A stretch of DNA of 64,000 nucleotides, taken from positions 1-64,000 of IMG/VR virus record IMGVR_UViG_3300032282_006516. One strand, written 5' to 3'. A model generated the notes under the pieces. That model made no database searches and had not been told where the DNA came from. It saw only the letters and a program-made list of their open reading frames with translations. The stretch comes from a virus. Position numbers and translations under genes: made by a program. Position 1 is the stretch's first letter, and each line of letters begins with the position of its first letter. Positions 1 to 64,000 of this stretch are shown piece after piece.

Positions 1-28
1 ACCCCCCGAACATTCATGATGTTCGCTA

Positions 29-80
29 CGAGACGCACGCCACTTCGGTGCCCGCCGAGGCGTGCGTCTCGTCCTTTTTA
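29..80 (+). terminator. Rho-independent terminator of a plus-strand unit entering from the left
   Basis: A perfect 13-bp stem (29-41 with 59-71, CGAGACGCACGCC and its complement) is followed by TCCTTTTTAGG. It ends a plus-strand gene outside the window; bases 1-28 hold nothing else recognisable. Confidence 0.85.
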
Positions 81-84
81 GGGG

Positions 85-117
85 CTACAAAACAGCGAAG
101 CCGCCCCGAAGGGCGGC
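85..117 (-). terminator. Weak terminator closing the leftmost minus-strand genes
   Basis: Stem GCCGCCC / GGGCGGC at 100-117 with a GAA-type loop; read on the minus strand it is followed by a short T run (CTGTTTTG). It faces the plus-strand terminator next to it, which fits convergent transcription. Confidence 0.5.
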
Positions 118-138
118 CCCACGCACGCGCTCGATTAC

Positions 139-345
139 TCAGCGACCGTAGTTCCCGGTCTCCAGAGCAGCCTGCGCAGCTTCTTCCGTCTTGTAGTACC
201 CCGATTCTCGGGAGTACGGACCACAGTCACAGCGCGTACCGATGTAGTACCCGCCGCCCGAGTGGTGGACCTCCAGCACAAGGTGCACGTCGCAATCCTC
301 GCACACTCGGGGTGCTCCCGACGCGAGGGTCTCACCGTGCATCAT
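139..345 (-). CDS. Small Cys-containing protein of unknown function
   Basis: 68 residues. Two Cys pairs (CEDC near residue 16 and CDC near 40) could hold one zinc ion in a ribbon-like fold. The start is one of two adjacent ATG codons preceded by a GGAGG ribosome binding site; it overlaps the end of the upstream gene by 14 bp, so the two are probably translationally coupled. It is the last gene of the minus-strand run. No family recognised. Confidence 0.6.
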   Translation of the reverse strand: MMHGETLASGAPRVCEDCDVHLVLEVHHSGGGYYIGTRCDCGPYSRESGYYKTEEAAQAALETGNYGR

Positions 346-604
346 CGGTGACCTCCTCCGACTCTTCCTTCATCCCCGTGTAGAGGATGAGTTGTCCGTC
401 GTTGTCGAAACCCCAGTCCCAGCCGTGCATGCTGGCCAGGGCCTTGAGCTGCTCGACGTTTTCGGGGAGCACGAAGGCCCGCTTGATGTTCTCGCCGACG
501 CAGGGGTTGTACCCCTCGCCGTCGCTCTCGACCAAGACGGCCTCACTGGCGAGCGTGTACGTCGGGTCGTTTTGGCTGTCACTGAATGCGATGTAGAGGG
601 GCAT
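332..604 (-). CDS. Hypothetical small acidic protein
   Basis: 90 residues, strongly acidic, with no motif I recognise. ATG is preceded by GAGG. It sits 3 bp after the stop of the glycosylase-like gene and overlaps the next gene, so it belongs to the same operon. Confidence 0.6.
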   Translation of the reverse strand: MPLYIAFSDSQNDPTYTLASEAVLVESDGEGYNPCVGENIKRAFVLPENVEQLKALASMHGWDWGFDNDGQLILYTGMKEESEEVTDDAR

Positions 605-607
605 GAT

Positions 608-1003
608 TTACCTCGGCCAGATGTACGGAACGTCGGATGGAACGGTCGGGAAGAACTGCCGGTAGTGCTCTGGCAGCTTCCGAACCAAGTTGGATTGGTG
701 CGCCAGATGAAAGGCGGAGTCGCCTAGCCAATCCGGCTTTTGCGTGCAGGAGAAGCGCGCCGCCTCGACACGAATCTTGTCGAGGCAGCTGTCCTTGTAG
801 CCCCGAGCTACCCACTCACGGCACACGGCGATGCCGTACTCCGCGAGCTGAAACTCGAAACCCCGCCACATGCGTGAAGCGGGGTGATTGAGCCACTGGC
901 CTCGGAGAAGCTGCAGGACTTCAACCCGCTGCTTCCCGAGGCGTTGTCGGTCGAGAACTTTCGCCGACGTGGCGAAGTCCTCGTAGGGGAGAAACGTATT
1001 TAT
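608..1003 (-). CDS. Pyrimidine dimer DNA glycosylase-like protein (MSMEG_6728 type), probable ATA start
   Basis: 131 residues if read from an ATA codon at 1003. The protein matches, from memory, the MSMEG_6728 / endonuclease V-like family along its whole length: NTFLPY at the N-terminus, LDRQRLGKQRVE near residue 17, WRGFE, CREW, WLGD, HQSNLVRKLPEHY and a PYIWP end. Such proteins are thought to act in UV-damage repair. In this frame there is no ATG, GTG or TTG before Met45, which would cut off the conserved half. ATA overlaps the TAA of the preceding gene (ATAA) and follows a GGGGG Shine-Dalgarno-like run. Alternatives are a -1 frameshift from the upstream gene or a decayed start codon. Family call is firm; start is inferred. 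Confidence 0.75.
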   Translation of the reverse strand: MNTFLPYEDFATSAKVLDRQRLGKQRVEVLQLLRGQWLNHPASRMWRGFEFQLAEYGIAVCREWVARGYKDSCLDKIRVEAARFSCTQKPDWLGDSAFHLAHQSNLVRKLPEHYRQFFPTVPSDVPYIWPR

Positions 1004-1518
1004 TCGGCCCCCATGAGCGCCGCGTAGTCGAACTGAGTTCCCAGCGCATCCTTGATTGAGATGTCTGGGCCTTCGTGACCGAGAGCGACGCTGTTGTAGA
1101 TGAAGACGTAACGCGGCACGGTCAGCTTCTGCGCCACGAAGTCACGACCTTTCGGCGTAATCTTGTAGAGCCCCGAACGTGCCGAGTCGTCTTCGCGTGC
1201 CTCTGACTTGGGTTGAATGAGTTCCCAGTAAACGAGCTTCGCCCAGTCGCCACCGCGCACGACCGCAGACCGAGCGACCGCAGACCAAGTGCGCGAGGAC
1301 AGGTAGGAGGGAACGTGAAGCCACTCTTCCGTGGGCTTATCGCGGAAATACTGGTCGATGCAGCAGAGAGCTACCGCCATGCTGGCGGTCATGGGTCGCC
1401 GGTAGGTCTTCGCGAACTGTCCGCAGCACGGGCACTTGACGCCCGTGCTGCGATGCCGCCGAACCCACTCTCGCGCCTCAAGCAAGCTCCGCCACAGCTC
1501 GGGCGGCCTCTCACTCAC
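1000..1518 (-). CDS. Zinc-finger/winged-helix phage protein, conserved hypothetical
   Basis: 172 residues. An N-terminal helix is followed by CPCCGQ near residue 29, then HVPSY, GGDWAKLVYW and a winged-helix-like segment (GLYKITPKGRDFV) typical of a short wing. Similar proteins are familiar from actinobacterial and other phages as unknowns. The start overlaps the preceding stop by ATGA. Role probably DNA binding; inferred only. Confidence 0.7.
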   Translation of the reverse strand: MSERPPELWRSLLEAREWVRRHRSTGVKCPCCGQFAKTYRRPMTASMAVALCCIDQYFRDKPTEEWLHVPSYLSSRTWSAVARSAVVRGGDWAKLVYWELIQPKSEAREDDSARSGLYKITPKGRDFVAQKLTVPRYVFIYNSVALGHEGPDISIKDALGTQFDYAALMGAE

Positions 1519-2222
1519 GGCGTCTGCGCGCCCTGCGCGAGAAACTGCCGACGCAGTTCGATGTACTGCAGCAGTTTCTCGCGCGTCCAGCTAGGGTCCA
1601 CCCACTCCTCACGAACCACGATGTCGTCCCCCGTGACTTCGAAGAATAGTTCAATCGCTTGTCTGTACTCTTGTCGTTCGAGTGAATCGAGGATGTCTTG
1701 CGGTACGAGCGTGTTGGCGTATCCGGCATCGACTGCGTAGTCGACACGCTCGAAGCGCGCCAGGATATAGAGGCCCGCTCTAATGAGAGCGTCCCTCTCG
1801 GTCGGGTAAGCCGAGTAGGTCCTCACATCCTCGCCGGACACCTCGAAGATCCAGATTACCGGCGCCGCCTCTTCCGAGCTTCCGGCTCCATCTTCAGCGA
1901 CCGCTCCTCCTCCTTCGAGAGGCGGAACGTGATGCTCTCCGTCTCCGGATGAAGCACCAGCCACTGATACGCGAGCACCTGCAGCTGGTACGAGAGAATC
2001 GCTTCCTGGTCCACGAGGCGAGCTTACCACCTTATCCGGATTATCCTCGATGTAGGCTTCCGCACGCAGCGAATGGCTGTTCAGGTCGGCGCTGCTCACG
2101 ATCTTGATTTTCATATCGGTCTCCAGTGCGGCTGCAATCCGCTCCAGTGCTCGGGCGATTCGAGGAACCGTCCCGTCGAAGAACTGCTTCCCAGCTATCG
2201 TCTGGAAAAAAGCGATGCTCAT
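1515..2222 (-). CDS. Composite hypothetical protein or run of fused small genes
   Basis: A single 235-residue frame from an ATG (ATGA overlap with the upstream gene). It reads like two or three usual small phage proteins in series: residues 1-36 (helical, RIARALERIAAALE), a segment starting MKIKIVSSADL, a low-complexity Gly/Ala/Ser linker of about 65 residues, and a C-terminal domain starting IWIFEVSGED. The linker is where a separate 52-residue gene is encoded in another frame. Either the stop codons between small genes have been lost, or the last part is started separately (an ATC overlaps the small gene's TAA). No function recognised. Confidence 0.5.
   Translation of the reverse strand: MSIAFFQTIAGKQFFDGTVPRIARALERIAAALETDMKIKIVSSADLNSHSLRAEAYIEDNPDKVVSSPRGPGSDSLVPAAGARVSVAGASSGDGEHHVPPLEGGGAVAEDGAGSSEEAAPVIWIFEVSGEDVRTYSAYPTERDALIRAGLYILARFERVDYAVDAGYANTLVPQDILDSLERQEYRQAIELFFEVTGDDIVVREEWVDPSWTREKLLQYIELRRQFLAQGAQTP
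1856..2014 (-). CDS. Nested 52-residue protein with GTG start
   Basis: Starts GTG GAC CAG GAA and reads a coherent helical protein (LSYQLQVLAYQWLVLHPET, then a charged KEEERSLK segment and an RKRRRR tail). It is out of frame with the surrounding 235-residue ORF, whose own residues here are low-complexity, so this frame is probably the one selected for. No family assigned. Confidence 0.55.
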   Translation of the reverse strand: MDQEAILSYQLQVLAYQWLVLHPETESITFRLSKEEERSLKMEPEARKRRRR

Positions 2223-2668
2223 GGCCGGAACTCCTCCCGCTGAAGGCGGAGCCATTCCGTGTCGCTCATGAACTTGGCGCCTTTTGCCGTAACGAACACT
2301 GCGCCTCCTCCGAACTCCCCGACACGAGGGGACGAACACGTCGCCGCCCAGGAGAGCTGGAAGAAGTTGTCGGGCCGAAACTTGGCGAGGAACTCCTGCA
2401 CAACGACGGCTATGTCGTCGATGCTTCCGTCCTCTTCGGAAACAATGAAGAACATGCGCCCTTCACCCTTGCCCCCGAAGTGCCAGTCGAACATCGGAAA
2501 GTTGTCTTCGTACGCCACGTGGTGGCTGTACTGCTCCAGGAGCTTCTTTCGAACTTCCGAAGTTTCCTCCCCCGGCTCGGGCACGGTGCAGGCTTCCTTC
2601 AGCCAAGTCTCTTCTTCTGGGGTGACGCCGTCGATGACTTGTGAGAACAGAGTGTAGTTGTTGGCCAT
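2219..2668 (-). CDS. Conserved hypothetical phage protein
   Basis: 149 residues beginning MANNY. Mixed alpha/beta composition, with a C-terminal FGGGAVFVTA segment and a WLR helix resembling a widespread phage family of unknown role. Overlaps the next gene by ATGA and lies 18 bp after the previous stop, so it is co-transcribed. Confidence 0.65.
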   Translation of the reverse strand: MANNYTLFSQVIDGVTPEEETWLKEACTVPEPGEETSEVRKKLLEQYSHHVAYEDNFPMFDWHFGGKGEGRMFFIVSEEDGSIDDIAVVVQEFLAKFRPDNFFQLSWAATCSSPRVGEFGGGAVFVTAKGAKFMSDTEWLRLQREEFRP

Positions 2669-2686
2669 GGCTTTGGTGGTGAAGAG

Positions 2687-3130
2687 TTAACGAATGGCTT
2701 GTTCGTGACAGGGTGCGTGCCACATCTCTCCGCGACTCCACGTCGCAAAAGAGCCGCGGCGAAGACGTTGCCCACAGCCCGCACACCAGGCCGGCAGGAC
2801 AACTGGGATATGTTTCGCCTCCGGGTCCTTCTTCCGCTTTGGAGCGGAGTTGTGGACTCGGGGTTGTGGAGGCGGGGGCCGTACCTGCGCCTTGACGTAG
2901 TCACTCGGCGCACGCGGTTGGTAGGACGAGAACAACTCGTCCAGGTAGTCGTCCATCATCGCCCCGGCGTCCACCCAAGTGCGGGAAGGGGCGGATGATT
3001 CGAGGAGACCTTGTTCGTGAATGAGGCGACACGCCTGCATCGCTGCGACGTGTGCCTCATTCGGGTTGGTCGACGGGTCAGCCGCAAGAGCAGCGAGATC
3101 CCGCGCCCTCTTGCGGCTATCTCGGCTCAC
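2687..3130 (-). CDS. DUF2786-like protein with C-terminal zinc ribbon
   Basis: 147 residues from a GTG that overlaps the preceding stop (GTGA). The N-terminal RDLAALAADPSTNPNEAHVA and RLIHEQGL resemble the short helical DUF2786 module. A proline-rich linker (PPPPQPR) leads to CAGCGQ followed by HAPC, a likely four-ligand zinc site. DUF2786 proteins are of unknown function and often found on phages and plasmids. Confidence 0.65.
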   Translation of the reverse strand: MSRDSRKRARDLAALAADPSTNPNEAHVAAMQACRLIHEQGLLESSAPSRTWVDAGAMMDDYLDELFSSYQPRAPSDYVKAQVRPPPPQPRVHNSAPKRKKDPEAKHIPVVLPAWCAGCGQRLRRGSFATWSRGEMWHAPCHEQAIR

Positions 3131-3612
3131 TGGAAGTACTGCCTCGCCCGTCGAATGCAGTCTTTCACCGAGCGCAGCGCTGCGCTGAAATCGCACTTCG
3201 AGACGGGATGGACCAGCTCGTGCAGTGCGATCTCCGCCTCAAGCTGGTCCGAGGCCGTGTTGAGTTCGAGCAGGCTGTACTGCTTCACCGTCTTCTCGAA
3301 CTGGTCGTCCGGCTGCCCGTCCGCGACGAACTGGAGCAGCACCTCCGTGATTTCTCGGCTCTTCGCGTCGAGAACGAGCGGACCCTGCTCCTGTGCCTGA
3401 GAGAGTGCCTCAATCGTCAACGGGTCCGCCGACAAGCCCGCCTGCTTGGTCTCAGACCGTCGACGCCCGATGATGAGCACCTCGTTTTGCGCGTTGAATA
3501 ACTCCAGGGTGTACGCCCCGGAGAGTTCGTTGAGCTTCTCTTCGAGTGCCGCCGCGTAGGCTTCGACCGACCGGTCGCGGCGGGGCACACCCACAACACG
3601 AAACTTCTTCAT
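3127..3612 (-). CDS. Hypothetical protein, first gene of the left operon
   Basis: 161 residues from the ATG at 3612, chosen over one ten codons upstream because GGAAAG lies just 5' and the shared phage promoter motif ends upstream of it. Alpha/beta N-terminus and a helical C-terminus rich in acidic residues. It overlaps the next gene by four bases. Function unknown. Confidence 0.65.
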   Translation of the reverse strand: MKKFRVVGVPRRDRSVEAYAAALEEKLNELSGAYTLELFNAQNEVLIIGRRRSETKQAGLSADPLTIEALSQAQEQGPLVLDAKSREITEVLLQFVADGQPDDQFEKTVKQYSLLELNTASDQLEAEIALHELVHPVSKCDFSAALRSVKDCIRRARQYFQ

Positions 3613-3635
3613 GTTCTTTCCACGCCAAAAGTGGC

Positions 3636-3674
3636 GCTCCACTCGCCTTATTCCGCAATGCGCGTGGGTTTTTC
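3636..3674 (-). promoter_or_regulatory. Phage promoter motif upstream of the 3612 gene
   Basis: Minus-strand GAAAAACCC, then about 12 bases, then GCGGAATAAGGCGAGTGG. Same element and spacing as the plus-strand promoters at 23.1, 27.8, 28.0, 28.3, 29.8 and 47.6 kb, and correctly placed for the downstream ATG. Confidence 0.6.
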
Positions 3675-4263
3675 AGAAATCGCTGCCGTCGTCGAACTCG
3701 TCGAAGTGGATAAGGCCGCCGGGAAGGGCGTACACATCATCGTCCCCCGCAGAGAAGACATCACGGCGACGATACTCGGCGGGGCGACCAACACTCATCA
3801 CATTCTTCGGCGTAAGTCGACGAACGTGACGGCGTACAGTCTCGGGGTCGAGGTCGAGGCTCTCGCAGATGGAGAGAAAGCTCATCATGTGCTTTCCCTC
3901 CTGCTCGCGCTCATTCCACTCGGGAGAGCCGGGTGCCTCCACGAAGAGCCACACGTATGCCTGCTCCGCCAGTGTGCGCTGAACTAGCCGCGTGCTCGTC
4001 CGGTACAAAACCCAGTCGTACGCGGCTCGGCGTACGACTTCGAGAAGCAAGGTCTTGCAGCCGTTGATTTCCTGGAGCGCGGTCTCCTCATCCCACACGT
4101 CGTCTCGCCGCGTATTGGCGACCGCGAGCTGCGCCCTCAGAACCGTGACGCTACCCGGCACGTGAATCTCTCGCGTTATGGGAGGTGGCGGCGGAGGAAC
4201 CAGGCGGAGTCGTGCTGCCCGGGCTGCACGTCGTAGAATCAAGGGCAGCACCCATCCAAGCAT
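3673..4263 (-). CDS. HTH-type protein, probable DNA-binding phage factor
   Basis: 196 residues; start ATG at 4263 overlaps the upstream stop as TAATG. A hydrophobic N-terminus with a proline run (PPPPPP) leads to a helical centre and a helix-turn-helix-like segment SFLSICESLDLDPETVRRHVRR near residue 135, a motif that recurs in phage proteins of the GLDPDYVRR type. The C-terminus is acidic. Its place at the end of a structural cluster suggests regulation or assembly; not resolved. Confidence 0.6.
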   Translation of the reverse strand: MLGWVLPLILRRAARAARLRLVPPPPPPITREIHVPGSVTVLRAQLAVANTRRDDVWDEETALQEINGCKTLLLEVVRRAAYDWVLYRTSTRLVQRTLAEQAYVWLFVEAPGSPEWNEREQEGKHMMSFLSICESLDLDPETVRRHVRRLTPKNVMSVGRPAEYRRRDVFSAGDDDVYALPGGLIHFDEFDDGSDF

Positions 4264-5159
4264 TACGGGCGAACAGTCACTACAAGCGGCTGTCCCTGAA
4301 TCCCAGCATCCGGGATGTGGACGATGCTCTGGTCGGTGCGGGTGACCTGAAGCGCGGCGGTTCCGGGTGCTACGCCGATGAGGGTCAGGGCCACAGGGGA
4401 ACACGTATAGCTCAACACATCGGGGTTGCTGCTGGCGTACATGACGTCCCCCCGACCCGTGCCGAGATTCTGCCCGTCGCTCGCCAAAACCTGTACCGCA
4501 ACCGTAAGTTCTTGACCAACACGAATCGTGTACGGACCCGGCGGATTCAGAACGATTTTCTCTACGACAGGGAAGATGAGGTCGGCCAGGTTCACGTTCG
4601 GCGCGTCCGGCACGCTGATGGTCCGAAGCACGTCCTCCTCACCCTGAATCGTCACGCTGTACTGGCCGTTTCGGATGAGGTTGACCTGGGCGTAGCCCTT
4701 CTCGTCCGTACGGATGATGACGCGCTCTTTGAGCACCGCCGCCCCGTCGAGCCACACCGGGTTGAACTGGGCGATGAAGTGAATGTCGACGTTTGACTGC
4801 GGAGCGCCCGTGATGTCCCGGAAGTAGCCGTACGCCGTACAGAGCCGCGCATCGAGTGGCGTAGGCGGCACCAACACCTCCGCTTTCACATCAAAGACGT
4901 TGCTCTGTCCCGGCGGAAGCGGCGCAGGCAGCACCGTGAAGAACTGGGGATTCGTGAACCCCACCTGAAACTTGTAGAAGCGCGTCTGGTAGGTGATTCC
5001 CGACTGAAGCAGAAACCCTACATGCCCATCGGCGTCCGTCGTGCTCTGCGCGTAGACCAGTCGGCCATCTTGCGAGAACACCTTGACGACCACCCCGGCC
5101 AAGGGGCTTCGCGAAGGCGTCGTATCCTTGATGTAGAAGTCGACCGCCTCGTAGCTCAC
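4263..5159 (-). CDS. Virion protein with carboxypeptidase-regulatory-like and BIG2-like domains
   Basis: 298 residues, GTG start overlapping the upstream stop (GTGA). Two beta-sandwich modules with the signature of regulatory-like domains (SPLAGVVVKVF...DADGHVGF and GAPQSNVDIHF...DEKGYAQVNL), then a C-terminal bacterial Ig-like (BIG2-like) domain (RVGQELTVAVQVLASDGQ, APGTAALQVT). Such folds decorate tails and baseplates and may bind carbohydrates. It follows another beta-rich protein, so both are likely exposed tail components. Confidence 0.65.
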   Translation of the reverse strand: MSYEAVDFYIKDTTPSRSPLAGVVVKVFSQDGRLVYAQSTTDADGHVGFLLQSGITYQTRFYKFQVGFTNPQFFTVLPAPLPPGQSNVFDVKAEVLVPPTPLDARLCTAYGYFRDITGAPQSNVDIHFIAQFNPVWLDGAAVLKERVIIRTDEKGYAQVNLIRNGQYSVTIQGEEDVLRTISVPDAPNVNLADLIFPVVEKIVLNPPGPYTIRVGQELTVAVQVLASDGQNLGTGRGDVMYASSNPDVLSYTCSPVALTLIGVAPGTAALQVTRTDQSIVHIPDAGIQGQPLVVTVRP

Positions 5160-6178
5160 AGCGTCCTCCGCACAGCGTAGGGAATGTTGGGAATCTGTAC
5201 GGTGAACAGCTCGTTCTGCCCGTTACCGGCCGTCAGCAGATTCAGCGTCTGCACCGCCGGGTCGGTCGGAATCTCAATCTCCCGGGCCAGCGTCGTACCG
5301 CCCACCGCAACGGTCACCAGAGCACCACGGGCCAGCAACAACTCAACTCGACCCGCGGCATCCGTGAGAAGGTGCTGCGTTCCTCCCACAACAACACGAC
5401 CTCCGACCTGGAGCCCGTTGAAGTTGTTGTAGATGAGCACCTCCTGGTTCTCGATGGGCGCCCCTGTCACATCGACGAGGTTCACATAGCCAAGAACCAG
5501 GCTCGACATATCGAGACCCGCATTCTGTGTGCCCTGGAAAGGCGCAGAGAACTGGCTCACCGTGCGGTTGAAGCTGTCGTAGAACCGCGCCTTATAGAAA
5601 TACGCGGGAGACCCGTTGGGGTCGATGACGCTGTACTGGGGCACACCCCGACGCAGAACAACCCGAGCGTCTCTTCCAAAGGCTAAAGAACCGGGTTCGG
5701 TCGTCGCGAAGCCGAGAAGCGGAGCCGCGTCACCGCCCACACAGCGAAGCGAGGCTTTGAGACCCGGCTCCACCGTCTGAACGATGAGAACTGCGTTGCT
5801 AACAAAAGCGGTCAGGAGCCCGTTGCTGCCGGCCTGTATCTGGGCCGCAGCTGCGCCAAAGCTAACGGGGTCCGGCCCCGCGAACGTGATGTTCACGGGG
5901 ATGTACTCGTTGATGAGGAACTGAATCGTCTTGTCTGCGAGTGGGATGCTCGGCCCCGTTTGAGGCGGAGCCGGCGGGTCATCCGGAGTGTTCAGCGGAA
6001 GACGCGCCGGCAGCCACGCGTCATCATGCAATGCTTCGTACGGCCCCATGTCCGTGCCGCGGGAACGCCAGACCTCAAAACGGTCGAAGTACCCTTCCCA
6101 GGCTCCCGGCTCGAAAAAGAAGTCGAGCTGGAAACGCTCCTGAGTAGCCGCAGTAGGGGCCGCACGAAGAATACGCAT
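5156..6178 (-). CDS. Beta-rich virion structural protein
   Basis: 340 residues. Begins with an FN3-like segment (FDRFEVWRSRG...), with several small Gly/Asn-rich beta modules; the C-terminal module (VDVTGAPIENQEVLIYNNF, TDAAGRVELLLARG) is of the same type as in the neighbouring protein, suggesting duplication. Starts ATG after GAGGG. Likely tail or baseplate decoration. Confidence 0.6.
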   Translation of the reverse strand: MRILRAAPTAATQERFQLDFFFEPGAWEGYFDRFEVWRSRGTDMGPYEALHDDAWLPARLPLNTPDDPPAPPQTGPSIPLADKTIQFLINEYIPVNITFAGPDPVSFGAAAAQIQAGSNGLLTAFVSNAVLIVQTVEPGLKASLRCVGGDAAPLLGFATTEPGSLAFGRDARVVLRRGVPQYSVIDPNGSPAYFYKARFYDSFNRTVSQFSAPFQGTQNAGLDMSSLVLGYVNLVDVTGAPIENQEVLIYNNFNGLQVGGRVVVGGTQHLLTDAAGRVELLLARGALVTVAVGGTTLAREIEIPTDPAVQTLNLLTAGNGQNELFTVQIPNIPYAVRRTL

Positions 6179-6183
6179 GATTA

Positions 6184-6420
6184 CTAACCCTCGACGATGG
6201 TGCCGTCCGGCTTCACAGTCGTCCGGCTGATGTCGACGCCGTACTTCTCACTCAGCTCGGCGCGCTTCTTCTCCATCTCTTGCTGAAGAAGGCGCATGCC
6301 ATCGACGACCTGCGCCTTGGCGGCGTCGAGCTGCTGGACCTGAAGCTGCCCGTTCTGCAACTTCAGATAGATGTTCTCGATGCTCAGGCGCTCTTCTTCG
6401 GTGAGCTTCTTCTCGCTCAT
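6184..6420 (-). CDS. Small coiled-coil protein
   Basis: 78 residues, almost wholly helical (EERLSIENIYLKLQNGQLQVQQ, then LLQQEMEKKRAEL) with a heptad pattern; tail GVDISRTTVKPDGTIVEG. ATG follows GGAGAG. Small coiled coils beside tail genes can be scaffolds or chaperones; unproven here. Confidence 0.65.
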   Translation of the reverse strand: MSEKKLTEEERLSIENIYLKLQNGQLQVQQLDAAKAQVVDGMRLLQQEMEKKRAELSEKYGVDISRTTVKPDGTIVEG

Positions 6421-6433
6421 GTTCTCTCCATTC

Positions 6434-6643
6434 TCACGGGCCTACAAGGAATGAGTCAATCTCTGAGACCACAAGGTCCGACGCGGCGTCTACGCCTTTC
6501 TGCGCGAGCCGGTCAGACCCTGTGCGTCCCTGGAGAATCTTTTTCAACGAAGCCACCTGATTATTCAGGGTCTTCGTTCTGCTGTCGGCCCACTCCTGCA
6601 CCGCAGAGGAGAGCGTCTCTAGTCGTTGAACGCGTTCTTCCAT
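6434..6643 (-). CDS. Small helical protein
   Basis: 69 residues from ATG at 6643; a GTG 21 bases upstream (6664) is a possible alternative because neither has a clear ribosome binding site. Heptad-like helix over RVQRLETLSSAVQEWADSR, then a basic segment and an acidic end. Unknown function. Confidence 0.5.
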   Translation of the reverse strand: MEERVQRLETLSSAVQEWADSRTKTLNNQVASLKKILQGRTGSDRLAQKGVDAASDLVVSEIDSFLVGP

Positions 6644-6700
6644 GGCGCAGGCAGTGTACCGCACTTCTACTCTTGAACCACGACTGGTGAAAAGACCTCT

Positions 6701-7867
6701 TCAGGCTTTTTCCAGTGCCTCCATGAGCAGCTTCCCGGCCTCACGTTGCAGGTCGAGCCGGCGGTCCGGGTCTTCGGCCTGCTTGGCGAGGTGGCCGAGC
6801 GCACCAGCGGCCCAGTAGAGGTTGGGCATGCGCGACCCATCCGGGGCAAACGAGACCGGAGGCAGGTCGATGACCGTGTCCTCCTTCTGGTCGAGAACGC
6901 TCTGCAGCCACTTCGCATCCGTGTCCCCAACGGCGCTGCGGATGCGAGCGCGAAGCTGCGACCACGGAATCTGCTCATCGCGTGCCGCACGGATAGCCGT
7001 GAGCAGGCGCTCGATGTTGCTCTCCGCCAGGTACTGCCCCACATAGTCGCGAACCGCGCTTTGCTGCGCCGCGACTTCCTTTTGCGCTGTCTCGTTCGAG
7101 ATTTCGAGGTCTTGGTCCTCGATGATGGAACCGATGTGCCGACCACGGATGGAATCCGGGTCGAGAACACTCGATGTGCCCGCCCCAATCCGCCACACGG
7201 ACTGCAGCACCTGAAGCCGTCCGCTGCCGAAGTCCGAGTTCGACCACTCGACCCCGATGCAGATGTACTCACCCGGGAAGGCCTCGAACACGAGCGGAAT
7301 GAAGCACTTCAGCGCGCTCCGAACGGCAGAAGACGTGGCTTCCACCGGCTGCGCCCCCGCCGCCTGGCATGCGTCGATGAACGAGCTGAGAAGGGGTGCG
7401 CTTGCCATGTGGCGGTTGAACCGCCGGCTGAGAAAGCCCCGGAGTTCGTTGCCGACGATGCGGTGAAGGAAGCGCGGCGGCTGACCGCTACGTTCCGCCC
7501 AGTTCGGCTGGTGGTACAGCTCGTTCAGATTGTGCGCGAGCAGCTCACGGGACCACGGCCCGCCCTCGGCCAATCGGTCGAGGTAAGCCATGGGGAACTT
7601 GATGCGCTCGTGCTTGCACAACTGGTTCAGCGCGTGCCGGTGCACACGCAGCGGAACGTCGTCGCCATACGCCAGCCGCACCGCGTTCTTGTCCGTCGGG
7701 TCGGCGATGAAACGCATCGCCTTCGGCGGGACGAGCTTGTCGATGATCACCGTGTTCATGACGCTGTTGAGGAGCGCCCGCTGCTGCGCCTCACCAAGAG
7801 AAAAGCGGTGCTCCATCTTGTGCTGCGCCACGGTGAAGGGGTCGAACATGTCGAGTTGCTGATTCAT
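6701..7867 (-). CDS. DUF932-like phage protein
   Basis: 388 residues. Segments such as PLRVHRHALNQLCK, FLHRIVGNELRGFLSRRF and ICIGVEWSNSDFGSGRLQV match the pattern of DUF932 (phage/plasmid-like) proteins, whose biochemical role is not established; some relatives are discussed with anti-restriction genes. It has its own leader after a terminator (7884-7914) and AGGAG before ATG. Confidence 0.65.
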   Translation of the reverse strand: MNQQLDMFDPFTVAQHKMEHRFSLGEAQQRALLNSVMNTVIIDKLVPPKAMRFIADPTDKNAVRLAYGDDVPLRVHRHALNQLCKHERIKFPMAYLDRLAEGGPWSRELLAHNLNELYHQPNWAERSGQPPRFLHRIVGNELRGFLSRRFNRHMASAPLLSSFIDACQAAGAQPVEATSSAVRSALKCFIPLVFEAFPGEYICIGVEWSNSDFGSGRLQVLQSVWRIGAGTSSVLDPDSIRGRHIGSIIEDQDLEISNETAQKEVAAQQSAVRDYVGQYLAESNIERLLTAIRAARDEQIPWSQLRARIRSAVGDTDAKWLQSVLDQKEDTVIDLPPVSFAPDGSRMPNLYWAAGALGHLAKQAEDPDRRLDLQREAGKLLMEALEKA

Positions 7868-7883
7868 GTGAACTCCTGGAAAT

Positions 7884-7914
7884 GAAAACGGGGCCGAGCG
7901 TTTGCTCGACCCCG
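7884..7914 (-). terminator. Intrinsic terminator between the sigma factor and DUF932-like genes
   Basis: An 11-bp stem (7889-7899 with 7904-7914, one G-T pair) with a four-base loop, followed on the minus strand by TTTTCATTTC. It would attenuate transcription out of the sigma-factor gene. Confidence 0.75.
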
Positions 7915-7939
7915 TGGGTTGTTGGTCGGAGGAAGTAAG

Positions 7940-8737
7940 TTACTCGTCGAGACCCATGTGCTGCCGCAGCGTGTTACCCATCTGGGTTTTCATGCGGCTC
8001 ACCTGGGACTGGCTCTTGTTCAGACGCTTGGCGAGGTCGCCGGTCGATTGAATCTGCGGATACCCGTTCGTGCCGAACGTGTAGTGGAAAAGGTCGTGCA
8101 TGTGCGGCTGATTCGGGAAGATGGTCGGCAGGATGTGCTGCGCCACCGCAATCTGCTGCTCCTCGAAGCCGCGCCCGGTACGGTCGGCCCCGGCGGAGTA
8201 GTCGAACGCCTCCTCACCTGCCGACCGGCCCATCGGTACGTCCCGCTTGACCGACTTCAAGATGGTGTCGATGCGCCGAGGCGTCATCCCCAAGTGGTCA
8301 CCAAGCTCATCCGTTGTCGGCGGACGGCCCAGTTCGTCGGTCAGCTGATTCTGCGCCCGCTGAATCTTGCCGATGTGCCCCGACTGGCCTTCGGGGATGT
8401 AGGCGAGATTCTGGTAGCGGTTGTTGTACCGCATCGCCTTCGGCAAGCGTGCCTCAACATGCGTGTTCAGTGCAGCACCCCGAGAGGGGTCGTACGTCTG
8501 AAGCGCCTTGATGAGATGCGTCTGCAACTCGGCGCGGAAGGCGCTCTCCGGAACTTGCGGCGCCTTCCACTTGCGAATCTTCTGCGCCACGACCGGCTCG
8601 TAGAGCTTCAGAAGTGGCTGAAGGTGTTCCGGCTGCTCGCCGTTACTCTTCCACTGGTGCCAGAGGTCGAGTTCTTGCTGCTTCCGCTTTGAAACCGAGG
8701 CGGCCTTCTCGGCCATGTACTCGTCAAAAGGATTCAT
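7940..8737 (-). CDS. Phage-encoded sigma-70 family RNA polymerase factor
   Basis: 265 residues. Region 2 spans about 38-110 (YDPSRGAALNTHVEARLPKAMRY is the core-binding/-10 recognition helix pattern), region 3 about 125-165 (LTDELGRPPTTDELGDHLGM), and region 4 about 222-262 (STGDLAKRLNKSQSQVSRMK, a helix-turn-helix). Region 1.1 is absent, as in group 3 sigmas. It would direct host RNA polymerase to phage promoters; the non-host-like GGAATAAG promoters in this window are plausible targets (inference). AGGACC precedes the ATG. Confidence 0.85.
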   Translation of the reverse strand: MNPFDEYMAEKAASVSKRKQQELDLWHQWKSNGEQPEHLQPLLKLYEPVVAQKIRKWKAPQVPESAFRAELQTHLIKALQTYDPSRGAALNTHVEARLPKAMRYNNRYQNLAYIPEGQSGHIGKIQRAQNQLTDELGRPPTTDELGDHLGMTPRRIDTILKSVKRDVPMGRSAGEEAFDYSAGADRTGRGFEEQQIAVAQHILPTIFPNQPHMHDLFHYTFGTNGYPQIQSTGDLAKRLNKSQSQVSRMKTQMGNTLRQHMGLDE

Positions 8738-8775
8738 GGTCCTCCGGTTTAGTGCGGACGCCGGAGGAACCGGCG

Positions 8776-9189
8776 TCAGCGAAATCCAATCACGCGCATG
8801 ACCTGGTCGGTCAGCGTTTCATCAGCGTGCGCCACCTTGAGCGGCAGCCGACCGCGCTGGAGCATCGGAGAGTGCGGAGCGCCTTCGCGTGCATTCTCGA
8901 AATGCTCGCTCATCAGGGCCTGCTCCGCCGGAGACGACGTACGGGGGCTATCGAAAAGGCGCTCAAGCAGGTTTGCGCGCCCGTCCTTGGCCTCCCGCAT
9001 CACGGCCGAGCTGTAGACATCCGGGTAATCGTTCACACCGCTGGGGCTGGGGTCACCCCACTTGGCGTCGAGCGTTCCCGGCCGACGACCTGCATGCGAC
9101 GGCCAGAGGTTGTTGACACTGAGTTGCGTCGAATCCTCGTTGGTCTCCGCAGCATCGGCGACCTTACCCAGAAGTCCTTTTGCGCTCAT
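8776..9189 (-). CDS. Hypothetical protein
   Basis: 137 residues from ATG at 9189 (MSAKGLLGKVADA). Polar, with an Asn/Pro-rich centre and a helical C-terminus. Resembles the small soluble virion-associated proteins nearby in composition but has no motif I can name. The longer reading frame upstream is not coding because it overlaps the next gene. Confidence 0.55.
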   Translation of the reverse strand: MSAKGLLGKVADAAETNEDSTQLSVNNLWPSHAGRRPGTLDAKWGDPSPSGVNDYPDVYSSAVMREAKDGRANLLERLFDSPRTSSPAEQALMSEHFENAREGAPHSPMLQRGRLPLKVAHADETLTDQVMRVIGFR

Positions 9190-9224
9190 GCACTGAGCGT
9201 AACGCCGCTGACGGTAGAAAGGAA

Positions 9225-9590
9225 CTACCGTCGCAGCGCCTGACCTAGACGGCTGAGTGGCTCTCGATACCGCTCCAGCTCTTTCTCCGCCTGCGCTCGG
9301 GCGTCCTTCTCCCGCAGCAAAGTTCGCCGTTCTTCGGCCAGCGTCTCTTCGAGAGCGCGAATCTTGTCGCGCATGCTGCCCATGACCTCCATGTGGAAGT
9401 CGTCCACGGTAAAGACGCGAAAGCCTTCCGTGAACTTCGCTTCGACGGCGTTCCAGACCTCGATGTCGTGGACAACGCCCGTGACCTTCAACTCGACATA
9501 GAATGTCCGCGTCTTGGCCGGGAACGAAACAGAAGAGCCTTTCAGCCACAGTGTGACGCCGGGGACTTTTTCATCGTGCTCGTCACTCAC
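9225..9590 (-). CDS. Coiled-coil hypothetical protein
   Basis: 121 residues from a GTG inside the end of the upstream gene (8-bp overlap). Beta-rich first 60 residues, then a long helix with heptads (DKIRALEETLAEERRTLL...EKELERY) that should form a coiled coil. Unknown role. Confidence 0.6.
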   Translation of the reverse strand: MSDEHDEKVPGVTLWLKGSSVSFPAKTRTFYVELKVTGVVHDIEVWNAVEAKFTEGFRVFTVDDFHMEVMGSMRDKIRALEETLAEERRTLLREKDARAQAEKELERYREPLSRLGQALRR

Positions 9591-10173
9591 TCTTCACCAA
9601 CCTTTCAAAGAGAGTAGTCAGCGCATCGCGTGAGCTGCTGAACGCGAAAAACACGCCGAACAACAACTCACCCACACGACCGGGATTCGACGCGCCGCGG
9701 CGAACCTCGTCGATTAGTTGGACGTAAACGTCGGCAGCTCGCCGAAAACGCGGCAAGTCGTTGAGGTAGTGCAGGTCATCTGCACGACCCTTCGCCCCAC
9801 CGGACAGGCGGTACTCTGTCGACGAGATGATTGTAGACTCTCGTAGCGCCTTCGCGCCCTCTTCGAGCTTGTCTAGCTGTGCTGCTGTCAGCGGACTAAA
9901 GTCTTTTGCCGGCGGACGTGGCAGACACAACGCTTCCAACAGACGGTGGGTAACCGTGTGTACCGACCACGACACACGGCGCGAGGTCAGTGCTTCTTCA
10001 GGCTGCCCTGCTTGCTGTCGCGCTTGGTCTACGCGTTCTCGAAATCGCGCATCCGCGGTATATCCCGCCCCCGACTTGTCAATTTCGTACACCACGTTGT
10101 ACGCGGCGAGATACCCGCGAACTACGGGCTCTAGTTCTTCATCCGACACAAGCCTCCTGGAGAAGACAAACAT
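9583..10173 (-). CDS. Hypothetical helical protein
   Basis: 196 residues, mostly alpha-helical, with a C-terminal hydrophobic stretch (VGELLFGVFFAFSSS). No conserved motif recognised. Lies directly downstream of a triple-repeat virion-type protein. Confidence 0.6.
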   Translation of the reverse strand: MFVFSRRLVSDEELEPVVRGYLAAYNVVYEIDKSGAGYTADARFRERVDQARQQAGQPEEALTSRRVSWSVHTVTHRLLEALCLPRPPAKDFSPLTAAQLDKLEEGAKALRESTIISSTEYRLSGGAKGRADDLHYLNDLPRFRRAADVYVQLIDEVRRGASNPGRVGELLFGVFFAFSSSRDALTTLFERLVKSE

Positions 10174-10202
10174 CTCCTCCAGGTTCTTGTTCCGCGTAAG
10201 CC

Positions 10203-11015
10203 TTAGATTTTACCTTTGAACGCGCCTGGAATCCCGATGCCGAAGTGCTCTCCCTTCGGCTTGGCGATGTCCGCAATCGAAGGGCCGGGCGGAGCCGTTA
10301 CCTTTGGCGCGCCAATGTGCTGTGTCTTGCTGAGTTGGCCACGCGGGGAAGAGACGTTTGCGTGTTTCTGAACTGCGCGGCTCAGGATTGGAGCACGAAA
10401 CGCCGGTATGTCGCTCTGTTGCCGGTGCGCGCCGCCAAACTGGCCATTCCAAGAAACGGCGGGCGACACGTCAGCTTGCTTTCGTAGTTCTTCGACAAAG
10501 ACCGCTAGTTGCTCCGTGGAGGTATCACGAAGTGCTTGCGCCTTCTTCTCTATCGCGCGCAGCTTCTCGTAGTACTGCGGGTCTTCGGTGAGGTGGTCCA
10601 TGGCGATGGAACGAGCAAGCGCATGTCGGCTCGTGTGCTCGTGCTCGATCTTCTCACCCGCATTGAGTTTCTTGGCGGGGAAATCACTTTCGGTCTTGTG
10701 CGCCTTCGACGCCAGGCCGCCAGGGAGGGCGGTAATCCCTCCCGCATTTTTCTGCACGGCGGTATCCAGGCGCGGCTGGCGCCAACCCGGTAGGTCGCTC
10801 GCCATCATGAAGTTGCCGCGTGTTGGAGCACTCGCAGCTTCTTTCACTGCGAACGAGCCGGTTTTCTGAACCGGAGCGCGCAGTGAAGGCACACGCATCG
10901 GAGGCAAGTCGCTCGCCCCGCTCAGAATGACCGGATTGAGAGGCGTTGAGTACTGCGACGTGGTGAACGCCGTCTTCGTCAACGCGCCTAGCGAGGCAAA
11001 AAGCTCAGAGCGCAT
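10203..11015 (-). CDS. Virion-type protein with three SD(L/I)P...AVQK repeats and DUF5661-like core
   Basis: 270 residues. A motif occurs three times: SDLPPMRVPSLRAPVQK near 35, SDLPGWRQPRLDTAVQK near 73, and SDIPAFRAPILSRAVQK near 201. Between copies 2 and 3 lies a segment (EHEHTSRHALARSIAMDHLTEDPQYYEKL) like DUF5661, a helical module frequent in large-phage proteins. The N-terminus (MRSELFASLGALTKTA) is a degenerate form of the DELxKIA-type leader seen in neighbours. AGGAG before the ATG. Probably packaged in the virion; function unknown. Confidence 0.65.
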   Translation of the reverse strand: MRSELFASLGALTKTAFTTSQYSTPLNPVILSGASDLPPMRVPSLRAPVQKTGSFAVKEAASAPTRGNFMMASDLPGWRQPRLDTAVQKNAGGITALPGGLASKAHKTESDFPAKKLNAGEKIEHEHTSRHALARSIAMDHLTEDPQYYEKLRAIEKKAQALRDTSTEQLAVFVEELRKQADVSPAVSWNGQFGGAHRQQSDIPAFRAPILSRAVQKHANVSSPRGQLSKTQHIGAPKVTAPPGPSIADIAKPKGEHFGIGIPGAFKGKI

Positions 11016-11017
11016 GG

Positions 11018-12475
11018 CTACTCCTGGAAAAAGCGCAGAAGCTCGTCCGAAAAACCGCCAAATTGCGCAGCTTCTTTCGACTTACCGAGAAGACTACGTC
11101 CCTTTGCGGCAAGACGCGCGGCGTCCTCCCGATTGTGCGGTGTGGGTTCGCCCCAAGCCTGCGCCGAGAGCGCAAGACGCGTCGGACGGCCCTTCTCGTC
11201 CTCCATCGGCCCGCGAGGGTTCGTGAAGAAGCGCGTGAGGAAGCTCCCCTTGCGCTTTGCTTTCTCGCCCGTTGGATTTTTCTCCTTCACGCCCGGCTTG
11301 AGGTGCGCACCCTCTTCACGAGCGAAGTGTGCCCGACCTGCCGCCGTCAACCCGCCGGTCGCCGCGTGCTGCTTGTCCGCGCCCACGGGGTTGCGCTCCA
11401 GCTCCGCAATCTTTTGAACTTCGTGTACGAAAGCCGCGTACGTCGCCGAAGAAATCTTGCTCTTGAGCGGCATCCCCTGAAGCGCTTCGTGCGAGCGGGG
11501 CTCGATGTAGGAGTGAACCTGAGACAGGTTCTCGTGCGCCGAGGTGATGTGGTCGCTCACCCAAGGCGGCAGGTGGTCGTTCGGGTGAATCGCCCGAAGC
11601 ATGTCGCCGGACATGTCCATCAAGTGGTGAAGACGCGAAAGCGTCATCCCGCCTTCCGGTTGCGGCTCCGTCGCCGAAGGGTCGTGCTGAAACTCCAGGT
11701 GTTCGGCGGCGCTTTTAACGCGCGCGGCAGTAGTATTCGGCACGATTTCCTTACCCTTCCGGTCGCCTTCGACCTTCTTCTTGTCCGTAGCGAGTTGCTC
11801 TTTCTTCGTGAGCGACTCCCACTTGTCCTTGGGAAGATACCGGTGCGTCACGCCACCACGCTCCGCCTTTTCGGGCGTACCGGGGCGCGTCTGCCAGTCC
11901 TGCTTCGTCCATTTGGCGAGGCTGTTCTTGGACGCGGACGGCTTCTTGCCAACGTACTTACCGCCCTCGGACTTGTACTTCTGTACCGCGAGCTGCGCAG
12001 CGCGGGCCGACCATTTACCGCCCAACTGCGCCTTGGCCTCGCTCTTGGCCTTCGACCACAGCTCGGGATTCTTCTTCGTCGCGACATCGGGCCCTTCGGC
12101 GGAAGCCGTGACCAGCTTGCCGCCCAACGGAGCAAGGCGGTCGATTCCCTTTTCCAGCCCCTTTTTCGCTGCCAGGTACGCTGCCGAGATGCCCGGAACC
12201 GGCACGGCCGTCATCGGAATCATCTCGGGATTTTCAATCAGCGCATGCGCCCCGCTCTGGAGCGCGCCACGAATCTTCGGGTTGGCGACTCGTGAGAGAA
12301 GATTCGTCGCCTTTGCCTTGAGCGGCTCCTGAACGCGCTGAAACGCCCCCTCTACACCCTGTTGGAGAGCCGCAAGTTCCTCTGGCCCGCGCTCACGCAT
12401 CAGAAGACGCGGCGTGTTGGGGATGTCTGTGGCGCCGAGGCGCACAAGACGCTCAAGAAGGGCCTGCTTGTCCAT
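11018..12475 (-). CDS. DUF5872-containing virion-associated protein
   Basis: 485 residues, start ATG 12475 (TAATG overlap). Residues roughly 138-250 match the DUF5872 pattern (GGKWSARAAQLAVQKYK, KYVGKKPSASKNSLAKWTKQDW, HRYLPKDKWESL). Downstream it carries YAAFVHEVQKIAE, a DELxKIA-like peptide in the middle, and ends FGGFSDELLRFFQE, so tag-like peptides occur twice. Hydrophobic helix near residue 90. Context with an SNF2 ATPase and other tagged proteins suggests an internal/ejected virion protein. Confidence 0.65.
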   Translation of the reverse strand: MDKQALLERLVRLGATDIPNTPRLLMRERGPEELAALQQGVEGAFQRVQEPLKAKATNLLSRVANPKIRGALQSGAHALIENPEMIPMTAVPVPGISAAYLAAKKGLEKGIDRLAPLGGKLVTASAEGPDVATKKNPELWSKAKSEAKAQLGGKWSARAAQLAVQKYKSEGGKYVGKKPSASKNSLAKWTKQDWQTRPGTPEKAERGGVTHRYLPKDKWESLTKKEQLATDKKKVEGDRKGKEIVPNTTAARVKSAAEHLEFQHDPSATEPQPEGGMTLSRLHHLMDMSGDMLRAIHPNDHLPPWVSDHITSAHENLSQVHSYIEPRSHEALQGMPLKSKISSATYAAFVHEVQKIAELERNPVGADKQHAATGGLTAAGRAHFAREEGAHLKPGVKEKNPTGEKAKRKGSFLTRFFTNPRGPMEDEKGRPTRLALSAQAWGEPTPHNREDAARLAAKGRSLLGKSKEAAQFGGFSDELLRFFQE

Positions 12476-14826
12476 TACCAACCCTTCCCGCTTGAATCCT
12501 TAGGAGGTTCAGGAGTCGCGACTTCAGGTGTGGGATTTTTCTTCCAACCATCACCCTCCACCTTCGTCTCCAGTTGCGCAATCTGGCGGCGCATGCGCTT
12601 CAACTTTTCCGCGTCGCGTAGTTCGTTGTGCGCTCGCACATTTTCAAGCTCATTGAGCGCAATCATGCGGCGGTACTTATCCAAGTAACCCGTACCAAGA
12701 GCGCCAAGCGCATGTGCGCCCGCCGTAGCTGCAGCTAGTCCAAGCGCCCTTTTGTTTCCCAGCAAGAGCGACTCCGCCATTGGCATCGCGCTCACACCTG
12801 TCCGTAGTGCGATGGATTTGCCGATAGTCTTCCAGTCCAGATTTTCCGCACCTTCGCGGAGTGCATTTTCTTTGGCCGGGGTCTTGAGTGCTTGTCGGGC
12901 CAAATCACGCCCTTCTGCCATAAGGTTAGACTGTCGGCCCTTTGCTATAAGATGACCGATTGCACCACCGGCAAGCCCACTGACCGCCGCCGCCGCGGGG
13001 TGCACTTGTTGCATCAAACCGGCACCAATTGCCACGCCTGGAAGCGTGTAGGCCAGCTCTGCCGCAACGCGCGGTTTCCACGAAGAGGAAAGCTCCTTCG
13101 AGGCCTCCGTCGTAGCAATCGCAGCCTTTTTCTCTTGATTAGGCAACAGCGCACGGAACTGGTTAATGAGGTCTTCCTTGCTCTTCGACATTTGAGCGAG
13201 GTACTCATCAACCGACTTATCCGGCTCACGCCCGACGAGTTTGTTACCTAGCCTCGTAAGCGTCCCTTCCGGGCGAGAGGCCAAGTAGTTCTCAATCAAC
13301 AACTTACGCTTTTCGGGCGGCAAGTCGGCATGGCTCATGTACCGCGCGCCACGCCCTTCCACCTGCTTGAGTTTCTCCGCATTCCAGTGCGGCTCCAGAA
13401 TCTGCATGAGGCGCGTGCCCTTGAGGTCTAGGCCCTCTCCTCCAGCTGAAGACAAGAGCAAGGTACGCAGCTTCCCTGCATTGTAGTCTTTGACGAGCTG
13501 TTCCCGCTTCTTGGAGGGCATGCTCCCGGTGAACTCACCGTAGGGAATCTTCGCCTCGTCGAGCCGGCGCTTGTAGGGGTCAATCCCCGCCGGCAGGTAG
13601 TTAGAGTAGACGACGGCACGCGACGTAGGGTCCTGCGCCAGAGTCGCCTGAAGGCTCTCAAACGCCTTTTGAATCTTCGGGTCTTCGGCCTTCGTTCCCG
13701 CTGGCACAAACGGCGCCGTGGTATTCGTCGCCTGTCGCGCCGCGCCCAAAAACGCGTTCAACTGTTGTGACTCCTGCTTACTCGGCGGGAGTCCACGCTT
13801 GACCTTGGCGGCAACCCAGGCAGGGGCTTGCCCCATAAGCGTGTCGTACACCTTGAGCTGGTCCGGCGTCATCGGCACGCGCACATCTCGGCGCTCGACT
13901 TCGGGAAAGTTTTCCGTACTTCCGGGGTGGAAATCTACCCACTTCTTGAAAACGTCTCGAAGCTCAGGTGCGGTCTTTTGGTAGAGAACCGGAACTACAC
14001 CCGGCTTGACCTTATTTTCATCGGAACGCACCAGGTTGGCGGCCCGCTGGAATAGACTCGGGTTTACCGCCTTCTCCGTGATGTATCGGCGCGTGAACTC
14101 GTCCTTGTCGTAGGGCAGGACTTTCGCGTCCGCGGCCAAGTCGATAAGCGGCGCGATGTCCGAAGGATGGTTGTAAAAAGGGCTGCCCGTAAGAAGAAGG
14201 CGCTTCTGACTGGTGTTTCCTTTGAGCGTCTGGAACGTCGCGGAACCCGGATCACGCGCACGGTGTGCTTCGTCCACAACCAAGAGGGGCGCCGTAGGAG
14301 AGACCCCTTTCGTCGCCATGTTCTGCATGGACATGAGCGACGCGGGAGGTGTCTTCCCCTTCAAATGCTTCGCTCGTTCTTTTTCGTAGTTTCCCAGAAG
14401 GGCCGCGGGCGCGATGACCTGCGACGGCTGACCCAGTGCATCCTGCGCGGCGATGCTGGTTAGCGTCTTTCCGGAACCAAGGCCGTGAACTACAAGAAGT
14501 CCAGGCTGATTCTCTTGCTGGATGCGGTCAACGACGCGTTGCTGGTGCGGCAGCAACGCCGTTGAGACTGCGGCAATTTTGCCTAGTTCATCCGTAAACC
14601 CGGCCAGCGACGCGCGCTTGCTGTCGGGGTTCGCCGTGTGTTCGTCGTCTTTAGGAGTGTCGTACTTGGCCTTTGCCGCACGACGCCCCTCTACGGTGCC
14701 GTAACTTTTTGGTGTCTTCCCGAGAGAGTGGCTCTGCTGCGTTGCGATAGCCCAAGCCTGGGACTCCGACATTTTCGGGTTACGCGCCATCAGATGCTGT
14801 GCACGGTCGTGAATCCACTTGGGCAT
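12475..14826 (-). CDS. SNF2-type DNA-dependent ATPase/helicase with virion-tag and membrane segments
   Basis: 783 residues. N-terminal module PKWIHDRAQHLMARNPKMS and AIATQQSHSLGKTPKSYGT (1-55), then the shared tag GFTDELGKIA (76-85). The SNF2 motor follows: Walker A GLGSGKT (115-121), DEAH box VDEAH (184-188), LLLTGSP (210-216), AGGEGLDL (461-468) and motif VI QVEGRGARY (488-496). The last 240 residues contain glycine-rich hydrophobic segments (PAAAAVSGLAGGAIGHLIA near 620) and a C-terminal coiled coil. SNF2 enzymes translocate on or remodel DNA-protein complexes. The fusion to a tag and membrane-type helices suggests it enters the cell with the DNA (inference). Confidence 0.85.
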   Translation of the reverse strand: MPKWIHDRAQHLMARNPKMSESQAWAIATQQSHSLGKTPKSYGTVEGRRAAKAKYDTPKDDEHTANPDSKRASLAGFTDELGKIAAVSTALLPHQQRVVDRIQQENQPGLLVVHGLGSGKTLTSIAAQDALGQPSQVIAPAALLGNYEKERAKHLKGKTPPASLMSMQNMATKGVSPTAPLLVVDEAHRARDPGSATFQTLKGNTSQKRLLLTGSPFYNHPSDIAPLIDLAADAKVLPYDKDEFTRRYITEKAVNPSLFQRAANLVRSDENKVKPGVVPVLYQKTAPELRDVFKKWVDFHPGSTENFPEVERRDVRVPMTPDQLKVYDTLMGQAPAWVAAKVKRGLPPSKQESQQLNAFLGAARQATNTTAPFVPAGTKAEDPKIQKAFESLQATLAQDPTSRAVVYSNYLPAGIDPYKRRLDEAKIPYGEFTGSMPSKKREQLVKDYNAGKLRTLLLSSAGGEGLDLKGTRLMQILEPHWNAEKLKQVEGRGARYMSHADLPPEKRKLLIENYLASRPEGTLTRLGNKLVGREPDKSVDEYLAQMSKSKEDLINQFRALLPNQEKKAAIATTEASKELSSSWKPRVAAELAYTLPGVAIGAGLMQQVHPAAAAVSGLAGGAIGHLIAKGRQSNLMAEGRDLARQALKTPAKENALREGAENLDWKTIGKSIALRTGVSAMPMAESLLLGNKRALGLAAATAGAHALGALGTGYLDKYRRMIALNELENVRAHNELRDAEKLKRMRRQIAQLETKVEGDGWKKNPTPEVATPEPPKDSSGKGW

Positions 14827-14830
14827 GACA

Positions 14831-15193
14831 CTACTCTTGCGGGTGTTGGCGCATGTAGTCGCGCAGGTTATTCATCTCGACGTGCCGGTCCAGTGCCGTG
14901 CGCGCGATAGGAATCACGCTTGCACCGAGCGCACCCTTCGTCGCCGATGCCGCAATCGTGCGAAGACGCCGTCCCGGCCCACCCAAAACCCGAGACGGGC
15001 CGCCCTCAACCAAATCGGCAACCCCGCCGATTATCGGAGACGCCACCGCGCCAATTGCGGCGTAGCGCCCCAACTGCCCGAGCGTCGGCTTGCTTTTCTC
15101 CAACGACTCTAGGCGGTCCAGGGACGACCTAGCCTCTTCGTGGGAAACAGCCCCAAGTTTCTGCAGTTCATCGAGACAGGCGCGTACGTCCAC
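14831..15193 (-). CDS. Small tagged membrane-type virion protein
   Basis: 120 residues, GTG start after AAGGGG. The tag variant CLDELQKLG occupies residues 6-14; residues 43-60 (RYAAIGAVASPIIGGVADLV) and 85-100 are Gly/Ala-rich amphipathic or membrane helices. Sits between the SNF2 ATPase and another tagged protein. Confidence 0.65.
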   Translation of the reverse strand: MDVRACLDELQKLGAVSHEEARSSLDRLESLEKSKPTLGQLGRYAAIGAVASPIIGGVADLVEGGPSRVLGGPGRRLRTIAASATKGALGASVIPIARTALDRHVEMNNLRDYMRQHPQE

Positions 15194-15196
15194 AAC

Positions 15197-16357
15197 TCAC
15201 CCCTTGTGCGTGAGGAGTTTATGAAGTTCGGGTGCAGCCAAAATACCAAGGCCGCCAACATCAAGCGCCGCGTGGGCACCCTCACCGAGCAGGCGTTTCT
15301 TTTCCCAACCGTGTGGGTCTTGGTCATGGCGAGAACGAAGTTTGGCCTGTAGCGTATCCAGCCCCGGAACCGCGAGGACACCAAGACCCGCCAACTCAAC
15401 CGCGTGTTCTCCCTTGGGAGAGGTGAGAGCCTGGCGGACGTTTTGTAGAACACCCGCCTCCTTTGCCCGCGCCTTCACAGCCGGCACATCACTACGCGCC
15501 GCCAGCTCGGGAAACTTCTTCGCGACGTCCTTGTAGACCTCGCGCTTCTCCGCCGGAGAACCGAACTGTTTCACCCGTGCGAGCGCGTTCGCAGCGTGCG
15601 CCTTGTCGTGAATCGGATAGGCCGGCTTGCCCGTATCCGACTGCTTGGCGCTGAGTGCGAAGTTCTTCGCCTTGATGTGTTCACGTCCGGTTTCGGTGAG
15701 TTCAGCGGCGGTCTTTTCAGGGTCTTCCCCCTCAGACAGCCTCTTCTTCTTGTTATTGACCGAACGCGCAGCCGCGTACAAGAGCCCACCTGCCGTAGTA
15801 ACGCCCGCTGTACCGCGGGCAGCGGTCACGGCGCTACGCTCCGCGGTGAGGTTTTTTTGTGTTTTATGTAGGGCCTCATTCATATGGCTGGCGGCCTCTA
15901 TGACGCGGTTAAAATTCTTGGGGTCTTTCTGATACGCATTTTGCGCAGCGCGTGCCACGGCTTCATCTCGCGTCGTATTCAGATGTGTAAGGCGCTGTCC
16001 CAGATTCTTCGCGCGTTCGCCCGTAAAAAGCTGCTTTACCCGTCCCAGCCCCTTTTCCTTTGCGAACGAGACAGCGGCCGCGGACTTCTCCGGCTCAACC
16101 GCCTTGTTGCCGTAAGTACGTGCGTGCCCAGCACGAAAACTATCAACCACAGAACTATTCCGAATTTTATGCGCCAGGTTCTCAACCGCACGATGCCCGT
16201 GTCCGGCCACTTGTCCCACCTCTTCGGCCAAGTTGAACGGACGCGATTGCGACAGGCGTTCTTTCACTTTTTGGGCAAGAGGCGCGTGATTCTCATTTGC
16301 CTCGGCAATCTTGTTCAACTCGTCGAGAAACGACGCCTGCACGATTTCGTAATCCAT
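15197..16357 (-). CDS. Tagged virion protein with DUF6582-like domain
   Basis: 386 residues, ATG at 16357 with AGGAG upstream. Tag FLDELNKIA at 10-18. A central membrane-type helix (TAGVTTAGGLLYAAARSV near 190) precedes a DUF6582-like module (FALSAKQSDTGKPAYPIHDKAHAANALARVKQFG) that is frequent in large-phage virion proteins. The C-terminal third has two short hydrophobic repeats (LAGLGVLAVPGLDTL and VGGLGILAAPELHKL). Likely internal virion protein. Confidence 0.7.
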   Translation of the reverse strand: MDYEIVQASFLDELNKIAEANENHAPLAQKVKERLSQSRPFNLAEEVGQVAGHGHRAVENLAHKIRNSSVVDSFRAGHARTYGNKAVEPEKSAAAVSFAKEKGLGRVKQLFTGERAKNLGQRLTHLNTTRDEAVARAAQNAYQKDPKNFNRVIEAASHMNEALHKTQKNLTAERSAVTAARGTAGVTTAGGLLYAAARSVNNKKKRLSEGEDPEKTAAELTETGREHIKAKNFALSAKQSDTGKPAYPIHDKAHAANALARVKQFGSPAEKREVYKDVAKKFPELAARSDVPAVKARAKEAGVLQNVRQALTSPKGEHAVELAGLGVLAVPGLDTLQAKLRSRHDQDPHGWEKKRLLGEGAHAALDVGGLGILAAPELHKLLTHKG

Positions 16358-16371
16358 CGCCCGCACTCCTT

Positions 16372-17217
16372 TCAGGGCTGCGCGTTCAAAAACGCCGCAA
16401 CAGTATTCGCTACTTGAGAGTTGTAGGTCTGCCGAATCGACAAATCCTGCTCGATTTGAATGCCCCAAGAAGAGGCGCAACGGTTCGTGATGTTCGACGG
16501 AGAGTTTCCTTCGTACCCGCTCGCCGCCGACGCCAGGGCCACGGTCTTACCGGGCACGACGGGAATAAGCGCCGCTTGAAGCGCTGTTTTCACTGCGAGA
16601 GGTGCCGACCCACCAATCAAGATGCCAGACTGGGAGAAACCGTGAAAAGAAACGGCGTACTTCGCCTTTCCTCGTTCCACGTTCCAGTTGTGAAGTAGAG
16701 GCCAGGAGTTGATGTCGATGTCCGTGCTCGTGATGTGGTAGCGGTTGTACGCCCCACCACCAATTCGACGACCGACGCAGTACCAGTAGTTGCAGTTCAG
16801 CGCGAGGGCCGCCGTCAGCGCCTGCGTATCCACACCAACTTCAATCGCCCCGCCATGCGGAGCGATAATCATGTACTTGTTGGACTGCCCCTGGGTTGCG
16901 TACTCAATGATGTCGTCGTTCGGGTCTACCCCCGGCGCCGACAAACGGTTTGGTGCTGGGAATGTAATCGAGCCCGCCGCGGGGGCGGTCAGTGCAGCAA
17001 AACGCGACACCGCCGAGGCGTCGATGTAAAGCGAGTCATCCTTCGACGCCTCCGAGACGGTGAACAGAACGAAATCGGCGGGCGTCGTAGAGCCGCCCGT
17101 GTTTACACGGACTTGCTTGCCCAGCGCCGACGCGGGTCCTGCGCACCGTTCCTTCTTGCCGACAATCGTAGGGTACGTGCCGTTCGACACGCGGATTGTA
17201 GTTGCCACGCCCGCCAT
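16372..17217 (-). CDS. Poly-gamma-glutamate hydrolase-like zinc enzyme (PghP family)
   Basis: 281 residues. The PghP-type metal site is visible: APHGGAIE (His121, Glu126), RYHITSTD near 160 and SFHGFS (His192), with an IGG segment after it. Family members cleave poly-gamma-glutamate capsules or biofilm and are found in phages of capsule-producing hosts. An N-terminal extension of about 110 residues may mount it on the tail. AGGAG precedes ATG. Strong call for fold; substrate inferred. Confidence 0.75.
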   Translation of the reverse strand: MAGVATTIRVSNGTYPTIVGKKERCAGPASALGKQVRVNTGGSTTPADFVLFTVSEASKDDSLYIDASAVSRFAALTAPAAGSITFPAPNRLSAPGVDPNDDIIEYATQGQSNKYMIIAPHGGAIEVGVDTQALTAALALNCNYWYCVGRRIGGGAYNRYHITSTDIDINSWPLLHNWNVERGKAKYAVSFHGFSQSGILIGGSAPLAVKTALQAALIPVVPGKTVALASAASGYEGNSPSNITNRCASSWGIQIEQDLSIRQTYNSQVANTVAAFLNAQP

Positions 17218-17243
17218 CTGCTCGCTCCTTCCACGTCCTCAGA

Positions 17244-17753
17244 CTAGGTGTGCTCGGCGGGCGAGTTGAACGCCCCGATACCCGTCGACTGCTGCCCAAG
17301 CCCCGTCACCGTCGTTGCGTTGTCACGCTGGTCGTAGCGGTCAACGACGTTCGAGTCGTCCTTGCTCGGAACGTCTCCCTTGCGCCGGGGCTTCTTCGCC
17401 TCCTGATAGGCGAACGGCGACTCCCCCGTTGGGATGGGAGGAACGTCACCGTAGATGTAGCCGAGCTTCTGCCCGACCGCGATGTTGTCGACCGTGCGCG
17501 TCGGCACCTCACCGGGGCGCTTCGGGAGCTGCGCAGCACCTGGGTCATCTGAGCTATCGCCGCGGACGTTTTGAGGATTGCCCTGGCTGTCGGCCTGCTT
17601 CCAAAGCGTGCCGTCCTTCTCCTTACGAAGAAGCGTGTCGACGCTCATCGGACGAATCCCCGAACGCGCCTTCGGGATGTTCATCGCTCCGTGAGAGGCC
17701 GCGATCTTCGTCAGCTCATCGACAAAGCTCGCAAACATCAGAGACTGTTTCAT
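17244..17753 (-). CDS. Tagged hydrophilic virion-type protein
   Basis: 169 residues from ATG 17753 (ATGA overlap with the hydrolase gene upstream). FVDELTKIA at residues 10-18. The rest is polar and low-complexity (PKRPGEVPTRTVDN, KKPRRKGDVPSKDD) and probably disordered. Nothing enzymatic is visible; it looks like a carrier for the tag or a connector. Confidence 0.6.
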   Translation of the reverse strand: MKQSLMFASFVDELTKIAASHGAMNIPKARSGIRPMSVDTLLRKEKDGTLWKQADSQGNPQNVRGDSSDDPGAAQLPKRPGEVPTRTVDNIAVGQKLGYIYGDVPPIPTGESPFAYQEAKKPRRKGDVPSKDDSNVVDRYDQRDNATTVTGLGQQSTGIGAFNSPAEHT

Positions 17754-18337
17754 CGGACGCTCCCGACAGTTTTGGTCATGGATGACCGCTGCAAGTCTAC
17801 AGGGCGCGTGTTCCCCACAAAACGATTCTTGGCAAACGGAACCGAGGGGTACGCATTCGCCACAAGCTGAGAGCAGAAGAAACGGTCGACGTCCTGACGC
17901 TTGTTCTCGTGCTTTTCGTTCCAAACAGGAAGAGCTTGTCGTGCGACTCCCAAGTAGTCGTACTCTTTACCCACTTGGCTCTTTGCGTACTGCACGGCGT
18001 CTTTACGCGCCGCATCGGGCGCTTTGACACGCAGCGCCTTGAACCGGTACTCCGCGCCAAAGTCCTCTAGGGGCTTCCGCGTGACACCTGTCTCGGGATG
18101 GATGTCGACCACCTGCCCATCGCCGACATAAAGCGCCGCGTGGTAGTTTTTTGTCCCACCTTGGAACACAGAAAGGGCACGCCCCAGTACCGATGGGTCG
18201 CGCCGTCCCCCAACAAGAATGTCCCCCGGCTCTAGTTTCGACTGTAGGCGGGGTAGGCCGCGTGGGGCAGTCGCTGCCGCGGCAATTTTCGCGAGTTCAT
18301 CCGAAAAAGCCGCGAGGGTGTCCGAATGGAGGCGCAC
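17750..18337 (-). CDS. Tagged YiiX-like (permuted NlpC/P60, peptidase C92-type) hydrolase
   Basis: 195 residues. Tag FSDELAKIA at 11-19, then a permuted papain-like core: PGDILVGG (37-44), NYHAALYVGDG with catalytic His66, GKEYDYLG (123-130) and FFCSQLVANAY with nucleophile Cys155. Such enzymes cleave amide or ester bonds in peptidoglycan or lipids. Carried on the virion, it could help wall entry. Overlaps the next gene by ATGA. Confidence 0.75.
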   Translation of the reverse strand: MRLHSDTLAAFSDELAKIAAAATAPRGLPRLQSKLEPGDILVGGRRDPSVLGRALSVFQGGTKNYHAALYVGDGQVVDIHPETGVTRKPLEDFGAEYRFKALRVKAPDAARKDAVQYAKSQVGKEYDYLGVARQALPVWNEKHENKRQDVDRFFCSQLVANAYPSVPFAKNRFVGNTRPVDLQRSSMTKTVGSVR

Positions 18338-18378
18338 CGTCCTTTTTTATCAGACGAAACGCCTCGTCGGAAGCCGGG

Positions 18379-21300
18379 TCAGCCCAAGATGGCGCGAGCG
18401 AACTGAAGAGCGGCGACGTATTCCTGCACCGCGAGCTGCTTACGCTTCCGCACGTCACCCTTCTGGGCCGCCGTGCTGCCTCGTTGAAGTCCGATAACCG
18501 ATTCGATGTCGTTGGTGACGAGGCCGAACAGGTCGTCGTAGGGACCGAAGGCGCGTGAGTGGAAACCCTCCACGCCTTGCAGGACTTCCTTGCCGTCAGA
18601 CGAGAAGACCAGGTCACCCGACCCGAACATGTCGAAGATGTTCGCCACGGGACGCCACGTGTACGACCGGATGAACTCGTCCACATCAAGACCCTGCTGC
18701 TTGATGTACGAGTACGTCTGCACCAAGAAGGCAACCGCCGCTTGGATGCTGGAGTTCTTGTCGAGCGCCAGAAGCCCCGGTGAAATTGCCCGAGGGTCGT
18801 CGGCACTGGTGGCCTTTGCCGCGTCGGCAAGAGCCTTCTCGGCCAACTCCAGGGGAGTGCCCACCGAAGCGGTGTCGCCAATCTCTACTTGCTGCTCGTC
18901 GGTGATGGCGCCCGTGCGGAAGAACTTTTGGTAGGCCTTGCCGATGAGCGCGGGATGCCAGATGTCTCCGTACCAGCCTGGGCGGATGTATTCCTCGGCC
19001 GGAAGGTCGACAACTTCCTGACGATACCTCGGAACTGTCTCCGTCACCTTGTAGGCGCGGAAGCGCACTAGCGTGTCGGAGGACCCGATGAGCGACACCA
19101 CATCTTGCCCGTAGTCGCTCGCCGGAAGCGTGAGACCAATGGGCACGTTGACGCGGGCGTTGTTAGTTCCGGCCTGTGTCGGTCCTTGGTACACCGGCAG
19201 CTTCTGGCCGGTTTTGATGTCCTGCGCCTGATACGCCTGCGTCACATCCTCAACCGCCGTAATCTCACCCTGGTTCGGGCCAAGCGCGGGAATCGTCGGG
19301 GGAAAGACAGCGGCCACAACCGTCTGGCGCACGGCGTCCGAGCCAAGACGCCGCTGCACCGTTTGGTCCGCGCGAATAACGCCAAGGAACTCCGTGCTCT
19401 CATCCGGCTGCCGGGCGTACGTTCCGTTGACCTGAGTCATACCCTGGTGCTGGTCAACGACATGAACCACTTCCGTGAGGTTGCACAGGAAGTGCGTACC
19501 CAGGAGCTTGTTCATGTCCGGAGTCGTGACGCCACCGTTCTGGGCGATGAGCTGCTGACGAAGCTCAAGCTGCGCGGGGTTCACATACTTGTCGATGACC
19601 AAGGCAGGGAATCCCGAAGCCAAGAACGGATTGAACTTCCCTGCGATTTGAAGCTGCCGCGCCGCGAAACGATACTTGAAGTAGAGGAAGTTCGCCGAAC
19701 GCTGGGCGAGGCCAATCTTCGGCTGTTTGCCGTTTACCGCACCCGACCGCGCAGCAAAGATGTTCAGCTCGCCCATCTTCTCGAAGACCGGCAAGATGCC
19801 GGTGAAGAGTTCGTGGTCGAGAATGTCGTTGCTCAAAATCGCTTGGAGGTCACGCTGCCCCTTCTTGAGCGTGAAGCCCTTTGGAGCAAAGTAAAACTGG
19901 TCGAAGAGTTCGTCCTCTCCGAAGAACTCGTCGTTGGTCTTGAGTAGAAGCCGCGTCGGCTCCTTCAAGAACTCCCGCTGGTAGGTCAGGGAGTGGTAGT
20001 GCTCCGGGAAGATGACGTTGCAGCGTGGAGGAGCGCTGAACCAAACGTCGGGTCGGAAGATGTGCTGGTTCAGGCGCGCAGGAACCACTGTCGTCGTGCC
20101 CGACACCACTTCGAACTCTGCCGCCCGCTGAAGCTGGGCCCGAGCTTCTTCCAGCGGCGCCGTGATGTTCTTCACAATCTGCTTGTTCGCTCCCGGCTTC
20201 CAGGCCTTGAGCTTGGCCTGCGCCTGCGAAAGAGAACGCAGTGCGCTGGAGTAGAACGACCGCGCGCCCGCCATCGTCTTGTCCGTGATTTTACTAACGG
20301 TCTGGCGACAGAGAGTGCACATCTGCGCCAACGAAGCGAGCACGCTGAAGCGCGCATCCGCCGACGAGCCAAAATCCTGCTGAATCGCAAGCTGAAGAAC
20401 GGCCTCGACTTGGTCAATCGACTGAAGAAGGCCATCGGCAGTTGTTGCGATGAAAGCGTTGTTGGGGTCTTTGCGGACACTTTTGCGAGTCCGTCCCCCG
20501 GGGTCACCAGTCGAACTCGGGAAGTAGCACGGAGCGCACTGTGCGTACGTCTCGTGAAAAATGATGCCCGACAAGGCGCTGATGGCCTGCCGGATGGATA
20601 CCTGCTGCCCGAGACCGTTGAGGGTACGCCCCAGAAGAGAATCGTACCCTGCGTTAATGAGGCGACTCGACGTAGGGTCGTCCTCATACGCCGTAATCAT
20701 CTGCGTAATGTGCAGGCGTAGCTCGGCGATGGAGAAGAAAATGTTCTGACCCGCAAACTTCTTGTCCTGATAGTAGCAGCCCCCAATCGCCTCCAGCAGA
20801 TGGACGATACCGCCCAGTAGTCCCTTGAGTTTCGGGTACTGAACGCTCGGCGTCTGGATGATGCGCAGAATGACGCTTCCTTCCTCCTCCAAGAAGTCCG
20901 TGAAGAGGTTGGTCGCGCCACCGCTAAATATAGCTTTGTAGCCCGGCCCAAAAAGGTCGGTGTTGTTCCACTGGTAGGCGTAGTCCCAGTAGTTACTCCA
21001 GTCCTGGCACTGAAGAACCAGGGAACGGCTGTCCTGGTTCTTCGTCCACTGGAATCCGATGATTTCACCGCCAAAGAGCAGCTTGTAGCGGGACAAGTCC
21101 GTGTCGTGCGCGTCGCCGACAAACGACTTGGGAATCAAAACATCGCCACCCGGCCCTTCGACGTCTTCATACTCGGTCGGGCTGCGTAGGTTTTTCGTGG
21201 TCGCGAACGGCGCCTGCGCCTCGTAGAAATCGAGGAAGAACAGGTGCACCAAGGACCGAGGAAGAATCTGTGTCCCCTCGGCCAGCGGTGGAATCTGAAT

Positions 21301-21411
21301 GCTGCAGGCTGCAGGTGCGTTTGGTGCTGTTTGCACCTGCGCCGCGATGACAGGAACCTCGACGCCCTCGACGAAAAGGCGCAACCGCAGCCGCTGTCCG
21401 TAGCCTGCCAT
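18379..21411 (-). CDS. Large baseplate/tail protein
   Basis: 1010 residues, start TAATG-coupled to the gene upstream. Begins MAGYGQRLRLRLFVEGVEVPVIAAQV, a beta-rich entry typical of baseplate hub proteins of large phages, with long alpha/beta stretches after. Position directly after the tape measure and a second large tail protein fits a hub or wedge component. No enzymatic motif found. The role is inferred from order and size. Confidence 0.6.
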   Translation of the reverse strand: MAGYGQRLRLRLFVEGVEVPVIAAQVQTAPNAPAACSIQIPPLAEGTQILPRSLVHLFFLDFYEAQAPFATTKNLRSPTEYEDVEGPGGDVLIPKSFVGDAHDTDLSRYKLLFGGEIIGFQWTKNQDSRSLVLQCQDWSNYWDYAYQWNNTDLFGPGYKAIFSGGATNLFTDFLEEEGSVILRIIQTPSVQYPKLKGLLGGIVHLLEAIGGCYYQDKKFAGQNIFFSIAELRLHITQMITAYEDDPTSSRLINAGYDSLLGRTLNGLGQQVSIRQAISALSGIIFHETYAQCAPCYFPSSTGDPGGRTRKSVRKDPNNAFIATTADGLLQSIDQVEAVLQLAIQQDFGSSADARFSVLASLAQMCTLCRQTVSKITDKTMAGARSFYSSALRSLSQAQAKLKAWKPGANKQIVKNITAPLEEARAQLQRAAEFEVVSGTTTVVPARLNQHIFRPDVWFSAPPRCNVIFPEHYHSLTYQREFLKEPTRLLLKTNDEFFGEDELFDQFYFAPKGFTLKKGQRDLQAILSNDILDHELFTGILPVFEKMGELNIFAARSGAVNGKQPKIGLAQRSANFLYFKYRFAARQLQIAGKFNPFLASGFPALVIDKYVNPAQLELRQQLIAQNGGVTTPDMNKLLGTHFLCNLTEVVHVVDQHQGMTQVNGTYARQPDESTEFLGVIRADQTVQRRLGSDAVRQTVVAAVFPPTIPALGPNQGEITAVEDVTQAYQAQDIKTGQKLPVYQGPTQAGTNNARVNVPIGLTLPASDYGQDVVSLIGSSDTLVRFRAYKVTETVPRYRQEVVDLPAEEYIRPGWYGDIWHPALIGKAYQKFFRTGAITDEQQVEIGDTASVGTPLELAEKALADAAKATSADDPRAISPGLLALDKNSSIQAAVAFLVQTYSYIKQQGLDVDEFIRSYTWRPVANIFDMFGSGDLVFSSDGKEVLQGVEGFHSRAFGPYDDLFGLVTNDIESVIGLQRGSTAAQKGDVRKRKQLAVQEYVAALQFARAILG

Positions 21412-23054
21412 TACGCGAAGATGCCCGTATTTTTCGAAGAAGTCGAGGTGCCGTTCGGCCCGAAAGACCAGCTGTTCTTCGAGCTACCGGACGGGTCATA
21501 CGCGCCCGGAACCGCCGCCGTAGAGAATGCACTCGGCGCACCCCCGACGTTCACCGACGACCCACTTCCCGACAACCCGTTCCCGTAGCCGTTTCCAGCG
21601 TTCGAACCCGAACCGAAGGCAGGCCCCCCGGTGGACGGTGTGAGGCTGCCTCCGTTACCCGCAACGCCTCCAGGAATTCCGCCGCCAATACCCGTTCCTT
21701 GAGAGACGCCGCCCTGTACCGGGACGCCGTTGCCGTAAACCGCCTTGGTGCTGGTCGACGTGCCCGTACCCGCAGATGCAGAAGCACCGGCAGAAGCCTT
21801 CAAGCTGGCCGAAGCAGTATACGCCCCCGTAAATCCGAGACCCCCTCCGATACCGGTAGGACCCGACGAAGCCGTGGGTTTCGGGCCGAAACTTGGGGTG
21901 GGCGTTGCGCTCGACCCAAAGCCAGAAAGCCCGCCAGGACGACCGGCGGACCCGAAGTTCGGTCCCAGCCCTAGACCATTAAGTGCTTGCGGGCTATTGG
22001 CGTCACCGCCAAAGCGGCCCACCTGGTCCGCCACCACCGTTTGCAAGTCGCCAGCTTCAGGCTTGCCATCTTCGTCTTGCGTCGGGTCACCGTCGGGGAC
22101 GACGACATGCGGCGGAGCGGTGAACTCATCCGTGTTGTCCGCGATGAGGCTGCGCAGAGGACGCGTGCGTCCTTCACTCTGCGCAATCTTCAGGGCCTGC
22201 CGCGCGTTCGACAGAATCGCGTCGACATCGGGCGTACCCGTCGCGTCCAGGCCCGAACGCAACGCGTCGGACAGGTTCTGCGCGCCACCAAAGCCGCTGC
22301 TCTGCTGCGCCGCACCGATGGTCGCTTGGTTAATGGTCGCATCGAGAAGCGCTGCATCCGACGCAGCCGTAATCGCAGCGTTCCCCACCGTAGTCACGTC
22401 GGCTGACGTCAGGCTAACGGAAGGTGGGAGATTCACGCTGGAACGCACCGGAAAGTGCGGGTCACCAACGAACGAGACATTGGAATAGTTGGTGAGGTAG
22501 AGGCGAAAGGTGAGCTGAATCAGAAACGGGGTATCGGCTGAGTTTCGTGCCTGCGCATTCAGCATGTACCCCTCGACGATGTTGTCGTCGTAGAAAAGAT
22601 AGGTGCGTGCGCCTTCTTCAACCAGCCGCGTGCCGCGTAGGTGGGCATCGTAGTTTGCCCAGAACTCTGCCTGCCAGTTGAAGTCGTTTGAACTAATCAG
22701 CAGGGCCACCACATCGAGAAAACGCGGACTCTCGCCGAAGAAGAAGATGTAGGGCTCGCCGAACGTGTCAACGATTTGATGCTTCTCCATGCGGGCTTCT
22801 TGAACTGACTGAATCAAGAAGTTCGTGTAGCTCGTCGAAGTTCCCGTCGAAGAGCCCGAGTCCAGGAGAGGAATCTCCGAGCCATCGGCGCGGATGACCT
22901 TGAGGATGGCGTACGTGTCCTCCTTGATTTCAAGGCCCCGCATCGGCCGCCGTGCGCTGTCTGTGCCGGCACGACGGACCTTTTGAGCAGCGCTACGCCG
23001 CTTCGCAAACTCTTTCGCGAATGCTTCCGTGGTCAGCTCGATGAAGACGGGCAT
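21411..23054 (-). CDS. Tail/baseplate protein with Gly/Ser-rich C-terminus
   Basis: 547 residues from ATG 23054 (a start five codons upstream has no clear ribosome binding site). N-terminal 230 residues are folded (ILKVIRADGSEIPLLDSG, PYIFFFGESPRFLDVVALL, a pattern of small baseplate hub or LysM-neck-like proteins). The last 200 residues are low-complexity Gly/Ser/Thr (GGLGFTGAYTASASLKASAG), likely flexible. Second tail gene after the tape measure. Confidence 0.6.
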   Translation of the reverse strand: MPVFIELTTEAFAKEFAKRRSAAQKVRRAGTDSARRPMRGLEIKEDTYAILKVIRADGSEIPLLDSGSSTGTSTSYTNFLIQSVQEARMEKHQIVDTFGEPYIFFFGESPRFLDVVALLISSNDFNWQAEFWANYDAHLRGTRLVEEGARTYLFYDDNIVEGYMLNAQARNSADTPFLIQLTFRLYLTNYSNVSFVGDPHFPVRSSVNLPPSVSLTSADVTTVGNAAITAASDAALLDATINQATIGAAQQSSGFGGAQNLSDALRSGLDATGTPDVDAILSNARQALKIAQSEGRTRPLRSLIADNTDEFTAPPHVVVPDGDPTQDEDGKPEAGDLQTVVADQVGRFGGDANSPQALNGLGLGPNFGSAGRPGGLSGFGSSATPTPSFGPKPTASSGPTGIGGGLGFTGAYTASASLKASAGASASAGTGTSTSTKAVYGNGVPVQGGVSQGTGIGGGIPGGVAGNGGSLTPSTGGPAFGSGSNAGNGYGNGLSGSGSSVNVGGAPSAFSTAAVPGAYDPSGSSKNSWSFGPNGTSTSSKNTGIFA

Positions 23055-23057
23055 GCG

Positions 23058-23098
23058 GACGGCCTCCACCGCGCATCATACCCGGTCCCTGCGCAAAA
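23058..23098 (-). promoter_or_regulatory. Possible promoter of the 23054 gene
   Basis: Minus-strand GGGTATGATGCGCGGTGGAGG just upstream of the ATG resembles the shared element with a TATGAT -10 but one extra base and no CAA box. It overlaps the divergent plus-strand promoter. Weak. Confidence 0.3.
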
Positions 23099-23127
23099 CT
23101 CACGGGGTACGCAGAATAAGAAGAATG
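23092..23127 (+). promoter_or_regulatory. Phage promoter motif, divergent from the tail genes
   Basis: GCAAAACTCA, N9, then AGAATAAGAAGAATG. Spacing between the CAA box and the GAATAAG box is the same 19 bases as in the elements at 27.8 and 29.8 kb. Confidence 0.65.
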
Positions 23128-23253
23128 ATGGACAACAACACAGTAACCGTAACGAGGGCCGAACTCCAAACGCTTCGCTTCACGGCCGGAATTGCCTTCA
23201 TCGGGGGTCTCGCGACCCTCGTGATGATGGTATTCGGCGGGCGTAAGCGCTGA
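23128..23253 (+). CDS. Small single-pass membrane protein
   Basis: 41 residues from the second of two adjacent ATGs (23125 is the alternative). Polar N-terminus, then one transmembrane helix (TAGIAFIGGLATLVMMVFGG) and a basic RKR tail, predicting an N-out/C-in topology. Monocistronic with its own promoter and terminator. Possibly a superinfection or holin-like function, but nothing proves it. Confidence 0.6.
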   Translation: MDNNTVTVTRAELQTLRFTAGIAFIGGLATLVMMVFGGRKR

Positions 23254-23256
23254 AAA

Positions 23257-23300
23257 GAGCGCCCGAAGGGCGCTCGAAGCGCCATCAGGCGCTTTTCTTA
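23257..23300 (+). terminator. Double-hairpin terminator
   Basis: Stem GAGCGCCC/GGGCGCTC (23257-23275) followed by AAGCGCC/GGCGCTT (23277-23294) and TTCTTAGCC. Symmetric enough to serve the convergent minus-strand gene as well. Confidence 0.8.
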
Positions 23301-23305
23301 GCCTC

Positions 23306-23569
23306 TCAAATCACGACGTTCGACTTGATGAGGTAATCGCGCACCGTGCGGTCGGGCGTAACCCCTGCAAACGGCTCACCCTGCTGAATGGCGAACGCCT
23401 CGGCTTTCACCAAAACAAGATACGGGTCTTCCACCGCGATCTTGTCGCGAATCTTCAGCTGGTAAAGACGCCCGAACTTGCGAACGGCAACCGTCGTTTC
23501 CTGACGGCAAGGAGAGCAGCCCGGAGGCACGCCGAAAGGAAGCGTGCCGGTGAAAAGAAGGGACTTCAT
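23306..23569 (-). CDS. Small protein next to the tape measure
   Basis: 87 residues, beta-rich, with CSPC near residue 19 and a PDRTVRDYLIKSN end. It lies 2 bp after the tape-measure stop. Size and position recall small LysM-like or tail-tip proteins (it ends with a DYLIKSNVVI-type loop) but the match is loose. Confidence 0.55.
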   Translation of the reverse strand: MKSLLFTGTLPFGVPPGCSPCRQETTVAVRKFGRLYQLKIRDKIAVEDPYLVLVKAEAFAIQQGEPFAGVTPDRTVRDYLIKSNVVI

Positions 23570-23571
23570 GG

Positions 23572-26500
23572 CTAGGGCTTGAAGAGCGTAACTTGAAGAG
23601 GTTTGTTGAGGGAGCCGTTCAGCACATCAAGTTTTCCGCCGAGCAGATTTGCCGTCTTCTCGTTCGCCTCCTTGATGGCTTTCGCCACCGGATTGTTTGC
23701 TTCCTCTTTCTTCTCCTTGTCCTGCTTCGACTTGGACTCTGCCGTCTCAGAAACGCGACGAATAGCTTCCGAAAGGTCGGCTTGCTTGCCCGACTTCGCC
23801 GCCTTCACAATCTCGTCGCTCATCCCCTTATCGGTGATGCCCTTCTGCGAGAGGAGTTTGGCGACGTCATCCGCGTTCTTGAGGTCAAGCCCCTTCATGT
23901 CAACGCCGAGCAGCTGTGCGGCTGCGTCGCCCGCACCGCGACGACGTGAGAGTTTCGTGAAGCGCTCTTGGAAGCTGGCCGAGCGCCCAAGCTCTGCGCC
24001 TTCCTCCGTACCGGCCATTTCACGCGAAAGTTTCCGACGCTCCTGCACGCTCATACCCGACACAAGAGCTGCACGGTCTTGCGCCGCGGATTGCATCTTG
24101 GCGAACAAGGCTTGATTGGTTTCATCCGACGCTTCCGTCGTACCCAGGCCCTGTTGGTATTCCAGAATGCGTGCGGAGTACTGGGCGTATTTCTGCGCCG
24201 CAGTCGTACCGCCCTCGCCGGTCTTACCAATCTTTCCGAGCTTCGCCATGCCCGCTTCGGAAATTTGACCGTTAGCGTCCATGAGGCCCAGCGCGGTAAA
24301 CTTCTCCCGCTGTTCACCCGCCCCTTCACGGACACGTCTCGCTGTTTCCGTGCGGTCCGTCTTGTTACGCGCGTCGATAACTTGAAGCATTCCGCCGAGC
24401 TTCTTCTCGGCCTCCTCGACCGAAAGTGGAATGTCGTTCGCTTTTAGGAAGGCTTCCTTCTCTTCAGCGGTCGCGTTCGGCTTCGTCGTCAAGAACGTCG
24501 CGTACTGCGATGCCCCGAGCATCTGCTGCTTCACTTCGTTTTCAGGCGAAGACAAGTTTTCGCCTGCCGAACCGAGCTGTTTCCTCAGCGCATCTTGCGC
24601 TGATTTCGCCGTTGCCGGGTCCGAGCTAAGGAGGTCCGAAGCTAGAGTTCGGAACTGTTCGCTCTTGATAAAGCGGCCTGCGGCCTGTTCGCGCTCTGCC
24701 GTACCGGTCATGCGCCCAAACAAACCCTCACTGAACTCTTGAATCTTTCCCGCGCCAACCACGGAAAGCGCAAGGCCTTGAGTGCCAAACAGCGCCTGCA
24801 TTCCGGATGAAATGGCGACACTCATTCCGGCCGCTCCGGCTTTCTCCAAAGCCGATTTTTCGTGGGCGACACCGAAAGCCTCGGCAAAAGCCTTATTCGC
24901 CGCACCTTCAGAGCCGAACCCGCCAGTGCCTTGTTTCGCCAGAAGTGCGCCCATACCTCCGGGTGGCAAGCCGTAACGTGCGGCAAGGCTGCCCTCTCCC
25001 GTAATGCCTTGGGCGCGCTCGTAGTTTCCAATAAGACCAGCCTTTTCAGCCGTCGACAGCTTTGGGTTACTGAGCTGGGCTTCCATCGCCTTTGCCGCGA
25101 TGGTGTTGGGGTCCTTCGGGTCGCCCTTCGCCTTTTCACCGATGAGGCTCTCGATGTTCTTCATCCGAACATCACCCTCGCCCTCGATGGAACCCATGGC
25201 GTAGGCCTGCGCCAAGAAGTCACCGCCGCCCGCCGTCAACGTCGCGGTCTTGTCAAACCCCGTAGCCGCTGCAAGGCGCGTGGCTTCAATGCTCTGGAGC
25301 TTGCTTTGAATCTCATGGTCGCTCATGCCCGAGATGTCGAAGCCGGCCTTACGCAACTTGCTCGCACCGGACTCGCCGAAAATGGCGTACTTAAGTCCTT
25401 CCAAGTGGGCGGCTCCGATGCCTCCACTCAACGCAACCCGCCGGTCGGACTCGGTCAAGCGGTCGAAGTCAGCACCTCGATTCAGCGCTTCCCCCAAGCC
25501 AAGAGCCGAAGCGCCACCCAGATTGGGACGACCTCCGAGCAGGCTTTCAAAACCCTTGCCCTTCTGCGCCAGGGCTCCGGTGTTAAGTTTCGGACCTCCA
25601 ACACCAAACGCCACGCGACCCGCGCGAGCGCCCGCCGCGCCACCACTCATCATGGTGCGGAACTGGTCGTCGATGTCCTTAGAGTACGTCTGGACATACG
25701 TACCGAACAGGTCGTTCAGGAAACTGTCCACCATTTCCGAACCCTGATTGAACACGTCCTGCCCGACCTTTTGCAGCGAGCTGTTGACCTGCTCCTTTGC
25801 ATGCTCAAAACGCTGCTTCACACCACTAAGACCTTGTTGCTTTCGCTGCAAAGAAAGGTTTTTGAAATAAGTGTCGCTTTTCTCATCCCGACGCTGCTGC
25901 TCAAGAATCTGCGGCATGTTCTGCGCCATCTTGATGGCCTGGTCGACTTCATCGCGACCCATGTGAAGTTGCCGCTGCGCAAACAACATGGAACGGTCGT
26001 CCATGTCGTTGATGTCGATGCCCTTTGATGCCGCCCACTCTTGCAGCTGCATTGCAGGCAAAAAGCCGCCGAGGCGTTCCATCGCCGCGCCGCGAAGACG
26101 ACCTTCGTTGCGAATGAAATTCGCGCGACCGACCTTCGCTAAGTTTTGCTTATCCAGGCGCATCGTCTCGCTGATGGACATGCCGCCCGTGAGAAGTTGT
26201 TGAACAGAAGCCTCATCGAGCGTGCCATTTTTACCAGCCATCGAAGCGAGCAATCGGCGACCTCGGCCCGTCTGAAGAAAGCCCGCAGAACTCTGCATGG
26301 CGCTCGCGGCATACGCCTGGCGACCTTCCGCTCCCGTAAGCCCCGTCACGTTGTAGATGTCTTCTTCCGAAAGAACGCCCATCTGCTGCGCGGTGCCGAT
26401 TTGGCCAATCGTGCGCATCCCCGCTACGGCGCCTTGACGCCCAAGTCCGCCGATAGAGCGAGAAATCTGCGAACCGATGCTCGCTGCTCCCGTCACTTCA

Positions 26501-27291
26501 CTGAGCGCCAATCCTCCGGACACGGACGTGGCGCGTGCCATCGAAGTAAACGCCGCGGCATTCTTCATTCCAAAGATGCCGGAGTTCTTTGCCGAGGCGG
26601 CTAGTTCCATCGCTCCTTCGAGCGTCGTACCGAGGTCCGTCGCCATCGTCTTCAAGGTCTTGACCATCTCCTTGAAGCGACTGGAAAACTCCTTCACGTC
26701 TTTGACGCCCTGGGCAAAGCCCATCTGGCCCATCTTCCCGGCGAGTCCCGTCAGCTCGCGGAACGACGTCATCTCGCCGCCAGGACCGAGGTCGTGTGAC
26801 ATCTCGCGGACCATCGTTCCGATGGACGACATGTCGGAACGAGCAAAGCCCTGCCCGCCGTATTGATTTCGGAAGGAGTACGACTGTCGCAGCTGCTGGT
26901 TTAGGTCCATCTGCTGCTGCGCGCCGGTGTACATCTGGTTTCCGGCGTAGTTGGCTGCCGCTCCAGCCGCCATGAGCGGAAGCGCTACCGCGCCGCCTGC
27001 GAGAGCAGCCCCGCCAAACCCCGCACCAGCGCCAAACGCCCCCATACCCGCCCGGAGTCCAAGGCTCATAGGGTCGAGCCCAAGCAGGCTCATTGCACCT
27101 GTAGCCAGAGGGGCACCAACCGACGCGGCCGTGCTCATCATGCCGCCCATCATGCGGTCTCCGGCTCCGCCGCTGGTCCCGCCGTACACGCCGCCGCCCT
27201 GACCAATCATTCCAGAGTAGGCCATGTTGTTCATGGCCATGCCCTGGTAGCCCCCGTTCATCGCGGCGATTTCAGTCGAAGAAAGCGGCAT
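23572..27291 (-). CDS. Tail tape measure protein
   Basis: 1239 residues. Gly/Met-rich N-terminus, two hydrophobic Ala/Gly stretches near 55-110 (SLLGLDPMSLGLRAGMGAFGAG), then very long helical regions with Gln/Ala/Lys heptads and a charged C-terminus. This is the layout of tape measure proteins, which set tail length and help DNA entry. At about 1.5 angstrom per helical residue it would imply a tail near 185 nm (family rule). Lies between small tail genes and the baseplate genes as expected. Confidence 0.8.
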   Translation of the reverse strand: MPLSSTEIAAMNGGYQGMAMNNMAYSGMIGQGGGVYGGTSGGAGDRMMGGMMSTAASVGAPLATGAMSLLGLDPMSLGLRAGMGAFGAGAGFGGAALAGGAVALPLMAAGAAANYAGNQMYTGAQQQMDLNQQLRQSYSFRNQYGGQGFARSDMSSIGTMVREMSHDLGPGGEMTSFRELTGLAGKMGQMGFAQGVKDVKEFSSRFKEMVKTLKTMATDLGTTLEGAMELAASAKNSGIFGMKNAAAFTSMARATSVSGGLALSEVTGAASIGSQISRSIGGLGRQGAVAGMRTIGQIGTAQQMGVLSEEDIYNVTGLTGAEGRQAYAASAMQSSAGFLQTGRGRRLLASMAGKNGTLDEASVQQLLTGGMSISETMRLDKQNLAKVGRANFIRNEGRLRGAAMERLGGFLPAMQLQEWAASKGIDINDMDDRSMLFAQRQLHMGRDEVDQAIKMAQNMPQILEQQRRDEKSDTYFKNLSLQRKQQGLSGVKQRFEHAKEQVNSSLQKVGQDVFNQGSEMVDSFLNDLFGTYVQTYSKDIDDQFRTMMSGGAAGARAGRVAFGVGGPKLNTGALAQKGKGFESLLGGRPNLGGASALGLGEALNRGADFDRLTESDRRVALSGGIGAAHLEGLKYAIFGESGASKLRKAGFDISGMSDHEIQSKLQSIEATRLAAATGFDKTATLTAGGGDFLAQAYAMGSIEGEGDVRMKNIESLIGEKAKGDPKDPNTIAAKAMEAQLSNPKLSTAEKAGLIGNYERAQGITGEGSLAARYGLPPGGMGALLAKQGTGGFGSEGAANKAFAEAFGVAHEKSALEKAGAAGMSVAISSGMQALFGTQGLALSVVGAGKIQEFSEGLFGRMTGTAEREQAAGRFIKSEQFRTLASDLLSSDPATAKSAQDALRKQLGSAGENLSSPENEVKQQMLGASQYATFLTTKPNATAEEKEAFLKANDIPLSVEEAEKKLGGMLQVIDARNKTDRTETARRVREGAGEQREKFTALGLMDANGQISEAGMAKLGKIGKTGEGGTTAAQKYAQYSARILEYQQGLGTTEASDETNQALFAKMQSAAQDRAALVSGMSVQERRKLSREMAGTEEGAELGRSASFQERFTKLSRRRGAGDAAAQLLGVDMKGLDLKNADDVAKLLSQKGITDKGMSDEIVKAAKSGKQADLSEAIRRVSETAESKSKQDKEKKEEANNPVAKAIKEANEKTANLLGGKLDVLNGSLNKPLQVTLFKP

Positions 27292-27340
27292 GCGGGCACT
27301 TTACCACGCCGATGTGCCCGAAGAAACGGAGGTCCATACG

Positions 27341-27373
27341 CCCTCTAAACAAGGCAAAAAAGCCAGAATAGTG
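27341..27373 (+). promoter_or_regulatory. Weak phage promoter motif
   Basis: CCAGAATAGTGATGG matches the downstream half of the shared element; the upstream CAA box is not clear (CTAAACAAGG at a shifted distance). Confidence 0.4.
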
Positions 27374-27733
27374 ATGGACAACATTCAGAACCCCGAAGTT
27401 GCCACGGGAGTTGGCAACATTTCCCTCCGAATGCAGAACGCCCTTGGTCAGTTCCGCAGGGCGACCGAAAAAGCCACCGAAGCACAGCAGGCACTTCTCA
27501 GCGGGGCGCAAGCCCTGCTGCTGGAGTACTCGCGACCGAGCGCGAGAGCGCTCGACGCGCTCGTGGTGATGATCGAAGTATCGGCCACCGTGGTAGAAGA
27601 GTACTCGGACAACATCCGAGACCTCGCAGCGGGTTTCGCGTCGGCCGCACAAACGACCAGAGTGGCGCGAGACGTCCGGGGGGCGTGGACGATGGAACAA
27701 GTCGCGCAGCTCGGCGCGCAGCTCGGCAAGTGA
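27374..27733 (+). CDS. Helical hypothetical protein
   Basis: 119 residues from ATG 27374 placed at the end of the promoter motif like its neighbours. Almost wholly alpha-helical, Ala-rich (ATEKATEAQQALLSGAQALLLEY, VVMIEVSATVVEEY). No ribosome binding site is obvious, so initiation may be leaderless or near-leaderless. Function unknown. Confidence 0.6.
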   Translation: MDNIQNPEVATGVGNISLRMQNALGQFRRATEKATEAQQALLSGAQALLLEYSRPSARALDALVVMIEVSATVVEEYSDNIRDLAAGFASAAQTTRVARDVRGAWTMEQVAQLGAQLGK

Positions 27734-27739
27734 CGAAAC

Positions 27740-27790
27740 GGGGGTCGTGCGGCATCCGCCGCGCGGCCCCCGGCGCACCTCTTTTCTTAG
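27740..27790 (+). terminator. Intrinsic terminator with CTTAGCC tail
   Basis: Imperfect GC-rich stem (GGGGGTCGTGCGG ... CCGCGCGGCCCCC, 27740-27771), then CTCTTTTCTTAGCC. Confidence 0.75.
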
Positions 27791-27807
27791 CCGTCGATAT
27801 GTGTGGG

Positions 27808-27841
27808 CAATAAACCCCCACAATGCGGAATAAGAATAGTG
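27808..27841 (+). promoter_or_regulatory. Phage promoter, clearest example
   Basis: CAATAAACCC, N9, GGAATAAGAATAGTG, ending one base before the ATG of the next gene. Transcripts would start within a few bases of the start codon. Confidence 0.7.
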
Positions 27842-27955
27842 ATGGAACTACACCTTTGGGGCGAAGCCTTGACCGAAGTGTTTGGTACGGCAATCGGAAC
27901 CTTTTCGCCGTTTTTGCTCGGAGCCCTCTGGGTCTGGGCAAGGGGCGAGAAGTGA
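27842..27955 (+). CDS. Tiny membrane protein
   Basis: 37 residues too short for most gene finders: MELHLWGEALTEVFGTAIG, then FSPFLLGALWVWA and RGEK. One hydrophobic helix ending with a basic tail. Supported by its own promoter and terminator tightly around it. The position of the promoter suggests a leaderless mRNA. Unknown function. Confidence 0.6.
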   Translation: MELHLWGEALTEVFGTAIGTFSPFLLGALWVWARGEK

Positions 27956-27961
27956 CGAGAA

Positions 27962-27998
27962 ACGGGCTCTCCCTTCGGGGATTGAGCCCGTTTTTCTA
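27962..27998 (+). terminator. Intrinsic terminator
   Basis: ACGGGCTC (27962-27969) pairs with GAGCCCGT (27984-27991), then TTTTTCTAGCC. Confidence 0.8.
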
Positions 27999-28014
27999 GC
28001 CCCTACCTCCCGCG

Positions 28015-28050
28015 CAATAAACCCGGTTTACCGGGAATAAGAAGAGTGGA
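28015..28050 (+). promoter_or_regulatory. Phage promoter motif
   Basis: CAATAAACCC, N9, GGAATAAGAAGAGTGGAGG. The CAATAAACCC box is identical to that at 27808. The spacer contains a CCCGGT/ACCGGG palindrome. Confidence 0.7.
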
Positions 28051-28059
28051 GGGAACACC

Positions 28060-28287
28060 ATGCTCGCAACCCTGGCAATGAAGGCCGCGACGTCGGTCAT
28101 TCACGGAGCCGAAAGCGTGTTGGGGAAGATTTCTACCGCCACCAGCCTGTGGGCCGGGGTGGACGAGGAGAAGAACCTCGTCTCTATAGACCTGCTCGTC
28201 AACGATGACGAGCTGGAGGAGATCCTCAAAGACCCCAAAATCGTGCGCGCCTGGAAGGCCGCACAAGCCGTAAAGGAAGTGTTGTGA
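28060..28287 (+). CDS. Small acidic protein
   Basis: 75 residues with a GGAGGGAAC ribosome binding site overlapping the promoter tail. Helical N-terminus (MKAATSVIHGAESVLGKIS), acidic core (NDDELEEILKDPKIVRAW). Unknown function; small acidic proteins in phage early regions are often host-takeover factors, but this is only a context guess. Confidence 0.6.
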   Translation: MLATLAMKAATSVIHGAESVLGKISTATSLWAGVDEEKNLVSIDLLVNDDELEEILKDPKIVRAWKAAQAVKEVL

Positions 28288-28328
28288 GCGAAGAAGAGGA
28301 GCTTCGGCTCCTGGGTTTGGAGCTTGTG

Positions 28329-28366
28329 CAAAAACGCACCGATTCCGGGAATAAGAACATTGAAGG
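28329..28366 (+). promoter_or_regulatory. Phage promoter motif
   Basis: CAAAAACGCA, N9, GGAATAAGAACATTGAAGG. It lies after a short AGGAGC-TTCG-GCTCCT hairpin that may end the previous gene. Confidence 0.65.
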
Positions 28367-28394
28367 GGCAGACCGCCCCCAGAAGGAGACCACC

Positions 28395-28637
28395 ATGAGC
28401 CACGACAGTGTCAACGTCAACAACAACAACAACAACAAGCACGCCACCCTGGACCAGAAGCTGGATTTCATCGCGGAGGACATCGCCGCCCTCCGGGCGG
28501 CGCTGGTGAAGGAAAAGAGGGCACTGACCCGAAACCAGAAGATCGCCGCGGCGGCGGCCGCGACCACCGTCGCGGTGGTCGCGGTCGCGACGGTGGTCTA
28601 CCACCGTCGCAAGGCGACGCCCCCCACCCAGGGGTGA
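28395..28637 (+). CDS. Small membrane-anchored protein with Asn run
   Basis: 80 residues from ATG 28395 (AAGGAG upstream). SVNVNNNNNNK is encoded by an AAC triplet run (slippage-prone). A coiled-coil-like helix (LDQKLDFIAEDIAALRAALVKEK) is followed by a transmembrane helix (IAAAAAATTVAVVAVATVVY) and a basic HRRK tail. The frame is open 37 codons upstream, but that part contains the promoter and hairpin, so the short start is preferred. Confidence 0.6.
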   Translation: MSHDSVNVNNNNNNKHATLDQKLDFIAEDIAALRAALVKEKRALTRNQKIAAAAAATTVAVVAVATVVYHRRKATPPTQG

Positions 28638-28642
28638 CTGGG

Positions 28643-28680
28643 TGAACGCGCGGCCCCTTCGGGGGTGACGCGCGTTCGTT
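28643..28680 (+). terminator. Intrinsic terminator
   Basis: GAACGCGC ... GCGCGTTC stem with an inner CCCC/GGGG pairing, followed by GTTAGCCCC, a variant of the common tail. Confidence 0.7.
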
Positions 28681-28697
28681 AGCCCCTCATACCGACT

Positions 28698-28982
28698 ATG
28701 TGGTTCGTCTACCTACTCTTCAGCAAAACTCTCAATCGCTACTACACGGGAATCACAACGAGACCCGAACAACGACTGCGCGCACACAACGGCAAAGGCG
28801 GCGCCAAAGCCACACGCGGAGGACGCCCCTGGTCAATGTGCGTTCTGTCGGCCCTCGACTCAAAAGGAGATGCGCTGCGAGAGGAGTACCGCCTCAAGCG
28901 GCTAAGTCATGCAGAGAAGGCACGTCTCTACGAAGCGAAGAAATCTCAAGATTTACGTGAACAACCACTTGCAGGCCGCTGA
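28698..28982 (+). CDS. GIY-YIG nuclease domain protein
   Basis: 94 residues, the whole being one YhbQ/UvrC-type GIY-YIG domain: VYLLF (4-8), YYTG (15-18), RPEQRLRAHN with the conserved Arg, GGAKATRGGRPW, and a C-terminal EEYRLKRL helix with the metal-binding Glu. Single-domain relatives occur in bacteria and phages, as free-standing homing endonucleases or repair enzymes; no DNA-binding extension is present to favour homing. Confidence 0.8.
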   Translation: MWFVYLLFSKTLNRYYTGITTRPEQRLRAHNGKGGAKATRGGRPWSMCVLSALDSKGDALREEYRLKRLSHAEKARLYEAKKSQDLREQPLAGR

Positions 28983-29018
28983 AGTAGCTTCTACAACTAC
29001 TTATGAAAGGAGGACGCC

Positions 29019-29261
29019 ATGACTGAGCCGATTCTGTTCACCAACACGATGTTTGAAACCGCCAACGAGGCGTTCCTCTTCTGCAAGGACGACTTGGAGA
29101 AGAAGGGGCACGTCTTCGCCGCAACACATCTTGAAAGCTGCGGACCTGTCTACAACGCCGTGACAGGGCGCTTGGCGCTCGATGCGCTGCACGCCGTGCA
29201 GCCCGTTTGCGCGTACGCCGACATCGCCATCAACGCGGTCGAACGCGCACTGCGGTTCTGA
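29019..29261 (+). CDS. Small hypothetical protein
   Basis: 80 residues with an AAAGGAGG ribosome binding site 6 bases before ATG. Mixed helical composition; CGPVYNAV near 42. No separate promoter of the shared type; likely read with the GIY-YIG gene. Confidence 0.6.
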   Translation: MTEPILFTNTMFETANEAFLFCKDDLEKKGHVFAATHLESCGPVYNAVTGRLALDALHAVQPVCAYADIAINAVERALRF

Positions 29262-29300
29262 CAAGTTCAGCTCCTAACGCGGGATAAGAGTCATGGGGAC
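29262..29300 (+). promoter_or_regulatory. Phage promoter inside an inverted repeat
   Basis: CAAGTTCAGC, N9, GGGATAAGAGTCATGGGG. Same CAA to GGNATAAG spacing as other elements. It lies between the two arms of the inverted repeat described next. Confidence 0.6.
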
Positions 29301-29328
29301 GCCCATGCGCTCTCCCAGTTAGGAGCTG
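29268..29328 (+). promoter_or_regulatory. RBS-sequestering inverted repeat (11 bp, perfect)
   Basis: CAGCTCCTAAC (29268-29278) is the exact complement of GTTAGGAGCTG (29318-29328). The second arm contains the AGGAG Shine-Dalgarno of the gene at 29330. In RNA coming from upstream the arms pair and hide AGGAG; RNA from the internal promoter lacks the first arm. A smaller CATGGG/CCCATG repeat lies in between. Confidence 0.65.
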
Positions 29329-29329
29329 T

Positions 29330-29848
29330 ATGTTTTTGTTCGAGATGTTTGACGAAGCGCGGCGCGGATTCTCCACGACCGACCTGCCCCCGCGGGTGTT
29401 CGTGGCCAAAGAGATTGGAAACCGGATCATCGAGGAACTGCACAAGAACCGAGAGACGCGGCTCGTGCGCGCTGAGGGCGCGATTGTGCGCGACGAACAG
29501 GGAGTGTGCGCGATTTTGAGTCCGCCAGTGTTCACGGTGGCCGAAAACATCGCGCTGATCTGGGTGCGCACGGCGCCCGAAATCGAAGGCGGAAAGATTC
29601 GCCTTACCGCAGCACTCAGAGAGAACAACGTCTGGCAGCCGTTGCGCCGAAGCGGCTGCGCGATGTTCCATGGGAACGAAAATGACGCGGAGGACGCACT
29701 CGTGATCGTACCCGCGCGTGGCACGTTCCGAATCGAGCGCCCCGCGCAAAGCGTGTCTCCCGAGCTATTCGTCCGATGGGACGGATGCGGGGGCCTGGAA
29801 ATCGGCGTACCCCGCCGGTACGCAAAACCCGAAGAAATTCGGGCATAA
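29330..29848 (+). CDS. Hypothetical protein under apparent time-controlled translation
   Basis: 172 residues, alpha/beta, no motif recognised (LPPRVFVAKEIGNRIIEEL, ENIALIWVRTAPEIEGGKI, RWDGCGGLEIGVP). Its ribosome binding site lies in the inverted repeat. Its stop codon overlaps the promoter of the next gene. Confidence 0.6.
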   Translation: MFLFEMFDEARRGFSTTDLPPRVFVAKEIGNRIIEELHKNRETRLVRAEGAIVRDEQGVCAILSPPVFTVAENIALIWVRTAPEIEGGKIRLTAALRENNVWQPLRRSGCAMFHGNENDAEDALVIVPARGTFRIERPAQSVSPELFVRWDGCGGLEIGVPRRYAKPEEIRA

Positions 29849-29856
29849 GAATAGTG
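29823..29856 (+). promoter_or_regulatory. Phage promoter motif
   Basis: CAAAACCCGA, N9, GGCATAAGAATAGTG right before ATG. A CCCGAA/TTCGGG palindrome fills the spacer. Confidence 0.65.
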
Positions 29857-30300
29857 ATGCGAAATACCGCAGCCCCCACGCGCACCGGGGGAGTCGTGCG
29901 CAACCTTGTCCGCGGATGCGGACACCTGGCCGTGCAGGGTTACACGGAGATCAACCGAAGGGTGGAAGAGCATCTTGACTTAACGTCAAAGATGTACCCC
30001 TTCTTTCAAGCGCACGTGGTCCCGCGCTGCCCAGAAGCGGCGCAGGATCTGCTGTGCGAGCTGTACGCGCGAGCTGAGGCCGCACGGCAGCCGGAGTTGC
30101 GGGACGCGGTGTACGCCGCGTACGACCGCGCGCTCCGAGGCGTGGTCGACTGCGCCCTCGGGCTCAAGTCGACGGAGGAGGTCCGTGCGCTCCTAGAGAG
30201 AGCGCGCGACCTCAACTTGCAGTGGACGGGGCTCTCGCGCGCTCTTGCGGAGATGCAGCTGACGGCTGCGCTCGGCGGGGCCGCTCCGGCGCAAGCCTGA
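29857..30300 (+). CDS. Helical hypothetical protein
   Basis: 147 residues from ATG 29857, at the end of the promoter motif as for its neighbours. Ala/Arg-rich helices (AAQDLLCELYARAEAARQPELRDAVYAAY). Possibly a leaderless transcript. Function unknown. Confidence 0.6.
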   Translation: MRNTAAPTRTGGVVRNLVRGCGHLAVQGYTEINRRVEEHLDLTSKMYPFFQAHVVPRCPEAAQDLLCELYARAEAARQPELRDAVYAAYDRALRGVVDCALGLKSTEEVRALLERARDLNLQWTGLSRALAEMQLTAALGGAAPAQA

Positions 30301-30320
30301 GCTAAGCGCACGCAAGAAAT

Positions 30321-30358
30321 CCGCTCCCTCCCACGCGGAGGTTGAGCGGTTTTTCTTA
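30321..30358 (+). terminator. Intrinsic terminator
   Basis: CCGCTCCCTCC pairs with GGAGGTTGAGCGG around CACGC, then TTTTTCTTAGCC. The TTA in the tail is also the stop codon of the convergent minus-strand gene. Confidence 0.8.
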
Positions 30359-30532
30359 GCCCTCGGTTGATACGCGCGTCTTGAAGAACAAGTACGTCTT
30401 CAGAATGGCGACCTCAGAACGGACAAGCGGGTCGTTCCCCTGCGTCTGAAACCACGCCTCAAAGCGCCGGATGTCTTTCTCGACAGCGCTCTCCAGCGAT
30501 TCCCCATTCAGCTCTGTGTCGACCTTCACCAT
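30356..30532 (-). CDS. Small conserved phage protein
   Basis: 58 residues: MVKVDTELNGESLE, then DIRRFEAWFQTQGNDPL and a VAILKTYLFFKTR helix. The pattern (ELNG...DIRRFE.WF...NDPL...E.AILKTYL) is one I recognise from many large phages as a protein of unknown function. It is the only minus-strand gene inside this plus-strand island. Confidence 0.7.
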   Translation of the reverse strand: MVKVDTELNGESLESAVEKDIRRFEAWFQTQGNDPLVRSEVAILKTYLFFKTRVSTEG

Positions 30533-30534
30533 GT

Positions 30535-30571
30535 CAAATCTCTTCTACAACAAGGGACAAGAAGAGTGAAG
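30535..30571 (+). promoter_or_regulatory. Phage promoter motif
   Basis: CAAATCTCTT, N10, GGACAAGAAGAGTGAAGG. Divergent from the small minus-strand gene starting 3 bases away. Confidence 0.6.
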
Positions 30572-30581
30572 GAGATACTCA

Positions 30582-30779
30582 ATGTACCCGATGCAGGTGT
30601 GGAGTCTCGTAGAGTTGGTCGACCTGCTCACGCAGGTCACGATGCAAGTAGCAATCGCGCAAAACACCGCCGTGGCGATCGACACGGCCAGAAAGGAAAT
30701 CGACATGATGGTGGCGTGCGTGCGCGCCACCCCGGTGCGGCAGCAGATCATCACGATTGTGGAAGGGGGTGATGCGTGA
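30582..30779 (+). CDS. Small helical protein
   Basis: 65 residues with GGAGAT upstream. Amphipathic throughout (LVELVDLLTQVTMQVAIAQNTAVAI). Translationally coupled to the next gene by GTGA. Unknown. Confidence 0.6.
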   Translation: MYPMQVWSLVELVDLLTQVTMQVAIAQNTAVAIDTARKEIDMMVACVRATPVRQQIITIVEGGDA

Positions 30780-31027
30780 AGCCCTGCGCGGCCTGCGGCA
30801 CGCAGGAGACGGCGCTCGTGCGCACAGACCACAAGGGGCTTCAGCCCTTCTGCGGTCCGTGCCGTGCGCGAGTCGCACGGAGGGTCGACCGGCAGTACCC
30901 CGAGCTGCCCATTGTGGGCGCGCGGGTGGCCGCAACGCGAGCGGCTTACACGGCCGAAGACTTCTGCGCGCACGAGCGCGCCGAGCGACGAGCGGGCAAC
31001 CGCTTCGTCGAGCCGGAAGGAAAATAA
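30776..31027 (+). CDS. Small zinc-ribbon protein
   Basis: 83 residues from GTG overlapping the previous stop. CAAC near residue 4 and CGPC near 27 form a four-Cys zinc site; the remainder is basic and helical. Could bind nucleic acid or RNA polymerase. Function not known. Confidence 0.65.
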   Translation: MKPCAACGTQETALVRTDHKGLQPFCGPCRARVARRVDRQYPELPIVGARVAATRAAYTAEDFCAHERAERRAGNRFVEPEGK

Positions 31028-31028
31028 G

Positions 31029-31072
31029 TCCTCCCTTTCGGGGGAGGCACGCGGCTTCGGCCGCGTTTCTTA
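31029..31072 (+). terminator. Tandem hairpin terminator
   Basis: CCTCCC/GGGAGG hairpin followed by CGCGGC-TTCG-GCCGCG and TTTCTTAGCC. Confidence 0.8.
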
Positions 31073-31080
31073 GCCTCTAG

Positions 31081-32106
31081 TTAGTGCCCCGTGCGAATAA
31101 AACGATTTAGAGACAAGGCTTTAGACGCAGCCTCCCGCCCGGCCCGGAGCTTATTCATCAGGCCGTTTTCGGCACCGACATTCTGGATTGCACTCGACGC
31201 TTCTTGAATGCTCGGCAGACCTTTTGGAAGATAAGGAACTACGTTGCCCCGGAGTTGAGCTAGGAGAGCATTCGTGCGCGCCTGCGGGCTCAGCTTCGCG
31301 ACGGACGAATCGAGCATCCGTTCAACAGCGCGTTGCTGCCGACCGCCGAGCGCGAGAGGGGCGTCAGCCGTGCCACCCGCACGACGAATGAGCTTTTGAA
31401 CCAGAGCATCGTCAGGGTGCGCCTGCCGCGCTCGACTCATGATACGGGCTGCTTCGGGATCACCTTGCACGCCCAACTGCTCACGCAGGATAGGCGCCAC
31501 TCCGGCGTGGCTGGCGTGAGGCCGCCACACATTACGTGCCATCTCTTCTGCCTCACCAAGCTCGTGCTGCCCTACCGCCTGGTTAATCGTCGCGTCCACC
31601 GGTTTCTTAGGGCCGAGCGCGGCATGCAAAAGTTTGTTACCGGTTTCATTGGGAATACTGGCTCCCATACTCGCGCCCAACAAACGTGCACGCCCCAGCG
31701 GGCCGCCTTCGCCCACGGTGCGCATGAGAGCGCCCGATTCTTCCGGTGCGTGCACGTGGTACTGGCCTAGACCACCATGCGTACCCGCCAGCATGCCCGG
31801 CATGATTTCCGTCGAACCTACCGCACCCGGTACGTAAGAACTCGCCGCTGCCATTTGCGCGGGGAGCTGGCGCTCTTTAAGAACACGAAGCGCCGCAACA
31901 GATTCCGGTGAGCGCGCTGCTGGCGCGGCCAGCTGTCCCCGTGTCATCTTGCGCGAGGCCGCGGAGAACGCCCCAGGCAGCTCTACGACGCCAGGAGAAA
32001 CATCACTGCGCGTGATGGCACCTTCCTGAATTGCGCGCTCGTACCGGGGAAGAGCGATCTTAACCAGCTCATCGGACATCGCCTGTAGTGCTGTAATCGG
32101 CAGCAT
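31081..32106 (-). CDS. Tagged virion-type protein
   Basis: 341 residues from ATG 32106. N-terminus ALQAMSDELVKIALP carries the shared tag (residues 10-18). The rest is helical and polar with no recognised domain. Isolated from the other tagged genes but probably delivered by the same route. Divergently transcribed from the GNAT gene. Confidence 0.65.
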   Translation of the reverse strand: MLPITALQAMSDELVKIALPRYERAIQEGAITRSDVSPGVVELPGAFSAASRKMTRGQLAAPAARSPESVAALRVLKERQLPAQMAAASSYVPGAVGSTEIMPGMLAGTHGGLGQYHVHAPEESGALMRTVGEGGPLGRARLLGASMGASIPNETGNKLLHAALGPKKPVDATINQAVGQHELGEAEEMARNVWRPHASHAGVAPILREQLGVQGDPEAARIMSRARQAHPDDALVQKLIRRAGGTADAPLALGGRQQRAVERMLDSSVAKLSPQARTNALLAQLRGNVVPYLPKGLPSIQEASSAIQNVGAENGLMNKLRAGREAASKALSLNRFIRTGH

Positions 32107-32166
32107 GCGCCCACAGTACCACGCCACTTCACTCGAAGAATAGATGCTGCCTTCGGCTACCCGGCT

Positions 32167-32631
32167 ATGCTGCACAATGTGATTCGTCCACTCGTCTCCG
32201 AAGACCTTCACGCGGTGCTCTGTTTAGAGCAGGCTCTTTTCGACAACGCGCTAAGTGAGACGGCGTTGCGACGAGAGCTAGACGCAGGGTGGGGGCTCGT
32301 TCTGTGTGAGAACGAGGTCGTTCTCGCTTACGCCCTTTTGCGCCCCGATGCGGAAGTGCTCGACCTGACGCGCCTTGCCGTAGCGCCCAACGCGCAGCGA
32401 CATGGGTACGGGCAGCAACTCCTGCGCTACATCCTAGACGAGCCAAAGCCGATTGTGCTGACCGTTCTCAAACACAACCGGCGGGCCTTGCAGTTGTACC
32501 TAAAGCACGGCTTTAGGATTGTCGGACACTTCAGCCCGGAGTGCGCCTGGGTACTACGCCGGGAGCCGGGGCCTTGGGACGGTCCATGGCCGAACTCGTG
32601 TAGTTCGCCCCGCACCCACCGCACTGCGTAA
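32167..32631 (+). CDS. GNAT-family N-acetyltransferase
   Basis: 154 residues. GNAT fold: VLCLEQALF, LCENEVVLAYALL, LDLTRLAVAPNAQRHGYGQQLL (acetyl-CoA binding motif A, R-x-x-G-x-G/A type) and VLKHNRRALQLYLKHGFRIV. Closest in pattern to RimI-like protein acetylases. Could modify a host or virion protein. Its 3' end overlaps the next minus-strand gene by about 100 bp, tail to tail. Confidence 0.8.
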   Translation: MLHNVIRPLVSEDLHAVLCLEQALFDNALSETALRRELDAGWGLVLCENEVVLAYALLRPDAEVLDLTRLAVAPNAQRHGYGQQLLRYILDEPKPIVLTVLKHNRRALQLYLKHGFRIVGHFSPECAWVLRREPGPWDGPWPNSCSSPRTHRTA

Positions 32632-32767
32632 CGGCCTGGCCGTTCGCAAGCGTCTGGGCCGTACAGACCATCTGGCACTTCGGGCACCGCGTCTGTCCAA
32701 TGCCGCCTTCAGGCATCTTCTGGATGACGTTTCCCTTCGTATCCCGAACGCTACGGATAATCTTCAC
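32531..32767 (-). CDS. Zinc-ribbon protein
   Basis: 78 residues: CPKC (28-31) and CGGC (49-52) with QMV and GANY around them, a typical treble-clef/ribbon. Flanks are Pro-rich. Overlaps the end of the convergent GNAT gene. Confidence 0.65.
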   Translation of the reverse strand: MKIIRSVRDTKGNVIQKMPEGGIGQTRCPKCQMVCTAQTLANGQAVTQCGGCGANYTSSAMDRPKAPAPGVVPRRTPG

Positions 32768-33162
32768 GCGTTTCCTCCGAAGATGATGGGGCTGTCCTCG
32801 TCCGCCGAAACGATAGAACTCGTCGACCCGTCCGCAGCCTCGGCATCCGCGAGTGCTTGAACGTATTGCCGAAGGTACTTCGTGAAGTCGATGTAACGGT
32901 TGTCCGCCGTGGTCTGCACGGGGTCATCCGGCGTGCGCACACCCTTCGTCACCAACGTATAGAGGTCCTGCGCGACACGGCGCAGGATAGCGTTCTCCGC
33001 CTCTAGCATCTGCATCCCGTCGCTGAAGACCTTGGTGTTCGTGTTGAACGCGTCTTCGAGCTGCAGGAGACGCTGCTCCAGCGCGGACAGAACCACGTGA
33101 ACGGGGGGCTTACCGCCGCCGGGGTTTGCGAGCTGGTTTTGGGGCGGGGGCTTGTTGCTCAT
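32764..33162 (-). CDS. Coiled-coil hypothetical protein
   Basis: 132 residues. Proline-rich start, then a heptad helix (LSALEQRLLQLEDAFNTNTKVF...MLEAENAILRRVAQDLYTLV). Overlaps the preceding gene by 53 bp in another frame and the next by four. Possibly structural. Confidence 0.6.
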   Translation of the reverse strand: MSNKPPPQNQLANPGGGKPPVHVVLSALEQRLLQLEDAFNTNTKVFSDGMQMLEAENAILRRVAQDLYTLVTKGVRTPDDPVQTTADNRYIDFTKYLRQYVQALADAEAADGSTSSIVSADEDSPIIFGGNA

Positions 33163-33451
33163 TTTTCTTAGGCTCAGGGGCAGGCGTGTCTTGGTCAGGG
33201 AACGGAAGGTCCGACACGCGGACCATCCGGAACTCGTTCATCTTCTGGCGCTCGACGTTCTCCCAGAGCTGGAGCTTCGTCAGGATGCGCAGAAGAACGT
33301 ACTGCGGGATTTCGCTCTCGAAACGCGGAACTTCCTCGCAGACCATCGTCTCCTTCGGCGGGGTGTCCGACTGAAGGAAGCGGTCGAGCAGGATACGCTG
33401 AATCGTTGCAACAGCGGAGCGCTCGTAAGCGTGGTCTTTGTACTCGCTCAT
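33110..33451 (-). CDS. Hypothetical protein with basic Pro-rich tail
   Basis: 113 residues. Winged-helix-like helical middle (VPRFESEIPQYVLLRILTKLQLWENV), tail PAPKPARKPRRR, which is likely to bind nucleic acid. The last 53 bp also encode the start of the next gene. Confidence 0.6.
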   Translation of the reverse strand: MSEYKDHAYERSAVATIQRILLDRFLQSDTPPKETMVCEEVPRFESEIPQYVLLRILTKLQLWENVERQKMNEFRMVRVSDLPFPDQDTPAPEPKKNEQQAPAPKPARKPRRR

Positions 33452-34107
33452 GCGGATAGCAGCGCGCGGAAGCGCCCCAAGAGGTCAGCGCCTGCCGACG
33501 TGTCCTTGATGATGTGCTTCAGTGGATAGATATACACGTCGCGGCGCGTTCGTGCACTAGCCAGCGTTTCACCCATCAGTTGGCGCGCTTGTTCTTGCTC
33601 CGCGGCACGGCGGATGTCCGCACGAGGCAGCTTCACATAGATGTCGGCGTTGTGGCCCATGCGGGCAAAGTACTTGTAGACCAAGCGCGCCCAGTCATCC
33701 GTCGTGAGGCGAGCAAAGACTTCACCATGCACTTGGTCACCTTTCCAGACCGCCTTGCAGTCCGGGCAGACCAAGAAGCCGTAGCCCTGCGATGCGTCCG
33801 GAATGAGGCCGTTGCAGTCGCTCTTGCCCAGGGCACGAGCAGGGCACTCGTACATCTTCGTGTCCCCGCCGCCGTGGAGCTTGTTGCCGCTTTCCCAGAG
33901 AGAAAGCGCACCCGCGTAAGGCACGCGACCACTACGACGGCTGGAGAACAGCAGCTCAATCTTGTACTTCGCCTTCTGCTGGTCCGCGAGGAGCTTGTCC
34001 ATCGCGGCCATGCGCTTGCGAAGAGTATCCTCTTCTTCCTCCGTGAGCTGCGGAGCCGCATCCAGCGAGTTGTCCTCGCCCCACTTCACTTCACCAATCA
34101 GGGGCAC
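33448..34107 (-). CDS. Hypothetical protein with a zinc site
   Basis: 219 residues. A helical first third (acidic EEEEDTLRKRMAAMDKLL), then CPARALGKSDC and CPDC as four Cys ligands near residues 87-120, and a basic helical end. Resembles a treble-clef inserted in a structural or chaperone protein. ATGA coupling to the next gene. Confidence 0.6.
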   Translation of the reverse strand: MPLIGEVKWGEDNSLDAAPQLTEEEEDTLRKRMAAMDKLLADQQKAKYKIELLFSSRRSGRVPYAGALSLWESGNKLHGGGDTKMYECPARALGKSDCNGLIPDASQGYGFLVCPDCKAVWKGDQVHGEVFARLTTDDWARLVYKYFARMGHNADIYVKLPRADIRRAAEQEQARQLMGETLASARTRRDVYIYPLKHIIKDTSAGADLLGRFRALLSA

Positions 34108-34110
34108 GTC

Positions 34111-34581
34111 TCAGCCTCCCATCGCTTTGGTTTGAAACGCCCCGGGACCAACGGGCACCGTACCGACAGGGCCAGCGCCGCGCCGACCACCTGCGGTGTT
34201 GTTCCGGTCGCCTCCGGCAGCCAAAGGAATCTCCAGCACCTCGGCCCGCGCTGACGGTGACGTCTCGATGATGTTGATGACGTCGGCGTAGTGCTGGGCG
34301 ACGTTCTCACCTTGCAGCAGCACGCGCCATGCGAACACCATCTTCTGCGTCTCTTTCCGGATGAAGTACGACTTGGAGAGGTCCACCTTCCAAGGACGGT
34401 CCTCCATCGCGAGCAGCAGCCGGTACTTCACAATCTTCCAGTTGTTCCCGTTGAGCCCAAGGGCGTCTTCCGGGATACGACCGAGAATGCGCAGCTGATT
34501 CGGGGTCTCGGTGTGTGACACCACCTCAAGACCCACACGCTTACGAAGGGCAGCGAAAAGCTGATTAGCCGTTGTGGACAT
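34111..34581 (-). CDS. Hypothetical protein
   Basis: 156 residues. Folded first 115 residues (LGRIPEDALGLNGNNWKIVKYRLLLAMEDRPWKVDLSKSYF), then a Gly-rich flexible tail (NNTAGGRRGAGPVGTVPVG). Probable virion component by context. Starts 17 bp inside the preceding gene. Confidence 0.6.
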   Translation of the reverse strand: MSTTANQLFAALRKRVGLEVVSHTETPNQLRILGRIPEDALGLNGNNWKIVKYRLLLAMEDRPWKVDLSKSYFIRKETQKMVFAWRVLLQGENVAQHYADVINIIETSPSARAEVLEIPLAAGGDRNNTAGGRRGAGPVGTVPVGPGAFQTKAMGG

Positions 34582-35053
34582 CCGGCGACTCCGTCATCGA
34601 AGGAACACAGACCATGAACGCCTTGTGGGTTCCGTAGTGCAGCTCGCGTACGTCATGGAAGAACACGCGCTGTGCGGTTGCGGTCACGAGGTACGTCAAG
34701 CCGTTCGTCATCAGCTCTTTGATGCTCTCGCTCTTCCACGGCACGATGAACTCACCAATCGGCGTACGTCCGTACACCACGGGCACATCAACCGTCTCCG
34801 AGTCGGTCTCGACATGCAGTACGCCTGACTCCGTCGTCATCGCGTACTGATGCAGAACTTCCAGGTCCGTCTCACGGATGAAGACGTACTGCTCGCTCTG
34901 CAGCGCAAGCTCGACCAAACGGGCTGCCGTTTCGAGGTCGGCCGGGGCGTCCGTCTCGGCTTCGTCCAGCACCGGGCTGAACCGGCGCATCTCACGAAGC
35001 ATCTCTGGCGAAACGAGCCCAGCCTTCAAGACCGCTTCTGTTATAGGGTTCAT
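34565..35053 (-). CDS. Hypothetical protein
   Basis: 162 residues from ATG 35053 (ATGA overlap). Helical N-terminus, beta-rich C-terminus (VDVPVVYGRTPIGEFIVPWKS, TYLVTATAQRVFFHDVREL). No family known to me. Confidence 0.6.
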   Translation of the reverse strand: MNPITEAVLKAGLVSPEMLREMRRFSPVLDEAETDAPADLETAARLVELALQSEQYVFIRETDLEVLHQYAMTTESGVLHVETDSETVDVPVVYGRTPIGEFIVPWKSESIKELMTNGLTYLVTATAQRVFFHDVRELHYGTHKAFMVCVPSMTESPDVHNG

Positions 35054-35592
35054 GGAGTCACCTGCGGGATGACGAGCTTGTAGCTTCGTTGGGTGTCGAC
35101 CAAGGCGCTTGAACGGGTGTAAGCCGCGCACAGCACGACGACGTGGTCTTCCAGAAGGCGGTCGCGCAAGAACGGAACGCCGTACATCTGGTCCTGCGTT
35201 GCCGGTGTCACTCCGGTGGACGTGGCGTACCAAGACCAGAACTGCGTATTTGCGCCCCCGACCAACGCCACCGGAAACAGATGGTCCACAGCGGCCATGT
35301 TGAAGAGCTGGCACAGCGCGACGGCGGCGTTCGGGCTTGCCCCCGACAGTTCGGCAACGCGACTGTTGCGGATGACGGCGTAGGGCAAAAGAGACTCAAA
35401 GTCCGTAGCGACCGGACGGGACGATTCACCTTCCCGAAGAAAGTGGCGGTACTCCACGTTGCCCCGAGAGTCGATGTGGATGCTCTGCACACGGGGCAGT
35501 TTGAGAATGTCCTCAATCACCTTGAGGAATCCTCGAATCCCCGCGTTCTTCGGTACTTCTACCGACCCCGATACGTCCTCGTACTCTGCCAT
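35050..35592 (-). CDS. Hypothetical protein
   Basis: 180 residues, ATG in a TGATG overlap with the previous stop. Alpha/beta, with GGANTQFWSWYATSTG in the middle. Unknown; part of the tightly coupled small-gene run. Confidence 0.6.
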   Translation of the reverse strand: MAEYEDVSGSVEVPKNAGIRGFLKVIEDILKLPRVQSIHIDSRGNVEYRHFLREGESSRPVATDFESLLPYAVIRNSRVAELSGASPNAAVALCQLFNMAAVDHLFPVALVGGANTQFWSWYATSTGVTPATQDQMYGVPFLRDRLLEDHVVVLCAAYTRSSALVDTQRSYKLVIPQVTP

Positions 35593-35777
35593 CACACTTG
35601 CTCCACGTCGTCGCCGTGCGCCGCAGCGGCACGCTGTTCGACTAGGTCTGCATCCACCAGTCGTTGAAGGAAATGAGTCACCAACGCGGACAACGTCGTC
35701 TGCCGCCGCTGCGCAACTTCCGTAGCTTGTTTTTTCAGCAACGGCGCGACGCGCAGCTGCAGCCGGTCATCCTTCAT
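35592..35777 (-). CDS. Ribbon-helix-helix DNA-binding protein
   Basis: 61 residues. DRLQLRVAPLLKKQATEVAQRRQTTLSALVTHFLQRL is a classic RHH pattern: one beta strand for the major groove and two helices. RHH dimers are phage and plasmid repressors. It may autoregulate; no operator seen locally. Confidence 0.75.
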   Translation of the reverse strand: MKDDRLQLRVAPLLKKQATEVAQRRQTTLSALVTHFLQRLVDADLVEQRAAAAHGDDVEQV

Positions 35778-36031
35778 TTGGGTCCGTGAACGAACTTCAA
35801 CGCATCGAGGTAGTCGCGCAGCCCCTCGACAGGAAACCTCTGCGCAAGGAAGTCGAGCACCTGGTCGTGCGCGAAATCAAGGACCTGCTCCGTCAGCTCG
35901 ACACCCACGAGTTTCTCTTTCAAGTGCGCCTGCAACTCAGTCGCCATGGCGCTGTTCATTCCGATGAACGTCGGCAGCCACATGAAGTTGAGTTCCAAGA
36001 CACCCGGGCGTGTCGCGACGACGGCTCTCAT
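35774..36031 (-). CDS. Hypothetical protein
   Basis: 85 residues, hydrophobic-helical (MWLPTFIGMNSAMATELQ, LDFAHDQVLDFLAQRFPV). Coupled by ATGA to the GroES-like gene upstream. Unknown. Confidence 0.55.
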   Translation of the reverse strand: MRAVVATRPGVLELNFMWLPTFIGMNSAMATELQAHLKEKLVGVELTEQVLDFAHDQVLDFLAQRFPVEGLRDYLDALKFVHGPK

Positions 36032-36360
36032 GTACCCGGCTCCACGACATAAAGAATGTCGTTTGCGCGGATGAGGCCCGTATCTTCCTCGACTTGCTGA
36101 AGAATACGAACCAGCTCCTTACCCTGCTGGTGCTCCAGGTTTTCGCGGAAGAACGCCACGCGGTCGCCCGGAACAACGCCCGTGGGCTGAATCGCGCCAC
36201 TCTTTCCTACCGGGCGCCCAGGACCCGTCTTGAGCACCGTGCCGTAACGCACGCGCTCCTGCCCGCTGGTTGTCGCCGGAAGGAAGATGCCGCCCGAAGA
36301 GCTTTCAGGCAGCGGCTCCAGCTTCACCAGAATCCAGTCGAGGAGAGGACGAAACGACAT
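36028..36360 (-). CDS. GroES-like co-chaperonin
   Basis: 110 residues from ATG 36360. The GroES beta-barrel is clear: RPLLDWILVKLEP, the mobile-loop region SSSGGIFLPATT, YGTVLKTGPGR, GVVPGDRVAFFRE and ANDILYVVE at the C-terminus. Bacterial GroES is about 97 residues; the extra stretch lies before VVPGDRV. Phage GroES homologues (T4 gp31 is the model) replace the host partner on GroEL to fold large capsid proteins. No GroEL is encoded in this window. Confidence 0.85.
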   Translation of the reverse strand: MSFRPLLDWILVKLEPLPESSSGGIFLPATTSGQERVRYGTVLKTGPGRPVGKSGAIQPTGVVPGDRVAFFRENLEHQQGKELVRILQQVEEDTGLIRANDILYVVEPGT

Positions 36361-36361
36361 C

Positions 36362-36706
36362 TCACTCCTCGCCGCCCAGGACGTCCACCGCGTCTTCCTT
36401 CGGAAGCGTTGCGGTCGTCGTCTCCCCCAAGAAGCGGTCCTCCAGCGTCTTGGCGAGCTTCGAGTCCGTCGCAAGCGGGCGAAGAGTCGCCGCATAGTTC
36501 TCGCCGTTCGGAGCGATGTGCCAGACACCGCCGATACGGTGCATGAGCGTCGTGCGCACGCGCCCGTCCGAATCGGCGTAACGAACCGCGTACGTCTTCG
36601 CTTCGACGAAGTTCACGACCGTGCCGGGCTGCGCATCCGCCACCGACCGCTGTCCCTCCGGAATTCCAACACTCGTGGGGCGACCGCCCGTTACCGTTCC
36701 GAACAT
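36362..36706 (-). CDS. Hypothetical beta-rich protein
   Basis: 114 residues; beta-barrel-like (PGTVVNFVEAKTYAVRYADSDGRVRTTLMHRIGGVW). Directly upstream of the GroES-like gene. Unknown. Confidence 0.6.
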   Translation of the reverse strand: MFGTVTGGRPTSVGIPEGQRSVADAQPGTVVNFVEAKTYAVRYADSDGRVRTTLMHRIGGVWHIAPNGENYAATLRPLATDSKLAKTLEDRFLGETTTATLPKEDAVDVLGGEE

Positions 36707-37407
36707 ACGACGTTCTCCTTCTCGGCCTTGTAGGCGCTGTACTTCTGTTCAAGCATTCCGCGGCTTACCCACGGACGACCTTCATTCCACGCACGCGGGA
36801 AGTAGAACGCAGGCAGCGTTCCTTCCAAGAGGTGGTCCACCCGGACGTAGCCCCACTGACGAAGGCACGTGACGGCGAAACGCTCTTTGCACTTCTTCGG
36901 GCAGACAAAGACCGTGCGGAAAACAGCACCCTCACGGTCAACGCTGTCGAGTAGCCCAGGAGAGGTGTACATCCCCCAGAACCCACATCCCGGGCATTCC
37001 AGCTCGTGACCCCGCACGCGAAAGTAAACAACGTCCCCAAACGAGTCCGCGAGGGCATCGTGCCCAGCGGGAATGGGTCGGGGCGGTTCAGTCGCCTCTG
37101 CCGCACGCTGCGCGGTCAGTGAGGGGCTCTGCGATGAAAACTCCATCGACTCGATTGCCGCTTCCGGATTCGTGCGGAGCAGCTGCACCAGAGCAGCGTC
37201 GAGCTTGTAGGGAAGAAGCCCGGGGCGGTCTGTACGCTGCAGGATGACTTCCGTCTCGTCAGAGCCTGGCTCCAACACGCGCGCGAGCATCTGCATCATC
37301 TCGCGAAACTCGACGGCTACGAACTCCTGCTGCGTGCCTTCTTGTTGAATCGACCCTGTGGACGTGAACGCGCCTGGGTCACGTCGGTACTCCAATCGCA
37401 CCTGCAT
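36691..37407 (-). CDS. Hypothetical protein with two Cys pairs
   Basis: 238 residues, start in a TGATG overlap. CPGC (near 138) and CPKKC (near 170) form a likely zinc site inside an alpha/beta protein. The first 110 residues are helical. Unknown function; the zinc ribbon may serve structure only. Confidence 0.6.
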   Translation of the reverse strand: MQVRLEYRRDPGAFTSTGSIQQEGTQQEFVAVEFREMMQMLARVLEPGSDETEVILQRTDRPGLLPYKLDAALVQLLRTNPEAAIESMEFSSQSPSLTAQRAAEATEPPRPIPAGHDALADSFGDVVYFRVRGHELECPGCGFWGMYTSPGLLDSVDREGAVFRTVFVCPKKCKERFAVTCLRQWGYVRVDHLLEGTLPAFYFPRAWNEGRPWVSRGMLEQKYSAYKAEKENVVCSER

Positions 37408-37901
37408 CACGTAACCTCCGCCAGCACTCGACGTGCGTACGAGCTGGGGCGGGACACGCGGTACACCACAGCACCATCGGAGCTTGCGCCGAAGTACACG
37501 CGCGACCCGTCCCAGAGTTCCAGTGCGTCGACAAGCACACGCTTGGCGCCTGCAACCGTCTTCCCAATGACCGAACGAACCGGCTGCTCCCGCAAAAGCG
37601 ACTGCACCGCTTCGAGGTCACACTGCTGCTCGGCCGGAAAGCCGAGGCCGTTGAACGCCGCAAAAGCCTCCTGCGGAGTCAGGTCGTGCAGCTCCAGCAC
37701 CTGAAGCGCCTGCGCGTCCGCCTGGTTTTCCAAAAGTCCCGTGCAGCGTTTGCTGCAAATGGGACACGGAAACTGGTCGGGCCAGAATTCGCTCGTAGTT
37801 CCGACGAGTTGGTCGACCTCCATCACGCTCTCGGTATCCGAAACGCGCTGAGGCATCACGCGCACGACCAGCCCGCAGGGGAGGCAAGGGACCACAATCA
37901 T
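37407..37901 (-). CDS. Hypothetical zinc-binding protein
   Basis: 164 residues. CLPC near residue 6 and CPIC near 46 with a following KRC; then a helical segment and a beta-hairpin (GSRVYFGASSDGAVVYRV). Unknown. Confidence 0.6.
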   Translation of the reverse strand: MIVVPCLPCGLVVRVMPQRVSDTESVMEVDQLVGTTSEFWPDQFPCPICSKRCTGLLENQADAQALQVLELHDLTPQEAFAAFNGLGFPAEQQCDLEAVQSLLREQPVRSVIGKTVAGAKRVLVDALELWDGSRVYFGASSDGAVVYRVSRPSSYARRVLAEVT

Positions 37902-38404
37902 ACGGACCCGACTCCGTCTTCATCGGGGTCACGGCTGCCCGTGATGTCGGCCGTGTTGATGCCCGCGTTCGGCACCAGCGGGTAGCCGTACTCGTCCTTC
38001 GGAACCGACCGAGAGCCGACCACCATCTTGCCGTTCGGAAGCCGCTGAACCACCGACCCCTTGAGTGCCGGCGGCGTCGGAACCGGAGCGGGAGCGGGTG
38101 CCTCCGCAACCGGCATCGACGGCTCCGGTTCGTGTCCGCCAAAGACGTGCACGACGTCTCCCGTCTCCTCGGGCGCGGAGTAGGCGACAGGTGCAACCGG
38201 ACGAGGGGCGGGAGCCGGTGGCTGAATCGCGGCCTGCGGCGGGCCGTTCTCGCCGACATGAGCTTCCATGATTTCCGTCACGGCGCTGTCGTCCACGGCG
38301 GCACGAACCACCGCTCCGCTCGGCAGCCGCAGAATGAGGTACGTCAGTGTTGTGTTCTGCTCCAGGTCCATCTCCTGGGCGATTCCCGAGATTACGCAGA
38401 GCAT
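37898..38404 (-). CDS. Pro-rich hypothetical protein
   Basis: 168 residues. Small beta domain (TTLTYLILRLPSGAVVRAAVDD), a Pro/Ala linker (PAPAPRPVAPVAY, APAPAPVPTPP) and a C-terminal beta segment (GSVVQRLPNGKMVVGSRSV). The repeated PSGAVVR / PNGKMVV pieces may be a duplicated strand pair. Unknown. Confidence 0.6.
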   Translation of the reverse strand: MLCVISGIAQEMDLEQNTTLTYLILRLPSGAVVRAAVDDSAVTEIMEAHVGENGPPQAAIQPPAPAPRPVAPVAYSAPEETGDVVHVFGGHEPEPSMPVAEAPAPAPVPTPPALKGSVVQRLPNGKMVVGSRSVPKDEYGYPLVPNAGINTADITGSRDPDEDGVGSV

Positions 38405-38709
38405 CACTTCACCACCGGAGGCGGCGGGAACCCCGCACGCACCCGGTCCGCAGCCGCGTTCTTCGCCTGCTTAGTCAGCTCGGAGCCAACCGAAGCGAGC
38501 ACCACCAAGTGCTTGCCCGCCCGATGCGCGTTGACGAGCAGCATGCAGTTCGCCCACTGCTGGTCTTGGTAGTCAGGACCATCTGGGCGGGTGATGTACG
38601 CCATGCAATCCGCCGCGCAGGGGCGGTCATTGCTCAGAAAGCAGATGAGGCCTTCCGGCTCTTTGAGCGTGGGGTGGTGCGGCGCCGGGTCAGTCACGGG
38701 GCGGTGCAT
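38404..38709 (-). CDS. Cys-containing hypothetical protein
   Basis: 101 residues with four Cys (FLSNDRPCAADCMAYITR) suggesting a metal site, and CMLLVNAHRAGKHLVVLAS. Known-family look but I cannot name it. Confidence 0.55.
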   Translation of the reverse strand: MHRPVTDPAPHHPTLKEPEGLICFLSNDRPCAADCMAYITRPDGPDYQDQQWANCMLLVNAHRAGKHLVVLASVGSELTKQAKNAAADRVRAGFPPPPVVK

Positions 38710-39109
38710 GCTGTTCTTTCTCCAACTCGGCGCGGGTGGTCACAATGCTGGCAGCGAGTGCCTTGGCGATGGTGGCGATGTAACGAGCCAGAATCTGCTG
38801 TGTCTTCTTGGCGTTCTTCGGGGTGGGCGCTTCGAGAAAGCCCCACTTGATGAGCATGCGCCCGACATCCTGTGCGAACTGCTGGGAGAGCAGGCGTCGA
38901 ATGTCGGAGAAGAACTGCTGAAACACAGCGTCCGGAGAACCCAAGTCGTGCGCGAAGGGCAGCGCAGCAAGCTCTTCTTTTTTGCCCTGCCAAGAGCACA
39001 CGTTGCACTTGGCAGCGCCGCCTGCGAGAGCCGAAACCGACACATCGGCCGCCCCGCATTGCGCGCAGAACCACGCCACGTCGGTTGTCTGTGCGTTCGT
39101 CGGTGTCAT
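38690..39109 (-). CDS. Zinc-ribbon hypothetical protein
   Basis: 139 residues from ATG 39109 (ATGA overlap with the frameshifted gene). FCAQCGAADVSVSALAG then KCNVCSWQGKKEEL is a C4 ribbon of about 25 residues. The C-terminal 90 residues are helical and end acidic. Unknown. Confidence 0.65.
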   Translation of the reverse strand: MTPTNAQTTDVAWFCAQCGAADVSVSALAGGAAKCNVCSWQGKKEELAALPFAHDLGSPDAVFQQFFSDIRRLLSQQFAQDVGRMLIKWGFLEAPTPKNAKKTQQILARYIATIAKALAASIVTTRAELEKEQHAPPRD

Positions 39110-39552
39110 ACAGGAATGCTCTTCCCCAGTTTGGCGTAGAGGGCGTTCATCGCCTCGCGAGACCGTCCGGTTTCCGGCTTCTCGTTTTCCTTTTCGACAA
39201 TCTTCGTCTTCATGCGGCTGCGCATCTGGGACTCCTGCCAAAGCGGCTTGATTCCAAGAGCGCCCTTCTCGACTTCGTGCATGAGGATTTTGATGTGGTC
39301 CTCTTTGTCGCGACTCTTCTGTGTCTCGACCCAGGGAAACGCGATCTTCATGTAGTCGTCGAAGACTTCTTTCGCCTTGTCCTTCGCGATGATTGCCTGC
39401 GCGAGCGCTCGTAGCCGGGCGTGCTCAACTTGTTCTTTCTTGAGCACGTACAGCATGAGGATAGACTCCCGAAGAGACCCCTTTTGGGGCGGCTCACGCA
39501 GGGACTCGAACAACAAAGTTGCACGAGCCCAGCCCTCGGGTGTCTCTAGCCA
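39106..39552 (-). CDS. -1-frame extension of the upstream gene (tail assembly chaperone GT-like part)
   Basis: The frame is coherent from TGG at 39552 (WLETPEGWARATLLFES) to 39106, 148 residues, but has no ATG or GTG; the first possible start is a TTG pair at 39516 that would remove the protein-like beginning. It joins the upstream frame if ribosomes shift back one base on GGGAAAT. The result would be a 544-residue fusion. The region is helical (LKKEQVEHARLRALAQAIIAKDK). In lambda-like tails the G/GT chaperones use the same arrangement ahead of the tape measure. Confidence 0.65.
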   Translation of the reverse strand, partial: WLETPEGWARATLLFESLREPPQKGSLRESILMLYVLKKEQVEHARLRALAQAIIAKDKAKEVFDDYMKIAFPWVETQKSRDKEDHIKILMHEVEKGALGIKPLWQESQMRSRMKTKIVEKENEKPETGRSREAMNALYAKLGKSIPV

Positions 39553-40739
39553 TTTCCCAGTTTTTCGGCCACGAAGAGCTTGCGGACTCGAATGTCGAAC
39601 CAGAAGTAGTTCACACCAAGAGACGCGAGCATGTGGAAGGGATAGCGCGTGACGAAGTCGAACTTCCGCCAGAACAGGTCTTCGTCAAAACGACCATCCT
39701 TGTCCTGGTGACTCGGGATGACGTTGTTGTTGATGGAGCGAAGACCAATCGTCACGGCCATGAGCGAGAACTTGTCGAGAAGGTAGCGGTCGCTCACCTC
39801 GACACCCTTTGACTCCGCCATGACGAGGCGCTTGATGGCGAGGTCCTCGCCACCGGTCATTGACTGGAACTCGGGCTCGAACTTTCCAGGAATGACGGGA
39901 ACCCGCTGCGTCACGAATCCCCGCATGATGAGGTCGGTGATGTCGAGCGGCACACAGCGCTTCTCGATGATTTCGCGCTGTTCCTCGTTGTTGATGATGT
40001 CCTTCATCATCATCTCGCGGAACGTATTGAAGTCGAAATCGTCGAGCTTCTTAACGGCCTCGGTCGCGTTCTTCTGCGCCGTAGCAGTATCGGCTTGAGG
40101 TCCGTTCTCTGGCGAGTTGCCGAGACGTCCCGCCGAACCAGCAACACCCTGAGCGGCTTCGCGTTCGATGCGCGCGTCTTCGCTCTCCGCTTGCTGCCGC
40201 TGCTGCTGGGCTTCCTGCACCGCCTTGAGGCCTTCCAGCGTCTTCTGGCTCAACCCCTTGTTCGCCTGCCCGAGCTGTTGAGGCGAGATGCGGTTGCCGT
40301 TACGGATGACACCGTACTTGTACGCCAGCATCGGCTGCGCCGTGGCGTACATCGAGCCCTGACCCTCTCGAAAGTCGGGGTCGCTACGGGCCTCATTCGG
40401 CAGAATGTCGATGGGCAGCAGGTTGGTGGGCGGACGACTCATCGCAGGGTTCTGGCTCGGGGCTTCTTGAAACACGGCTCCTGTGGGTCCGGTGAAGATG
40501 TTCGACGGTGTCATGGCCACGCGCTGCATCTCCGCCTGGTCGGCCATCGTCAGGTTTTCCCCTGCCGGCAAATCCAAGCGGGGAATCGACGGCGTGGGGC
40601 CGCCTGCCACCGGCTGCGTGTACTTGGGTGGACCGCTCTTACGCTCAGCAAAGCCCGCCGCGTACTTGAGTGCCTGCGGGTCGGTAATCCCCGGGGCCAC
40701 CACTGGCCCTCCAAACTGCATCGGGTCGTCTCGCTTCAA
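39546..40739 (-). CDS. Probable tail assembly chaperone-like / structural protein, frameshift donor
   Basis: 397 residues. N-terminal third is Pro/Gly-rich and disordered (PVVAPGITDP, GGPTPSIPRLDLP), then a Gln/Glu coiled coil (QKTLEGLKAVQEAQQQRQQ) and a folded C-terminus (DDFDFNTFREMMMKDIINNEEQR ... PFHMLASLGVNYFWFDIRVR). Its last codons contain the slippery heptamer. It is the first gene after a terminator and has its own TTGACA promoter. A baseplate-assembly role is the alternative. Confidence 0.6.
   Translation of the reverse strand: MKRDDPMQFGGPVVAPGITDPQALKYAAGFAERKSGPPKYTQPVAGGPTPSIPRLDLPAGENLTMADQAEMQRVAMTPSNIFTGPTGAVFQEAPSQNPAMSRPPTNLLPIDILPNEARSDPDFREGQGSMYATAQPMLAYKYGVIRNGNRISPQQLGQANKGLSQKTLEGLKAVQEAQQQRQQAESEDARIEREAAQGVAGSAGRLGNSPENGPQADTATAQKNATEAVKKLDDFDFNTFREMMMKDIINNEEQREIIEKRCVPLDITDLIMRGFVTQRVPVIPGKFEPEFQSMTGGEDLAIKRLVMAESKGVEVSDRYLLDKFSLMAVTIGLRSINNNVIPSHQDKDGRFDEDLFWRKFDFVTRYPFHMLASLGVNYFWFDIRVRKLFVAEKLGNG
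39552..39558 (-). promoter_or_regulatory. Programmed -1 frameshift slippery site G GGA AAT
   Basis: The X XXY YYZ heptamer GGGAAAT is in the correct phase in the upstream frame, one sense codon before its TAG. Lambda G-T uses GGGAAAG in the same setting. The -1 frame is open downstream for 148 codons and lacks a start. Confidence 0.7.
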
Positions 40740-40763
40740 GCCGTCATCCTTCCTTCCACCCGT

Positions 40764-40800
40764 TCTGTACTCACGACGTACTCCTCATGTCAATGAGGAG
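40764..40800 (-). promoter_or_regulatory. Sigma70-type promoter with operator-like palindrome
   Basis: TTGACA (40788-40793) and a TACAGA-like -10 (40764-40769), 18 bases apart, upstream of the 40739 gene. The -35 sits in the centre of a perfect palindrome CTCCTCAT-TGAC-ATGAGGAG (40781-40800), which would suit a repressor. Confidence 0.6.
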
Positions 40801-40803
40801 CTA

Positions 40804-40834
40804 GAAAAAAGGCGCCGGTCAATCGACCGACGCC
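40804..40834 (-). terminator. Strong intrinsic terminator
   Basis: 10-bp stem (40825-40834 with 40811-40820) around a four-base loop, then TTTTTTCTAG on the minus strand. Separates the lysis/other genes from the chaperone-like operon. Confidence 0.85.
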
Positions 40835-40840
40835 TCGTAC

Positions 40841-41215
40841 TCACTCGCTCACCGCTCCCAGCAGCAGAGCCTGTAACTGCTCCTGTGCCATGTCTCCTGG
40901 GAAGGTCAGCACTTTGGCGAGGGTGACACTGATGAGACGCAGTGGAACGTCCCAAGGGTCCGAGAGCCTCGCCCGCAAAAGAAGAAAGGGGCCCTGAGCG
41001 GCCACTGTACGTTCGGGATTAGTGAAAACAAGCTGCACGTCCGGAGGAAAAAAGTGCTGCAGTAGCATTCCCTGCAGCACCAGGATTCCCGCCGCAGGCG
41101 AGTACGTCAGTGACGGAAGGTCGAGACGCTCAAACTCCACACCGCCTGCGCACATGCGTTTTCGCGAGATGCGCGGACCGTATGCGATTGTTCCGGCCCA
41201 ACCTCCACCGCACAA
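40841..41215 (-). CDS. Hypothetical protein, TTG start
   Basis: 124 residues. TTG at 41215 is two bases after the previous stop and follows GGAG by five bases; earlier in-frame codons overlap the upstream gene. Content is beta-rich and hydrophobic (LTYSPAAGILVLQGMLLQHFFPPDVQLVF, RLISVTLAKVLTFPGD). Looks like a small structural protein. Confidence 0.6.
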   Translation of the reverse strand: MCGGGWAGTIAYGPRISRKRMCAGGVEFERLDLPSLTYSPAAGILVLQGMLLQHFFPPDVQLVFTNPERTVAAQGPFLLLRARLSDPWDVPLRLISVTLAKVLTFPGDMAQEQLQALLLGAVSE

Positions 41216-41217
41216 CT

Positions 41218-41472
41218 CTACTCCGAAGGAATCTTCGTCCACCCCACGGGAAGTTGGAGCTTCTTCGGGGGCGGTTCGTTCATCACCTTCATCTTGTGCC
41301 GCTTGCATACGGGACACCTACCTACGTCAGGGTTTGTCGGGTCCTCCGGAATGACACTTCCCAGAGTCCACCCGGCACTCATGGCTTGTTCGAGGGCTGC
41401 TTTCCCGAAGCATCCGGGATGCGAGCACACGAGTTTGTACTCGAAGAACAGAGGGTTGACCATTTTGGGCAT
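41218..41472 (-). CDS. Small zinc-binding protein
   Basis: 84 residues. VCSHPGC near 15-21 and CPVCKRHKM near 52 give four Cys plus His, a probable single zinc site. The 5' 146 bp overlap the end of the transglycosylase gene in another frame. Confidence 0.6.
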   Translation of the reverse strand: MPKMVNPLFFEYKLVCSHPGCFGKAALEQAMSAGWTLGSVIPEDPTNPDVGRCPVCKRHKMKVMNEPPPKKLQLPVGWTKIPSE

Positions 41473-41887
41473 GGTAGTTCTTCACCGCTTCCTTGATGGC
41501 CGCGAGGTACTCACGGCTCCCAGGATTGTACATGCGGACCCAGCCAAGCCTCTTGCAGTCCTTCTTGCAAAGAGACCGCATCAAACTGAGAAGGCGACCA
41601 ACACGATGAAGGTTGTACTGGGGGTTGAGCAGAGGCTGAACCGACGCCTCATCACAACGCGTATTGACCTGCCCCAGTCCGACTGAGCACGAGCCATTGT
41701 TTTCGTGCCGAACCGACCCCGAGCGCCAGTGTGTCTCTCGGTGGACGATGGCTTGAATCAACCAAGGGTCGAGCTTGTTCGTGTGCGCCTCGTGGAAAAC
41801 CCACTCAGCGTACTGCGCTGCCCGCGCTTCGGACAATCCCGGATTGCTCTGCCGAATGGCTTGCGCCAGGGCGAGTTCGATGAGCAT
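41327..41887 (-). CDS. Lytic transglycosylase (SLT/lysozyme-like)
   Basis: 186 residues. SLT core: PWLIQAIVHRETHWRSGSV with catalytic Glu51, NNGSCSVGLGQVN (64-75), and a helical lobe with PGSREYLAAIKEAVKNYH. Cleaves the glycan strand of peptidoglycan; may be the endolysin or a tail lysozyme. The last 45 residues overlap the next gene and look unnatural, so the natural end may have been extended by loss of a stop. Confidence 0.8.
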   Translation of the reverse strand: MLIELALAQAIRQSNPGLSEARAAQYAEWVFHEAHTNKLDPWLIQAIVHRETHWRSGSVRHENNGSCSVGLGQVNTRCDEASVQPLLNPQYNLHRVGRLLSLMRSLCKKDCKRLGWVRMYNPGSREYLAAIKEAVKNYHAQNGQPSVLRVQTRVLASRMLRESSPRTSHECRVDSGKCHSGGPDKP

Positions 41888-42158
41888 CTGCTTTCTCCGC
41901 TAGTTGGATGACTTGTTCTAGGACTTCTTTTTTCGTGAGGTCGCGTGTGGGTTCCGCCGGACCAAGCGTCAGACGGCGCTCCAACAGCGCAACCCGAATC
42001 GCTTCACGTTGAATCGTGAGCAGCGATTTCAGCTCCTCGGTGGCTCGCGCCTCCAGGCGTTCCGCCACCGAAAAGCACATGGGGCAAACAAACACAGCGG
42101 CGAAGATTTTCGCCTCGTTCGGGTCAACCGGATTCTGGCAGTTGGTACAGGGGAGCAT
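41805..42158 (-). CDS. Zinc-ribbon hypothetical protein
   Basis: 117 residues. CTNCQNPV and VCPMCF form an N-terminal C4 ribbon; a long helix (RLEARATEELKSLLTIQREAIRVALLERRL) follows. The last 27 codons overlap the transglycosylase start and are poorly protein-like. Confidence 0.6.
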   Translation of the reverse strand: MLPCTNCQNPVDPNEAKIFAAVFVCPMCFSVAERLEARATEELKSLLTIQREAIRVALLERRLTLGPAEPTRDLTKKEVLEQVIQLAEKADAHRTRPGASHSAEQSGIVRSAGSAVR

Positions 42159-42375
42159 CTCCCCACTTTACCTCACCGTCGTACTCAACACACTTCACAA
42201 GTCGCGCCTCAAGCGAGAGAACCGCGGCGCTGACGTTTACCAGAACAAGGTGTCCGCTCGACTTCCACACCGCGCCCTTGATGACATTATCGAGAGCGTG
42301 GCGCGGCATATCCGGAAAGACATACTTCGCGCCAAGGTGCGTCTCTACAGTCACTGTGACCAGGTCATGCCCCAT
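42124..42375 (-). CDS. Hypothetical small protein
   Basis: 83 residues from ATG 42375 (an alternative ATG is at 42384). Beta-rich (DLVTVTVETHLGAKYVF, HLVLVNVSAAVLSLEA). Overlaps the next gene by 35 bp. Unknown. Confidence 0.5.
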   Translation of the reverse strand: MGHDLVTVTVETHLGAKYVFPDMPRHALDNVIKGAVWKSSGHLVLVNVSAAVLSLEARLVKCVEYDGEVKWGDAPLYQLPESG

Positions 42376-42907
42376 CGCCGACATCGTCCGTCCCCGTCTT
42401 CACCGCGAACACGCGGATGGTAGTAGGCGCCTTGCGCATGATGCGCTTCTGCGTTTCCGTGAGACTCTCCGCAACGCACTTGAGAAGCGCCTCCTGCTCG
42501 AAGCCAGCTGCGTCAGCCGCAACCTTGGCGTTGAGCGCCGAGTACTCGCTGCGGATGCGGAAGATGAACTGGTCCATCATCGCGTCTGCAACGTGAGCGT
42601 GCGCCTCGCAGAAAACTGGCTGCTGCATCATGTCCACCACGCGCTTGTAGCGCGGAGGCGCCGCAAAGTAGCTGCGTAGCCAGTCCCACCCACCACGCGA
42701 CCGTTGTAGCAGCGGCGCCGGATAACGAGCGACCTCGCCGCAAACACATTTGGGGGCGGCGTCGTAATCGGCTCGCGCACGGTCTTCGAACTTCTGTTGT
42801 TCTTCCCGCCGCGTCGGCTTGTGGAAATGCGTCATTAGGGCGCGAACCATCACCGCGCCCATGATGCCAGCACAAAGCACAAGGAAAACTCCCTGCGTGG
42901 TATCCAT
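42365..42907 (-). CDS. Membrane-anchored hypothetical protein with Cys motif
   Basis: 180 residues from ATG 42907 (AAGGAG upstream). N-terminal helix TTQGVFLVLCAGIMGAVMVRAL anchors it; then CVCG and VFCEAHAHVADAMMDQF provide Cys/His for metal. Position beside a lysozyme suggests a spanin or holin role, but the Cys/His pattern argues against a simple one. Confidence 0.55.
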   Translation of the reverse strand: MDTTQGVFLVLCAGIMGAVMVRALMTHFHKPTRREEQQKFEDRARADYDAAPKCVCGEVARYPAPLLQRSRGGWDWLRSYFAAPPRYKRVVDMMQQPVFCEAHAHVADAMMDQFIFRIRSEYSALNAKVAADAAGFEQEALLKCVAESLTETQKRIMRKAPTTIRVFAVKTGTDDVGDGA

Positions 42908-42932
42908 TCGCGTACTCCTTGAACTTGTTTTA

Positions 42933-43253
42933 CTACAACGCCAACAAGGCGTCGCGGTCCCGACGCAAATGCTCTTCGCGCTCAATCTTTTGCAAGAGAG
43001 CCTGAAGGCCGAGAAGATGCTGCACCAACTCCGCGCGCAGATATTCCGTCTGCACGGTCAGCGCTTCCAACGCGCGCTCGGCGTGCTGTTCTGCACGCCG
43101 AAGCTCAAGAAGCGCGTAGAACTGCCCGTCGTCCAAGAGTTGTTGGATGACGGGGTCTACCTGATTTCGCCGAAGTACTTCTTCCGGCAACGTGCGGGTG
43201 AAGTGACCGATGTCGAGCAGCCGCGCGACGAACTCCAGCTCCGTCAGTGTCAC
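42933..43253 (-). CDS. Helical hypothetical protein
   Basis: 106 residues from GTG overlapping the previous stop (GTGA). Helical throughout with heptads (LLELRRAEQHAERALEALTVQTEYLRAELVQHLLGL), so probably a coiled coil. Unknown. Confidence 0.6.
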   Translation of the reverse strand: MTLTELEFVARLLDIGHFTRTLPEEVLRRNQVDPVIQQLLDDGQFYALLELRRAEQHAERALEALTVQTEYLRAELVQHLLGLQALLQKIEREEHLRRDRDALLAL

Positions 43254-43648
43254 GGCTGCACGAAGTAGTCGTCCACCGGTGTCCACCCCAGCAACGCCCC
43301 AGGGTCCGGCGTCACCAGGATGTTCACGGCGTTCTTCGTTTTCTGCCGCACCACACCCAAGACATCCGCCTTGGAAACGGGACGGGTCAGAAACTGGATG
43401 AAGTACCGAAGCTCCGGCGGCCACGTCTTAGGAAAACTCACGCCTGGGGGGAGAGGTGCGTTCGGGTCCTGCCACTGAACCCACAGGCTGTAGCGCTTTA
43501 CGCCGTTCGCCTTCTCGATGTCCTGAAGCGCCGTTTCCAAGACAAGCGCCTTGTCCTGGTTGACGCTGCCGTCCGAGTTCAGCGTGCCCTGCTGCGCCAG
43601 GGAGATGAGCGCTTCGTACTGTTCCTGCGTAAGCGTGAACGTGGCCAT
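43250..43648 (-). CDS. Hypothetical protein
   Basis: 132 residues. Begins with a helix (TLTQEQYEALISLAQQG) and has a beta-rich middle (RYSLWVQWQDPNAPLPPGVSF). Unknown; between nucleotide kinase and coiled-coil gene. Confidence 0.6.
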   Translation of the reverse strand: MATFTLTQEQYEALISLAQQGTLNSDGSVNQDKALVLETALQDIEKANGVKRYSLWVQWQDPNAPLPPGVSFPKTWPPELRYFIQFLTRPVSKADVLGVVRQKTKNAVNILVTPDPGALLGWTPVDDYFVQP

Positions 43649-43660
43649 GCCGAGAGCCTA

Positions 43661-44344
43661 CTACTCCTTGCCCTGAGCGAGAAAGCGCCGGAGAAGGCCC
43701 CTGGCCCGCTCCTTCAGTTCAGCAACTGTGCCGTCGTTCAGCAACACCGCGTCAAAAAGACTCGGGTCGATGCTTTCTTGCTCGGTTTCGCTCGCATGTT
43801 GCCCCGCCACGCCGCGGAGCCCCGCAGACGGTCGCTCCAAGCGCCAAACAATGCCGCCACCGCGTCGAATCGCATCGACTTCATTCTTGAAACGAACGTC
43901 CGGAATGATGACGCCCTTCGGCGCCAGCCACGCCGGCTGGATACCCGTCTGGGCGGTGTAGTTCAGCGTCCGCGCGGTGCCTGCAGAATCTAGGAGCGTG
44001 GTTGCCGCGCGCAGAGCGTAGTCAATCCACACGTTCTCGTAGCACGCCCTTCCCCACTCTGTACCGAGCTGCTGGAGGGCGTACCGCGGTGTCAGAAAGC
44101 CCTGGAAGTCATGCGCGCCACTGCCTTCCGGTGCTCGACTCCACTCCGATGGATAGCGCGTATCGGGCGCGTTTCGCTTCTCACTCGGCCCCCAAAGCTG
44201 TTCGTCGGTAAAGGCGAACACATCTTTGCAGAACCGCTTGAGCGGGTCGGCCAGGGAGACTTTCGTAAAACCGAAGTCTTTGACCAGGGCGTCCGCTGCG
44301 GTGTCCTTGCCGCTTCCGGCGAGGCCGCACAGACCCAAAATCAC
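43661..44344 (-). CDS. Deoxynucleoside monophosphate kinase
   Basis: 227 residues from GTG 44344 (GTGA overlap). P-loop GLAGSGKD near residue 5, LADPLKRFCKDVFAFTDEQLWGPS lid/substrate helix, LGTEWGRACYENVWIDYAL, and IIPDVRFKNEVDAI, all as in T4 gp1-type dNMP kinases, which phosphorylate dTMP, dGMP and modified dCMP for phage DNA synthesis. Close to dCMP deaminase, a partner in dNTP supply. Confidence 0.8.
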   Translation of the reverse strand: MILGLCGLAGSGKDTAADALVKDFGFTKVSLADPLKRFCKDVFAFTDEQLWGPSEKRNAPDTRYPSEWSRAPEGSGAHDFQGFLTPRYALQQLGTEWGRACYENVWIDYALRAATTLLDSAGTARTLNYTAQTGIQPAWLAPKGVIIPDVRFKNEVDAIRRGGGIVWRLERPSAGLRGVAGQHASETEQESIDPSLFDAVLLNDGTVAELKERARGLLRRFLAQGKE

Positions 44345-44649
44345 AGGAGCACCTCGATACCGGCCACCCGCGCACGGCGAAGCAGCACGTCCCGACGACC
44401 GCCCTGACGCCACACGCGGCCGTCCGAGATGTCGAGGAAATGCGTACCGTCCTGCGTGCGCAGGCGCCCCGTCAACGGACCTTCGGACACCGGCTGTTCA
44501 GCCGGAGCGGTCACAACAATCTGCGAACCCAGAAGGTTCAGCATGTCCTGCGCGGCCGTTTGAATTGCAATCTTAACGTACGCTTCCAGGTCATCGACGA
44601 AACGAAGAACGTGCGGCGCGATGGACTGGTTCAGTTGCTCGTGTGTCAT
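44341..44649 (-). CDS. Hypothetical protein
   Basis: 102 residues; helical half (YVKIAIQTAAQDMLNLLGSQIVV) and a beta half (GRLRTQDGTHFLDISDGRVWRQGG). Between dCMP deaminase and dNMP kinase, coupled by ATGA on both sides. Unknown. Confidence 0.6.
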   Translation of the reverse strand: MTHEQLNQSIAPHVLRFVDDLEAYVKIAIQTAAQDMLNLLGSQIVVTAPAEQPVSEGPLTGRLRTQDGTHFLDISDGRVWRQGGRRDVLLRRARVAGIEVLL

Positions 44650-46001
44650 GTGAACTCCTTGTGGTCGGAAGATTGCAGCCGGGACACGATAATGCCCACG
44701 CGCTCAAGAAGTTCAAGCGATTCTTTTCGCCGGTAATCTTGGGCGTACCAAACGCGCACGACTCCACCGAGATTGATGAGACGTTTCGCACACATCAAGC
44801 AGGGCAGGTGCGTGCAGAAAACAATCTTCGGCGTGTCGCGGGGCACGTCGCAGTTGATGACCGCGTTCTCTTCTGCGTGAAGGCAGTTTTGCGCTACCAT
44901 GCCTGCATTCCCGGCGGCGTACCACCCCGACCGGGTCTGAAGGTTGTACACATGGCCCGCCCACTCCTTGCGCTCGATGAGCCGGACCTTGTTCGACGCT
45001 ACCTTGAGGGGGACACTGTTCTGTCCCTGGCAGCGCGGTACAAGGTCTCGCACACGACCATCCAAAACCGCCTGCGCAAACACGGCGTCCTTCGCCAAAT
45101 GGCCGAGGACCTGCGCCGGCATAAGAGCGCCTCGCGGCTGCGCCTCCCCATCGAAGACCTCGTGCGCCGCTACAACGCCGGAGAATCCGCCAACGGCCTC
45201 GCGGCTGTATTCCACGTAAGCCGTGGTGCTATCGAACGCCGTCTTCAAGAGGCGGGAGTTCTCGACATCGAGCGGCGAACTACGCGCCGCTCCCGACGGG
45301 CGCGCGAAGTCGATGGCCGAGTGCGCCGGGCCTTGAACGCCGAGAAGCGGGGGACGCTCCAGGGCAGCGGGGAGGCTTGGTTGGTCGAAGAGACACAGAA
45401 AGCCGGACTCTTCGTAGAACCTCAGAAAGCAGTCGGAGGATACAACCTCGACCTCCTGGTCGAGCACACCGTCGCCGTGGAACTGATGACGGGCGCCAGC
45501 ATGCCGTACCAACCGGCCCGCTATGGCGAGCGACTCAAATACCTGCTCGACAGGCACACGCTTTTGGTCGTGTGGAGCTGCGGACGACACACCCTCGTCC
45601 CAGCAGGCGTGCAAAAGCTCGTCGCCCTCTTGAAGAGTCTCTGCAGCAACCCAACCCCGCCCAAGCACCAGTACTGGGTGATTCGGGGTGACGGTGAAGT
45701 CGTCGTACGCGGTGACCAGCCGTACGACCGTGCCCTCGTACCAGCGGCGGTACGCGCGTTCGACCGACAGTGCCGTCGTAAGCGTACCTGACACAAAACA
45801 GCCACAGTTTCCTACCGCGGCTTCACCGTGCACGTCGCAGTCGTTGTCGCACCCTGCCGCGTTGCCGTTGTACCCGACAGCCAGCACCTTTCTGAAATCG
45901 GGCGTAACAATCGCGCAACCCACACGCAGGCGACGACACGTCGAACGCTCGCTCATGCTGGAAGCGAGACGCATGTAAATGTCTTGAAACGAAGGACGCA
46001 T
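44646..46001 (-). CDS. dCMP/cytidine deaminase (ComEB-like) split by an intein
   Basis: 451 residues. Exteins: 1-67 plus 373-451 rebuild a 146-residue zinc deaminase with GNCG|CLHAEENA (Cys/His/Glu active site) and PCLMCAK (Cys ligands). The intein lies exactly before the active-site Cys. Start ATG 46001 is in a TGATG overlap. Deamination of dCMP feeds dUMP and then dTMP synthesis. Splicing would be required for activity. A homing-endonuclease-like gene sits antisense in the intein. Confidence 0.85.
   Translation of the reverse strand: MRPSFQDIYMRLASSMSERSTCRRLRVGCAIVTPDFRKVLAVGYNGNAAGCDNDCDVHGEAAVGNCGCFVSGTLTTALSVERAYRRWYEGTVVRLVTAYDDFTVTPNHPVLVLGRGWVAAETLQEGDELLHACWDEGVSSAAPHDQKRVPVEQVFESLAIAGRLVRHAGARHQFHGDGVLDQEVEVVSSDCFLRFYEESGFLCLFDQPSLPAALERPPLLGVQGPAHSAIDFARPSGAARSSPLDVENSRLLKTAFDSTTAYVEYSREAVGGFSGVVAAHEVFDGEAQPRGALMPAQVLGHLAKDAVFAQAVLDGRVRDLVPRCQGQNSVPLKVASNKVRLIERKEWAGHVYNLQTRSGWYAAGNAGMVAQNCLHAEENAVINCDVPRDTPKIVFCTHLPCLMCAKRLINLGGVVRVWYAQDYRRKESLELLERVGIIVSRLQSSDHKEFT
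44886..45800 (-). mobile_element. Intein in dCMP deaminase (305 residues)
   Basis: Block A CFVSGTLTT starts at Cys1; block B has the TPNHPVLV (TxxH) motif; block F/G reads WAGHVYNLQTRSGWYAAGNAGMVAQN, followed by extein Cys. The end is ...Gln-Asn|Cys with Gln in place of the usual His. The 180 or so residues between B and F have no sense-strand LAGLIDADG or HNH motif. Confidence 0.85.
44952..45791 (+). CDS. Homing-endonuclease-like protein antisense to the intein (double HTH + Vsr/EDxHD-like nuclease)
   Basis: 279 residues, wholly inside the intein coding region on the other strand, codons in exact register with it. Two HTH repeats at 12-47 and 69-104 share DLVRRY-x-x-G, LA, VS-x-x-x-I and RL-x-x-x-GVL. 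The C-terminal core has Glu141 (GEAWLVEE), YNLDLL with Asp167 and VAVELMTG with Glu177, like Vsr-fold/EDxHD homing endonucleases such as I-Bth0305I (named family; exact match not tested). Start ATG 44952 has only a weak AAGG. It probably moves the intein. Confidence 0.75.
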   Translation: MARPLLALDEPDLVRRYLEGDTVLSLAARYKVSHTTIQNRLRKHGVLRQMAEDLRRHKSASRLRLPIEDLVRRYNAGESANGLAAVFHVSRGAIERRLQEAGVLDIERRTTRRSRRAREVDGRVRRALNAEKRGTLQGSGEAWLVEETQKAGLFVEPQKAVGGYNLDLLVEHTVAVELMTGASMPYQPARYGERLKYLLDRHTLLVVWSCGRHTLVPAGVQKLVALLKSLCSNPTPPKHQYWVIRGDGEVVVRGDQPYDRALVPAAVRAFDRQCRRKRT

Positions 46002-46309
46002 CAAAGGGCTCCTCGGGCGGCTAAAACTTCGCGCATCACATCCCGTGCGTAGTCACAAGCGCGGCGCTGTACGCGCCACGCAAGCGGGCTACCGGCGTAG
46101 GACACCCCAAAAACTTCGGGGCGTGTGAACTCCTTGTCGTAGTGCTGCGGTCCGTCTTCACGCGACGGCCACACCACACGCAGCGTGAACTCCCCGTCCT
46201 TGCCGGGAAGAAAGTCTACGGACGTAGCGTAGGTTGCGCGCCGGATAGGGTCGGCCCACCCACGCAGCTGCCCGCAAAGAGTTTGAAGAAGTACCGTACC
46301 TCGGTCCAT
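46001..46309 (-). CDS. Hypothetical protein
   Basis: 102 residues. Basic alpha/beta protein (LLQTLCGQLRGWADPIRRA, EFTLRVVWPSREDG). Coupled to dCMP deaminase by TGATG. Its ATG lies ten bases from the start of a divergent gene. Unknown. Confidence 0.6.
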   Translation of the reverse strand: MDRGTVLLQTLCGQLRGWADPIRRATYATSVDFLPGKDGEFTLRVVWPSREDGPQHYDKEFTRPEVFGVSYAGSPLAWRVQRRACDYARDVMREVLAARGAL

Positions 46310-46318
46310 ACTGCCTCC

Positions 46319-46771
46319 GTGGCGCGCGACCTACGGTACATCACGAGCGAACGCTTTATCCACGATGACCTCGCGGCACGCGCGGCTGACATGGCGAAGG
46401 AAGCTCTACAGCAGTGGCGAAAAGAACGCCGCATCGAGAGCTTCGCCATCAGCTGGCCCAGCGAGCACATCGTTGGAGACGACGGTTCGACCATCACGCA
46501 CGCGGTGCTTATGCCGCTGCGCGGTGACTTAGACGAAGGGGCGAAGCACGCAGCGCTGACGCGGATGGTCGAGAAGACCAAAGCGTACGGACTCGTCGTG
46601 ATTGAGCGTCGTCAGAACGAAATCCGCGTGCTCTTTGAAACGCACCATGGCGCCCGAGCCTGGATTACTCCGCTCAAGCGCCATGGGGACCTCCTTGTTC
46701 CTGGGAGGACGCAGGTGCGCGATAACGCCGAGTGTCTGGGATTTCTCTGGCGTCCGCAGCTCGTCAGCTAG
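46319..46771 (+). CDS. Hypothetical plus-strand protein, GTG start
   Basis: 150 residues: helix (DLAARAADMAKEALQQWRKER), then beta strands (ESFAISWPSEHIVGDDGSTITHAVLMPLRG, GLVVIERRQNEIRVLFET). GTG 46319 is the first start after the divergent gene; no promoter was found between them. Unknown. Confidence 0.55.
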   Translation: MARDLRYITSERFIHDDLAARAADMAKEALQQWRKERRIESFAISWPSEHIVGDDGSTITHAVLMPLRGDLDEGAKHAALTRMVEKTKAYGLVVIERRQNEIRVLFETHHGARAWITPLKRHGDLLVPGRTQVRDNAECLGFLWRPQLVS

Positions 46772-46772
46772 T

Positions 46773-47426
46773 TCAGCTCGCGCCGGGAATCGGGAAGCCG
46801 ACCGCGATGGCTGCCTTCTTGAGACGCTCGTGCTGCGCACGCTCCTCCGCCGAAAGCGTGGTCTCGTCGATGAGACCGTTGCCGCTACGCGCCTGAATCT
46901 CCTCGACCACGCCGGTCTCGGGCGTATCCAGGGTCACGCGCGTTGCCGCATCACGCGCCACGGTGCGCGCATTCAGGTAGTACTCCGCCGTCGCCGCCGC
47001 GTACGCGCGCTGCTCCATCTCGTTGAGCGAACCGGCGTTGCGGTACGCCGAGATGACCGTCGCCGCGGCGTGCTGGCGAACCGTCGACGGGTCATTCGTC
47101 GCGTCGTCCTGCGCAGCCGCCGTCGCCCGACCCGCCTTGACCGCCTTGACCGCCTTCTTCGCGGCCTTGGCCGGCTTCACCGCCTTGGCAGGCTTCGTGG
47201 CCTTAGCGGGCTTCTTTTCCGCCTTGTCAGCCTTGGCCGCCTTGACGGCCTTCTTCACCGCCGGCGCTCCGCCGAAGTGCTTCTCCGCCGTGGTGCGGGC
47301 CTTCTCCTTGTCCGCATCCGACCAATCCGACTTGCCGATGGCACGACGCGCGCCGACGAGACCGGCGTACTTCCCGGCCTTGAGGTTGATGGCGAACTTC
47401 TCCGGGCTGAGCTTCTCGTAGTTCAT
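46773..47426 (-). CDS. Histone H1-like, Lys/Ala-rich protein with phage-type N-terminal domain
   Basis: 217 residues. N-terminal EKLSPEKFAINLKAGKYAGLVGARRAIGKSDWSDADKEKAR is a small helical domain known from phages. The middle (about 57-100) is AK-P repeats (AVKKAVKAAKADKAEKKPAK ... KAAKKAVKAVKAG) like eukaryotic H1 tails and bacterial AlgP/Hc1. The C-terminus is helical and neutral. Probably binds DNA or RNA; a nucleoid or packaging role is inferred. Own TTGACA promoter and AGGAG. Confidence 0.7.
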   Translation of the reverse strand: MNYEKLSPEKFAINLKAGKYAGLVGARRAIGKSDWSDADKEKARTTAEKHFGGAPAVKKAVKAAKADKAEKKPAKATKPAKAVKPAKAAKKAVKAVKAGRATAAAQDDATNDPSTVRQHAAATVISAYRNAGSLNEMEQRAYAAATAEYYLNARTVARDAATRVTLDTPETGVVEEIQARSGNGLIDETTLSAEERAQHERLKKAAIAVGFPIPGAS

Positions 47427-47491
47427 GTCTGAAAGTCTCCTGCGTGAGCACCGTTAGTGGCGGCTCAATACTCCATTGTGGAGGGCTTGTA

Positions 47492-47542
47492 GAAATACTA
47501 CCGCCTGCAACGATGTCAACCTCTCTTCTGAAAGAAGAGAGG
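47492..47542 (-). promoter_or_regulatory. Sigma70-type promoter plus palindromic operator
   Basis: TTGACA (47514-47519), 16 bases, TATTTC (47492-47497) on the minus strand. A perfect palindrome with 10-bp arms (47520-47529 and 47533-47542, CCTCTCTTCT and its complement) abuts the -35. Confidence 0.6.
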
Positions 47543-47561
47543 GCTCGACAGCCTTGTACCG

Positions 47562-47598
47562 CAAGTAGTACGACATTTTGGGTACAAGAACCGTGGAG
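47562..47598 (+). promoter_or_regulatory. Phage promoter motif
   Basis: CAAGTAGTAC, N9, GGTACAAGAACCGTGGAGG, in the shared spacing, just before the gene at 47604. Confidence 0.6.
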
Positions 47599-47603
47599 GT
47601 CGT

Positions 47604-47807
47604 ATGGCCAAGAAAATGGTGTTCATCTGTGATGGTTCGTCGTGCGGTGCAATTCTCGTCAACCCGAGCGACGGGTTCGTTCTCCGGGGCAGCATTCGTG
47701 CAACCGCTCTGGAAGAGGCGGGAGCGCTCGCGCCCCTCGTAACTACGGGGGAAAACGAAGAAACCGCACTCTGCCGGGAGTGCATGATGAAGGCGCTGAA
47801 GCTCTAG
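47604..47807 (+). CDS. Small protein with four Cys
   Basis: 67 residues: CDGSSC near 9-14 and CREC near 57-60 as probable zinc ligands. GGAGG ribosome binding site. First gene of the right plus-strand island. Confidence 0.65.
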   Translation: MAKKMVFICDGSSCGAILVNPSDGFVLRGSIRATALEEAGALAPLVTTGENEETALCRECMMKALKL

Positions 47808-47815
47808 GTGCAGCC

Positions 47816-48679
47816 ATGATGGATTATGGAAGGGCCATCGCCTGGCTCAACGCACCGCGAAGGAAAGACCGTACGCGCATCGGGCACGAGACATACCTCT
47901 CCCGGACTCAAGAGGGTGTTGCCCTAGAGTATCGAGAGAGTTTCATCGTGACGTACCGCCCAAATGGGGACCTGTGGTTCCACAACCGCGGCTACCAGAC
48001 ACGGACGACTAAGGACCGGTACAACCGATTCTTGCCGCCAAACTTCTGGGTGTACGAACACGACAAGTTGTGGTTTCTGCAAACGCCCGCGGGAACGCGG
48101 CCGTTTCGGAACGGGATGGTCGTGAAGCCCTCAGGGCGGGTCGAAGGGTTTCCGGCGCCATTCTATGAGATTGACGCGCGAGACCTCTACGACCGCACCC
48201 GGCGGTACGCTCGCGACTACACCGACGTACTTACCCGTGGTCTTATCAACCGACCGCGCGGCGAAGGGGATTGCCCCAAATGCTACGACGTTCTCTTTGA
48301 GCTTACTGGCGGAAACACAATCCACGACGAGGCGGCCGTCCAACGGCACCTGTTGGAACATGTGCAAGAGCAGAGCACACCCGGCTCATTGATAGCGCTC
48401 GCCGCAGCGCGACACGCCGTGCGCGGTTACCCAACCAGCACTGGAGGGCTGTTCCGGTACTCGCCGTCGTTCGCGGCGGTTGTTGAAGTCTGCTGGCCAG
48501 ATTCGCAAAAGCTGCGAAAGAAGCCACGGACGAAAGCAGAGAAAATCGAGCAGGTTGAACTACGTATGCTGCGAAATAGCGACGTAGCCCTGCCGAACAT
48601 CCAACCACGGTACTGGCGAAGAGAAATCGCCAGCGTTCTAAAGCACTTCTTGCTGGAGAAGTTCGAGTTCAGCGTATGA
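47816..48679 (+). CDS. Hypothetical protein
   Basis: 287 residues from ATG 47816 (an ATG follows directly at 47819). Beta-rich first half (ESFIVTYRPNGDLWFHNRGYQTRTTKDRYNRFLP), a CPKC motif near residue 151, then helices. Possibly a nucleic-acid-binding phage protein of a common type, but I cannot name the family. Ends overlapping the next gene by ATGA. Confidence 0.6.
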   Translation: MMDYGRAIAWLNAPRRKDRTRIGHETYLSRTQEGVALEYRESFIVTYRPNGDLWFHNRGYQTRTTKDRYNRFLPPNFWVYEHDKLWFLQTPAGTRPFRNGMVVKPSGRVEGFPAPFYEIDARDLYDRTRRYARDYTDVLTRGLINRPRGEGDCPKCYDVLFELTGGNTIHDEAAVQRHLLEHVQEQSTPGSLIALAAARHAVRGYPTSTGGLFRYSPSFAAVVEVCWPDSQKLRKKPRTKAEKIEQVELRMLRNSDVALPNIQPRYWRREIASVLKHFLLEKFEFSV

Positions 48680-49077
48680 AACGCGTTTACGAGCGTACCG
48701 TACGAGCCTGGCTCGTCTTAGAAGACGACGCTGCGGTGTTGTTTGAGCTGCTGCGCAGTGCCGTACGGCGCGCCCGTAAAGACAAGGCCCCGACTACCCA
48801 GAGTGAGGTAGTCGGGGCCATCGTAACGGCGTATTGTCTTAGCCACCGGATGGACATCCTGGAGCACTTACCCAATGAGTTCGAACGGCAGCGCTTTGAA
48901 GAGGCTCTTCAATCCCACCGCGTCGTCACCCGACTACCTCGCTCCCATCGCGCCAACCGTCTTCGACCAAGAGGTGACGTTCCCTCGGTTCCCGACGCTG
49001 CAGGAGCAACTGGCGCACCTGAACGGAACAGCGCCCCATCCGTTGATGGAAGTGGGCGTGGCACCCCCACCTCCTGA
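48676..49077 (+). CDS. Hypothetical protein overlapping the next gene
   Basis: 133 residues. First 75 residues are convincing (RTVRAWLVLEDDAAVLFELLRSAVRRARK, SEVVGAIVTAYCLSHRMDILE). The last part (RPRGDVPSVPDAAGATGAPERN) is low-complexity and overlaps the next gene by 203 bp. Confidence 0.5.
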   Translation: MKRVYERTVRAWLVLEDDAAVLFELLRSAVRRARKDKAPTTQSEVVGAIVTAYCLSHRMDILEHLPNEFERQRFEEALQSHRVVTRLPRSHRANRLRPRGDVPSVPDAAGATGAPERNSAPSVDGSGRGTPTS

Positions 49078-49429
49078 CCGGTCCCTTTTCCAAGGCCTGC
49101 TCGGCGGGCGTCTCGACGTCTTGCAGCAAGACGTTCAGGAGAATCCAGACCGCTACGACGAGGCCACGCGTGCGGTGTTTGCCGAGCTAAGTTCCGGAGC
49201 GAAAACGGTCGAGAGTCTCGACCCGGTTGCCCGGAAGGCTCTCGACCGCGCCACACTGGATTTCGCTTCGTACCGCCCGCCGCGCACCGCGGCACGGTCG
49301 GAACCTTCCAAGCCGCCACCGGCGCCGAAAAAGCCCCGACTCCTTTATGATGGAGTACTGGAGGACGGCCGGGCACCGCAGGTCGAAGAACCCGGCGGGC
49401 CGATGACCGCCTACTGGTGGCTCACATGA
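48875..49429 (+). CDS. Hypothetical Pro-rich protein
   Basis: 184 residues: LAPIAPTVFDQEVTFPRFPTLQEQL then a helical section (RLDVLQQDVQENPDRYDEATRAVFAEL) and a PPPAPKKPR tail. It reads better than the frame it overlaps. The end meets the convergent virion gene by 8 bp. Unknown. Confidence 0.6.
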   Translation: MSSNGSALKRLFNPTASSPDYLAPIAPTVFDQEVTFPRFPTLQEQLAHLNGTAPHPLMEVGVAPPPPDRSLFQGLLGGRLDVLQQDVQENPDRYDEATRAVFAELSSGAKTVESLDPVARKALDRATLDFASYRPPRTAARSEPSKPPPAPKKPRLLYDGVLEDGRAPQVEEPGGPMTAYWWLT

Positions 49430-50186
49430 AGGGCGTCCCGAGTGTGGGCTGTCCGTACTCGTTGACACCATACGGAAGCTGGTAGCCGACTCCACGGCGG
49501 GGTCCGCCATAAGGCGCGGGAGGACCTTGGGGCTCGCGATTCATCTCACGCGAAGCCGCCGAAATCCCCTTACTGCCAAGCGCCAGGCCACCAGCCGCCA
49601 GTCCCGTAAGTGCGAGATTACCCTTCCAGCCAAGTCCGAGTTTTCCCTTGAGTTGGTCTTTGGCTTCAGAAACCAGAGACGTCAGGTCACCCTCTGGTGC
49701 TGGGGGTTTCGGGATAGGCGGGGCCTTGAACGGCTTGACCGCGTTTACGGCCTTCGTGCCAAACTGTTTGATGGTCGGTACGATTTTCGAACCGAAGGAT
49801 TTTGCCGTGGCGACAAAGTCACCAATTCCGGCTTCCTTCGCCATATCTGCGCCTGTTTCGGCGGCAATTGACGCCAACCGAACCATGCCCTCATCCCAGC
49901 CCGCCGGAAGGTCGCTTCCTGCCGGAATGATGAGTGGAACCCGTGTATGTCGCAGGTTTTGGTTAACCTGCCGAATCTTAGCTAGTTCGTACTCACGGCG
50001 AGCTTCGTACCGAAGCCGATCCTCAAGTTGCTGGTCAGCAACTTCTTGTCGCATCTTTTCGGCCAAACGGTAGCTGAGAACCCGCGCGGCAAGACCCATC
50101 GCAAGAGGAGCTTCTCCGGCGAGTTTCGCCAAGAAAACGTCCTCCGTACCATAGTGCTGCATCAACGCAGGAATCGGAGTATCCAT
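49422..50186 (-). CDS. Virion-type protein with membrane-like segment
   Basis: 254 residues, TGATG coupled. Helical N-terminus (DVFLAKLAGEAPLAMGLAARVL), a long basic/acidic helix, a glycine-zipper-like segment (WKGNLALTGLAAGGLALGSKGISA) and a Gly/Tyr/Pro tail. Similar in design to the ejected-type proteins at 56-61 kb. Confidence 0.6.
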   Translation of the reverse strand: MDTPIPALMQHYGTEDVFLAKLAGEAPLAMGLAARVLSYRLAEKMRQEVADQQLEDRLRYEARREYELAKIRQVNQNLRHTRVPLIIPAGSDLPAGWDEGMVRLASIAAETGADMAKEAGIGDFVATAKSFGSKIVPTIKQFGTKAVNAVKPFKAPPIPKPPAPEGDLTSLVSEAKDQLKGKLGLGWKGNLALTGLAAGGLALGSKGISAASREMNREPQGPPAPYGGPRRGVGYQLPYGVNEYGQPTLGTPFM

Positions 50187-50362
50187 CAGGCTGCCGTAAC
50201 ACGCTTTCGCGCGAGAAGCTGTGTGATGTCGGAAGCACGCCGAAACGCGTCGACCTGGACGCGGCGCAACGAAGCAATCGCTTCGTGCACCACGGGGTCG
50301 GTCGGTGCCGGAAGGTCTTCGTCAGGAGCCGACGACCGTTCGCGAATCTCTGGCCGACTCAC
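50186..50362 (-). CDS. Small protein
   Basis: 58 residues from GTG 50362 (GTGA overlap). A polar start and a helix HEAIASLRRVQVDAFRRASDITQLLARKR. Unknown. Confidence 0.55.
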   Translation of the reverse strand: MSRPEIRERSSAPDEDLPAPTDPVVHEAIASLRRVQVDAFRRASDITQLLARKRVTAA

Positions 50363-50775
50363 TTCAGCATACCTTCCAGGCGCCCGAGCGTTCTCGCCAT
50401 TTCCTTCCATTGGTCCTCCTGCGACTTCGTGAACGACGCAAATGCATCACTACGAACGTAGCGAGACCCTCGTTCTTTTAGCTTCTCGATGTCCTGGTGC
50501 ATTTGCGCCAGTTCCTTGGCGCGCATATCCACGAGCTGCTGCTGATGTTGCAGCTCGCGTCGAATGTCGGCACGAAACGCATCGAGTTCGGCCCGCCAAC
50601 CCGCAGCCGCAATCTCGTACTGTCGCCGCAGACGCGGAACCTCGTCCGAGAGCTTTGTCAGCGCGTCCTCGCACGCTTTGAGGCGCTGCTTGAAGCGGAA
50701 GAACGCGCCTAGAAACGATGCCCCACCGCTGGCCGCTGCCGTCAAGCCGTGGTCGAGAATGGTAGTCCAGTCCAA
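50359..50775 (-). CDS. Membrane-anchored coiled-coil protein, TTG start
   Basis: 138 residues; TTG at 50775 follows GGAGG by four bases. N-terminal hydrophobic stretch (ILDHGLTAAASGGASFLGAFFRF), then a long coiled coil (KQRLKACEDALTKLSDEVPRL ... ELAQMHQDIEKLKERG). The design is holin/spanin-like or tail-anchored; not decided. Confidence 0.6.
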   Translation of the reverse strand: MDWTTILDHGLTAAASGGASFLGAFFRFKQRLKACEDALTKLSDEVPRLRRQYEIAAAGWRAELDAFRADIRRELQHQQQLVDMRAKELAQMHQDIEKLKERGSRYVRSDAFASFTKSQEDQWKEMARTLGRLEGMLK

Positions 50776-50820
50776 GAGGCCTCCTGACACAAGCAAAGGG
50801 CAGGAGCGCCCCGGCCGGCA

Positions 50821-51207
50821 TCATCCGAGCACCCAGACGCGCAGCTGGCAGGACGAGGTGTAGATGATGCTGAGCGAAGTCGCTCCCGACGACGGCGTCG
50901 GGTTGAACCACACAAAGAAACCCCCAGCAGAGATTTCAAGTGGTTCCGTTCCCCCGTTGATTACGCACCGAACGACAGCGCCCGACTGCCCGCCGTCGTA
51001 TCGAATCAACAGCCCCTTGGCTCCGGGCGCCCCAACCGACCCAAAATCGAACGACTTCGTACCGGCGCCCACCAAGTTGAGCACCGACTCCTGCAGCGAA
51101 ACGAACTGCGAGGCGAAGTTGAACGGGATGGGGTCCTGCGGAAGCGACTGGTCGGCCGCCAGCTGCAAAGACCCCGCGAATGCAAACGGCTGAACAACCG
51201 GAGCCAT
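50821..51207 (-). CDS. Small beta-rich virion protein
   Basis: 128 residues, beta-sandwich composition (VLNLVGAGTKSFDFGSV, RYDGGQSGAVVRCVINGGTEPLEISAGGFFVWF). Sits after the tail tube candidate. Probably a capsid or tail decoration. Confidence 0.55.
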   Translation of the reverse strand: MAPVVQPFAFAGSLQLAADQSLPQDPIPFNFASQFVSLQESVLNLVGAGTKSFDFGSVGAPGAKGLLIRYDGGQSGAVVRCVINGGTEPLEISAGGFFVWFNPTPSSGATSLSIIYTSSCQLRVWVLG

Positions 51208-51216
51208 GGGCTACTC

Positions 51217-51972
51217 CTACGAGTTCTGGATGCCGGGGAAGGTCCCGTTCGTACCGCCCGCGTTGGCGTTCGAGTTCGTGATGAGCGTAAGGGCAGCCAC
51301 CGCCACCGGCACGGCGCGCTCGAACTGCACCGCGACGGACTCCTGAATGAGCACGCCCTGCGCATCCGTGGCCCACGAATGGTTCGGCAGGTAGCAGGCC
51401 TCGAAGTACACAGCCGCCAGCGTGTCGAGATTGATGTCGCGGATGTACATCAGCATGCCGATGGGCTGCGCGAACAGGTCCGACGCCAGGTTGACGTAGA
51501 TGTTGTCGTAGCCCGGAGGAATGATGACGTCGTGCGGGTTCGACATGGCCTTGTTGCCCGCGTTCGGGAACATGGCCGGAACCGCCGTCGGAGGAATGAG
51601 GTCCTGGTAGTACGCGTACAGCGTCCGGAGCAGCGACGCGCCGTGGTAGTAGATGCGCCCGAGACCGAGCTGACCCACGGTACGACCCGCGATGAAGTAG
51701 CTCCGCTCAGAACCAATTTCGAAGATACGCGAGAACTGCCGCGTATGGCTGAGATTGAAGTTCTGGACGATGCCAATCGGGTAGACGATTTGATTCGCCG
51801 CCTGCCCGTTGCCCTTCACCGCGCCGGCTACGGCAGCAGCACCGCCGATGTTCGCAAGGCGGGGCGGACCCGCAGCGAGCATCGTGAAGCCGGCGTTTGC
51901 GTAACGCCCATCGACCATGCCGGCCTGGACGTAATTCGAGTACGGCGCCCAATCGGAGAAGTTGCCAGCCAT
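51217..51972 (-). CDS. Tail tube protein candidate
   Basis: 251 residues. Beta-rich with motifs such as RQFSRIFEIGSERSYFIAGRTVGQLGLGRIYYHGASLLRTLY, of the kind seen in tube proteins of contractile tails. Follows the sheath with one small gene between them. The size is slightly above the common 150-200 residues; role inferred from order. Confidence 0.6.
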   Translation of the reverse strand: MAGNFSDWAPYSNYVQAGMVDGRYANAGFTMLAAGPPRLANIGGAAAVAGAVKGNGQAANQIVYPIGIVQNFNLSHTRQFSRIFEIGSERSYFIAGRTVGQLGLGRIYYHGASLLRTLYAYYQDLIPPTAVPAMFPNAGNKAMSNPHDVIIPPGYDNIYVNLASDLFAQPIGMLMYIRDINLDTLAAVYFEACYLPNHSWATDAQGVLIQESVAVQFERAVPVAVAALTLITNSNANAGGTNGTFPGIQNS

Positions 51973-51976
51973 CGTC

Positions 51977-52201
51977 TTACTCCCTCACCTTGGAGGTGTA
52001 GTCTCCCCCGAGGTCTTCGTACACGTTCAGGGTCTTACCCGTGTCGAACGTCGCAGCGACGCGGAGGAGACCGACATCCGCTCGCGCAATCTTCTGAAGA
52101 AGAACCGCCTCCAACGAGGAAACGCGCGGCGAACCGAACCGCTCCTCCAGAGCGGCCCGGCCCACCACCTCAGCGGCAAGTTTTCGCAGTTCAGTACTCA
52201 T
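51977..52201 (-). CDS. Small protein between sheath and tube
   Basis: 74 residues from ATG 52201. Helical (LRKLAAEVVGRAALEERFG) then beta (VGLLRVAATFDTGKTLNVYEDLGG). Unknown; may be a small tail connector. Confidence 0.55.
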   Translation of the reverse strand: MSTELRKLAAEVVGRAALEERFGSPRVSSLEAVLLQKIARADVGLLRVAATFDTGKTLNVYEDLGGDYTSKVRE

Positions 52202-52217
52202 TGAGCGCCCCGGCACA

Positions 52218-55200
52218 CTAGATGGTGAGGGTCAACCGAATGTAGTTGCAGGGGAACGGAACATCGAGCGTCACGTCGATCAGCACCGTGTCGGGCGCCG
52301 TCGTGTCCTGCACGATGTTGTTGAGCTGCGACCCAATGAGCACACCCGAATCCGCGAGGAAACCGAGCAGGCCTTGAATGACGTGCCCAAGGCTGTCGAG
52401 GAAGCCCTGCGTGATGTTGAACCGCCCGATGAAGTTCTTGAGGCCCTGCCGCAGGAACTTCGCCGTGAAGTCCACCACCTTCGTGATGGAGTCCGTGCGC
52501 GTCTCGATGCTGGTCATGTCCGTCGTCAGCGCCATGCGGCTGATGAGGGGCGTGCCCGTCGAGTCCTGCACGATGACGTAGTTGCCGCCCGCCGCCATGA
52601 CGTTGAGCTGCCGCTCGCCGAAACGGTCGTTCGACCCAATGACACGGGTGAACCCCGTCATCGGGAAGTTCGTGAACGACTGCTGCGGAGGCTGCTGACC
52701 AATCATGCCCGCCACCGCGGCGTTCATGTAGAAGCCCTCAACAATCTGCTCGATGCCCTGAAGGGTCGCCGCAGCCTTGTCCGGGAACGTCGACCACACG
52801 CGGCGGCTGGCGTAACCCTGCGCCATCTGCTGCACCGTGAGCGCCGTACCCTCAAGGTCCGGCGACCCATCGAGGAGCACCAGTGCCGCACCCCGAATGC
52901 GCACCGCGAACGGGTCGCTGATGAGGGGCGTCGGAAACGCGCTCGTCGCGTAGTAGCCGTCGTCGTTCTCGCCCGGGAGGAACCCAGACGTCTTGAGCAT
53001 AACGACGCTGCCGACGACGTTGACGATGTTGTACTTCTTGCCGTCGCCAATATCGAGGTAGATGCCCGCCGACGTAGCGTACGGACCCGAACTCGTCAGG
53101 CCCTGCGCCACGAGCAGCGCGCCGAGGTTGGACACGCCCGTATCAAACGTATCCGGCGTCGGCGTCGTGTTGCCGTTCGCGCCCGACGAGACGAGCGTGT
53201 CGAGCTTGTGGGTCGGCACCTCCGGATTGATGAGCACAATGCGTTCGCCCTTGTTGGCCGGCGCGCTCATCACCGAAACGTGCGTGCTGAACACCTGGAA
53301 GACGGTCGTGTCGTGCGTCAGAGGCGCAAGAGCGTAGACCTCGTAGCCTTCGAGGAACGTCGCTGCACGCGTGTACGCCTCCACCGTGCCGTACGGCGCA
53401 GCAGGCGTCGCCGAATCCACGCCAAGCGCCGTAACCTGCACGCCCGGGCTGTTGAGCAGCGCGAAGTACAGACCGAGGGCGAGCGGGTTGTCGACCGTGA
53501 TGGGCGACAGCTGGCTGGCAAGAGCCGTCGTGTCGCCGAAGCGGAGCAGGCCCGGATTCGTCGCACGGGGCGACACGTCGAGGCGCACCGCCTTGTACGC
53601 AAGGTAGAGCGTAGCGCGCGAGGGGTACGACGGATTACCGCGCGGATCGCGAACCACCTCAGGAACAATCCGACACGCACCCGTGCCAGAGTCCACAACG
53701 AGGTTCGGATACGGGCGCGAGATGCCAGTCGTCGCTGACGACGCCTTGAGCTTCTGCGCCTCGATGTACCAGGCCAGGCCCACGTTGCTGGAGATGGGAA
53801 CCTGCTTGTCGATCTTCAGGTAGCTGACGTTGCCGCCAGGAGCCACCTGAGTGACCGTCGCGTACGAGATCCCATCCACCCAAACGCGGTCACCCGGAAG
53901 CGGCTTGAACGGGTTACCGCGCACCGTCGTCCCAGCCGTAAGGCCGAGCGTCGCGCACGCCGTTCCGCTCACAACCTTCATGATGGAGGTGGCGCCGAGC
54001 GTGATGTTCGTGAGCGCGAGATTGCCGCCGCCCGTAAGCGTAGCAACCGTGCGCCCTTCCGACGCCGCGCCGAAGAGCGCGTTGATCTGCGTCAGCACCA
54101 GGGCAGGGCTCGACGCACCCGAGAACGTGAGCGTCTGCGGCTTGTCGCCGTCGTCCAGGGTTAGCGTCTCGCCGTCCGGAACGCCGCCACCCGGAACCGC
54201 AATCGTGCCGACAATCTGCCCAGCACCCGGAGACGCCGTGAAATCGGCGCCCGTGAACGCGAGAAGCGGGGTCACGGCGGTGCCGTTGCCGCTGTCGATG
54301 GCACGAACACCCGAAACGCCGTACGTCGTACCCGCAACCAGGCCGACCGTCAGGTTGGCCGTTCCCGCGCCAACCTCAATGCTGGACTCCGGGCCAAGCG
54401 CCAGCGTCGTGATGCGGAGGAAGTTGGTGGTGGCGTCGTAGGACGCCGTAGCCACCGCACCGATGACCGCATTGATTTCCGCAAGGGCAATCGCGGTGTT
54501 CGCCGGAGCGCCGAACGTCACCGTCAGCGGCGACGAAGCACCGTTGAACGTGAAGATGAGCGTCTTGCCGCCGAGGTCGAGCGGGAGAGTCAGCGTCGTC
54601 ACGTCGACCGTACCCACCACCGTCGCGGCCGTTCCGATGCCGTTGCGGAGGAAGGCTTCCGTCTGGAGAAGCTCCATGAGCGTCCCGCCCGTTCCACCCA
54701 TGAAGAGGAACGCGCGAACCGACGGAGGCTCCACGACGAGCTGCGAAAGGTTCGCGTTCGGGTCGGGGAAGCTGGCGAACGTGATGTCCGTGACGTGCTG
54801 GTCGTAGTACGTCGAGCCCGTATAGACCTTGTCTGCACCGAACCCAAACGCAGCCAGAACGACAGGCGAGCTGGCGGCCAGACCCGTTCCAACCACCTTG
54901 ATGGTCTGGAAGTCGTTTGCGGCGTACGAACGAATCCGCCAGGACATGCCGTCCGGGGACACCTCCGCCGTAAACGCCGTCACACCCTCGTCACTGAACG
55001 CCATGAGCACCTGCGCCACGACCTGCGCCGGCGTAAGGGGCTCACCGCTGAACGTGATGGTGATGTCCGGGCCATTGTTGAGCGACACGACGAGCGAGAG
55101 GCTGTCGAGGCCCGAGTACACCGGAGGCGTTCCCACGGCGTCCATCGCCTGCGCAATCGCGTTGAGCGACACCAGCGCTTGCGGATTGAGCACCGACGCA

Positions 55201-55346
55201 CCCGCGCTGTTTTGCACGAGAACGTCAACGACCTGCCGACACACCCCCACAATGCAGGGAACGAGAGTGGGCGTCACAACGGTCGGCGTGACCGTCTGGA
55301 AGACTTGAATGACCTCTACCCCCGGGCGGGGAAGCTCAGCAGCCAT
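52218..55346 (-). CDS. Contractile tail sheath protein
   Basis: 1042 residues, AAGGAGC ribosome binding site. N-terminus LPRPGVEVIQVF is the sheath handshake strand; the C-terminal domain (ERQLNVMAAGGNYVIVQDSTG ... SITKVVDFTAKFLRQGLKNFIGRFNI) is the conserved contractile core. It is larger than T4 gp18 (659) because of inserted beta modules, two of them similar (GASSPLTVTFGAPANTAI and GASSPALVLTQINALFG). This fixes myovirus morphology. Confidence 0.85.
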   Translation of the reverse strand: MAAELPRPGVEVIQVFQTVTPTVVTPTLVPCIVGVCRQVVDVLVQNSAGASVLNPQALVSLNAIAQAMDAVGTPPVYSGLDSLSLVVSLNNGPDITITFSGEPLTPAQVVAQVLMAFSDEGVTAFTAEVSPDGMSWRIRSYAANDFQTIKVVGTGLAASSPVVLAAFGFGADKVYTGSTYYDQHVTDITFASFPDPNANLSQLVVEPPSVRAFLFMGGTGGTLMELLQTEAFLRNGIGTAATVVGTVDVTTLTLPLDLGGKTLIFTFNGASSPLTVTFGAPANTAIALAEINAVIGAVATASYDATTNFLRITTLALGPESSIEVGAGTANLTVGLVAGTTYGVSGVRAIDSGNGTAVTPLLAFTGADFTASPGAGQIVGTIAVPGGGVPDGETLTLDDGDKPQTLTFSGASSPALVLTQINALFGAASEGRTVATLTGGGNLALTNITLGATSIMKVVSGTACATLGLTAGTTVRGNPFKPLPGDRVWVDGISYATVTQVAPGGNVSYLKIDKQVPISSNVGLAWYIEAQKLKASSATTGISRPYPNLVVDSGTGACRIVPEVVRDPRGNPSYPSRATLYLAYKAVRLDVSPRATNPGLLRFGDTTALASQLSPITVDNPLALGLYFALLNSPGVQVTALGVDSATPAAPYGTVEAYTRAATFLEGYEVYALAPLTHDTTVFQVFSTHVSVMSAPANKGERIVLINPEVPTHKLDTLVSSGANGNTTPTPDTFDTGVSNLGALLVAQGLTSSGPYATSAGIYLDIGDGKKYNIVNVVGSVVMLKTSGFLPGENDDGYYATSAFPTPLISDPFAVRIRGAALVLLDGSPDLEGTALTVQQMAQGYASRRVWSTFPDKAAATLQGIEQIVEGFYMNAAVAGMIGQQPPQQSFTNFPMTGFTRVIGSNDRFGERQLNVMAAGGNYVIVQDSTGTPLISRMALTTDMTSIETRTDSITKVVDFTAKFLRQGLKNFIGRFNITQGFLDSLGHVIQGLLGFLADSGVLIGSQLNNIVQDTTAPDTVLIDVTLDVPFPCNYIRLTLTI

Positions 55347-55361
55347 CAGCGGCTCCTTTCA

Positions 55362-56399
55362 TCACACCTTGACCGTGCTCGTGTCCGTGACGTGCGCATT
55401 TGCGTTGGTCACACACGATTCTTCCACAGTGGTTACGGCTATGGGAATAGTGCGCCCTCCAATCGAAGGCGGACGCACCGCGGGGCAGTTCGGCCGAGCA
55501 GCACGAACAATCACTTGTTGAGCGGGATTAAGCGGGTGCGGCATGAGCGGAAGTGTCGATGCGGCGCCTCCGGGACGGGGCGTTGCGCCGTAGACATCGC
55601 TGGCTTGAGGAGCAAACGCATCCGGCGGACAGGTGTGGATGTTTACGGGCACTCCGCCCGTTGGTCCGCCAGCAGGTCCGCAGTGCCCACCCTCTACCGA
55701 GTTATTCTCCGACGAACCTACCGGAGCGCCCGCCGGACCAATAAGCTGCTGGTTGACGGACTGAAGCTGCGCTCGAATCGACAGGCCCATGTTCCGGACA
55801 ATGGTTTTGCCCAACGGGCTGAACTGCGACGTGCGGTAGAACTGGTACGGGCAGTTGACTGTCGTGACGTACCACTCGTCTCCCGAATCGGCGGAAACCA
55901 CCGAACCAGCAGGGGACGGGGCACCAATCGCCGGTTGTCGCCCAATCTCGAAGAAGCCCGCTTGCATGAGAAGTTCGCGGTGCAGCCACAACTGCTCCGC
56001 GCAAATCCAGGCAATACGCTCCGACTCCAGCGCCGCGCGGGAGCTACAGTTGACGACCATTGTGCCAGGAACAAGAACCGATTTTTTCTTAGTTCCCGTC
56101 TGGAAGTCATACGTCAGCATGTCATCGAGGCCGAGCGAGTAAAACTGCACGGGGCCGCGCGTACATGAGATGGCTGGGCGCTGTCCTACCGTCTCCGCCT
56201 TGATGGGGTTTTCGTCGGAGATATAAATCTCCGCGTGCTCATCGTTCGGCTCCCAGTGGTAGGCGCCGTAAGGCGCCGCGTGGAAAAGACCCTGGAAGAA
56301 CCCGACGAAGAGCGAACGAACGTGCTCTAGCGGCGAATACTTGAAGCTGTCTTCGGGGAACGCGCCGTTAGGACTTGTTGTCGGGATTTTCGAGGGCAC
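55362..56399 (-). CDS. Virion structural protein, likely neck/tail-completion
   Basis: 345 residues. Folded first 230 (SLFVGFFQGLFHAAPYGAYHWEPNDEHAEIYISDENPIKAET; FYSLGLDDMLTYDFQTGTKKKSVLVPGTMVVN), then a Pro/Gly/Cys-rich tail. Six Cys in the tail may cross-link or bind metal. Located just before the sheath as tail terminators are. Confidence 0.6.
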   Translation of the reverse strand: MPSKIPTTSPNGAFPEDSFKYSPLEHVRSLFVGFFQGLFHAAPYGAYHWEPNDEHAEIYISDENPIKAETVGQRPAISCTRGPVQFYSLGLDDMLTYDFQTGTKKKSVLVPGTMVVNCSSRAALESERIAWICAEQLWLHRELLMQAGFFEIGRQPAIGAPSPAGSVVSADSGDEWYVTTVNCPYQFYRTSQFSPLGKTIVRNMGLSIRAQLQSVNQQLIGPAGAPVGSSENNSVEGGHCGPAGGPTGGVPVNIHTCPPDAFAPQASDVYGATPRPGGAASTLPLMPHPLNPAQQVIVRAARPNCPAVRPPSIGGRTIPIAVTTVEESCVTNANAHVTDTSTVKV

Positions 56400-56703
56400 G
56401 GCGCATCTCCTCTACTTGGTGGGCCTGCGCCAGATTGTACGCGAGACCGAGTCCAGCCCCCAAAATCGGGGCCGCCGTCATCAAATGACGGGCCGGAATA
56501 TCGTGACCCATGATGTGCTTGTACGCCTGGTTCGACAGGTGCGCTGCGCCGGCACCTGCCAGCGTACCAAGACCCATACCCGCCACACTTTTCAGAATGG
56601 GAGCAAGCGCACTCGGGCGGTCCTTCTTTGACTCTTCCGCGAGCTTGCAGAGGGCTGTTGCTGCGTCCACCGGCAGATAAGAAAACAACGTAGGAGCGCG
56701 CAT
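56368..56703 (-). CDS. Small membrane-type virion protein
   Basis: 111 residues from ATG 56703. The tag-like start (LPVDAATALCKLAEESKK) is a loose version of the DELxKIA peptide. Then two Gly/Ala membrane helices (SVAGMGLGTLAGAGAAHL; LMTAAPILGAGLGLAYNL). Likely an ejected or internal head protein. Confidence 0.6.
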   Translation of the reverse strand: MRAPTLFSYLPVDAATALCKLAEESKKDRPSALAPILKSVAGMGLGTLAGAGAAHLSNQAYKHIMGHDIPARHLMTAAPILGAGLGLAYNLAQAHQVEEMRRALENPDNKS

Positions 56704-57599
56704 CACTGCCTCGGATAAGTGGTGTAGAGACTGTAGATGGCCGGAATCTCGGAATCCATGAAGGATTCAAGATTCATCGGGTTTTCGTAGTTACGAGACG
56801 GGTTGAGCCACAAGTCCCGCAGCGCCTCCGACAAGTTCAGCGGCACGGCGAACTCAACATCCTTTGGCGGGATTTCATGCAGCTGAACTTCCTGATGAAC
56901 GGCCGCACGGCCCTGCTCCGTCTGGTTCACCTGAACAACGCGCCACCGCCGGTTTTCCGGTTCGATGATGAGGTCGCGGGGCTTGAGCGGCGGATACCAG
57001 GACAAGCGTGCAGTCGTGTTGGACTGCTGCTGCGCTCCGACGTTGGTGTTCTGTTCTGTCTTCGCCGAAGGGTCGATTTGAATCCACGACTCAATCGGGT
57101 GCAGGTAGCCCCGGACAAATCCCGTATCAAAACAGAGCTTACAGCCCGACGTGCGCTTTTGTTTTAGCGTCGCGTTGTAGCAACTGCAGCGCTGTCCGAA
57201 TGTCCTCGCTGGAAGAACCCAGCAGCGCCGAGCCGCAAACTCCCGAAACAAGAGCTGCATGTGCCGCCGCAGTTCCAGTGCGATGAGGTCAGGGTCGGGG
57301 TCTTTTGACACCGGACCAAAATCAAGAAACTCACCACTCGGAACGTGCGCTACACGCAACTGGTAGAAGTACTTCCGCCAACGGTGCCCAGTCGACAAGG
57401 TGTTGTCGACAAACGTAAAACGATCCTGAAAGGGCCGCCCGATAATGTCGAACGGCCCACTCGGAGATTCGCTGCGCTGAACGGCGAACGTGTAATCGAG
57501 AATGTCCTCGCTCGTATCAACCAGACGCCACGACAGTTCGTTGAAATCAATGTCCAACGAACGGACGCGAAAGTCTTTGACCTCAAGCGAGACACCCAT
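56703..57599 (-). CDS. Virion structural protein with FN3-like start and Cys cluster
   Basis: 298 residues. FN3-like N-terminus (WRLVDTSEDILDYTFAVQRSESPSGPFD), then CSCYN...SGCKLCFDTGFVRGYLHP, a four-Cys zinc site typical of phage neck proteins of large phages (my recollection of the CxxC-F-DTG pattern). Between head/internal proteins and the sheath. Likely neck or tail completion. Confidence 0.6.
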   Translation of the reverse strand: MGVSLEVKDFRVRSLDIDFNELSWRLVDTSEDILDYTFAVQRSESPSGPFDIIGRPFQDRFTFVDNTLSTGHRWRKYFYQLRVAHVPSGEFLDFGPVSKDPDPDLIALELRRHMQLLFREFAARRCWVLPARTFGQRCSCYNATLKQKRTSGCKLCFDTGFVRGYLHPIESWIQIDPSAKTEQNTNVGAQQQSNTTARLSWYPPLKPRDLIIEPENRRWRVVQVNQTEQGRAAVHQEVQLHEIPPKDVEFAVPLNLSEALRDLWLNPSRNYENPMNLESFMDSEIPAIYSLYTTYPRQ

Positions 57600-57601
57600 G
57601 A

Positions 57602-59443
57602 TTAGCTCGTTGCCGCCGGAAGAAGTTTTCCAGCCGAAGGCGAGGGAAGTTCACGTACTTGAATTTGAGGCTCTGGAATAAGGGTTTCAGCCGAATGCGC
57701 AGGAAGTTTCGGCGCTTGAGCTTTCGGCATGCCCTTAAACAGAGGTTCTCCTGAAACGCCACGACGAACCATGTTCACGCCAGACTGCGCGGTATTACCA
57801 ACCGCCTTTCGGAATGTCTGTCCAGCGTACATGCGACCCCCGATTCCGCCCGCGGCACCACCAAGCGCGGCTCCCGCAAGTCCGCCCTTCAGCGCACCAG
57901 AAAAACCATGCCCGGACTCTGCGCTTGCCGCTCCTCCAGCCGCACCGACGGCCGCACCACCGAGCGCGCCAGCCGTACCGGGGTTCTTCATCGCCCACGC
58001 ACCGAAACGCTGAAGTCCCTTGGTGACATCCACTGAGCCAAGTGCCTTCTTCTCCATCTGCGCACGCAGGGCCGCATGCTCTGCCATCGCCTGCTTAATC
58101 AAGCGCGCCGACCCCGTAACAATCTTTCCGAGCGAAGGGTCGCCTTGGTTGATAAGCTGCCCCCGCCAGTTCCTTTGAGCCGGCTGGTACAGCATGGCTT
58201 CGTTCGCGGCTGGGTCAAAAACCGGTGTTCGATGCGACATGCCATACTCCAGGTCAATCGGCGCTGCCGACCCCGGTGTATGCCCAAATGACGCCGGCGT
58301 TGCTGGCTCTTGCAGCGGTGCGCTAAATCGAGATTTTGTGGGTGACGGCGCATGCTCTGGGTCCACCAACATGTTGTGGACATCCACCAGATTCTTCTGG
58401 TTCTCCTTTGCCTCACGCACCTGCTCTGGCGTCAGCACGGCAGGACGAGGCGCAGGAGCGGCAGGAGCGGGGTGAGGTGCAGCGACGCCACCGGCAGGCG
58501 GCGCGGGTGCGCGCCCGACAGGCGCCGCCGGCACACCCGTTACCGATTGATGCTGAAGGTTTTTCAGGTCGGAAAGGCTCTCATCAATCACGCCCTTTGC
58601 CGCCGCACTGTTTGTGAGGTGCTGACTCATGCCGCCCGCGAGTCCACCGACGGCGGCGCCACCCAGACCCCCCTTCACTGCCCCCGAGAGACGATTCCCC
58701 GGACCTCCGGCCACCGCGCCGCCGACGGCACCCGCCGCACCGCCCACCAACGCGCCTGCGGCGGCACGATTCTTCATCGCCCATCCGCCAAAGTTTTTCA
58801 ACGCATCCGCTGCGGGCACCCCGCCCAAGGCAGTTTTCGCCATCATCGTGCCGGCCTGCGTCCCGTACGACGTCAGCGCCTGAACGTGGGCCGCTTTCTG
58901 CATGTCCTGCCGCGCCAGCATCCGACCGAAGTTGTCCGCAAACGCCACCTTTGCGACACCGCCGCCAAGCCCCTGCGCAGCATCTTGCGCTCCTTCAGCG
59001 GGCACCGGACCCGGAGCCCCCGCACCCTGGGCGGGCATGTCGGGCGCCTCGGGCATCGCAGGGGGCGCACCTTGCATTTTTGCAAGTTCAAGCTCCAACA
59101 TGCGCTTCTTGAGCTGGATCTTGCTGCGAAGCTCCCAAGGGTCCCCCGCCGCACGCTGCTCTTCGCGGCGCTGCTGGTCGAGGATGTCGGCCTGAAGCTC
59201 TTCCTGCTCCAGTCCGAGAGCCTGCTCAAAAAGCGGCGTACCCCGGAACCGCTCCAGGAACACCGAACCGCTCTCTTCCGGGTAGGCGAGCTTGAGGTGC
59301 CCGTACAAAGTCTCCACCGGAGTACCGCTCGCCAGAGCGCGCAGCTCATTTTCCGGAAGGCCGCTAAGAAGCGACGTCAGCTCGGCCTGTCCTTGCTTGG
59401 CCAACTCCGCGGTGTATGCGACTTTGAGGAATTCGTTGAGCAT
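57602..59443 (-). CDS. Internal virion protein with duplicated glycine-zipper module
   Basis: 613 residues. N-terminus MLNEFLKVAYTAELAKQG is tag-like. A module of about 75 residues occurs twice (near 205-280 and 475-550): KALG..., FG.WAMKN...AGALGGAAVGA, then SGALKGGL.GAA.GG. Such glycine zippers form membrane-active helices. Pro/Ala linkers and a Gln/Glu coiled coil lie between. Probably an ejection protein that helps DNA cross membranes. Confidence 0.65.
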   Translation of the reverse strand: MLNEFLKVAYTAELAKQGQAELTSLLSGLPENELRALASGTPVETLYGHLKLAYPEESGSVFLERFRGTPLFEQALGLEQEELQADILDQQRREEQRAAGDPWELRSKIQLKKRMLELELAKMQGAPPAMPEAPDMPAQGAGAPGPVPAEGAQDAAQGLGGGVAKVAFADNFGRMLARQDMQKAAHVQALTSYGTQAGTMMAKTALGGVPAADALKNFGGWAMKNRAAAGALVGGAAGAVGGAVAGGPGNRLSGAVKGGLGGAAVGGLAGGMSQHLTNSAAAKGVIDESLSDLKNLQHQSVTGVPAAPVGRAPAPPAGGVAAPHPAPAAPAPRPAVLTPEQVREAKENQKNLVDVHNMLVDPEHAPSPTKSRFSAPLQEPATPASFGHTPGSAAPIDLEYGMSHRTPVFDPAANEAMLYQPAQRNWRGQLINQGDPSLGKIVTGSARLIKQAMAEHAALRAQMEKKALGSVDVTKGLQRFGAWAMKNPGTAGALGGAAVGAAGGAASAESGHGFSGALKGGLAGAALGGAAGGIGGRMYAGQTFRKAVGNTAQSGVNMVRRGVSGEPLFKGMPKAQAPKLPAHSAETLIPEPQIQVRELPSPSAGKLLPAATS

Positions 59444-61629
59444 CAGCCTGCCCTCTTGCTGAGAATGTCCTTGAGATTGCGAGCAATCGAACCGACGTGC
59501 TCACCTGACCGTTTCAGCGACCCCACAACTTGCGGGCCATTTGACGCACCAAGCAGCGCACCGCCGAGAGCCCCCATCCCTGCCGATACGCCGGGGTGTT
59601 CGTTCGCGAACTCACCCATCGTCAGTCGTGCACGCGACTGCGCGAGGTTAAGCGCATCGCGATAACCTCGGTCCGGCTTCGCCTCCAGCTCTTGGACCTT
59701 TTGCCGAAGCGGGTCGTAATCCGCACGAGATTCTAGGTAGCCGAGACCCCCACCCATGGCTGCACCAGCAGCGGCATGCGGAAGAACTGAAACGGCTTTT
59801 CCAGCCTGCATGGTGAGGTAGTTTTTGAGGGACGCCTGCTTACCGGCGACGCCAAAAGGGAGGAAGTGCGACAAGACCTCCTTGCCCGGCGTCTGCCCCT
59901 GCTGGTCCTTCTGGTTCATCGACGTCGCCGGATTCGCGTTCGCGAACATCGGTTCCGTGCCCGCAGCCGGTGCGTTGTTCTGGTCCTCTCCCATCGGGGC
60001 AACCGAGTTCGGTGCCGCACCGGGGCTCGCCGCCTGACCCGCAGGTCCCGAAGTCGGCTCGGGCGCACTGCTCGGCGCCGCAGCCTGGCTCGCCGCTTGG
60101 GCCGCGGCATCCATGCCCGTCAACGACGGAGGCTCTTGCGATGCCGCCTGAAGCAGCGTCCCACGAAGCTGCTGGTACGCCATGCGCATCGCAGCAGCGG
60201 CTTGCTGCTGCTGGAGAATCTGGTCTTGCGCTGCCATGGCTTTTTGCGTCGACGAGGCGACCTGCGCTTGGTACGCCGCCGTCTGCTGCTCGTTCAGCGC
60301 CTGTTGTTGCTGCGCCTGCTGAACTTGCTGCTGAAGCTGCTGTGCCTCTTGCTGCTGTTGCTCCTGAGCCTGCTGCGCCTGCTGGAGCTTCTGGCGGAGG
60401 AAGTCGATGTGATTGTTCTCCGCACCCTGCTGCGCCTGTTGCTGGAGGGCGAGGTACTGCTGAACCTCCGGGGCAAGCATGGGCTCAATCGGCGCGCCCG
60501 GCATGGGCTGCGGAGCCGCTTCCTGCTCCGGCTGCATGCCCATCTCGTCCAGAGCAAACTTGAACGCCGATGCCGCCTTTTGATATGCCGCCGCCGTCTT
60601 CCATTCCTCCGGCAGCGCGCCCGTTTGGTTAAAGTGGATAACACTCGGCGTAGACTGCTGCGCGTCTATATGGGCCGCAATGCCACGCGCAGCGCGTTCA
60701 CGCGCCAAAACACGGGCATGCTCCTGCGCGTATCGCTTACCCCCACGCACAGCACCACCCAGAGTGCCCAAAGTGGCGCCAGCTAGAGCACCACCAAAGG
60801 CTCCGTGACTGAGTGGCTTTTTCGCAAGATGTGCTAACAAGCTACCGCCGGCAGCGCCGCCCAAAGCACCAAGCAGTTGTCCGCCCCGCACGTTTTGACG
60901 GTACGTAGGGACTGCTTCTCTGTTTGCCGCTTGATGCGCCGCTACTTCGTTTGGGCTAACTACGTGCATCAGGAAGGCATTCCTGCGTGCGATGTCGCGG
61001 TCTAGTGGTTGACCGTTGTGCATCGTCGCGTAGGAATCCACCAACTGACGTAGCTGGTCATTCGCAGTCTTCTCGTGCCGATGACGGTCCATCGACCCGC
61101 CCACTTCACGGCCCGCCTTGCCACCCATGTGCTGACCGAGCCAAGCACCACCCAACGTCGCCATCGGGTTGCCCTTACCGTAGTGGTGCATGAGCGCTGC
61201 GCCGGCAGCGGCCCCAGCTCCACGCCCAGCCAGCTCACCGTGCCGCTCGCTGCGATGCGCGTGCTCTTTCGCGAACTCCGCACTGAGCGAAGCACGAGCG
61301 CGTTCGTGCCCCGTCTCTTCCGGCGACTTGGACGCCGCCGTTTTTGCAGGGGGCACAGCGTGCTGCCCTTGAGCAGCGGGAGGAAGGGACACAGGGGGCG
61401 CGGCCTGCATGTTCTGACCCTGCGCCGTAGGCGGCAGTGTCATGGGCGCGCCCATTCCCATCGCCTCGGCCTGCTTCAGCAGGGCGTACTGCTCCTGCAC
61501 GGAGAGTGACTCAAACGCCGCGTCTAGGTCCGCAACGGTGGCTTGCTTCTCCACACCGCGAACCTGGATGAAGAACGCAGCGGCCTCGGCTTGAGGGATG
61601 CCCTTGAGCAAAAAGTCGTCGAAGTTCAT
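59443..61629 (-). CDS. Large internal virion protein with Gln-rich coiled coil and glycine zippers
   Basis: 728 residues, TGATG coupled to the next. Glycine-zipper helices near 130-175, 245-290 and 640-660; a Gln-rich coiled coil near 400-450 (LQQAQQAQEQQQQEAQQLQQQ). The start (MNFDDFLLKGI) is related to the tag idea only weakly. Looks like a partner of the preceding gene in DNA injection. Confidence 0.65.
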   Translation of the reverse strand: MNFDDFLLKGIPQAEAAAFFIQVRGVEKQATVADLDAAFESLSVQEQYALLKQAEAMGMGAPMTLPPTAQGQNMQAAPPVSLPPAAQGQHAVPPAKTAASKSPEETGHERARASLSAEFAKEHAHRSERHGELAGRGAGAAAGAALMHHYGKGNPMATLGGAWLGQHMGGKAGREVGGSMDRHRHEKTANDQLRQLVDSYATMHNGQPLDRDIARRNAFLMHVVSPNEVAAHQAANREAVPTYRQNVRGGQLLGALGGAAGGSLLAHLAKKPLSHGAFGGALAGATLGTLGGAVRGGKRYAQEHARVLARERAARGIAAHIDAQQSTPSVIHFNQTGALPEEWKTAAAYQKAASAFKFALDEMGMQPEQEAAPQPMPGAPIEPMLAPEVQQYLALQQQAQQGAENNHIDFLRQKLQQAQQAQEQQQQEAQQLQQQVQQAQQQQALNEQQTAAYQAQVASSTQKAMAAQDQILQQQQAAAAMRMAYQQLRGTLLQAASQEPPSLTGMDAAAQAASQAAAPSSAPEPTSGPAGQAASPGAAPNSVAPMGEDQNNAPAAGTEPMFANANPATSMNQKDQQGQTPGKEVLSHFLPFGVAGKQASLKNYLTMQAGKAVSVLPHAAAGAAMGGGLGYLESRADYDPLRQKVQELEAKPDRGYRDALNLAQSRARLTMGEFANEHPGVSAGMGALGGALLGASNGPQVVGSLKRSGEHVGSIARNLKDILSKRAG

Positions 61630-61633
61630 CCCA

Positions 61634-62155
61634 TCACTCCCAGGTGTAGACGTTGTGCATGTTGTCGTTGCCGCTGTACGACCACGTCCAACACGGCGCG
61701 GTGTTGTTCACCGCCGAGGGCTTGTAGAGCTTTCCGACCGTGTCGCGGTCGTCATCAAACCCGAGCAGGCTGTTCGACGTGCCACTCTTCTCAACCGTCA
61801 CGCCGCTGCTCGGGGTAGCCTCAATGAGAACCAGACGCTGCTCCGCGTCCAGAAGGGCCAAGACAGAGGGCACTGCCGCCTCAATCTGTGCCTTGATGTC
61901 CTTGAAGAGCAGCGTGTATGGGTCTGGGTTGGTGCCCGGCGGCGTGGCGCTCGCTGCAACCCCAAACGTAACCGTGGCCACGACCGGCGACGTGAACTTA
62001 AGGGTGCGCCCCACCAGCCCGTTGATACCGGCGGTGAGATTTGCCGGCGTACCGCCGCCCTGCGCGCGGTTCACGCTTCCGCCCGTAACGCCCCCGTTGA
62101 GGAACGCGGTCACGTCTTCGATGCGACGGAATTTGTAGAGACGATTGACGGCCAT
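61634..62155 (-). CDS. Virion structural protein
   Basis: 173 residues, beta-rich (TLKFTSPVVATVTFGVAA, ATPSSGVTVEKSGTSNSLLGFDDD). Could be a head-decoration or adaptor. AGAGGG before ATG. Unknown. Confidence 0.55.
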   Translation of the reverse strand: MAVNRLYKFRRIEDVTAFLNGGVTGGSVNRAQGGGTPANLTAGINGLVGRTLKFTSPVVATVTFGVAASATPPGTNPDPYTLLFKDIKAQIEAAVPSVLALLDAEQRLVLIEATPSSGVTVEKSGTSNSLLGFDDDRDTVGKLYKPSAVNNTAPCWTWSYSGNDNMHNVYTWE

Positions 62156-62206
62156 TAGCCCTCTCCAGGTTCTTCTGAGACGAAAGAACGAGGCAACTCG
62201 TGCCTT

Positions 62207-62704
62207 TTAGTAGGCGGCGTACGTAGCGTTGACCGCCCAGAGTTCCGAGTGAACTCCGCTGTTGCTCGGACCAAGAATGCCTTGGATGTTGATGGCGACC
62301 TTCACCCGTTGCTTCATCTGGTCCGTGAACGCTTTGTAGTACTGGAGCCAGTTCATGAGCATCGGCGTCTTGTCGTTGACGCCGACGTTGATGCCGCCGT
62401 TTGAGTAGTTGATGTGGTTTCGCGTCTGCAGCAGGCCCACGGACTCGATGAGCGAGATGGTCGTCATCCGTAGTAGCAGCGCGTGCTGGTTCAACTGCAG
62501 CAAGTCTTCAAGACCAAGCGCGGTGAAGTGCGGCGTACCGTTGAAGTCGGCGAGCGCATCGTACACCGCCCACGCAATCTGCCGGTCGCTCGACTCTTCG
62601 CCCGAAACAATCCGGTTCAGCTCAGGGAAATCCCGATGATAGAGACGTACCATCTGGACAAAGTCCCGAAAGGTCGGACTCATCGTCGGGATTCCCTGCA
62701 GCAT
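62207..62704 (-). CDS. Virion/head-neck adaptor-type protein
   Basis: 165 residues. Helical (TFRDFVQMVRLYHRDFPELNRIVSGEESSDRQIAWAVYDALADFN), with a GTPHFTALGLEDLLQ segment; the pattern (W-A-x-x-D-A-L-x-D-x-N) is familiar from neck/head-completion proteins of large phages. Located next to the putative capsid gene. Confidence 0.6.
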   Translation of the reverse strand: MLQGIPTMSPTFRDFVQMVRLYHRDFPELNRIVSGEESSDRQIAWAVYDALADFNGTPHFTALGLEDLLQLNQHALLLRMTTISLIESVGLLQTRNHINYSNGGINVGVNDKTPMLMNWLQYYKAFTDQMKQRVKVAINIQGILGPSNSGVHSELWAVNATYAAY

Positions 62705-62707
62705 GAA

Positions 62708-62986
62708 TCAGCCGCCCTTCTTCTTCGACGGCGCAGCAGGAGCAGGAGCGCTTTGCGCCCGATCCTTCTGAAGCACGTACGAAGCCGGGGGCTGGTCACC
62801 GAGCGCCAGCGCACCCACCGAAACGAGCTGCTGAAGACCCGGGCGCAGCGCGCGAATCTGCTCCTCGCTGACTTCCTGGCTCGCGCCCGGCGCCAGAAGA
62901 AACGAACCCACCGCGATGGTGTGATTGCTGAGGCCGCGCTGCGCGAGCGCCGGCGTCTCCATATCCGTAAGGTTGAAAACCTTCAT
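62708..62986 (-). CDS. Small virion protein
   Basis: 92 residues; beta start (MKVFNLTDMETPALAQRGLSNHTIAVGSFLLAPG) and Ala/Pro/Lys tail (APAPAAPSKKKGG). Possibly a head decoration protein. ATGA coupling to the next gene. Confidence 0.6.
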   Translation of the reverse strand: MKVFNLTDMETPALAQRGLSNHTIAVGSFLLAPGASQEVSEEQIRALRPGLQQLVSVGALALGDQPPASYVLQKDRAQSAPAPAAPSKKKGG

Positions 62987-63570
62987 CGACGATTCCTCCT
63001 ACCCGAGCGGAAATCCTTACCCGAGGATACTGCGTCCGACGTCATAGGAGCAGAGGGGTCTGCGGAGTTTTGTGCTGCTTCAAGAGCCGCATCAAGTTCT
63101 GCATCCGCGTCCGGCGCCGCCGACGTCGCGACTTCTTCACCGTACTCCAGCGCCGCCTGCGCCAGAAGTGCGGGGCGCTGTCCGGGCGCCATCGTTTGCG
63201 GCATGACACCGTCGTCACCCGCGTAGGGCGGGATGTACTGACCGACCTGCACGTCGTCTGCGACCGAGTCCAAACGCGGACGAGGAAGCGGGGGAATCGG
63301 AGCACCGGGCAGTGCCTCGAACGTATCGAGGTTCACAAGACGGCCGTCTACCGTGCGCACTTCCAAAATGTGCTGCGCGGCCTTCTGTCGAATCTCTTCG
63401 AGGTTCTGCTTCAGCATGTCTTCGCTGATGAGCAGCCGGCGTTCCGGAACCAGGCGCAGCGTACCGTTGACCAGGTAGTGCTTCCGCGCCATGTGCTCCG
63501 GAAGACCTGCGCGGTGAAAGCGGAAATCCTTCTTCCGCACCACGCTGTGCAATGCGTAGTGAACAGTCAT
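62983..63570 (-). CDS. Hypothetical virion protein
   Basis: 195 residues from ATG 63570 with a GGAGG site; a start 15 codons earlier is less likely. Begins with a beta domain (MTVHYALHSVVRKKDFRFHR), has a helical segment (DMLKQNLEEIRQKAAQHILEV), an acidic Ala-rich region (DADAELDAALEAAQN) and a basic end (RSGRRNRR). Position next to the capsid suggests a scaffold or maturation partner. Confidence 0.55.
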   Translation of the reverse strand: MTVHYALHSVVRKKDFRFHRAGLPEHMARKHYLVNGTLRLVPERRLLISEDMLKQNLEEIRQKAAQHILEVRTVDGRLVNLDTFEALPGAPIPPLPRPRLDSVADDVQVGQYIPPYAGDDGVMPQTMAPGQRPALLAQAALEYGEEVATSAAPDADAELDAALEAAQNSADPSAPMTSDAVSSGKDFRSGRRNRR

Positions 63571-63652
63571 TACAAATCCTCCAAACGCCACGGGCGCCGG
63601 CACCTTTACCGGCACCGACGCCCGTTAGCCTCGCAGATGCGAGAGCGTGTGG

Positions 63653-64000
63653 CTAGTACTGCTGGACGTTCGGGAACTTCAGGCCGGCGTCGACCTTGTT
63701 GTTCGGAGCGCCGAGCGCGTCCTCGGAGACCGGGACGAAGTTCGAGATGAGCGCGTCCGCGTTCGTCGTCGGGTTCGCGTCCGCCGAGTACAGCTCCAGC
63801 TTACGCACCGCGGCGATGTTGATGATCGCCATCGCGATGTCTTCCCAAGCCTGGAAGGTGATGACGTTCGCGATCTTGTCGATGTAGAACTTGGTGTTGT
63901 TCAGGACGTAGAACTTCCCGAAGAACTCCGGCTTGGTGAAGCAGTACACGTTGCCCGGACGGAGGATGTCCGACTTCACGGTACGGATGTACGAACGCCC
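63653..64000 (-). CDS. C-terminal part of a structural protein, major capsid protein candidate (partial)
   Basis: The frame runs off the window; 115 residues visible, the last reading RSYIRTVKSDILRPGNVYCFTKPEFFGKFYVL and TFQAWEDIAMAIINIAAVRKLELYSAD, ending PNVQQY. The gene order (head before neck before sheath) and beta-strand-rich text fit a capsid protein, but the N-terminal HK97 features are outside the window. Confidence 0.45.
   Translation of the reverse strand, partial: GRSYIRTVKSDILRPGNVYCFTKPEFFGKFYVLNNTKFYIDKIANVITFQAWEDIAMAIINIAAVRKLELYSADANPTTNADALISNFVPVSEDALGAPNNKVDAGLKFPNVQQY

Follow-up and report, generated by a model that had tools for sequence, protein, structure and literature searches.

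The minus-strand gene at 12475..14826 of the window, by which we mean the whole 64,000-nucleotide stretch analysed here, encodes a 783-aa SNF2-type ATPase (ORF call, Pfam, PHROGs and AlphaFold) that carries a short address tag in front of its motor and, to judge from its sequence and gene setting, is probably packaged in the virion. The reading we favour, while giving it no better than an even chance, is that the protein is virion cargo, a double-stranded DNA translocase that is ejected and clears the entering genome. The window comes from an uncultured bacterial virus with a record of 121,428 bp. Its virion genes, located by the terminase (a phrog_675 match, 6.4e-51) and a tail-sheath-like protein (3e-7), lie on the minus strand, and its replication genes lie on the plus strand near 97–114 kb. 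Nine related phage records, with heuristic gene calls, served as relatives; the head and tail module labels used below derive partly from gene position, and many of the proteins have no family match.

The SNF2 motor is genuine. The ORF matches Helicase_C (4.3e-14), SNF2-rel_dom (3.8e-12) and also ResIII in Pfam, and phrog_62, ‘DNA helicase’, in PHROGs (2.5e-45). Its core (aa 86–560; 13147..14571, minus strand), delimited by Pfam, AlphaFold and structural alignment, comprises two RecA lobes with motifs I–VI, motifs V and VI being of the SNF2 type. The sequences HGLGSGKT (Walker A), DEAH, LLTGSPFYN, LLLSSAGGEGLDL and LEPHWNAEKLKQVEGRGARY are identical or almost so across 10 homologs, a conservation that suggests an active motor. 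The AlphaFold model (pLDDT 86) has the SNF2 fold, residues 84–565 aligning to INO80, SRCAP, SWR1, ISW1 and CSB with a best Z of 31.5. The sequence-only reading had proposed a full SNF2 motor and had suggested structure prediction as a check; the Pfam domains, the intact and conserved motifs and the model all bear it out.

The core is followed by a helical, Gly/Ala-rich extension (aa 561–783; 12478..13146, minus strand), recognised from alignment, AlphaFold and composition and kept only in the closest homologs, L092–L094. Its helices had been described as membrane-like. The last 220 aa are indeed helical, with 27% Gly+Ala, but their highest 19-residue hydropathy is 1.42, under the usual threshold of 1.6 for a transmembrane helix, and a transmembrane C-terminus finds no support.

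The tag, FTDELGKIA (aa 77–85; 14572..14598, minus strand), immediately precedes the motor and is a candidate encapsidation or propeptide signal. A six-frame search of the window for its strict form, F.DEL.KIA, gave only four matches, each of them in frame within a late ORF of the minus strand, and all located from 14.5 to 18.4 kb. In the window's phage and its nine relatives together, 39 matches were observed against 1.0 expected when residues were shuffled within proteins, a comparison that is not a probability, as the genomes are related and the counts are not independent; 26 of the 39 fall within the first 40 residues. Alignment of the contexts gives F..(D/E)EL(E)K[TI]A, after which comes S or A. 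KTA is the most enriched tripeptide in a set of 1360 proteins (251 vs. 110), and K-[TIVL]-A occurs in the window's phage at 3.5 times expectation in the head/RNA polymerase (RNAP) region and at 2.6-fold in the 49–61 kb region. The same motif is not enriched in the replication genes (about 1x) or in the tail-fibre and small genes, and the reversed control, A-x-K, also gave about 1x. In the late region of Salmonella phage Arash, KEA is the top enriched tripeptide (16 vs. 3.7). K-x-A is found at most 25 aa ahead of the motor core in 37 of 61 distinct SNF2 homologs, against 10.7 by shuffling. The DELxKIA tag of the sequence-only reading is thus far above chance, and it recurs N-terminally on neighbouring late proteins; distant homologs, such as that of Arash, are without it, which we counted against the cargo reading.

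Short N-terminal segments are carried by internal head proteins of other phages, as the T4 capsid targeting sequence and the head propeptides of giant phages (PMC5694885, PMC7411985). The tag resembles these signals in being a short N-terminal segment that might be cleaved during head maturation; it differs in being a predicted signal of the K-x-A type, whereas theirs are [L/I]xE, SxE or AxE. By this analogy, we read the tag as an assembly signal common to late proteins, possibly combining a prohead-protease site with a targeting helix; it could instead serve to assemble late complexes other than the head.

Ahead of the tag, the protein begins with a module (MPKWIHDRAQ..., aa 1–68; 14623..14826, minus strand) that in relatives is found on late proteins unrelated to SNF2. 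It is present on other late proteins of L006–L012; that of L009, an unrelated protein of 950 aa, occupies the syntenic slot. In SNF2 relatives without the module, the tag directly adjoins the motor. No match to the module was found among 50,697 isolated phages.

The genes around the motor share its tag and its late position. On the upstream side, a C92 permuted papain-like amidase (Pfam, 1.7e-10) at 17750..18337 on the minus strand carries FSDELAKIA, and the next minus-strand protein (17244..17924) carries FVDELTKIA, together with a stretch, RPMSVDTLLRKE, that by eye resembles the N-termini of the SNF2 fusions L126, L132 and L138. A poly-gamma-glutamate-hydrolase-like protein (16372–17217; PHROGs, 3.7e-26) lies within this cluster of tagged proteins. 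It is followed by a late protein with FLDELNKIA (15197..16480, minus strand), whose true start is likely to be MDYEIVQAS, which places the tag N-terminally, and by a small late protein with the variant CLDELQKLG (14831..15193, minus strand), 4 nt upstream of the SNF2 start codon. On the downstream side, a minus-strand gene that overlaps the SNF2 stop (11018..12481; DUF6321/DUF5872 in Pfam) encodes two variant tags, FVHEVQKIA and FSDELLRFF. Beyond it are a cargo-cluster protein with a Pfam DUF5661 domain (10203..11015, minus strand) and, within the window, a sigma-70 region 3-like factor that closes the cargo slot (7940..8737, minus strand). With the amidase and the hydrolase-like protein nearby, and the replication genes at 97–114 kb on the opposite strand, the gene does lie amid virion and wall-degrading genes, as had been claimed from sequence.

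It is the shared tag, the late-gene position, the swappable N-terminal module and the polyvalent-type fusions of homologs, described below, that lead us to read the protein as packaged. We envisage that it would be made late in infection and drawn into the prohead by the N-terminal signal F-x-D-E-L-x-K-I-A, presumably one form of a K-x-A motif common to head proteins, that it might be cleaved inside the prohead, and that it would be ejected along with the genome. In the cell, the ATP-driven translocase would track double-stranded DNA and strip or remodel the proteins on the entering phage genome, whether host nucleoid proteins, restriction complexes or stalled polymerases. This role on entering DNA is our best guess, and we would expect it to be right about half the time. 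As for proteomic comparison, the paper on PA-SR01 shows its virion proteins by SDS-PAGE, in four bands (PMC10286775). We found no publication on phage Arash, the ‘structural protein’ labels of which are of uncertain mass-spectrometry origin.

A profile search for homologs of the SNF2 protein gave 80 viral loci, many on contigs of 160–210 kb, and only two loci in 84,980 genomes of bacteria and archaea. In the 67 loci that remained after dereplication, homologs of head/RNAP-region genes lie within 10 kb in 32, those of the cargo cluster in 13, baseplate-like ones in 8 and those of the replication cluster in 7. Most of the neighbours are counterparts of virion-region genes in the window's phage, and the slots that SNF2 occupies vary. 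The slot used in the window, between baseplate and sigma factor, is also used by eight loci (L092, L101, L115, L117, L120, L126, L132 and L138). In G001, G003 and G004 the SNF2 gene occupies a tail-fibre/lysis spot; the same spot in the window's phage is without SNF2, and we take this to mean that the gene has moved. Several homologs are fused to other enzymes, namely InPase (L094, L142), LigD-phosphoesterase/ligase (L005, L161) and NUDIX. The accessory distribution (see below), the relocation, the swapping of modules and the fusions to nucleic-acid enzymes all accord with an effector that is injected and acts on the incoming DNA.

The favoured reading has precedents, poxvirus NPH-I (see below) being one. 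DarB of phage P1 is a SNF2-type head protein that is co-ejected with the DNA and guards against type I restriction (PMC5512222, PMC12810830); SNF2 domains have been described in injected polyvalent proteins, and phage polyvalent proteins for which packaging is predicted include InPase among their domains (PMC5512222). Like these, the present family combines a SNF2-type ATPase with a late context and, in several relatives, with InPase or other effector fusions. Judged as a polyvalent protein, that of the window has a single enzymatic domain, joined to a module, a tag and a helical tail in a late context; the relatives L094, L142, L005 and L161 combine several domains. Head location and injection are shown for DarB, and are predicted for the SNF2 polyvalent proteins and for this family, which differs from both in being usually a stand-alone motor of 460–490 aa with the F-x-D-E-L-x-K-I-A tag, in phages that encode an RNAP. 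Pfam found no adenine methylase domain in the window protein, and phrog_11801, used to look for a DarB-like methylase partner, had no match in the record of the window's phage; relatives match its helicase part only. The lack of such a partner also counts against the cargo reading. We therefore reject membership of the DarB family, for want of either a methylase domain or a methylase partner. By analogy, the protein may still be DarB-like in its translocation side.

Of the earlier reading of the gene as a virion ATPase, packaging is thus likely, whereas the claim of a new role was overstated, since DarB and the SNF2 polyvalent proteins (PMC5512222), as well as a proposal that links Snf2 to jumbo-phage RNAP (PMC7824862), came earlier. 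We regard the protein as a new variant among the SNF2 effectors that phages inject, without a category of its own, and we found no earlier description of a stand-alone, tag-bearing SNF2 family in the literature. If the cargo reading is true, a stand-alone, tag-addressed motor joins the small set of enzymes injected by phages, and F-x-D-E-L-x-K-[IT]-A and its variants could, with no need of proteomics, reveal virion cargo in phage genomes from metagenomes. Direct tests would then be possible of the way in which jumbo-like phages protect or transcribe their DNA during the first minutes.

The RNAP is the other client that we considered seriously for the motor. Poxvirus particles contain the RNAP-serving ATPases NPH-I and VETF, and cells contain others, CSB/Rad26 or RapA. 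The window's phage encodes, beyond the window and so out of sight of the sequence-only reading, at record positions 81241–87675, a beta-beta' fusion RNAP of 2144 aa that contains NADFDGD and has matches to Rpb2_6 (1.7e-61), Rpb1_2 (1.8e-27) and Rpb1_5 (1.5e-18), as well as Rpb2_3 and Rpb1_1; it also encodes the sigma-like factor. The motor might therefore be packaged with the fused RNAP as its dedicated factor, acting in release, recycling, or promoter or elongation help. An RNAP turned up in 43 of the 50 SNF2 records, and in all of those of at least 112 kb; the SNF2 gene lies a few kb from that for RNAP in G005, G007 and G009, and immediately after it in Arash. Profile matches of the SNF2 protein include NPH-I (8.6e-16), RAD26 and VETFS, CSB comes first in the Foldseek PDB list, and the best viral folds, a PA-SR01-sized top match aside, are the 70-kDa subunits of giant-virus early transcription factors.

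On this evidence a dedicated RNAP partner first looked very strong, and we downgraded it after a terminase-matched control, picked blind to SNF2, in which every one of the 25 records had an RNAP, whereas SNF2 was present in 8, with two fragments besides. RNAP is core in the group and SNF2 accessory, so that membership of the group explains why they occur together. In some 15 of the 67 SNF2 loci an RNAP homolog lies within 10 kb, which by a rough estimate is near random placement, and the fusion partners of SNF2 are ligase, InPase and NUDIX, never RNAP. PA-SR01 has a SNF2 gene although PF00623 was not detected in it, and fold likeness alone shows no function. We now consider service to the RNAP from within the virion unlikely, giving it about one chance in four. 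Somewhat less likely still is a poxvirus-like machine, in which the fused RNAP, the sigma-like factor and the SNF2 protein would be packed together by way of K-x-A and injected together, with the motor acting on the RNAP.

Known systems of this kind resemble the present one in part. For the group 1 jumbo phages, a link between a Snf2-type helicase and the phage RNAP has been proposed (PMC7824862). Both there, in the phiKZ-like Swi2/Snf2 proteins, and here, a Snf2/SF2 ATPase occurs in phages with a multisubunit-type RNAP, sometimes adjoining the RNAP genes. The group 1 helicase is related to Rad25, whereas the window protein is SNF2/Rad54-like and the RNAP here is one beta-beta' polypeptide; XPB/Rad25 membership was rejected, the XPB model being absent from the NCBIfam matches of the protein. 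NPH-I belongs to the complete vRNAP packaged in vaccinia virions (PMC12618233). The family shares with NPH-I and the VETF small subunit a SNF2/SF2 ATPase, in profile and fold, and a virus with its own multisubunit-type RNAP; it differs in its bacterial virus, its accessory distribution and an RNAP partnership that is only hypothesised. RapA/HepA is likewise of the SNF2 family, and RNAP recycling is one candidate function, but RapA membership was rejected, as no RapA appeared among the NCBIfam matches or the best 60 PDB profile matches.

The protein might also be an ordinary late helicase that stays in the cell and acts in late transcription, recombination, packaging or DNA repair, its gene simply having its place among virion genes and its tag being an interaction motif unrelated to packaging; we think this improbable, to much the same degree as the poxvirus-like machine. 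Intracellular SNF2/SF2 helicases are common among phages, a few homologs adjoin replication genes (these are the nearest recognised neighbours at about five loci), and the ligase and phosphoesterase fusions suggest DNA repair. Against this, the tag and the N-terminal module are common to the late cargo cluster, and polyvalent-type fusions occur among the homologs. The replication cluster, moreover, already has its own, separate XPB-like helicase (98316–100040 of the record; NCBIfam XPB, 7.8e-23), which argues against taking the SNF2 protein simply for the replication helicase. SNF2 proteins of defence systems (DrmD, DpdE, ZorD and BrxH) were rejected as relatives, being weak matches, with those in NCBIfam far under the cut-offs. 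One homolog, L101, has an intein within its P-loop.

The SNF2 gene is coupled, through a stop-to-start overlap, to a gene at 11018-12481(-) whose late-protein product matches DUF6321 (1.6e-27) and, weakly, DUF5872. In one related phage record, G004, the SNF2 motor forms part of a single 1329-aa protein (L005:5466-9455) that also contains a LigD 3'-phosphoesterase, an ATP-dependent DNA ligase, an InPase-like part and the short F-x-D-E-L-x-K-I-A tag. SNF2 homologs were also present in two contigs binned as Candidatus Dependentiae and uncultured bacterium, L171 (RXKB01000001.1) and L172, which are possibly mis-binned phage contigs or prophages.

The Walker A motif of a further homolog, at L101:8507-12451, is interrupted by an intein carrying LAGLIDADG and a splicing domain. 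Within the window, the dCMP deaminase at 44646-46004(-) is split by an insert matching phrog_15127, annotated 'head protein'; this may be an intein or a mobile insertion.

K-[TI]-A is strongly enriched in the head-region proteins of this record and its relatives, for example at 57602-61629 and, in record coordinates, 65775-79333. Its context there is F..EL(E)K[TI]A|[SA], and it is a candidate prohead-protease or targeting motif.

Beyond the window, at 81241-87675 of the record (L068/L069), lies a single-chain RNA polymerase of 2144 aa in which beta and beta' are fused and which contains NADFDGD. The enzyme was found in all 25 terminase-matched relatives tested, and seems to belong to the core gene set of these uncultured phages.

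Follow-up and report, generated by a model that had tools for sequence, protein, structure and literature searches.

An intein in a phage dCMP deaminase gene with a homing-endonuclease-like gene in register on its opposite strand

The 64,000-nucleotide stretch of viral DNA analyzed here (the window; positions 1 to 64,000 of IMG/VR virus record IMGVR_UViG_3300032282_006516) contains a dCMP deaminase gene interrupted by what is very likely a mobile intein with its homing endonuclease encoded on the opposite strand, although splicing, nuclease activity, the cleavage site, homing, and transcription of the plus strand are inferred. One stretch of DNA is selected to encode two proteins in opposite directions. 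With good but somewhat lower confidence, inteins of this kind are considered widespread and old mobile elements of tailed phages, in which the two strands of the same DNA encode intein and endonuclease in register, the ribosome binding site and start codon lie in intein block F, and the active-site codons are locked to an intein motif, a layout that would have arisen at least twice.

The interrupted deaminase gene and its intein

A dCMP deaminase gene on the minus strand (44646-46001) is interrupted by a 305-residue intein at 44886-45800. The N-extein (residues 1-67; 45801..46001) matches the phrog_174 dCMP deaminase family (8.9e-32) and PF00383, and the C-extein, which begins CLHAEENA, occupies 44649..44885 with its stop codon at 44646-44648; the whole protein matches PF00383 at 3.5e-15. 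The positions of both reading frames and the extein junction GNCG/CLHAEENA (the slash marks the splice junction here and below), as given in an earlier note made from the sequence alone, were confirmed. The intein frame is continuous with that of the host gene and interrupts a conserved site for which uninterrupted homologues exist. A tblastn search with the spliced extein returned 1333 phage deaminase records, and many of the homologues are uninterrupted. A megablast search of the region against phages gave no match. Close downstream on the same strand (43661-44413) is a deoxynucleoside monophosphate kinase gene (phrog_139, 5e-45), and the presence of kinase and deaminase on one strand suggests a nucleotide-metabolism cluster. 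The neighbor genes of the plus-strand gene are on the minus strand where they could be assigned.

The intein extends from C1 to N305, with a Hint splicing domain formed by its N- and C-terminal parts. The blocks expected from the earlier note are present, namely an initial Cys (C1 in 114 of 117 relatives), block B TPNH (45678..45689, minus strand; invariant or near-invariant in alignments), block F HVYNL (44940..44954, minus strand), and block G VAQN/C. A profile of the intein alignment matches the MJ0781 KlbA intein (7.5e-11) and the Mtu RecA intein (7e-10) in the PDB via the N- and C-terminal blocks. Foldseek places the intein model with the Mtu RecA intein (probability 1.00), but with no match at E <= 0.001, and the match to TIGR01445 is weak. 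The penultimate residue of this intein (44889-44891) is Gln, where most relatives have His, which could make splicing slower.

No nuclease match was found for the sense middle of the intein in Pfam or NCBIfam, indicating that there is no in-frame endonuclease domain. In the AlphaFold2 model, residues 1-66 and ~265-305 are predicted with high confidence and most of residues 80-122 with moderate to high confidence, while pLDDT is below 50 or close to it at residues 126-228 and for most of the remainder to residue 257. A conventional in-frame endonuclease was rejected on the basis of this low pLDDT and the missing nuclease match. The claim that the sense middle lacks an endonuclease motif therefore stands, but the part facing the nuclease core of the antisense protein is not empty, as it contains a conserved, codon-constrained FHGDG segment. 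Judging from the model, only residues ~126-257 look like an unstructured spacer (residues 126-257 at 45030..45425, minus strand), which faces the helix-turn-helix (HTH) units and linker of the plus-strand protein. A split intein was also rejected, as the minus strand carries a single uninterrupted open reading frame and the intein halves are not in separate genes.

The antisense gene, its start signals and its product

The plus-strand gene (44952..45791; 279 residues followed by a TGA stop codon) lies entirely within the intein and in exact codon register with it, such that residue r of the plus-strand protein is opposite residue 284-r of the intein, in agreement with the earlier description of a 279-codon frame inside a 305-codon intein. 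Its identification as a homing-endonuclease-like gene is supported by profile matches, by its relatives, and by an inversion of the wobble position described below. Block F (H-V-Y-N-L-Q), when read on the other strand, is GGAGGTTGTACACATG, corresponding to a Shine-Dalgarno sequence, an 8-nt spacing, and ATG; the version in the window is GAAGGTTGTACACATG. Here a Shine-Dalgarno-like GAAGG (44939..44943, plus strand), the antisense of the block F Asn-Leu-Gln codons, is located 8 nt 5' of the ATG, and this ATG is the complement of the block F His codon CAT. Among the relatives, the block F His codon is CAT in 80 of 103 (background 0.33, P 2e-20), the Leu codon is CTC in 81 of 104 (background 0.28, P 7e-26), and GGAGG, GAGG, or GGAG is found as a Shine-Dalgarno sequence in 77 of 107. 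The choices of CAT and CTC are invisible to the intein protein. As far as sequence alone can tell, block F doubles as the Shine-Dalgarno sequence and start codon of the endonuclease. No sigma-70 promoter or terminator was seen near the plus-strand start.

The AlphaFold2 model of the plus-strand protein (pLDDT 87) comprises two HTH units and then a nuclease core with an alpha-beta fold. HTH unit 1 (residues 10-43; 44979..45080) is predicted to have helices at residues 10-18, 23-30, and 34-43, and HTH unit 2 (residues 67-100; 45150..45251) likewise consists of predicted helices. The protein alone matches HTH_58 (3.9e-5, at residues 68-103) and phage DNA-binding families (phrog_1303, 4e-8, for unit 1), and a profile built from the protein and its relatives matches the HTH protein 2lvs (8.6e-10, covering unit 1) and the DUF559-like nuclease 3hrl (9e-9) in the PDB. 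A profile from a smaller alignment matches the catalytic domain of the homing endonuclease I-Bth0305I (3r3p, 3.7e-5). These matches to the nuclease core (residues 139-254; 45366..45713) are accompanied by Foldseek comparisons of the model, in which Vsr (1cw0, probability 0.90) and I-Bth0305I are among the top matches with weak E-values (0.25-0.34); no Foldseek match reached E <= 0.001, and the sequence profiles are the stronger evidence. The profile search proposed in the earlier note has thus yielded both HTH and nuclease matches, and its two HTH repeats are borne out.

The Vsr/EDxHD-like core that the earlier note had read from Glu141, YNLD, and VAVE is found at those positions and is supported by the profile and fold comparisons. 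The putative catalytic residues are E141 (45372-45374), D167 (45450-45452), and E177 (45480-45482), which are conserved in 74/75, 74/75, and 75/75 relatives, respectively. Many relatives have AVExxGGxWH; the copy in the window reads AVELMTGASMP and is missing the histidine of GGxWH, the strict EDxHD His. The last ~40 residues of the plus-strand protein, which face blocks A and B, have no constraint beyond that of the intein itself. Consequently, the conservation of VIRG, in the plus-strand motif YWVIRG (45669-45689) opposite block B TPNH, may be merely a shadow of the intein motif.

Relatives and selection on both strands

Searches by tblastn with either protein identified related inteins in phages of Gordonia, Pseudomonas, Mycobacterium, Rhodococcus, Klebsiella, Vibrio, Aggregatibacter, and others, and the same arrangement and register were found in contigs of bacterial genomes (the pattern search of these contigs used a smaller alignment, the 75-sequence alignment being too diverse). 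Scans of IMG/VR gave 343 relatives of the plus-strand protein and at least 528 of the intein, of which the best 80 of each were retained; an earlier viral scan with the single protein had found only the virus of the window. At all of 172 loci compared, the register is the same and the overlapping genes lie on opposite strands. In the full set of 205 unique sequences (191 clusters at 90% identity), which are retrieved relatives matching both profiles, the genes are on opposite strands in 205 and in register 0 in 204, and the plus-strand gene is wholly inside the open sense frame in 203. The sole relative whose best intein and endonuclease matches fall in different registers (L239, ~2000-2820) appears to have both frames shifted, possibly because of an indel or an assembly error. 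A second search was carried out with only the 68 residues spanning blocks A and B, which avoids choosing for the antisense gene, and this gene was present in 80 of 80 relatives. As a negative control, 15 unrelated inteins found with a divergent Vibrio query were inspected, and none contains it.

The N-exteins of this family were assigned to Phage_Mu_F (48 of 97), Phage_min_cap2 (9), VG15 (9), uracil-DNA glycosylase (UDG, 4), dCMP deaminase (2), and RtcB (1), the occurrences in genes of the UDG superfamily and in an RtcB gene being observations on the side. The intein is also located in a dCMP deaminase gene, at a different site, in Rctr197k (KX853510.1; 616-1968 of locus L002) and in an IMG/VR virus (L014). 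The Rctr197k intein is 42% identical to that of the window and occupies another site of the same kind of gene (PCxx/CAKRLI). The GenBank name of this Rctr197k gene, 'putative head morphogenesis protein', seems to have been transferred from the intein, as does the 'head protein' name of PHROG 15127. In a contig of a Chloroflexi metagenome-assembled genome (L181, 2092-3475), the antisense protein apparently has extra HTH copies that match a longer sense spacer.

Such a distribution bears on the possibility that an endonuclease gene recently jumped backwards into this single mini-intein, leaving the open sense frame incidental. The absence of protein constraint on the sense spacer facing the HTH part would fit such an event, but the shared register in phages of Gordonia, Pseudomonas, Aggregatibacter, Klebsiella, and Vibrio and in bacterial-genome contigs, together with the stop-codon counts given below, contradicts it. 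A recent one-off backward insertion is thus rejected in view of the family-wide conservation, and hardly any credence is left for it. The observations that would have refuted the original proposal were likewise not encountered, as relatives keep both frames and have the plus-strand protein within inteins, not at unrelated loci.

Substitutions between close pairs were counted at sense codon positions 1, 2, and 3, and the test was also run on the whole set with an extein control. From block F to the end of the intein, where only the intein is encoded, the differences are 12/9/46. The counts are 44/16/81 over blocks A-B, 68/25/68 just past block B, 83/12/54 around FHGDG, and 442/170/263 in the part facing the HTH units and linker, where the ratio of position 1 to position 3 is 1.68 (P 1.6e-11). 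As sense position 1 is the wobble position of the plus-strand gene, the wobble inverts inside the endonuclease region. Intein constraint dominates the ends, constraint on the plus-strand protein dominates the middle, and both are constrained in between. These results demonstrate purifying selection on a conserved antisense gene.

The opposite frame was probed with a stop-codon test on 71 unique loci chosen by the plus-strand protein alone. The codons TTA, CTA, and TCA, which would be stops in the intein frame, were seen 0 times in the plus-strand gene versus 359 expected from extein codon usage; this expectation is only approximate because the extein codon background comes from small samples. 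Both frames are also open in inteins at 33-45% GC. The intein frame is thereby shown to be kept open by selection.

The simplest objection to a real antisense gene is that the plus-strand frame is a shadow without a product, left open because the intein gene is GC-rich. In GC-rich genes, open antisense frames are most frequent in exactly the register observed here, and a conserved sense motif brings with it a conserved antisense one, as for TPNH and VIRG. Neither point accounts for the inverted substitution pattern, which contradicts a shadow frame and led to its rejection; the HTH and nuclease profile matches, the codon bias for a Shine-Dalgarno sequence and ATG in block F, the open frames at low GC, and the lack of an antisense-gene match in the 15 unrelated inteins also argue against it, and scarcely any probability remains for this reading.

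Dual coding is seen at the 12 bases 45471..45482, which encode VAVE of the nuclease on the plus strand and FHGD of the intein on the minus strand. Among 102 relatives, the plus-strand (V/I)AVE codons are GTC or ATC in 96, GCC in 100, GTG in 96, and GAA in 96, where the codon backgrounds for Ala, Val, and Glu are 0.34-0.39. The VAVE codons are frozen because the opposite strand encodes FHGD. The residue following FHGD on the sense strand is Gly in most relatives and uses all four codons, and the plus-strand residue there is Pro, Ser, Ala, or Thr. Altogether, 12-15 bases at the nuclease motif are shown to be constrained on both strands.

Since ~12 bases are nearly invariant, it could be proposed that only one strand is selected for protein at any one place and that the frozen bases are a DNA-level signal such as a binding or regulatory site. 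Constraint at the DNA and protein levels is not fully separable at single sites, and a small but real chance is left for this explanation. Variation nevertheless occurs where the sense protein tolerates it, with GAC or GAT for the Asp and four codons for the Gly after FHGD, and AlphaFold2 predicts strands at sense residues 97-101 and 116-121. The free wobble of the Gly codon is better explained by selection on the intein protein than by a signal in the DNA. The two-strand constraint that the earlier note had suspected is shown by the wobble inversion, the zero count of antisense stops, and the frozen synonymous sites.

Mobility, a second origin and related systems

The proposed mechanism for an intein with its homing endonuclease on the opposite strand is as follows. 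First, the minus strand would be translated through the whole insert, and the Hint domain (intein residues ~1-125 and ~258-305) would excise itself to restore the deaminase, leaving residues ~126-257 as a spacer that is open yet seems to have no function. The plus strand would be translated separately, from the Shine-Dalgarno sequence and ATG in block F, to give the HTH-HTH-nuclease protein. Finally, this protein would bind alleles without the intein and cut them at the insertion site, and repair would copy the whole element in.

Indirect evidence for mobility comes from near-identical Gordonia phages. The MuF intein of Fosterous is absent from ChadMasterC, with an exact junction at HEVIN/CRC, and the spliced Fosterous sequence is identical to the empty ChadMasterC gene at 2222 of 2286 bases. 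At the same MuF site, Nordenberg, Lennon, Sitar, Barsten, and other Gordonia phages contain a different, unrelated intein. In Nordenberg (NC_055777.1) this intein is located at 971-1795 of locus L193, and an antisense in-register frame (1085-1672 of the locus, minus strand) encodes a 196-residue protein with the LAGLIDADG-like motif AAYVAAFIDGEG. This protein matches the phrog_5046 endonuclease family (2.2e-15), is weakly similar to I-MsoI, and has a relative in a free-standing endonuclease gene of Cyanophage PP; it has no Pfam match, and no relatives were found in IMG/VR by pattern search. Nordenberg and Barsten differ at sense positions 1, 2, and 3 of the overlapped middle by 40/3/7, which, on comparison of the two sequences, reads as a plain signature of selection on the antisense gene. 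As an unrelated intein with an antisense LAGLIDADG-like gene is present at the same site, the architecture probably has at least two origins, involving unrelated nucleases, one Vsr-like and one LAGLIDADG-like.

A real antisense protein need not be a homing endonuclease, and could instead be a DNA-binding regulator or a nuclease carried by the intein against competitors. Its activity is only inferred, it has two HTH units, and the usual location of the intein in head genes could suit action against competing phages. Such a role is given a slim chance, as it is opposed by the near-invariant catalytic E-D-E columns and the similarity to the I-Bth0305I catalytic domain, by the disjunct presence of the intein at an exact site in near-identical phages, and by the second, unrelated endonuclease in the same configuration.

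A homing endonuclease on the opposite strand of an intein has partial parallels. Dassa et al., in 2009, reportedly described split inteins separated by a free-standing EDxHD-type gene. In those split inteins the same nuclease superfamily is paired with inteins, whereas the intein of the window is unbroken and has the gene overlapping it on its opposite strand. Similar to classical inteins with an in-frame LAGLIDADG or HNH endonuclease (PI-SceI, Mtu RecA), the window intein has Hint blocks A, B, F, and G, a conserved insertion site, and an endonuclease inside the intein (PMC3943268). In contrast to these, the endonuclease is a separate opposite-strand protein with its own start signals and the sense middle has none. 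I-Bth0305I and other EDxHD enzymes and Vsr (3r3p, 1cw0) share the nuclease fold, the E...D...E core, and the tethering of the nuclease to DNA-binding modules (PMC3943268); the known I-Bth0305I/EDxHD enzymes are encoded in introns or free-standing, while the window gene is antisense within an intein and does not have the motif histidine. His-Cys homing endonuclease genes are antisense in nuclear rDNA group I introns (PMC9548176), which is likewise an endonuclease antisense to a splicing element, although there the other strand is a ribozyme and here both strands encode protein in register. In ShiLan, an in-frame phage insert also hides an endonuclease, an out-of-frame HNH, but this one is read from the same strand in its third frame, and neither an intein nor an intron was detected (PMC11855218). 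A preprint on actinobacteriophage inteins with non-canonical architecture (10.1101/2025.01.02.630785) is cited in PMC11855218 for frequent overlapping frames in actinobacteriophages and may cover some of these Gordonia inteins. No case of an intein whose two strands both encode proteins in register was found in the literature examined, though this preprint may anticipate part of the finding.

The arrangement violates the rule that the endonuclease of an intein is encoded in frame with it, and it uncouples endonuclease expression from expression of the host protein. It is among the clearest natural examples of long overlapping genes in antisense orientation, and the selection acting on each strand can be followed at single-base resolution across ~190 distinct sequences. 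It also provides a direct test case for two folds sharing one stretch of DNA. The findings further suggest that hundreds of nuclease genes lie unannotated within phage genes annotated as 'head proteins'.
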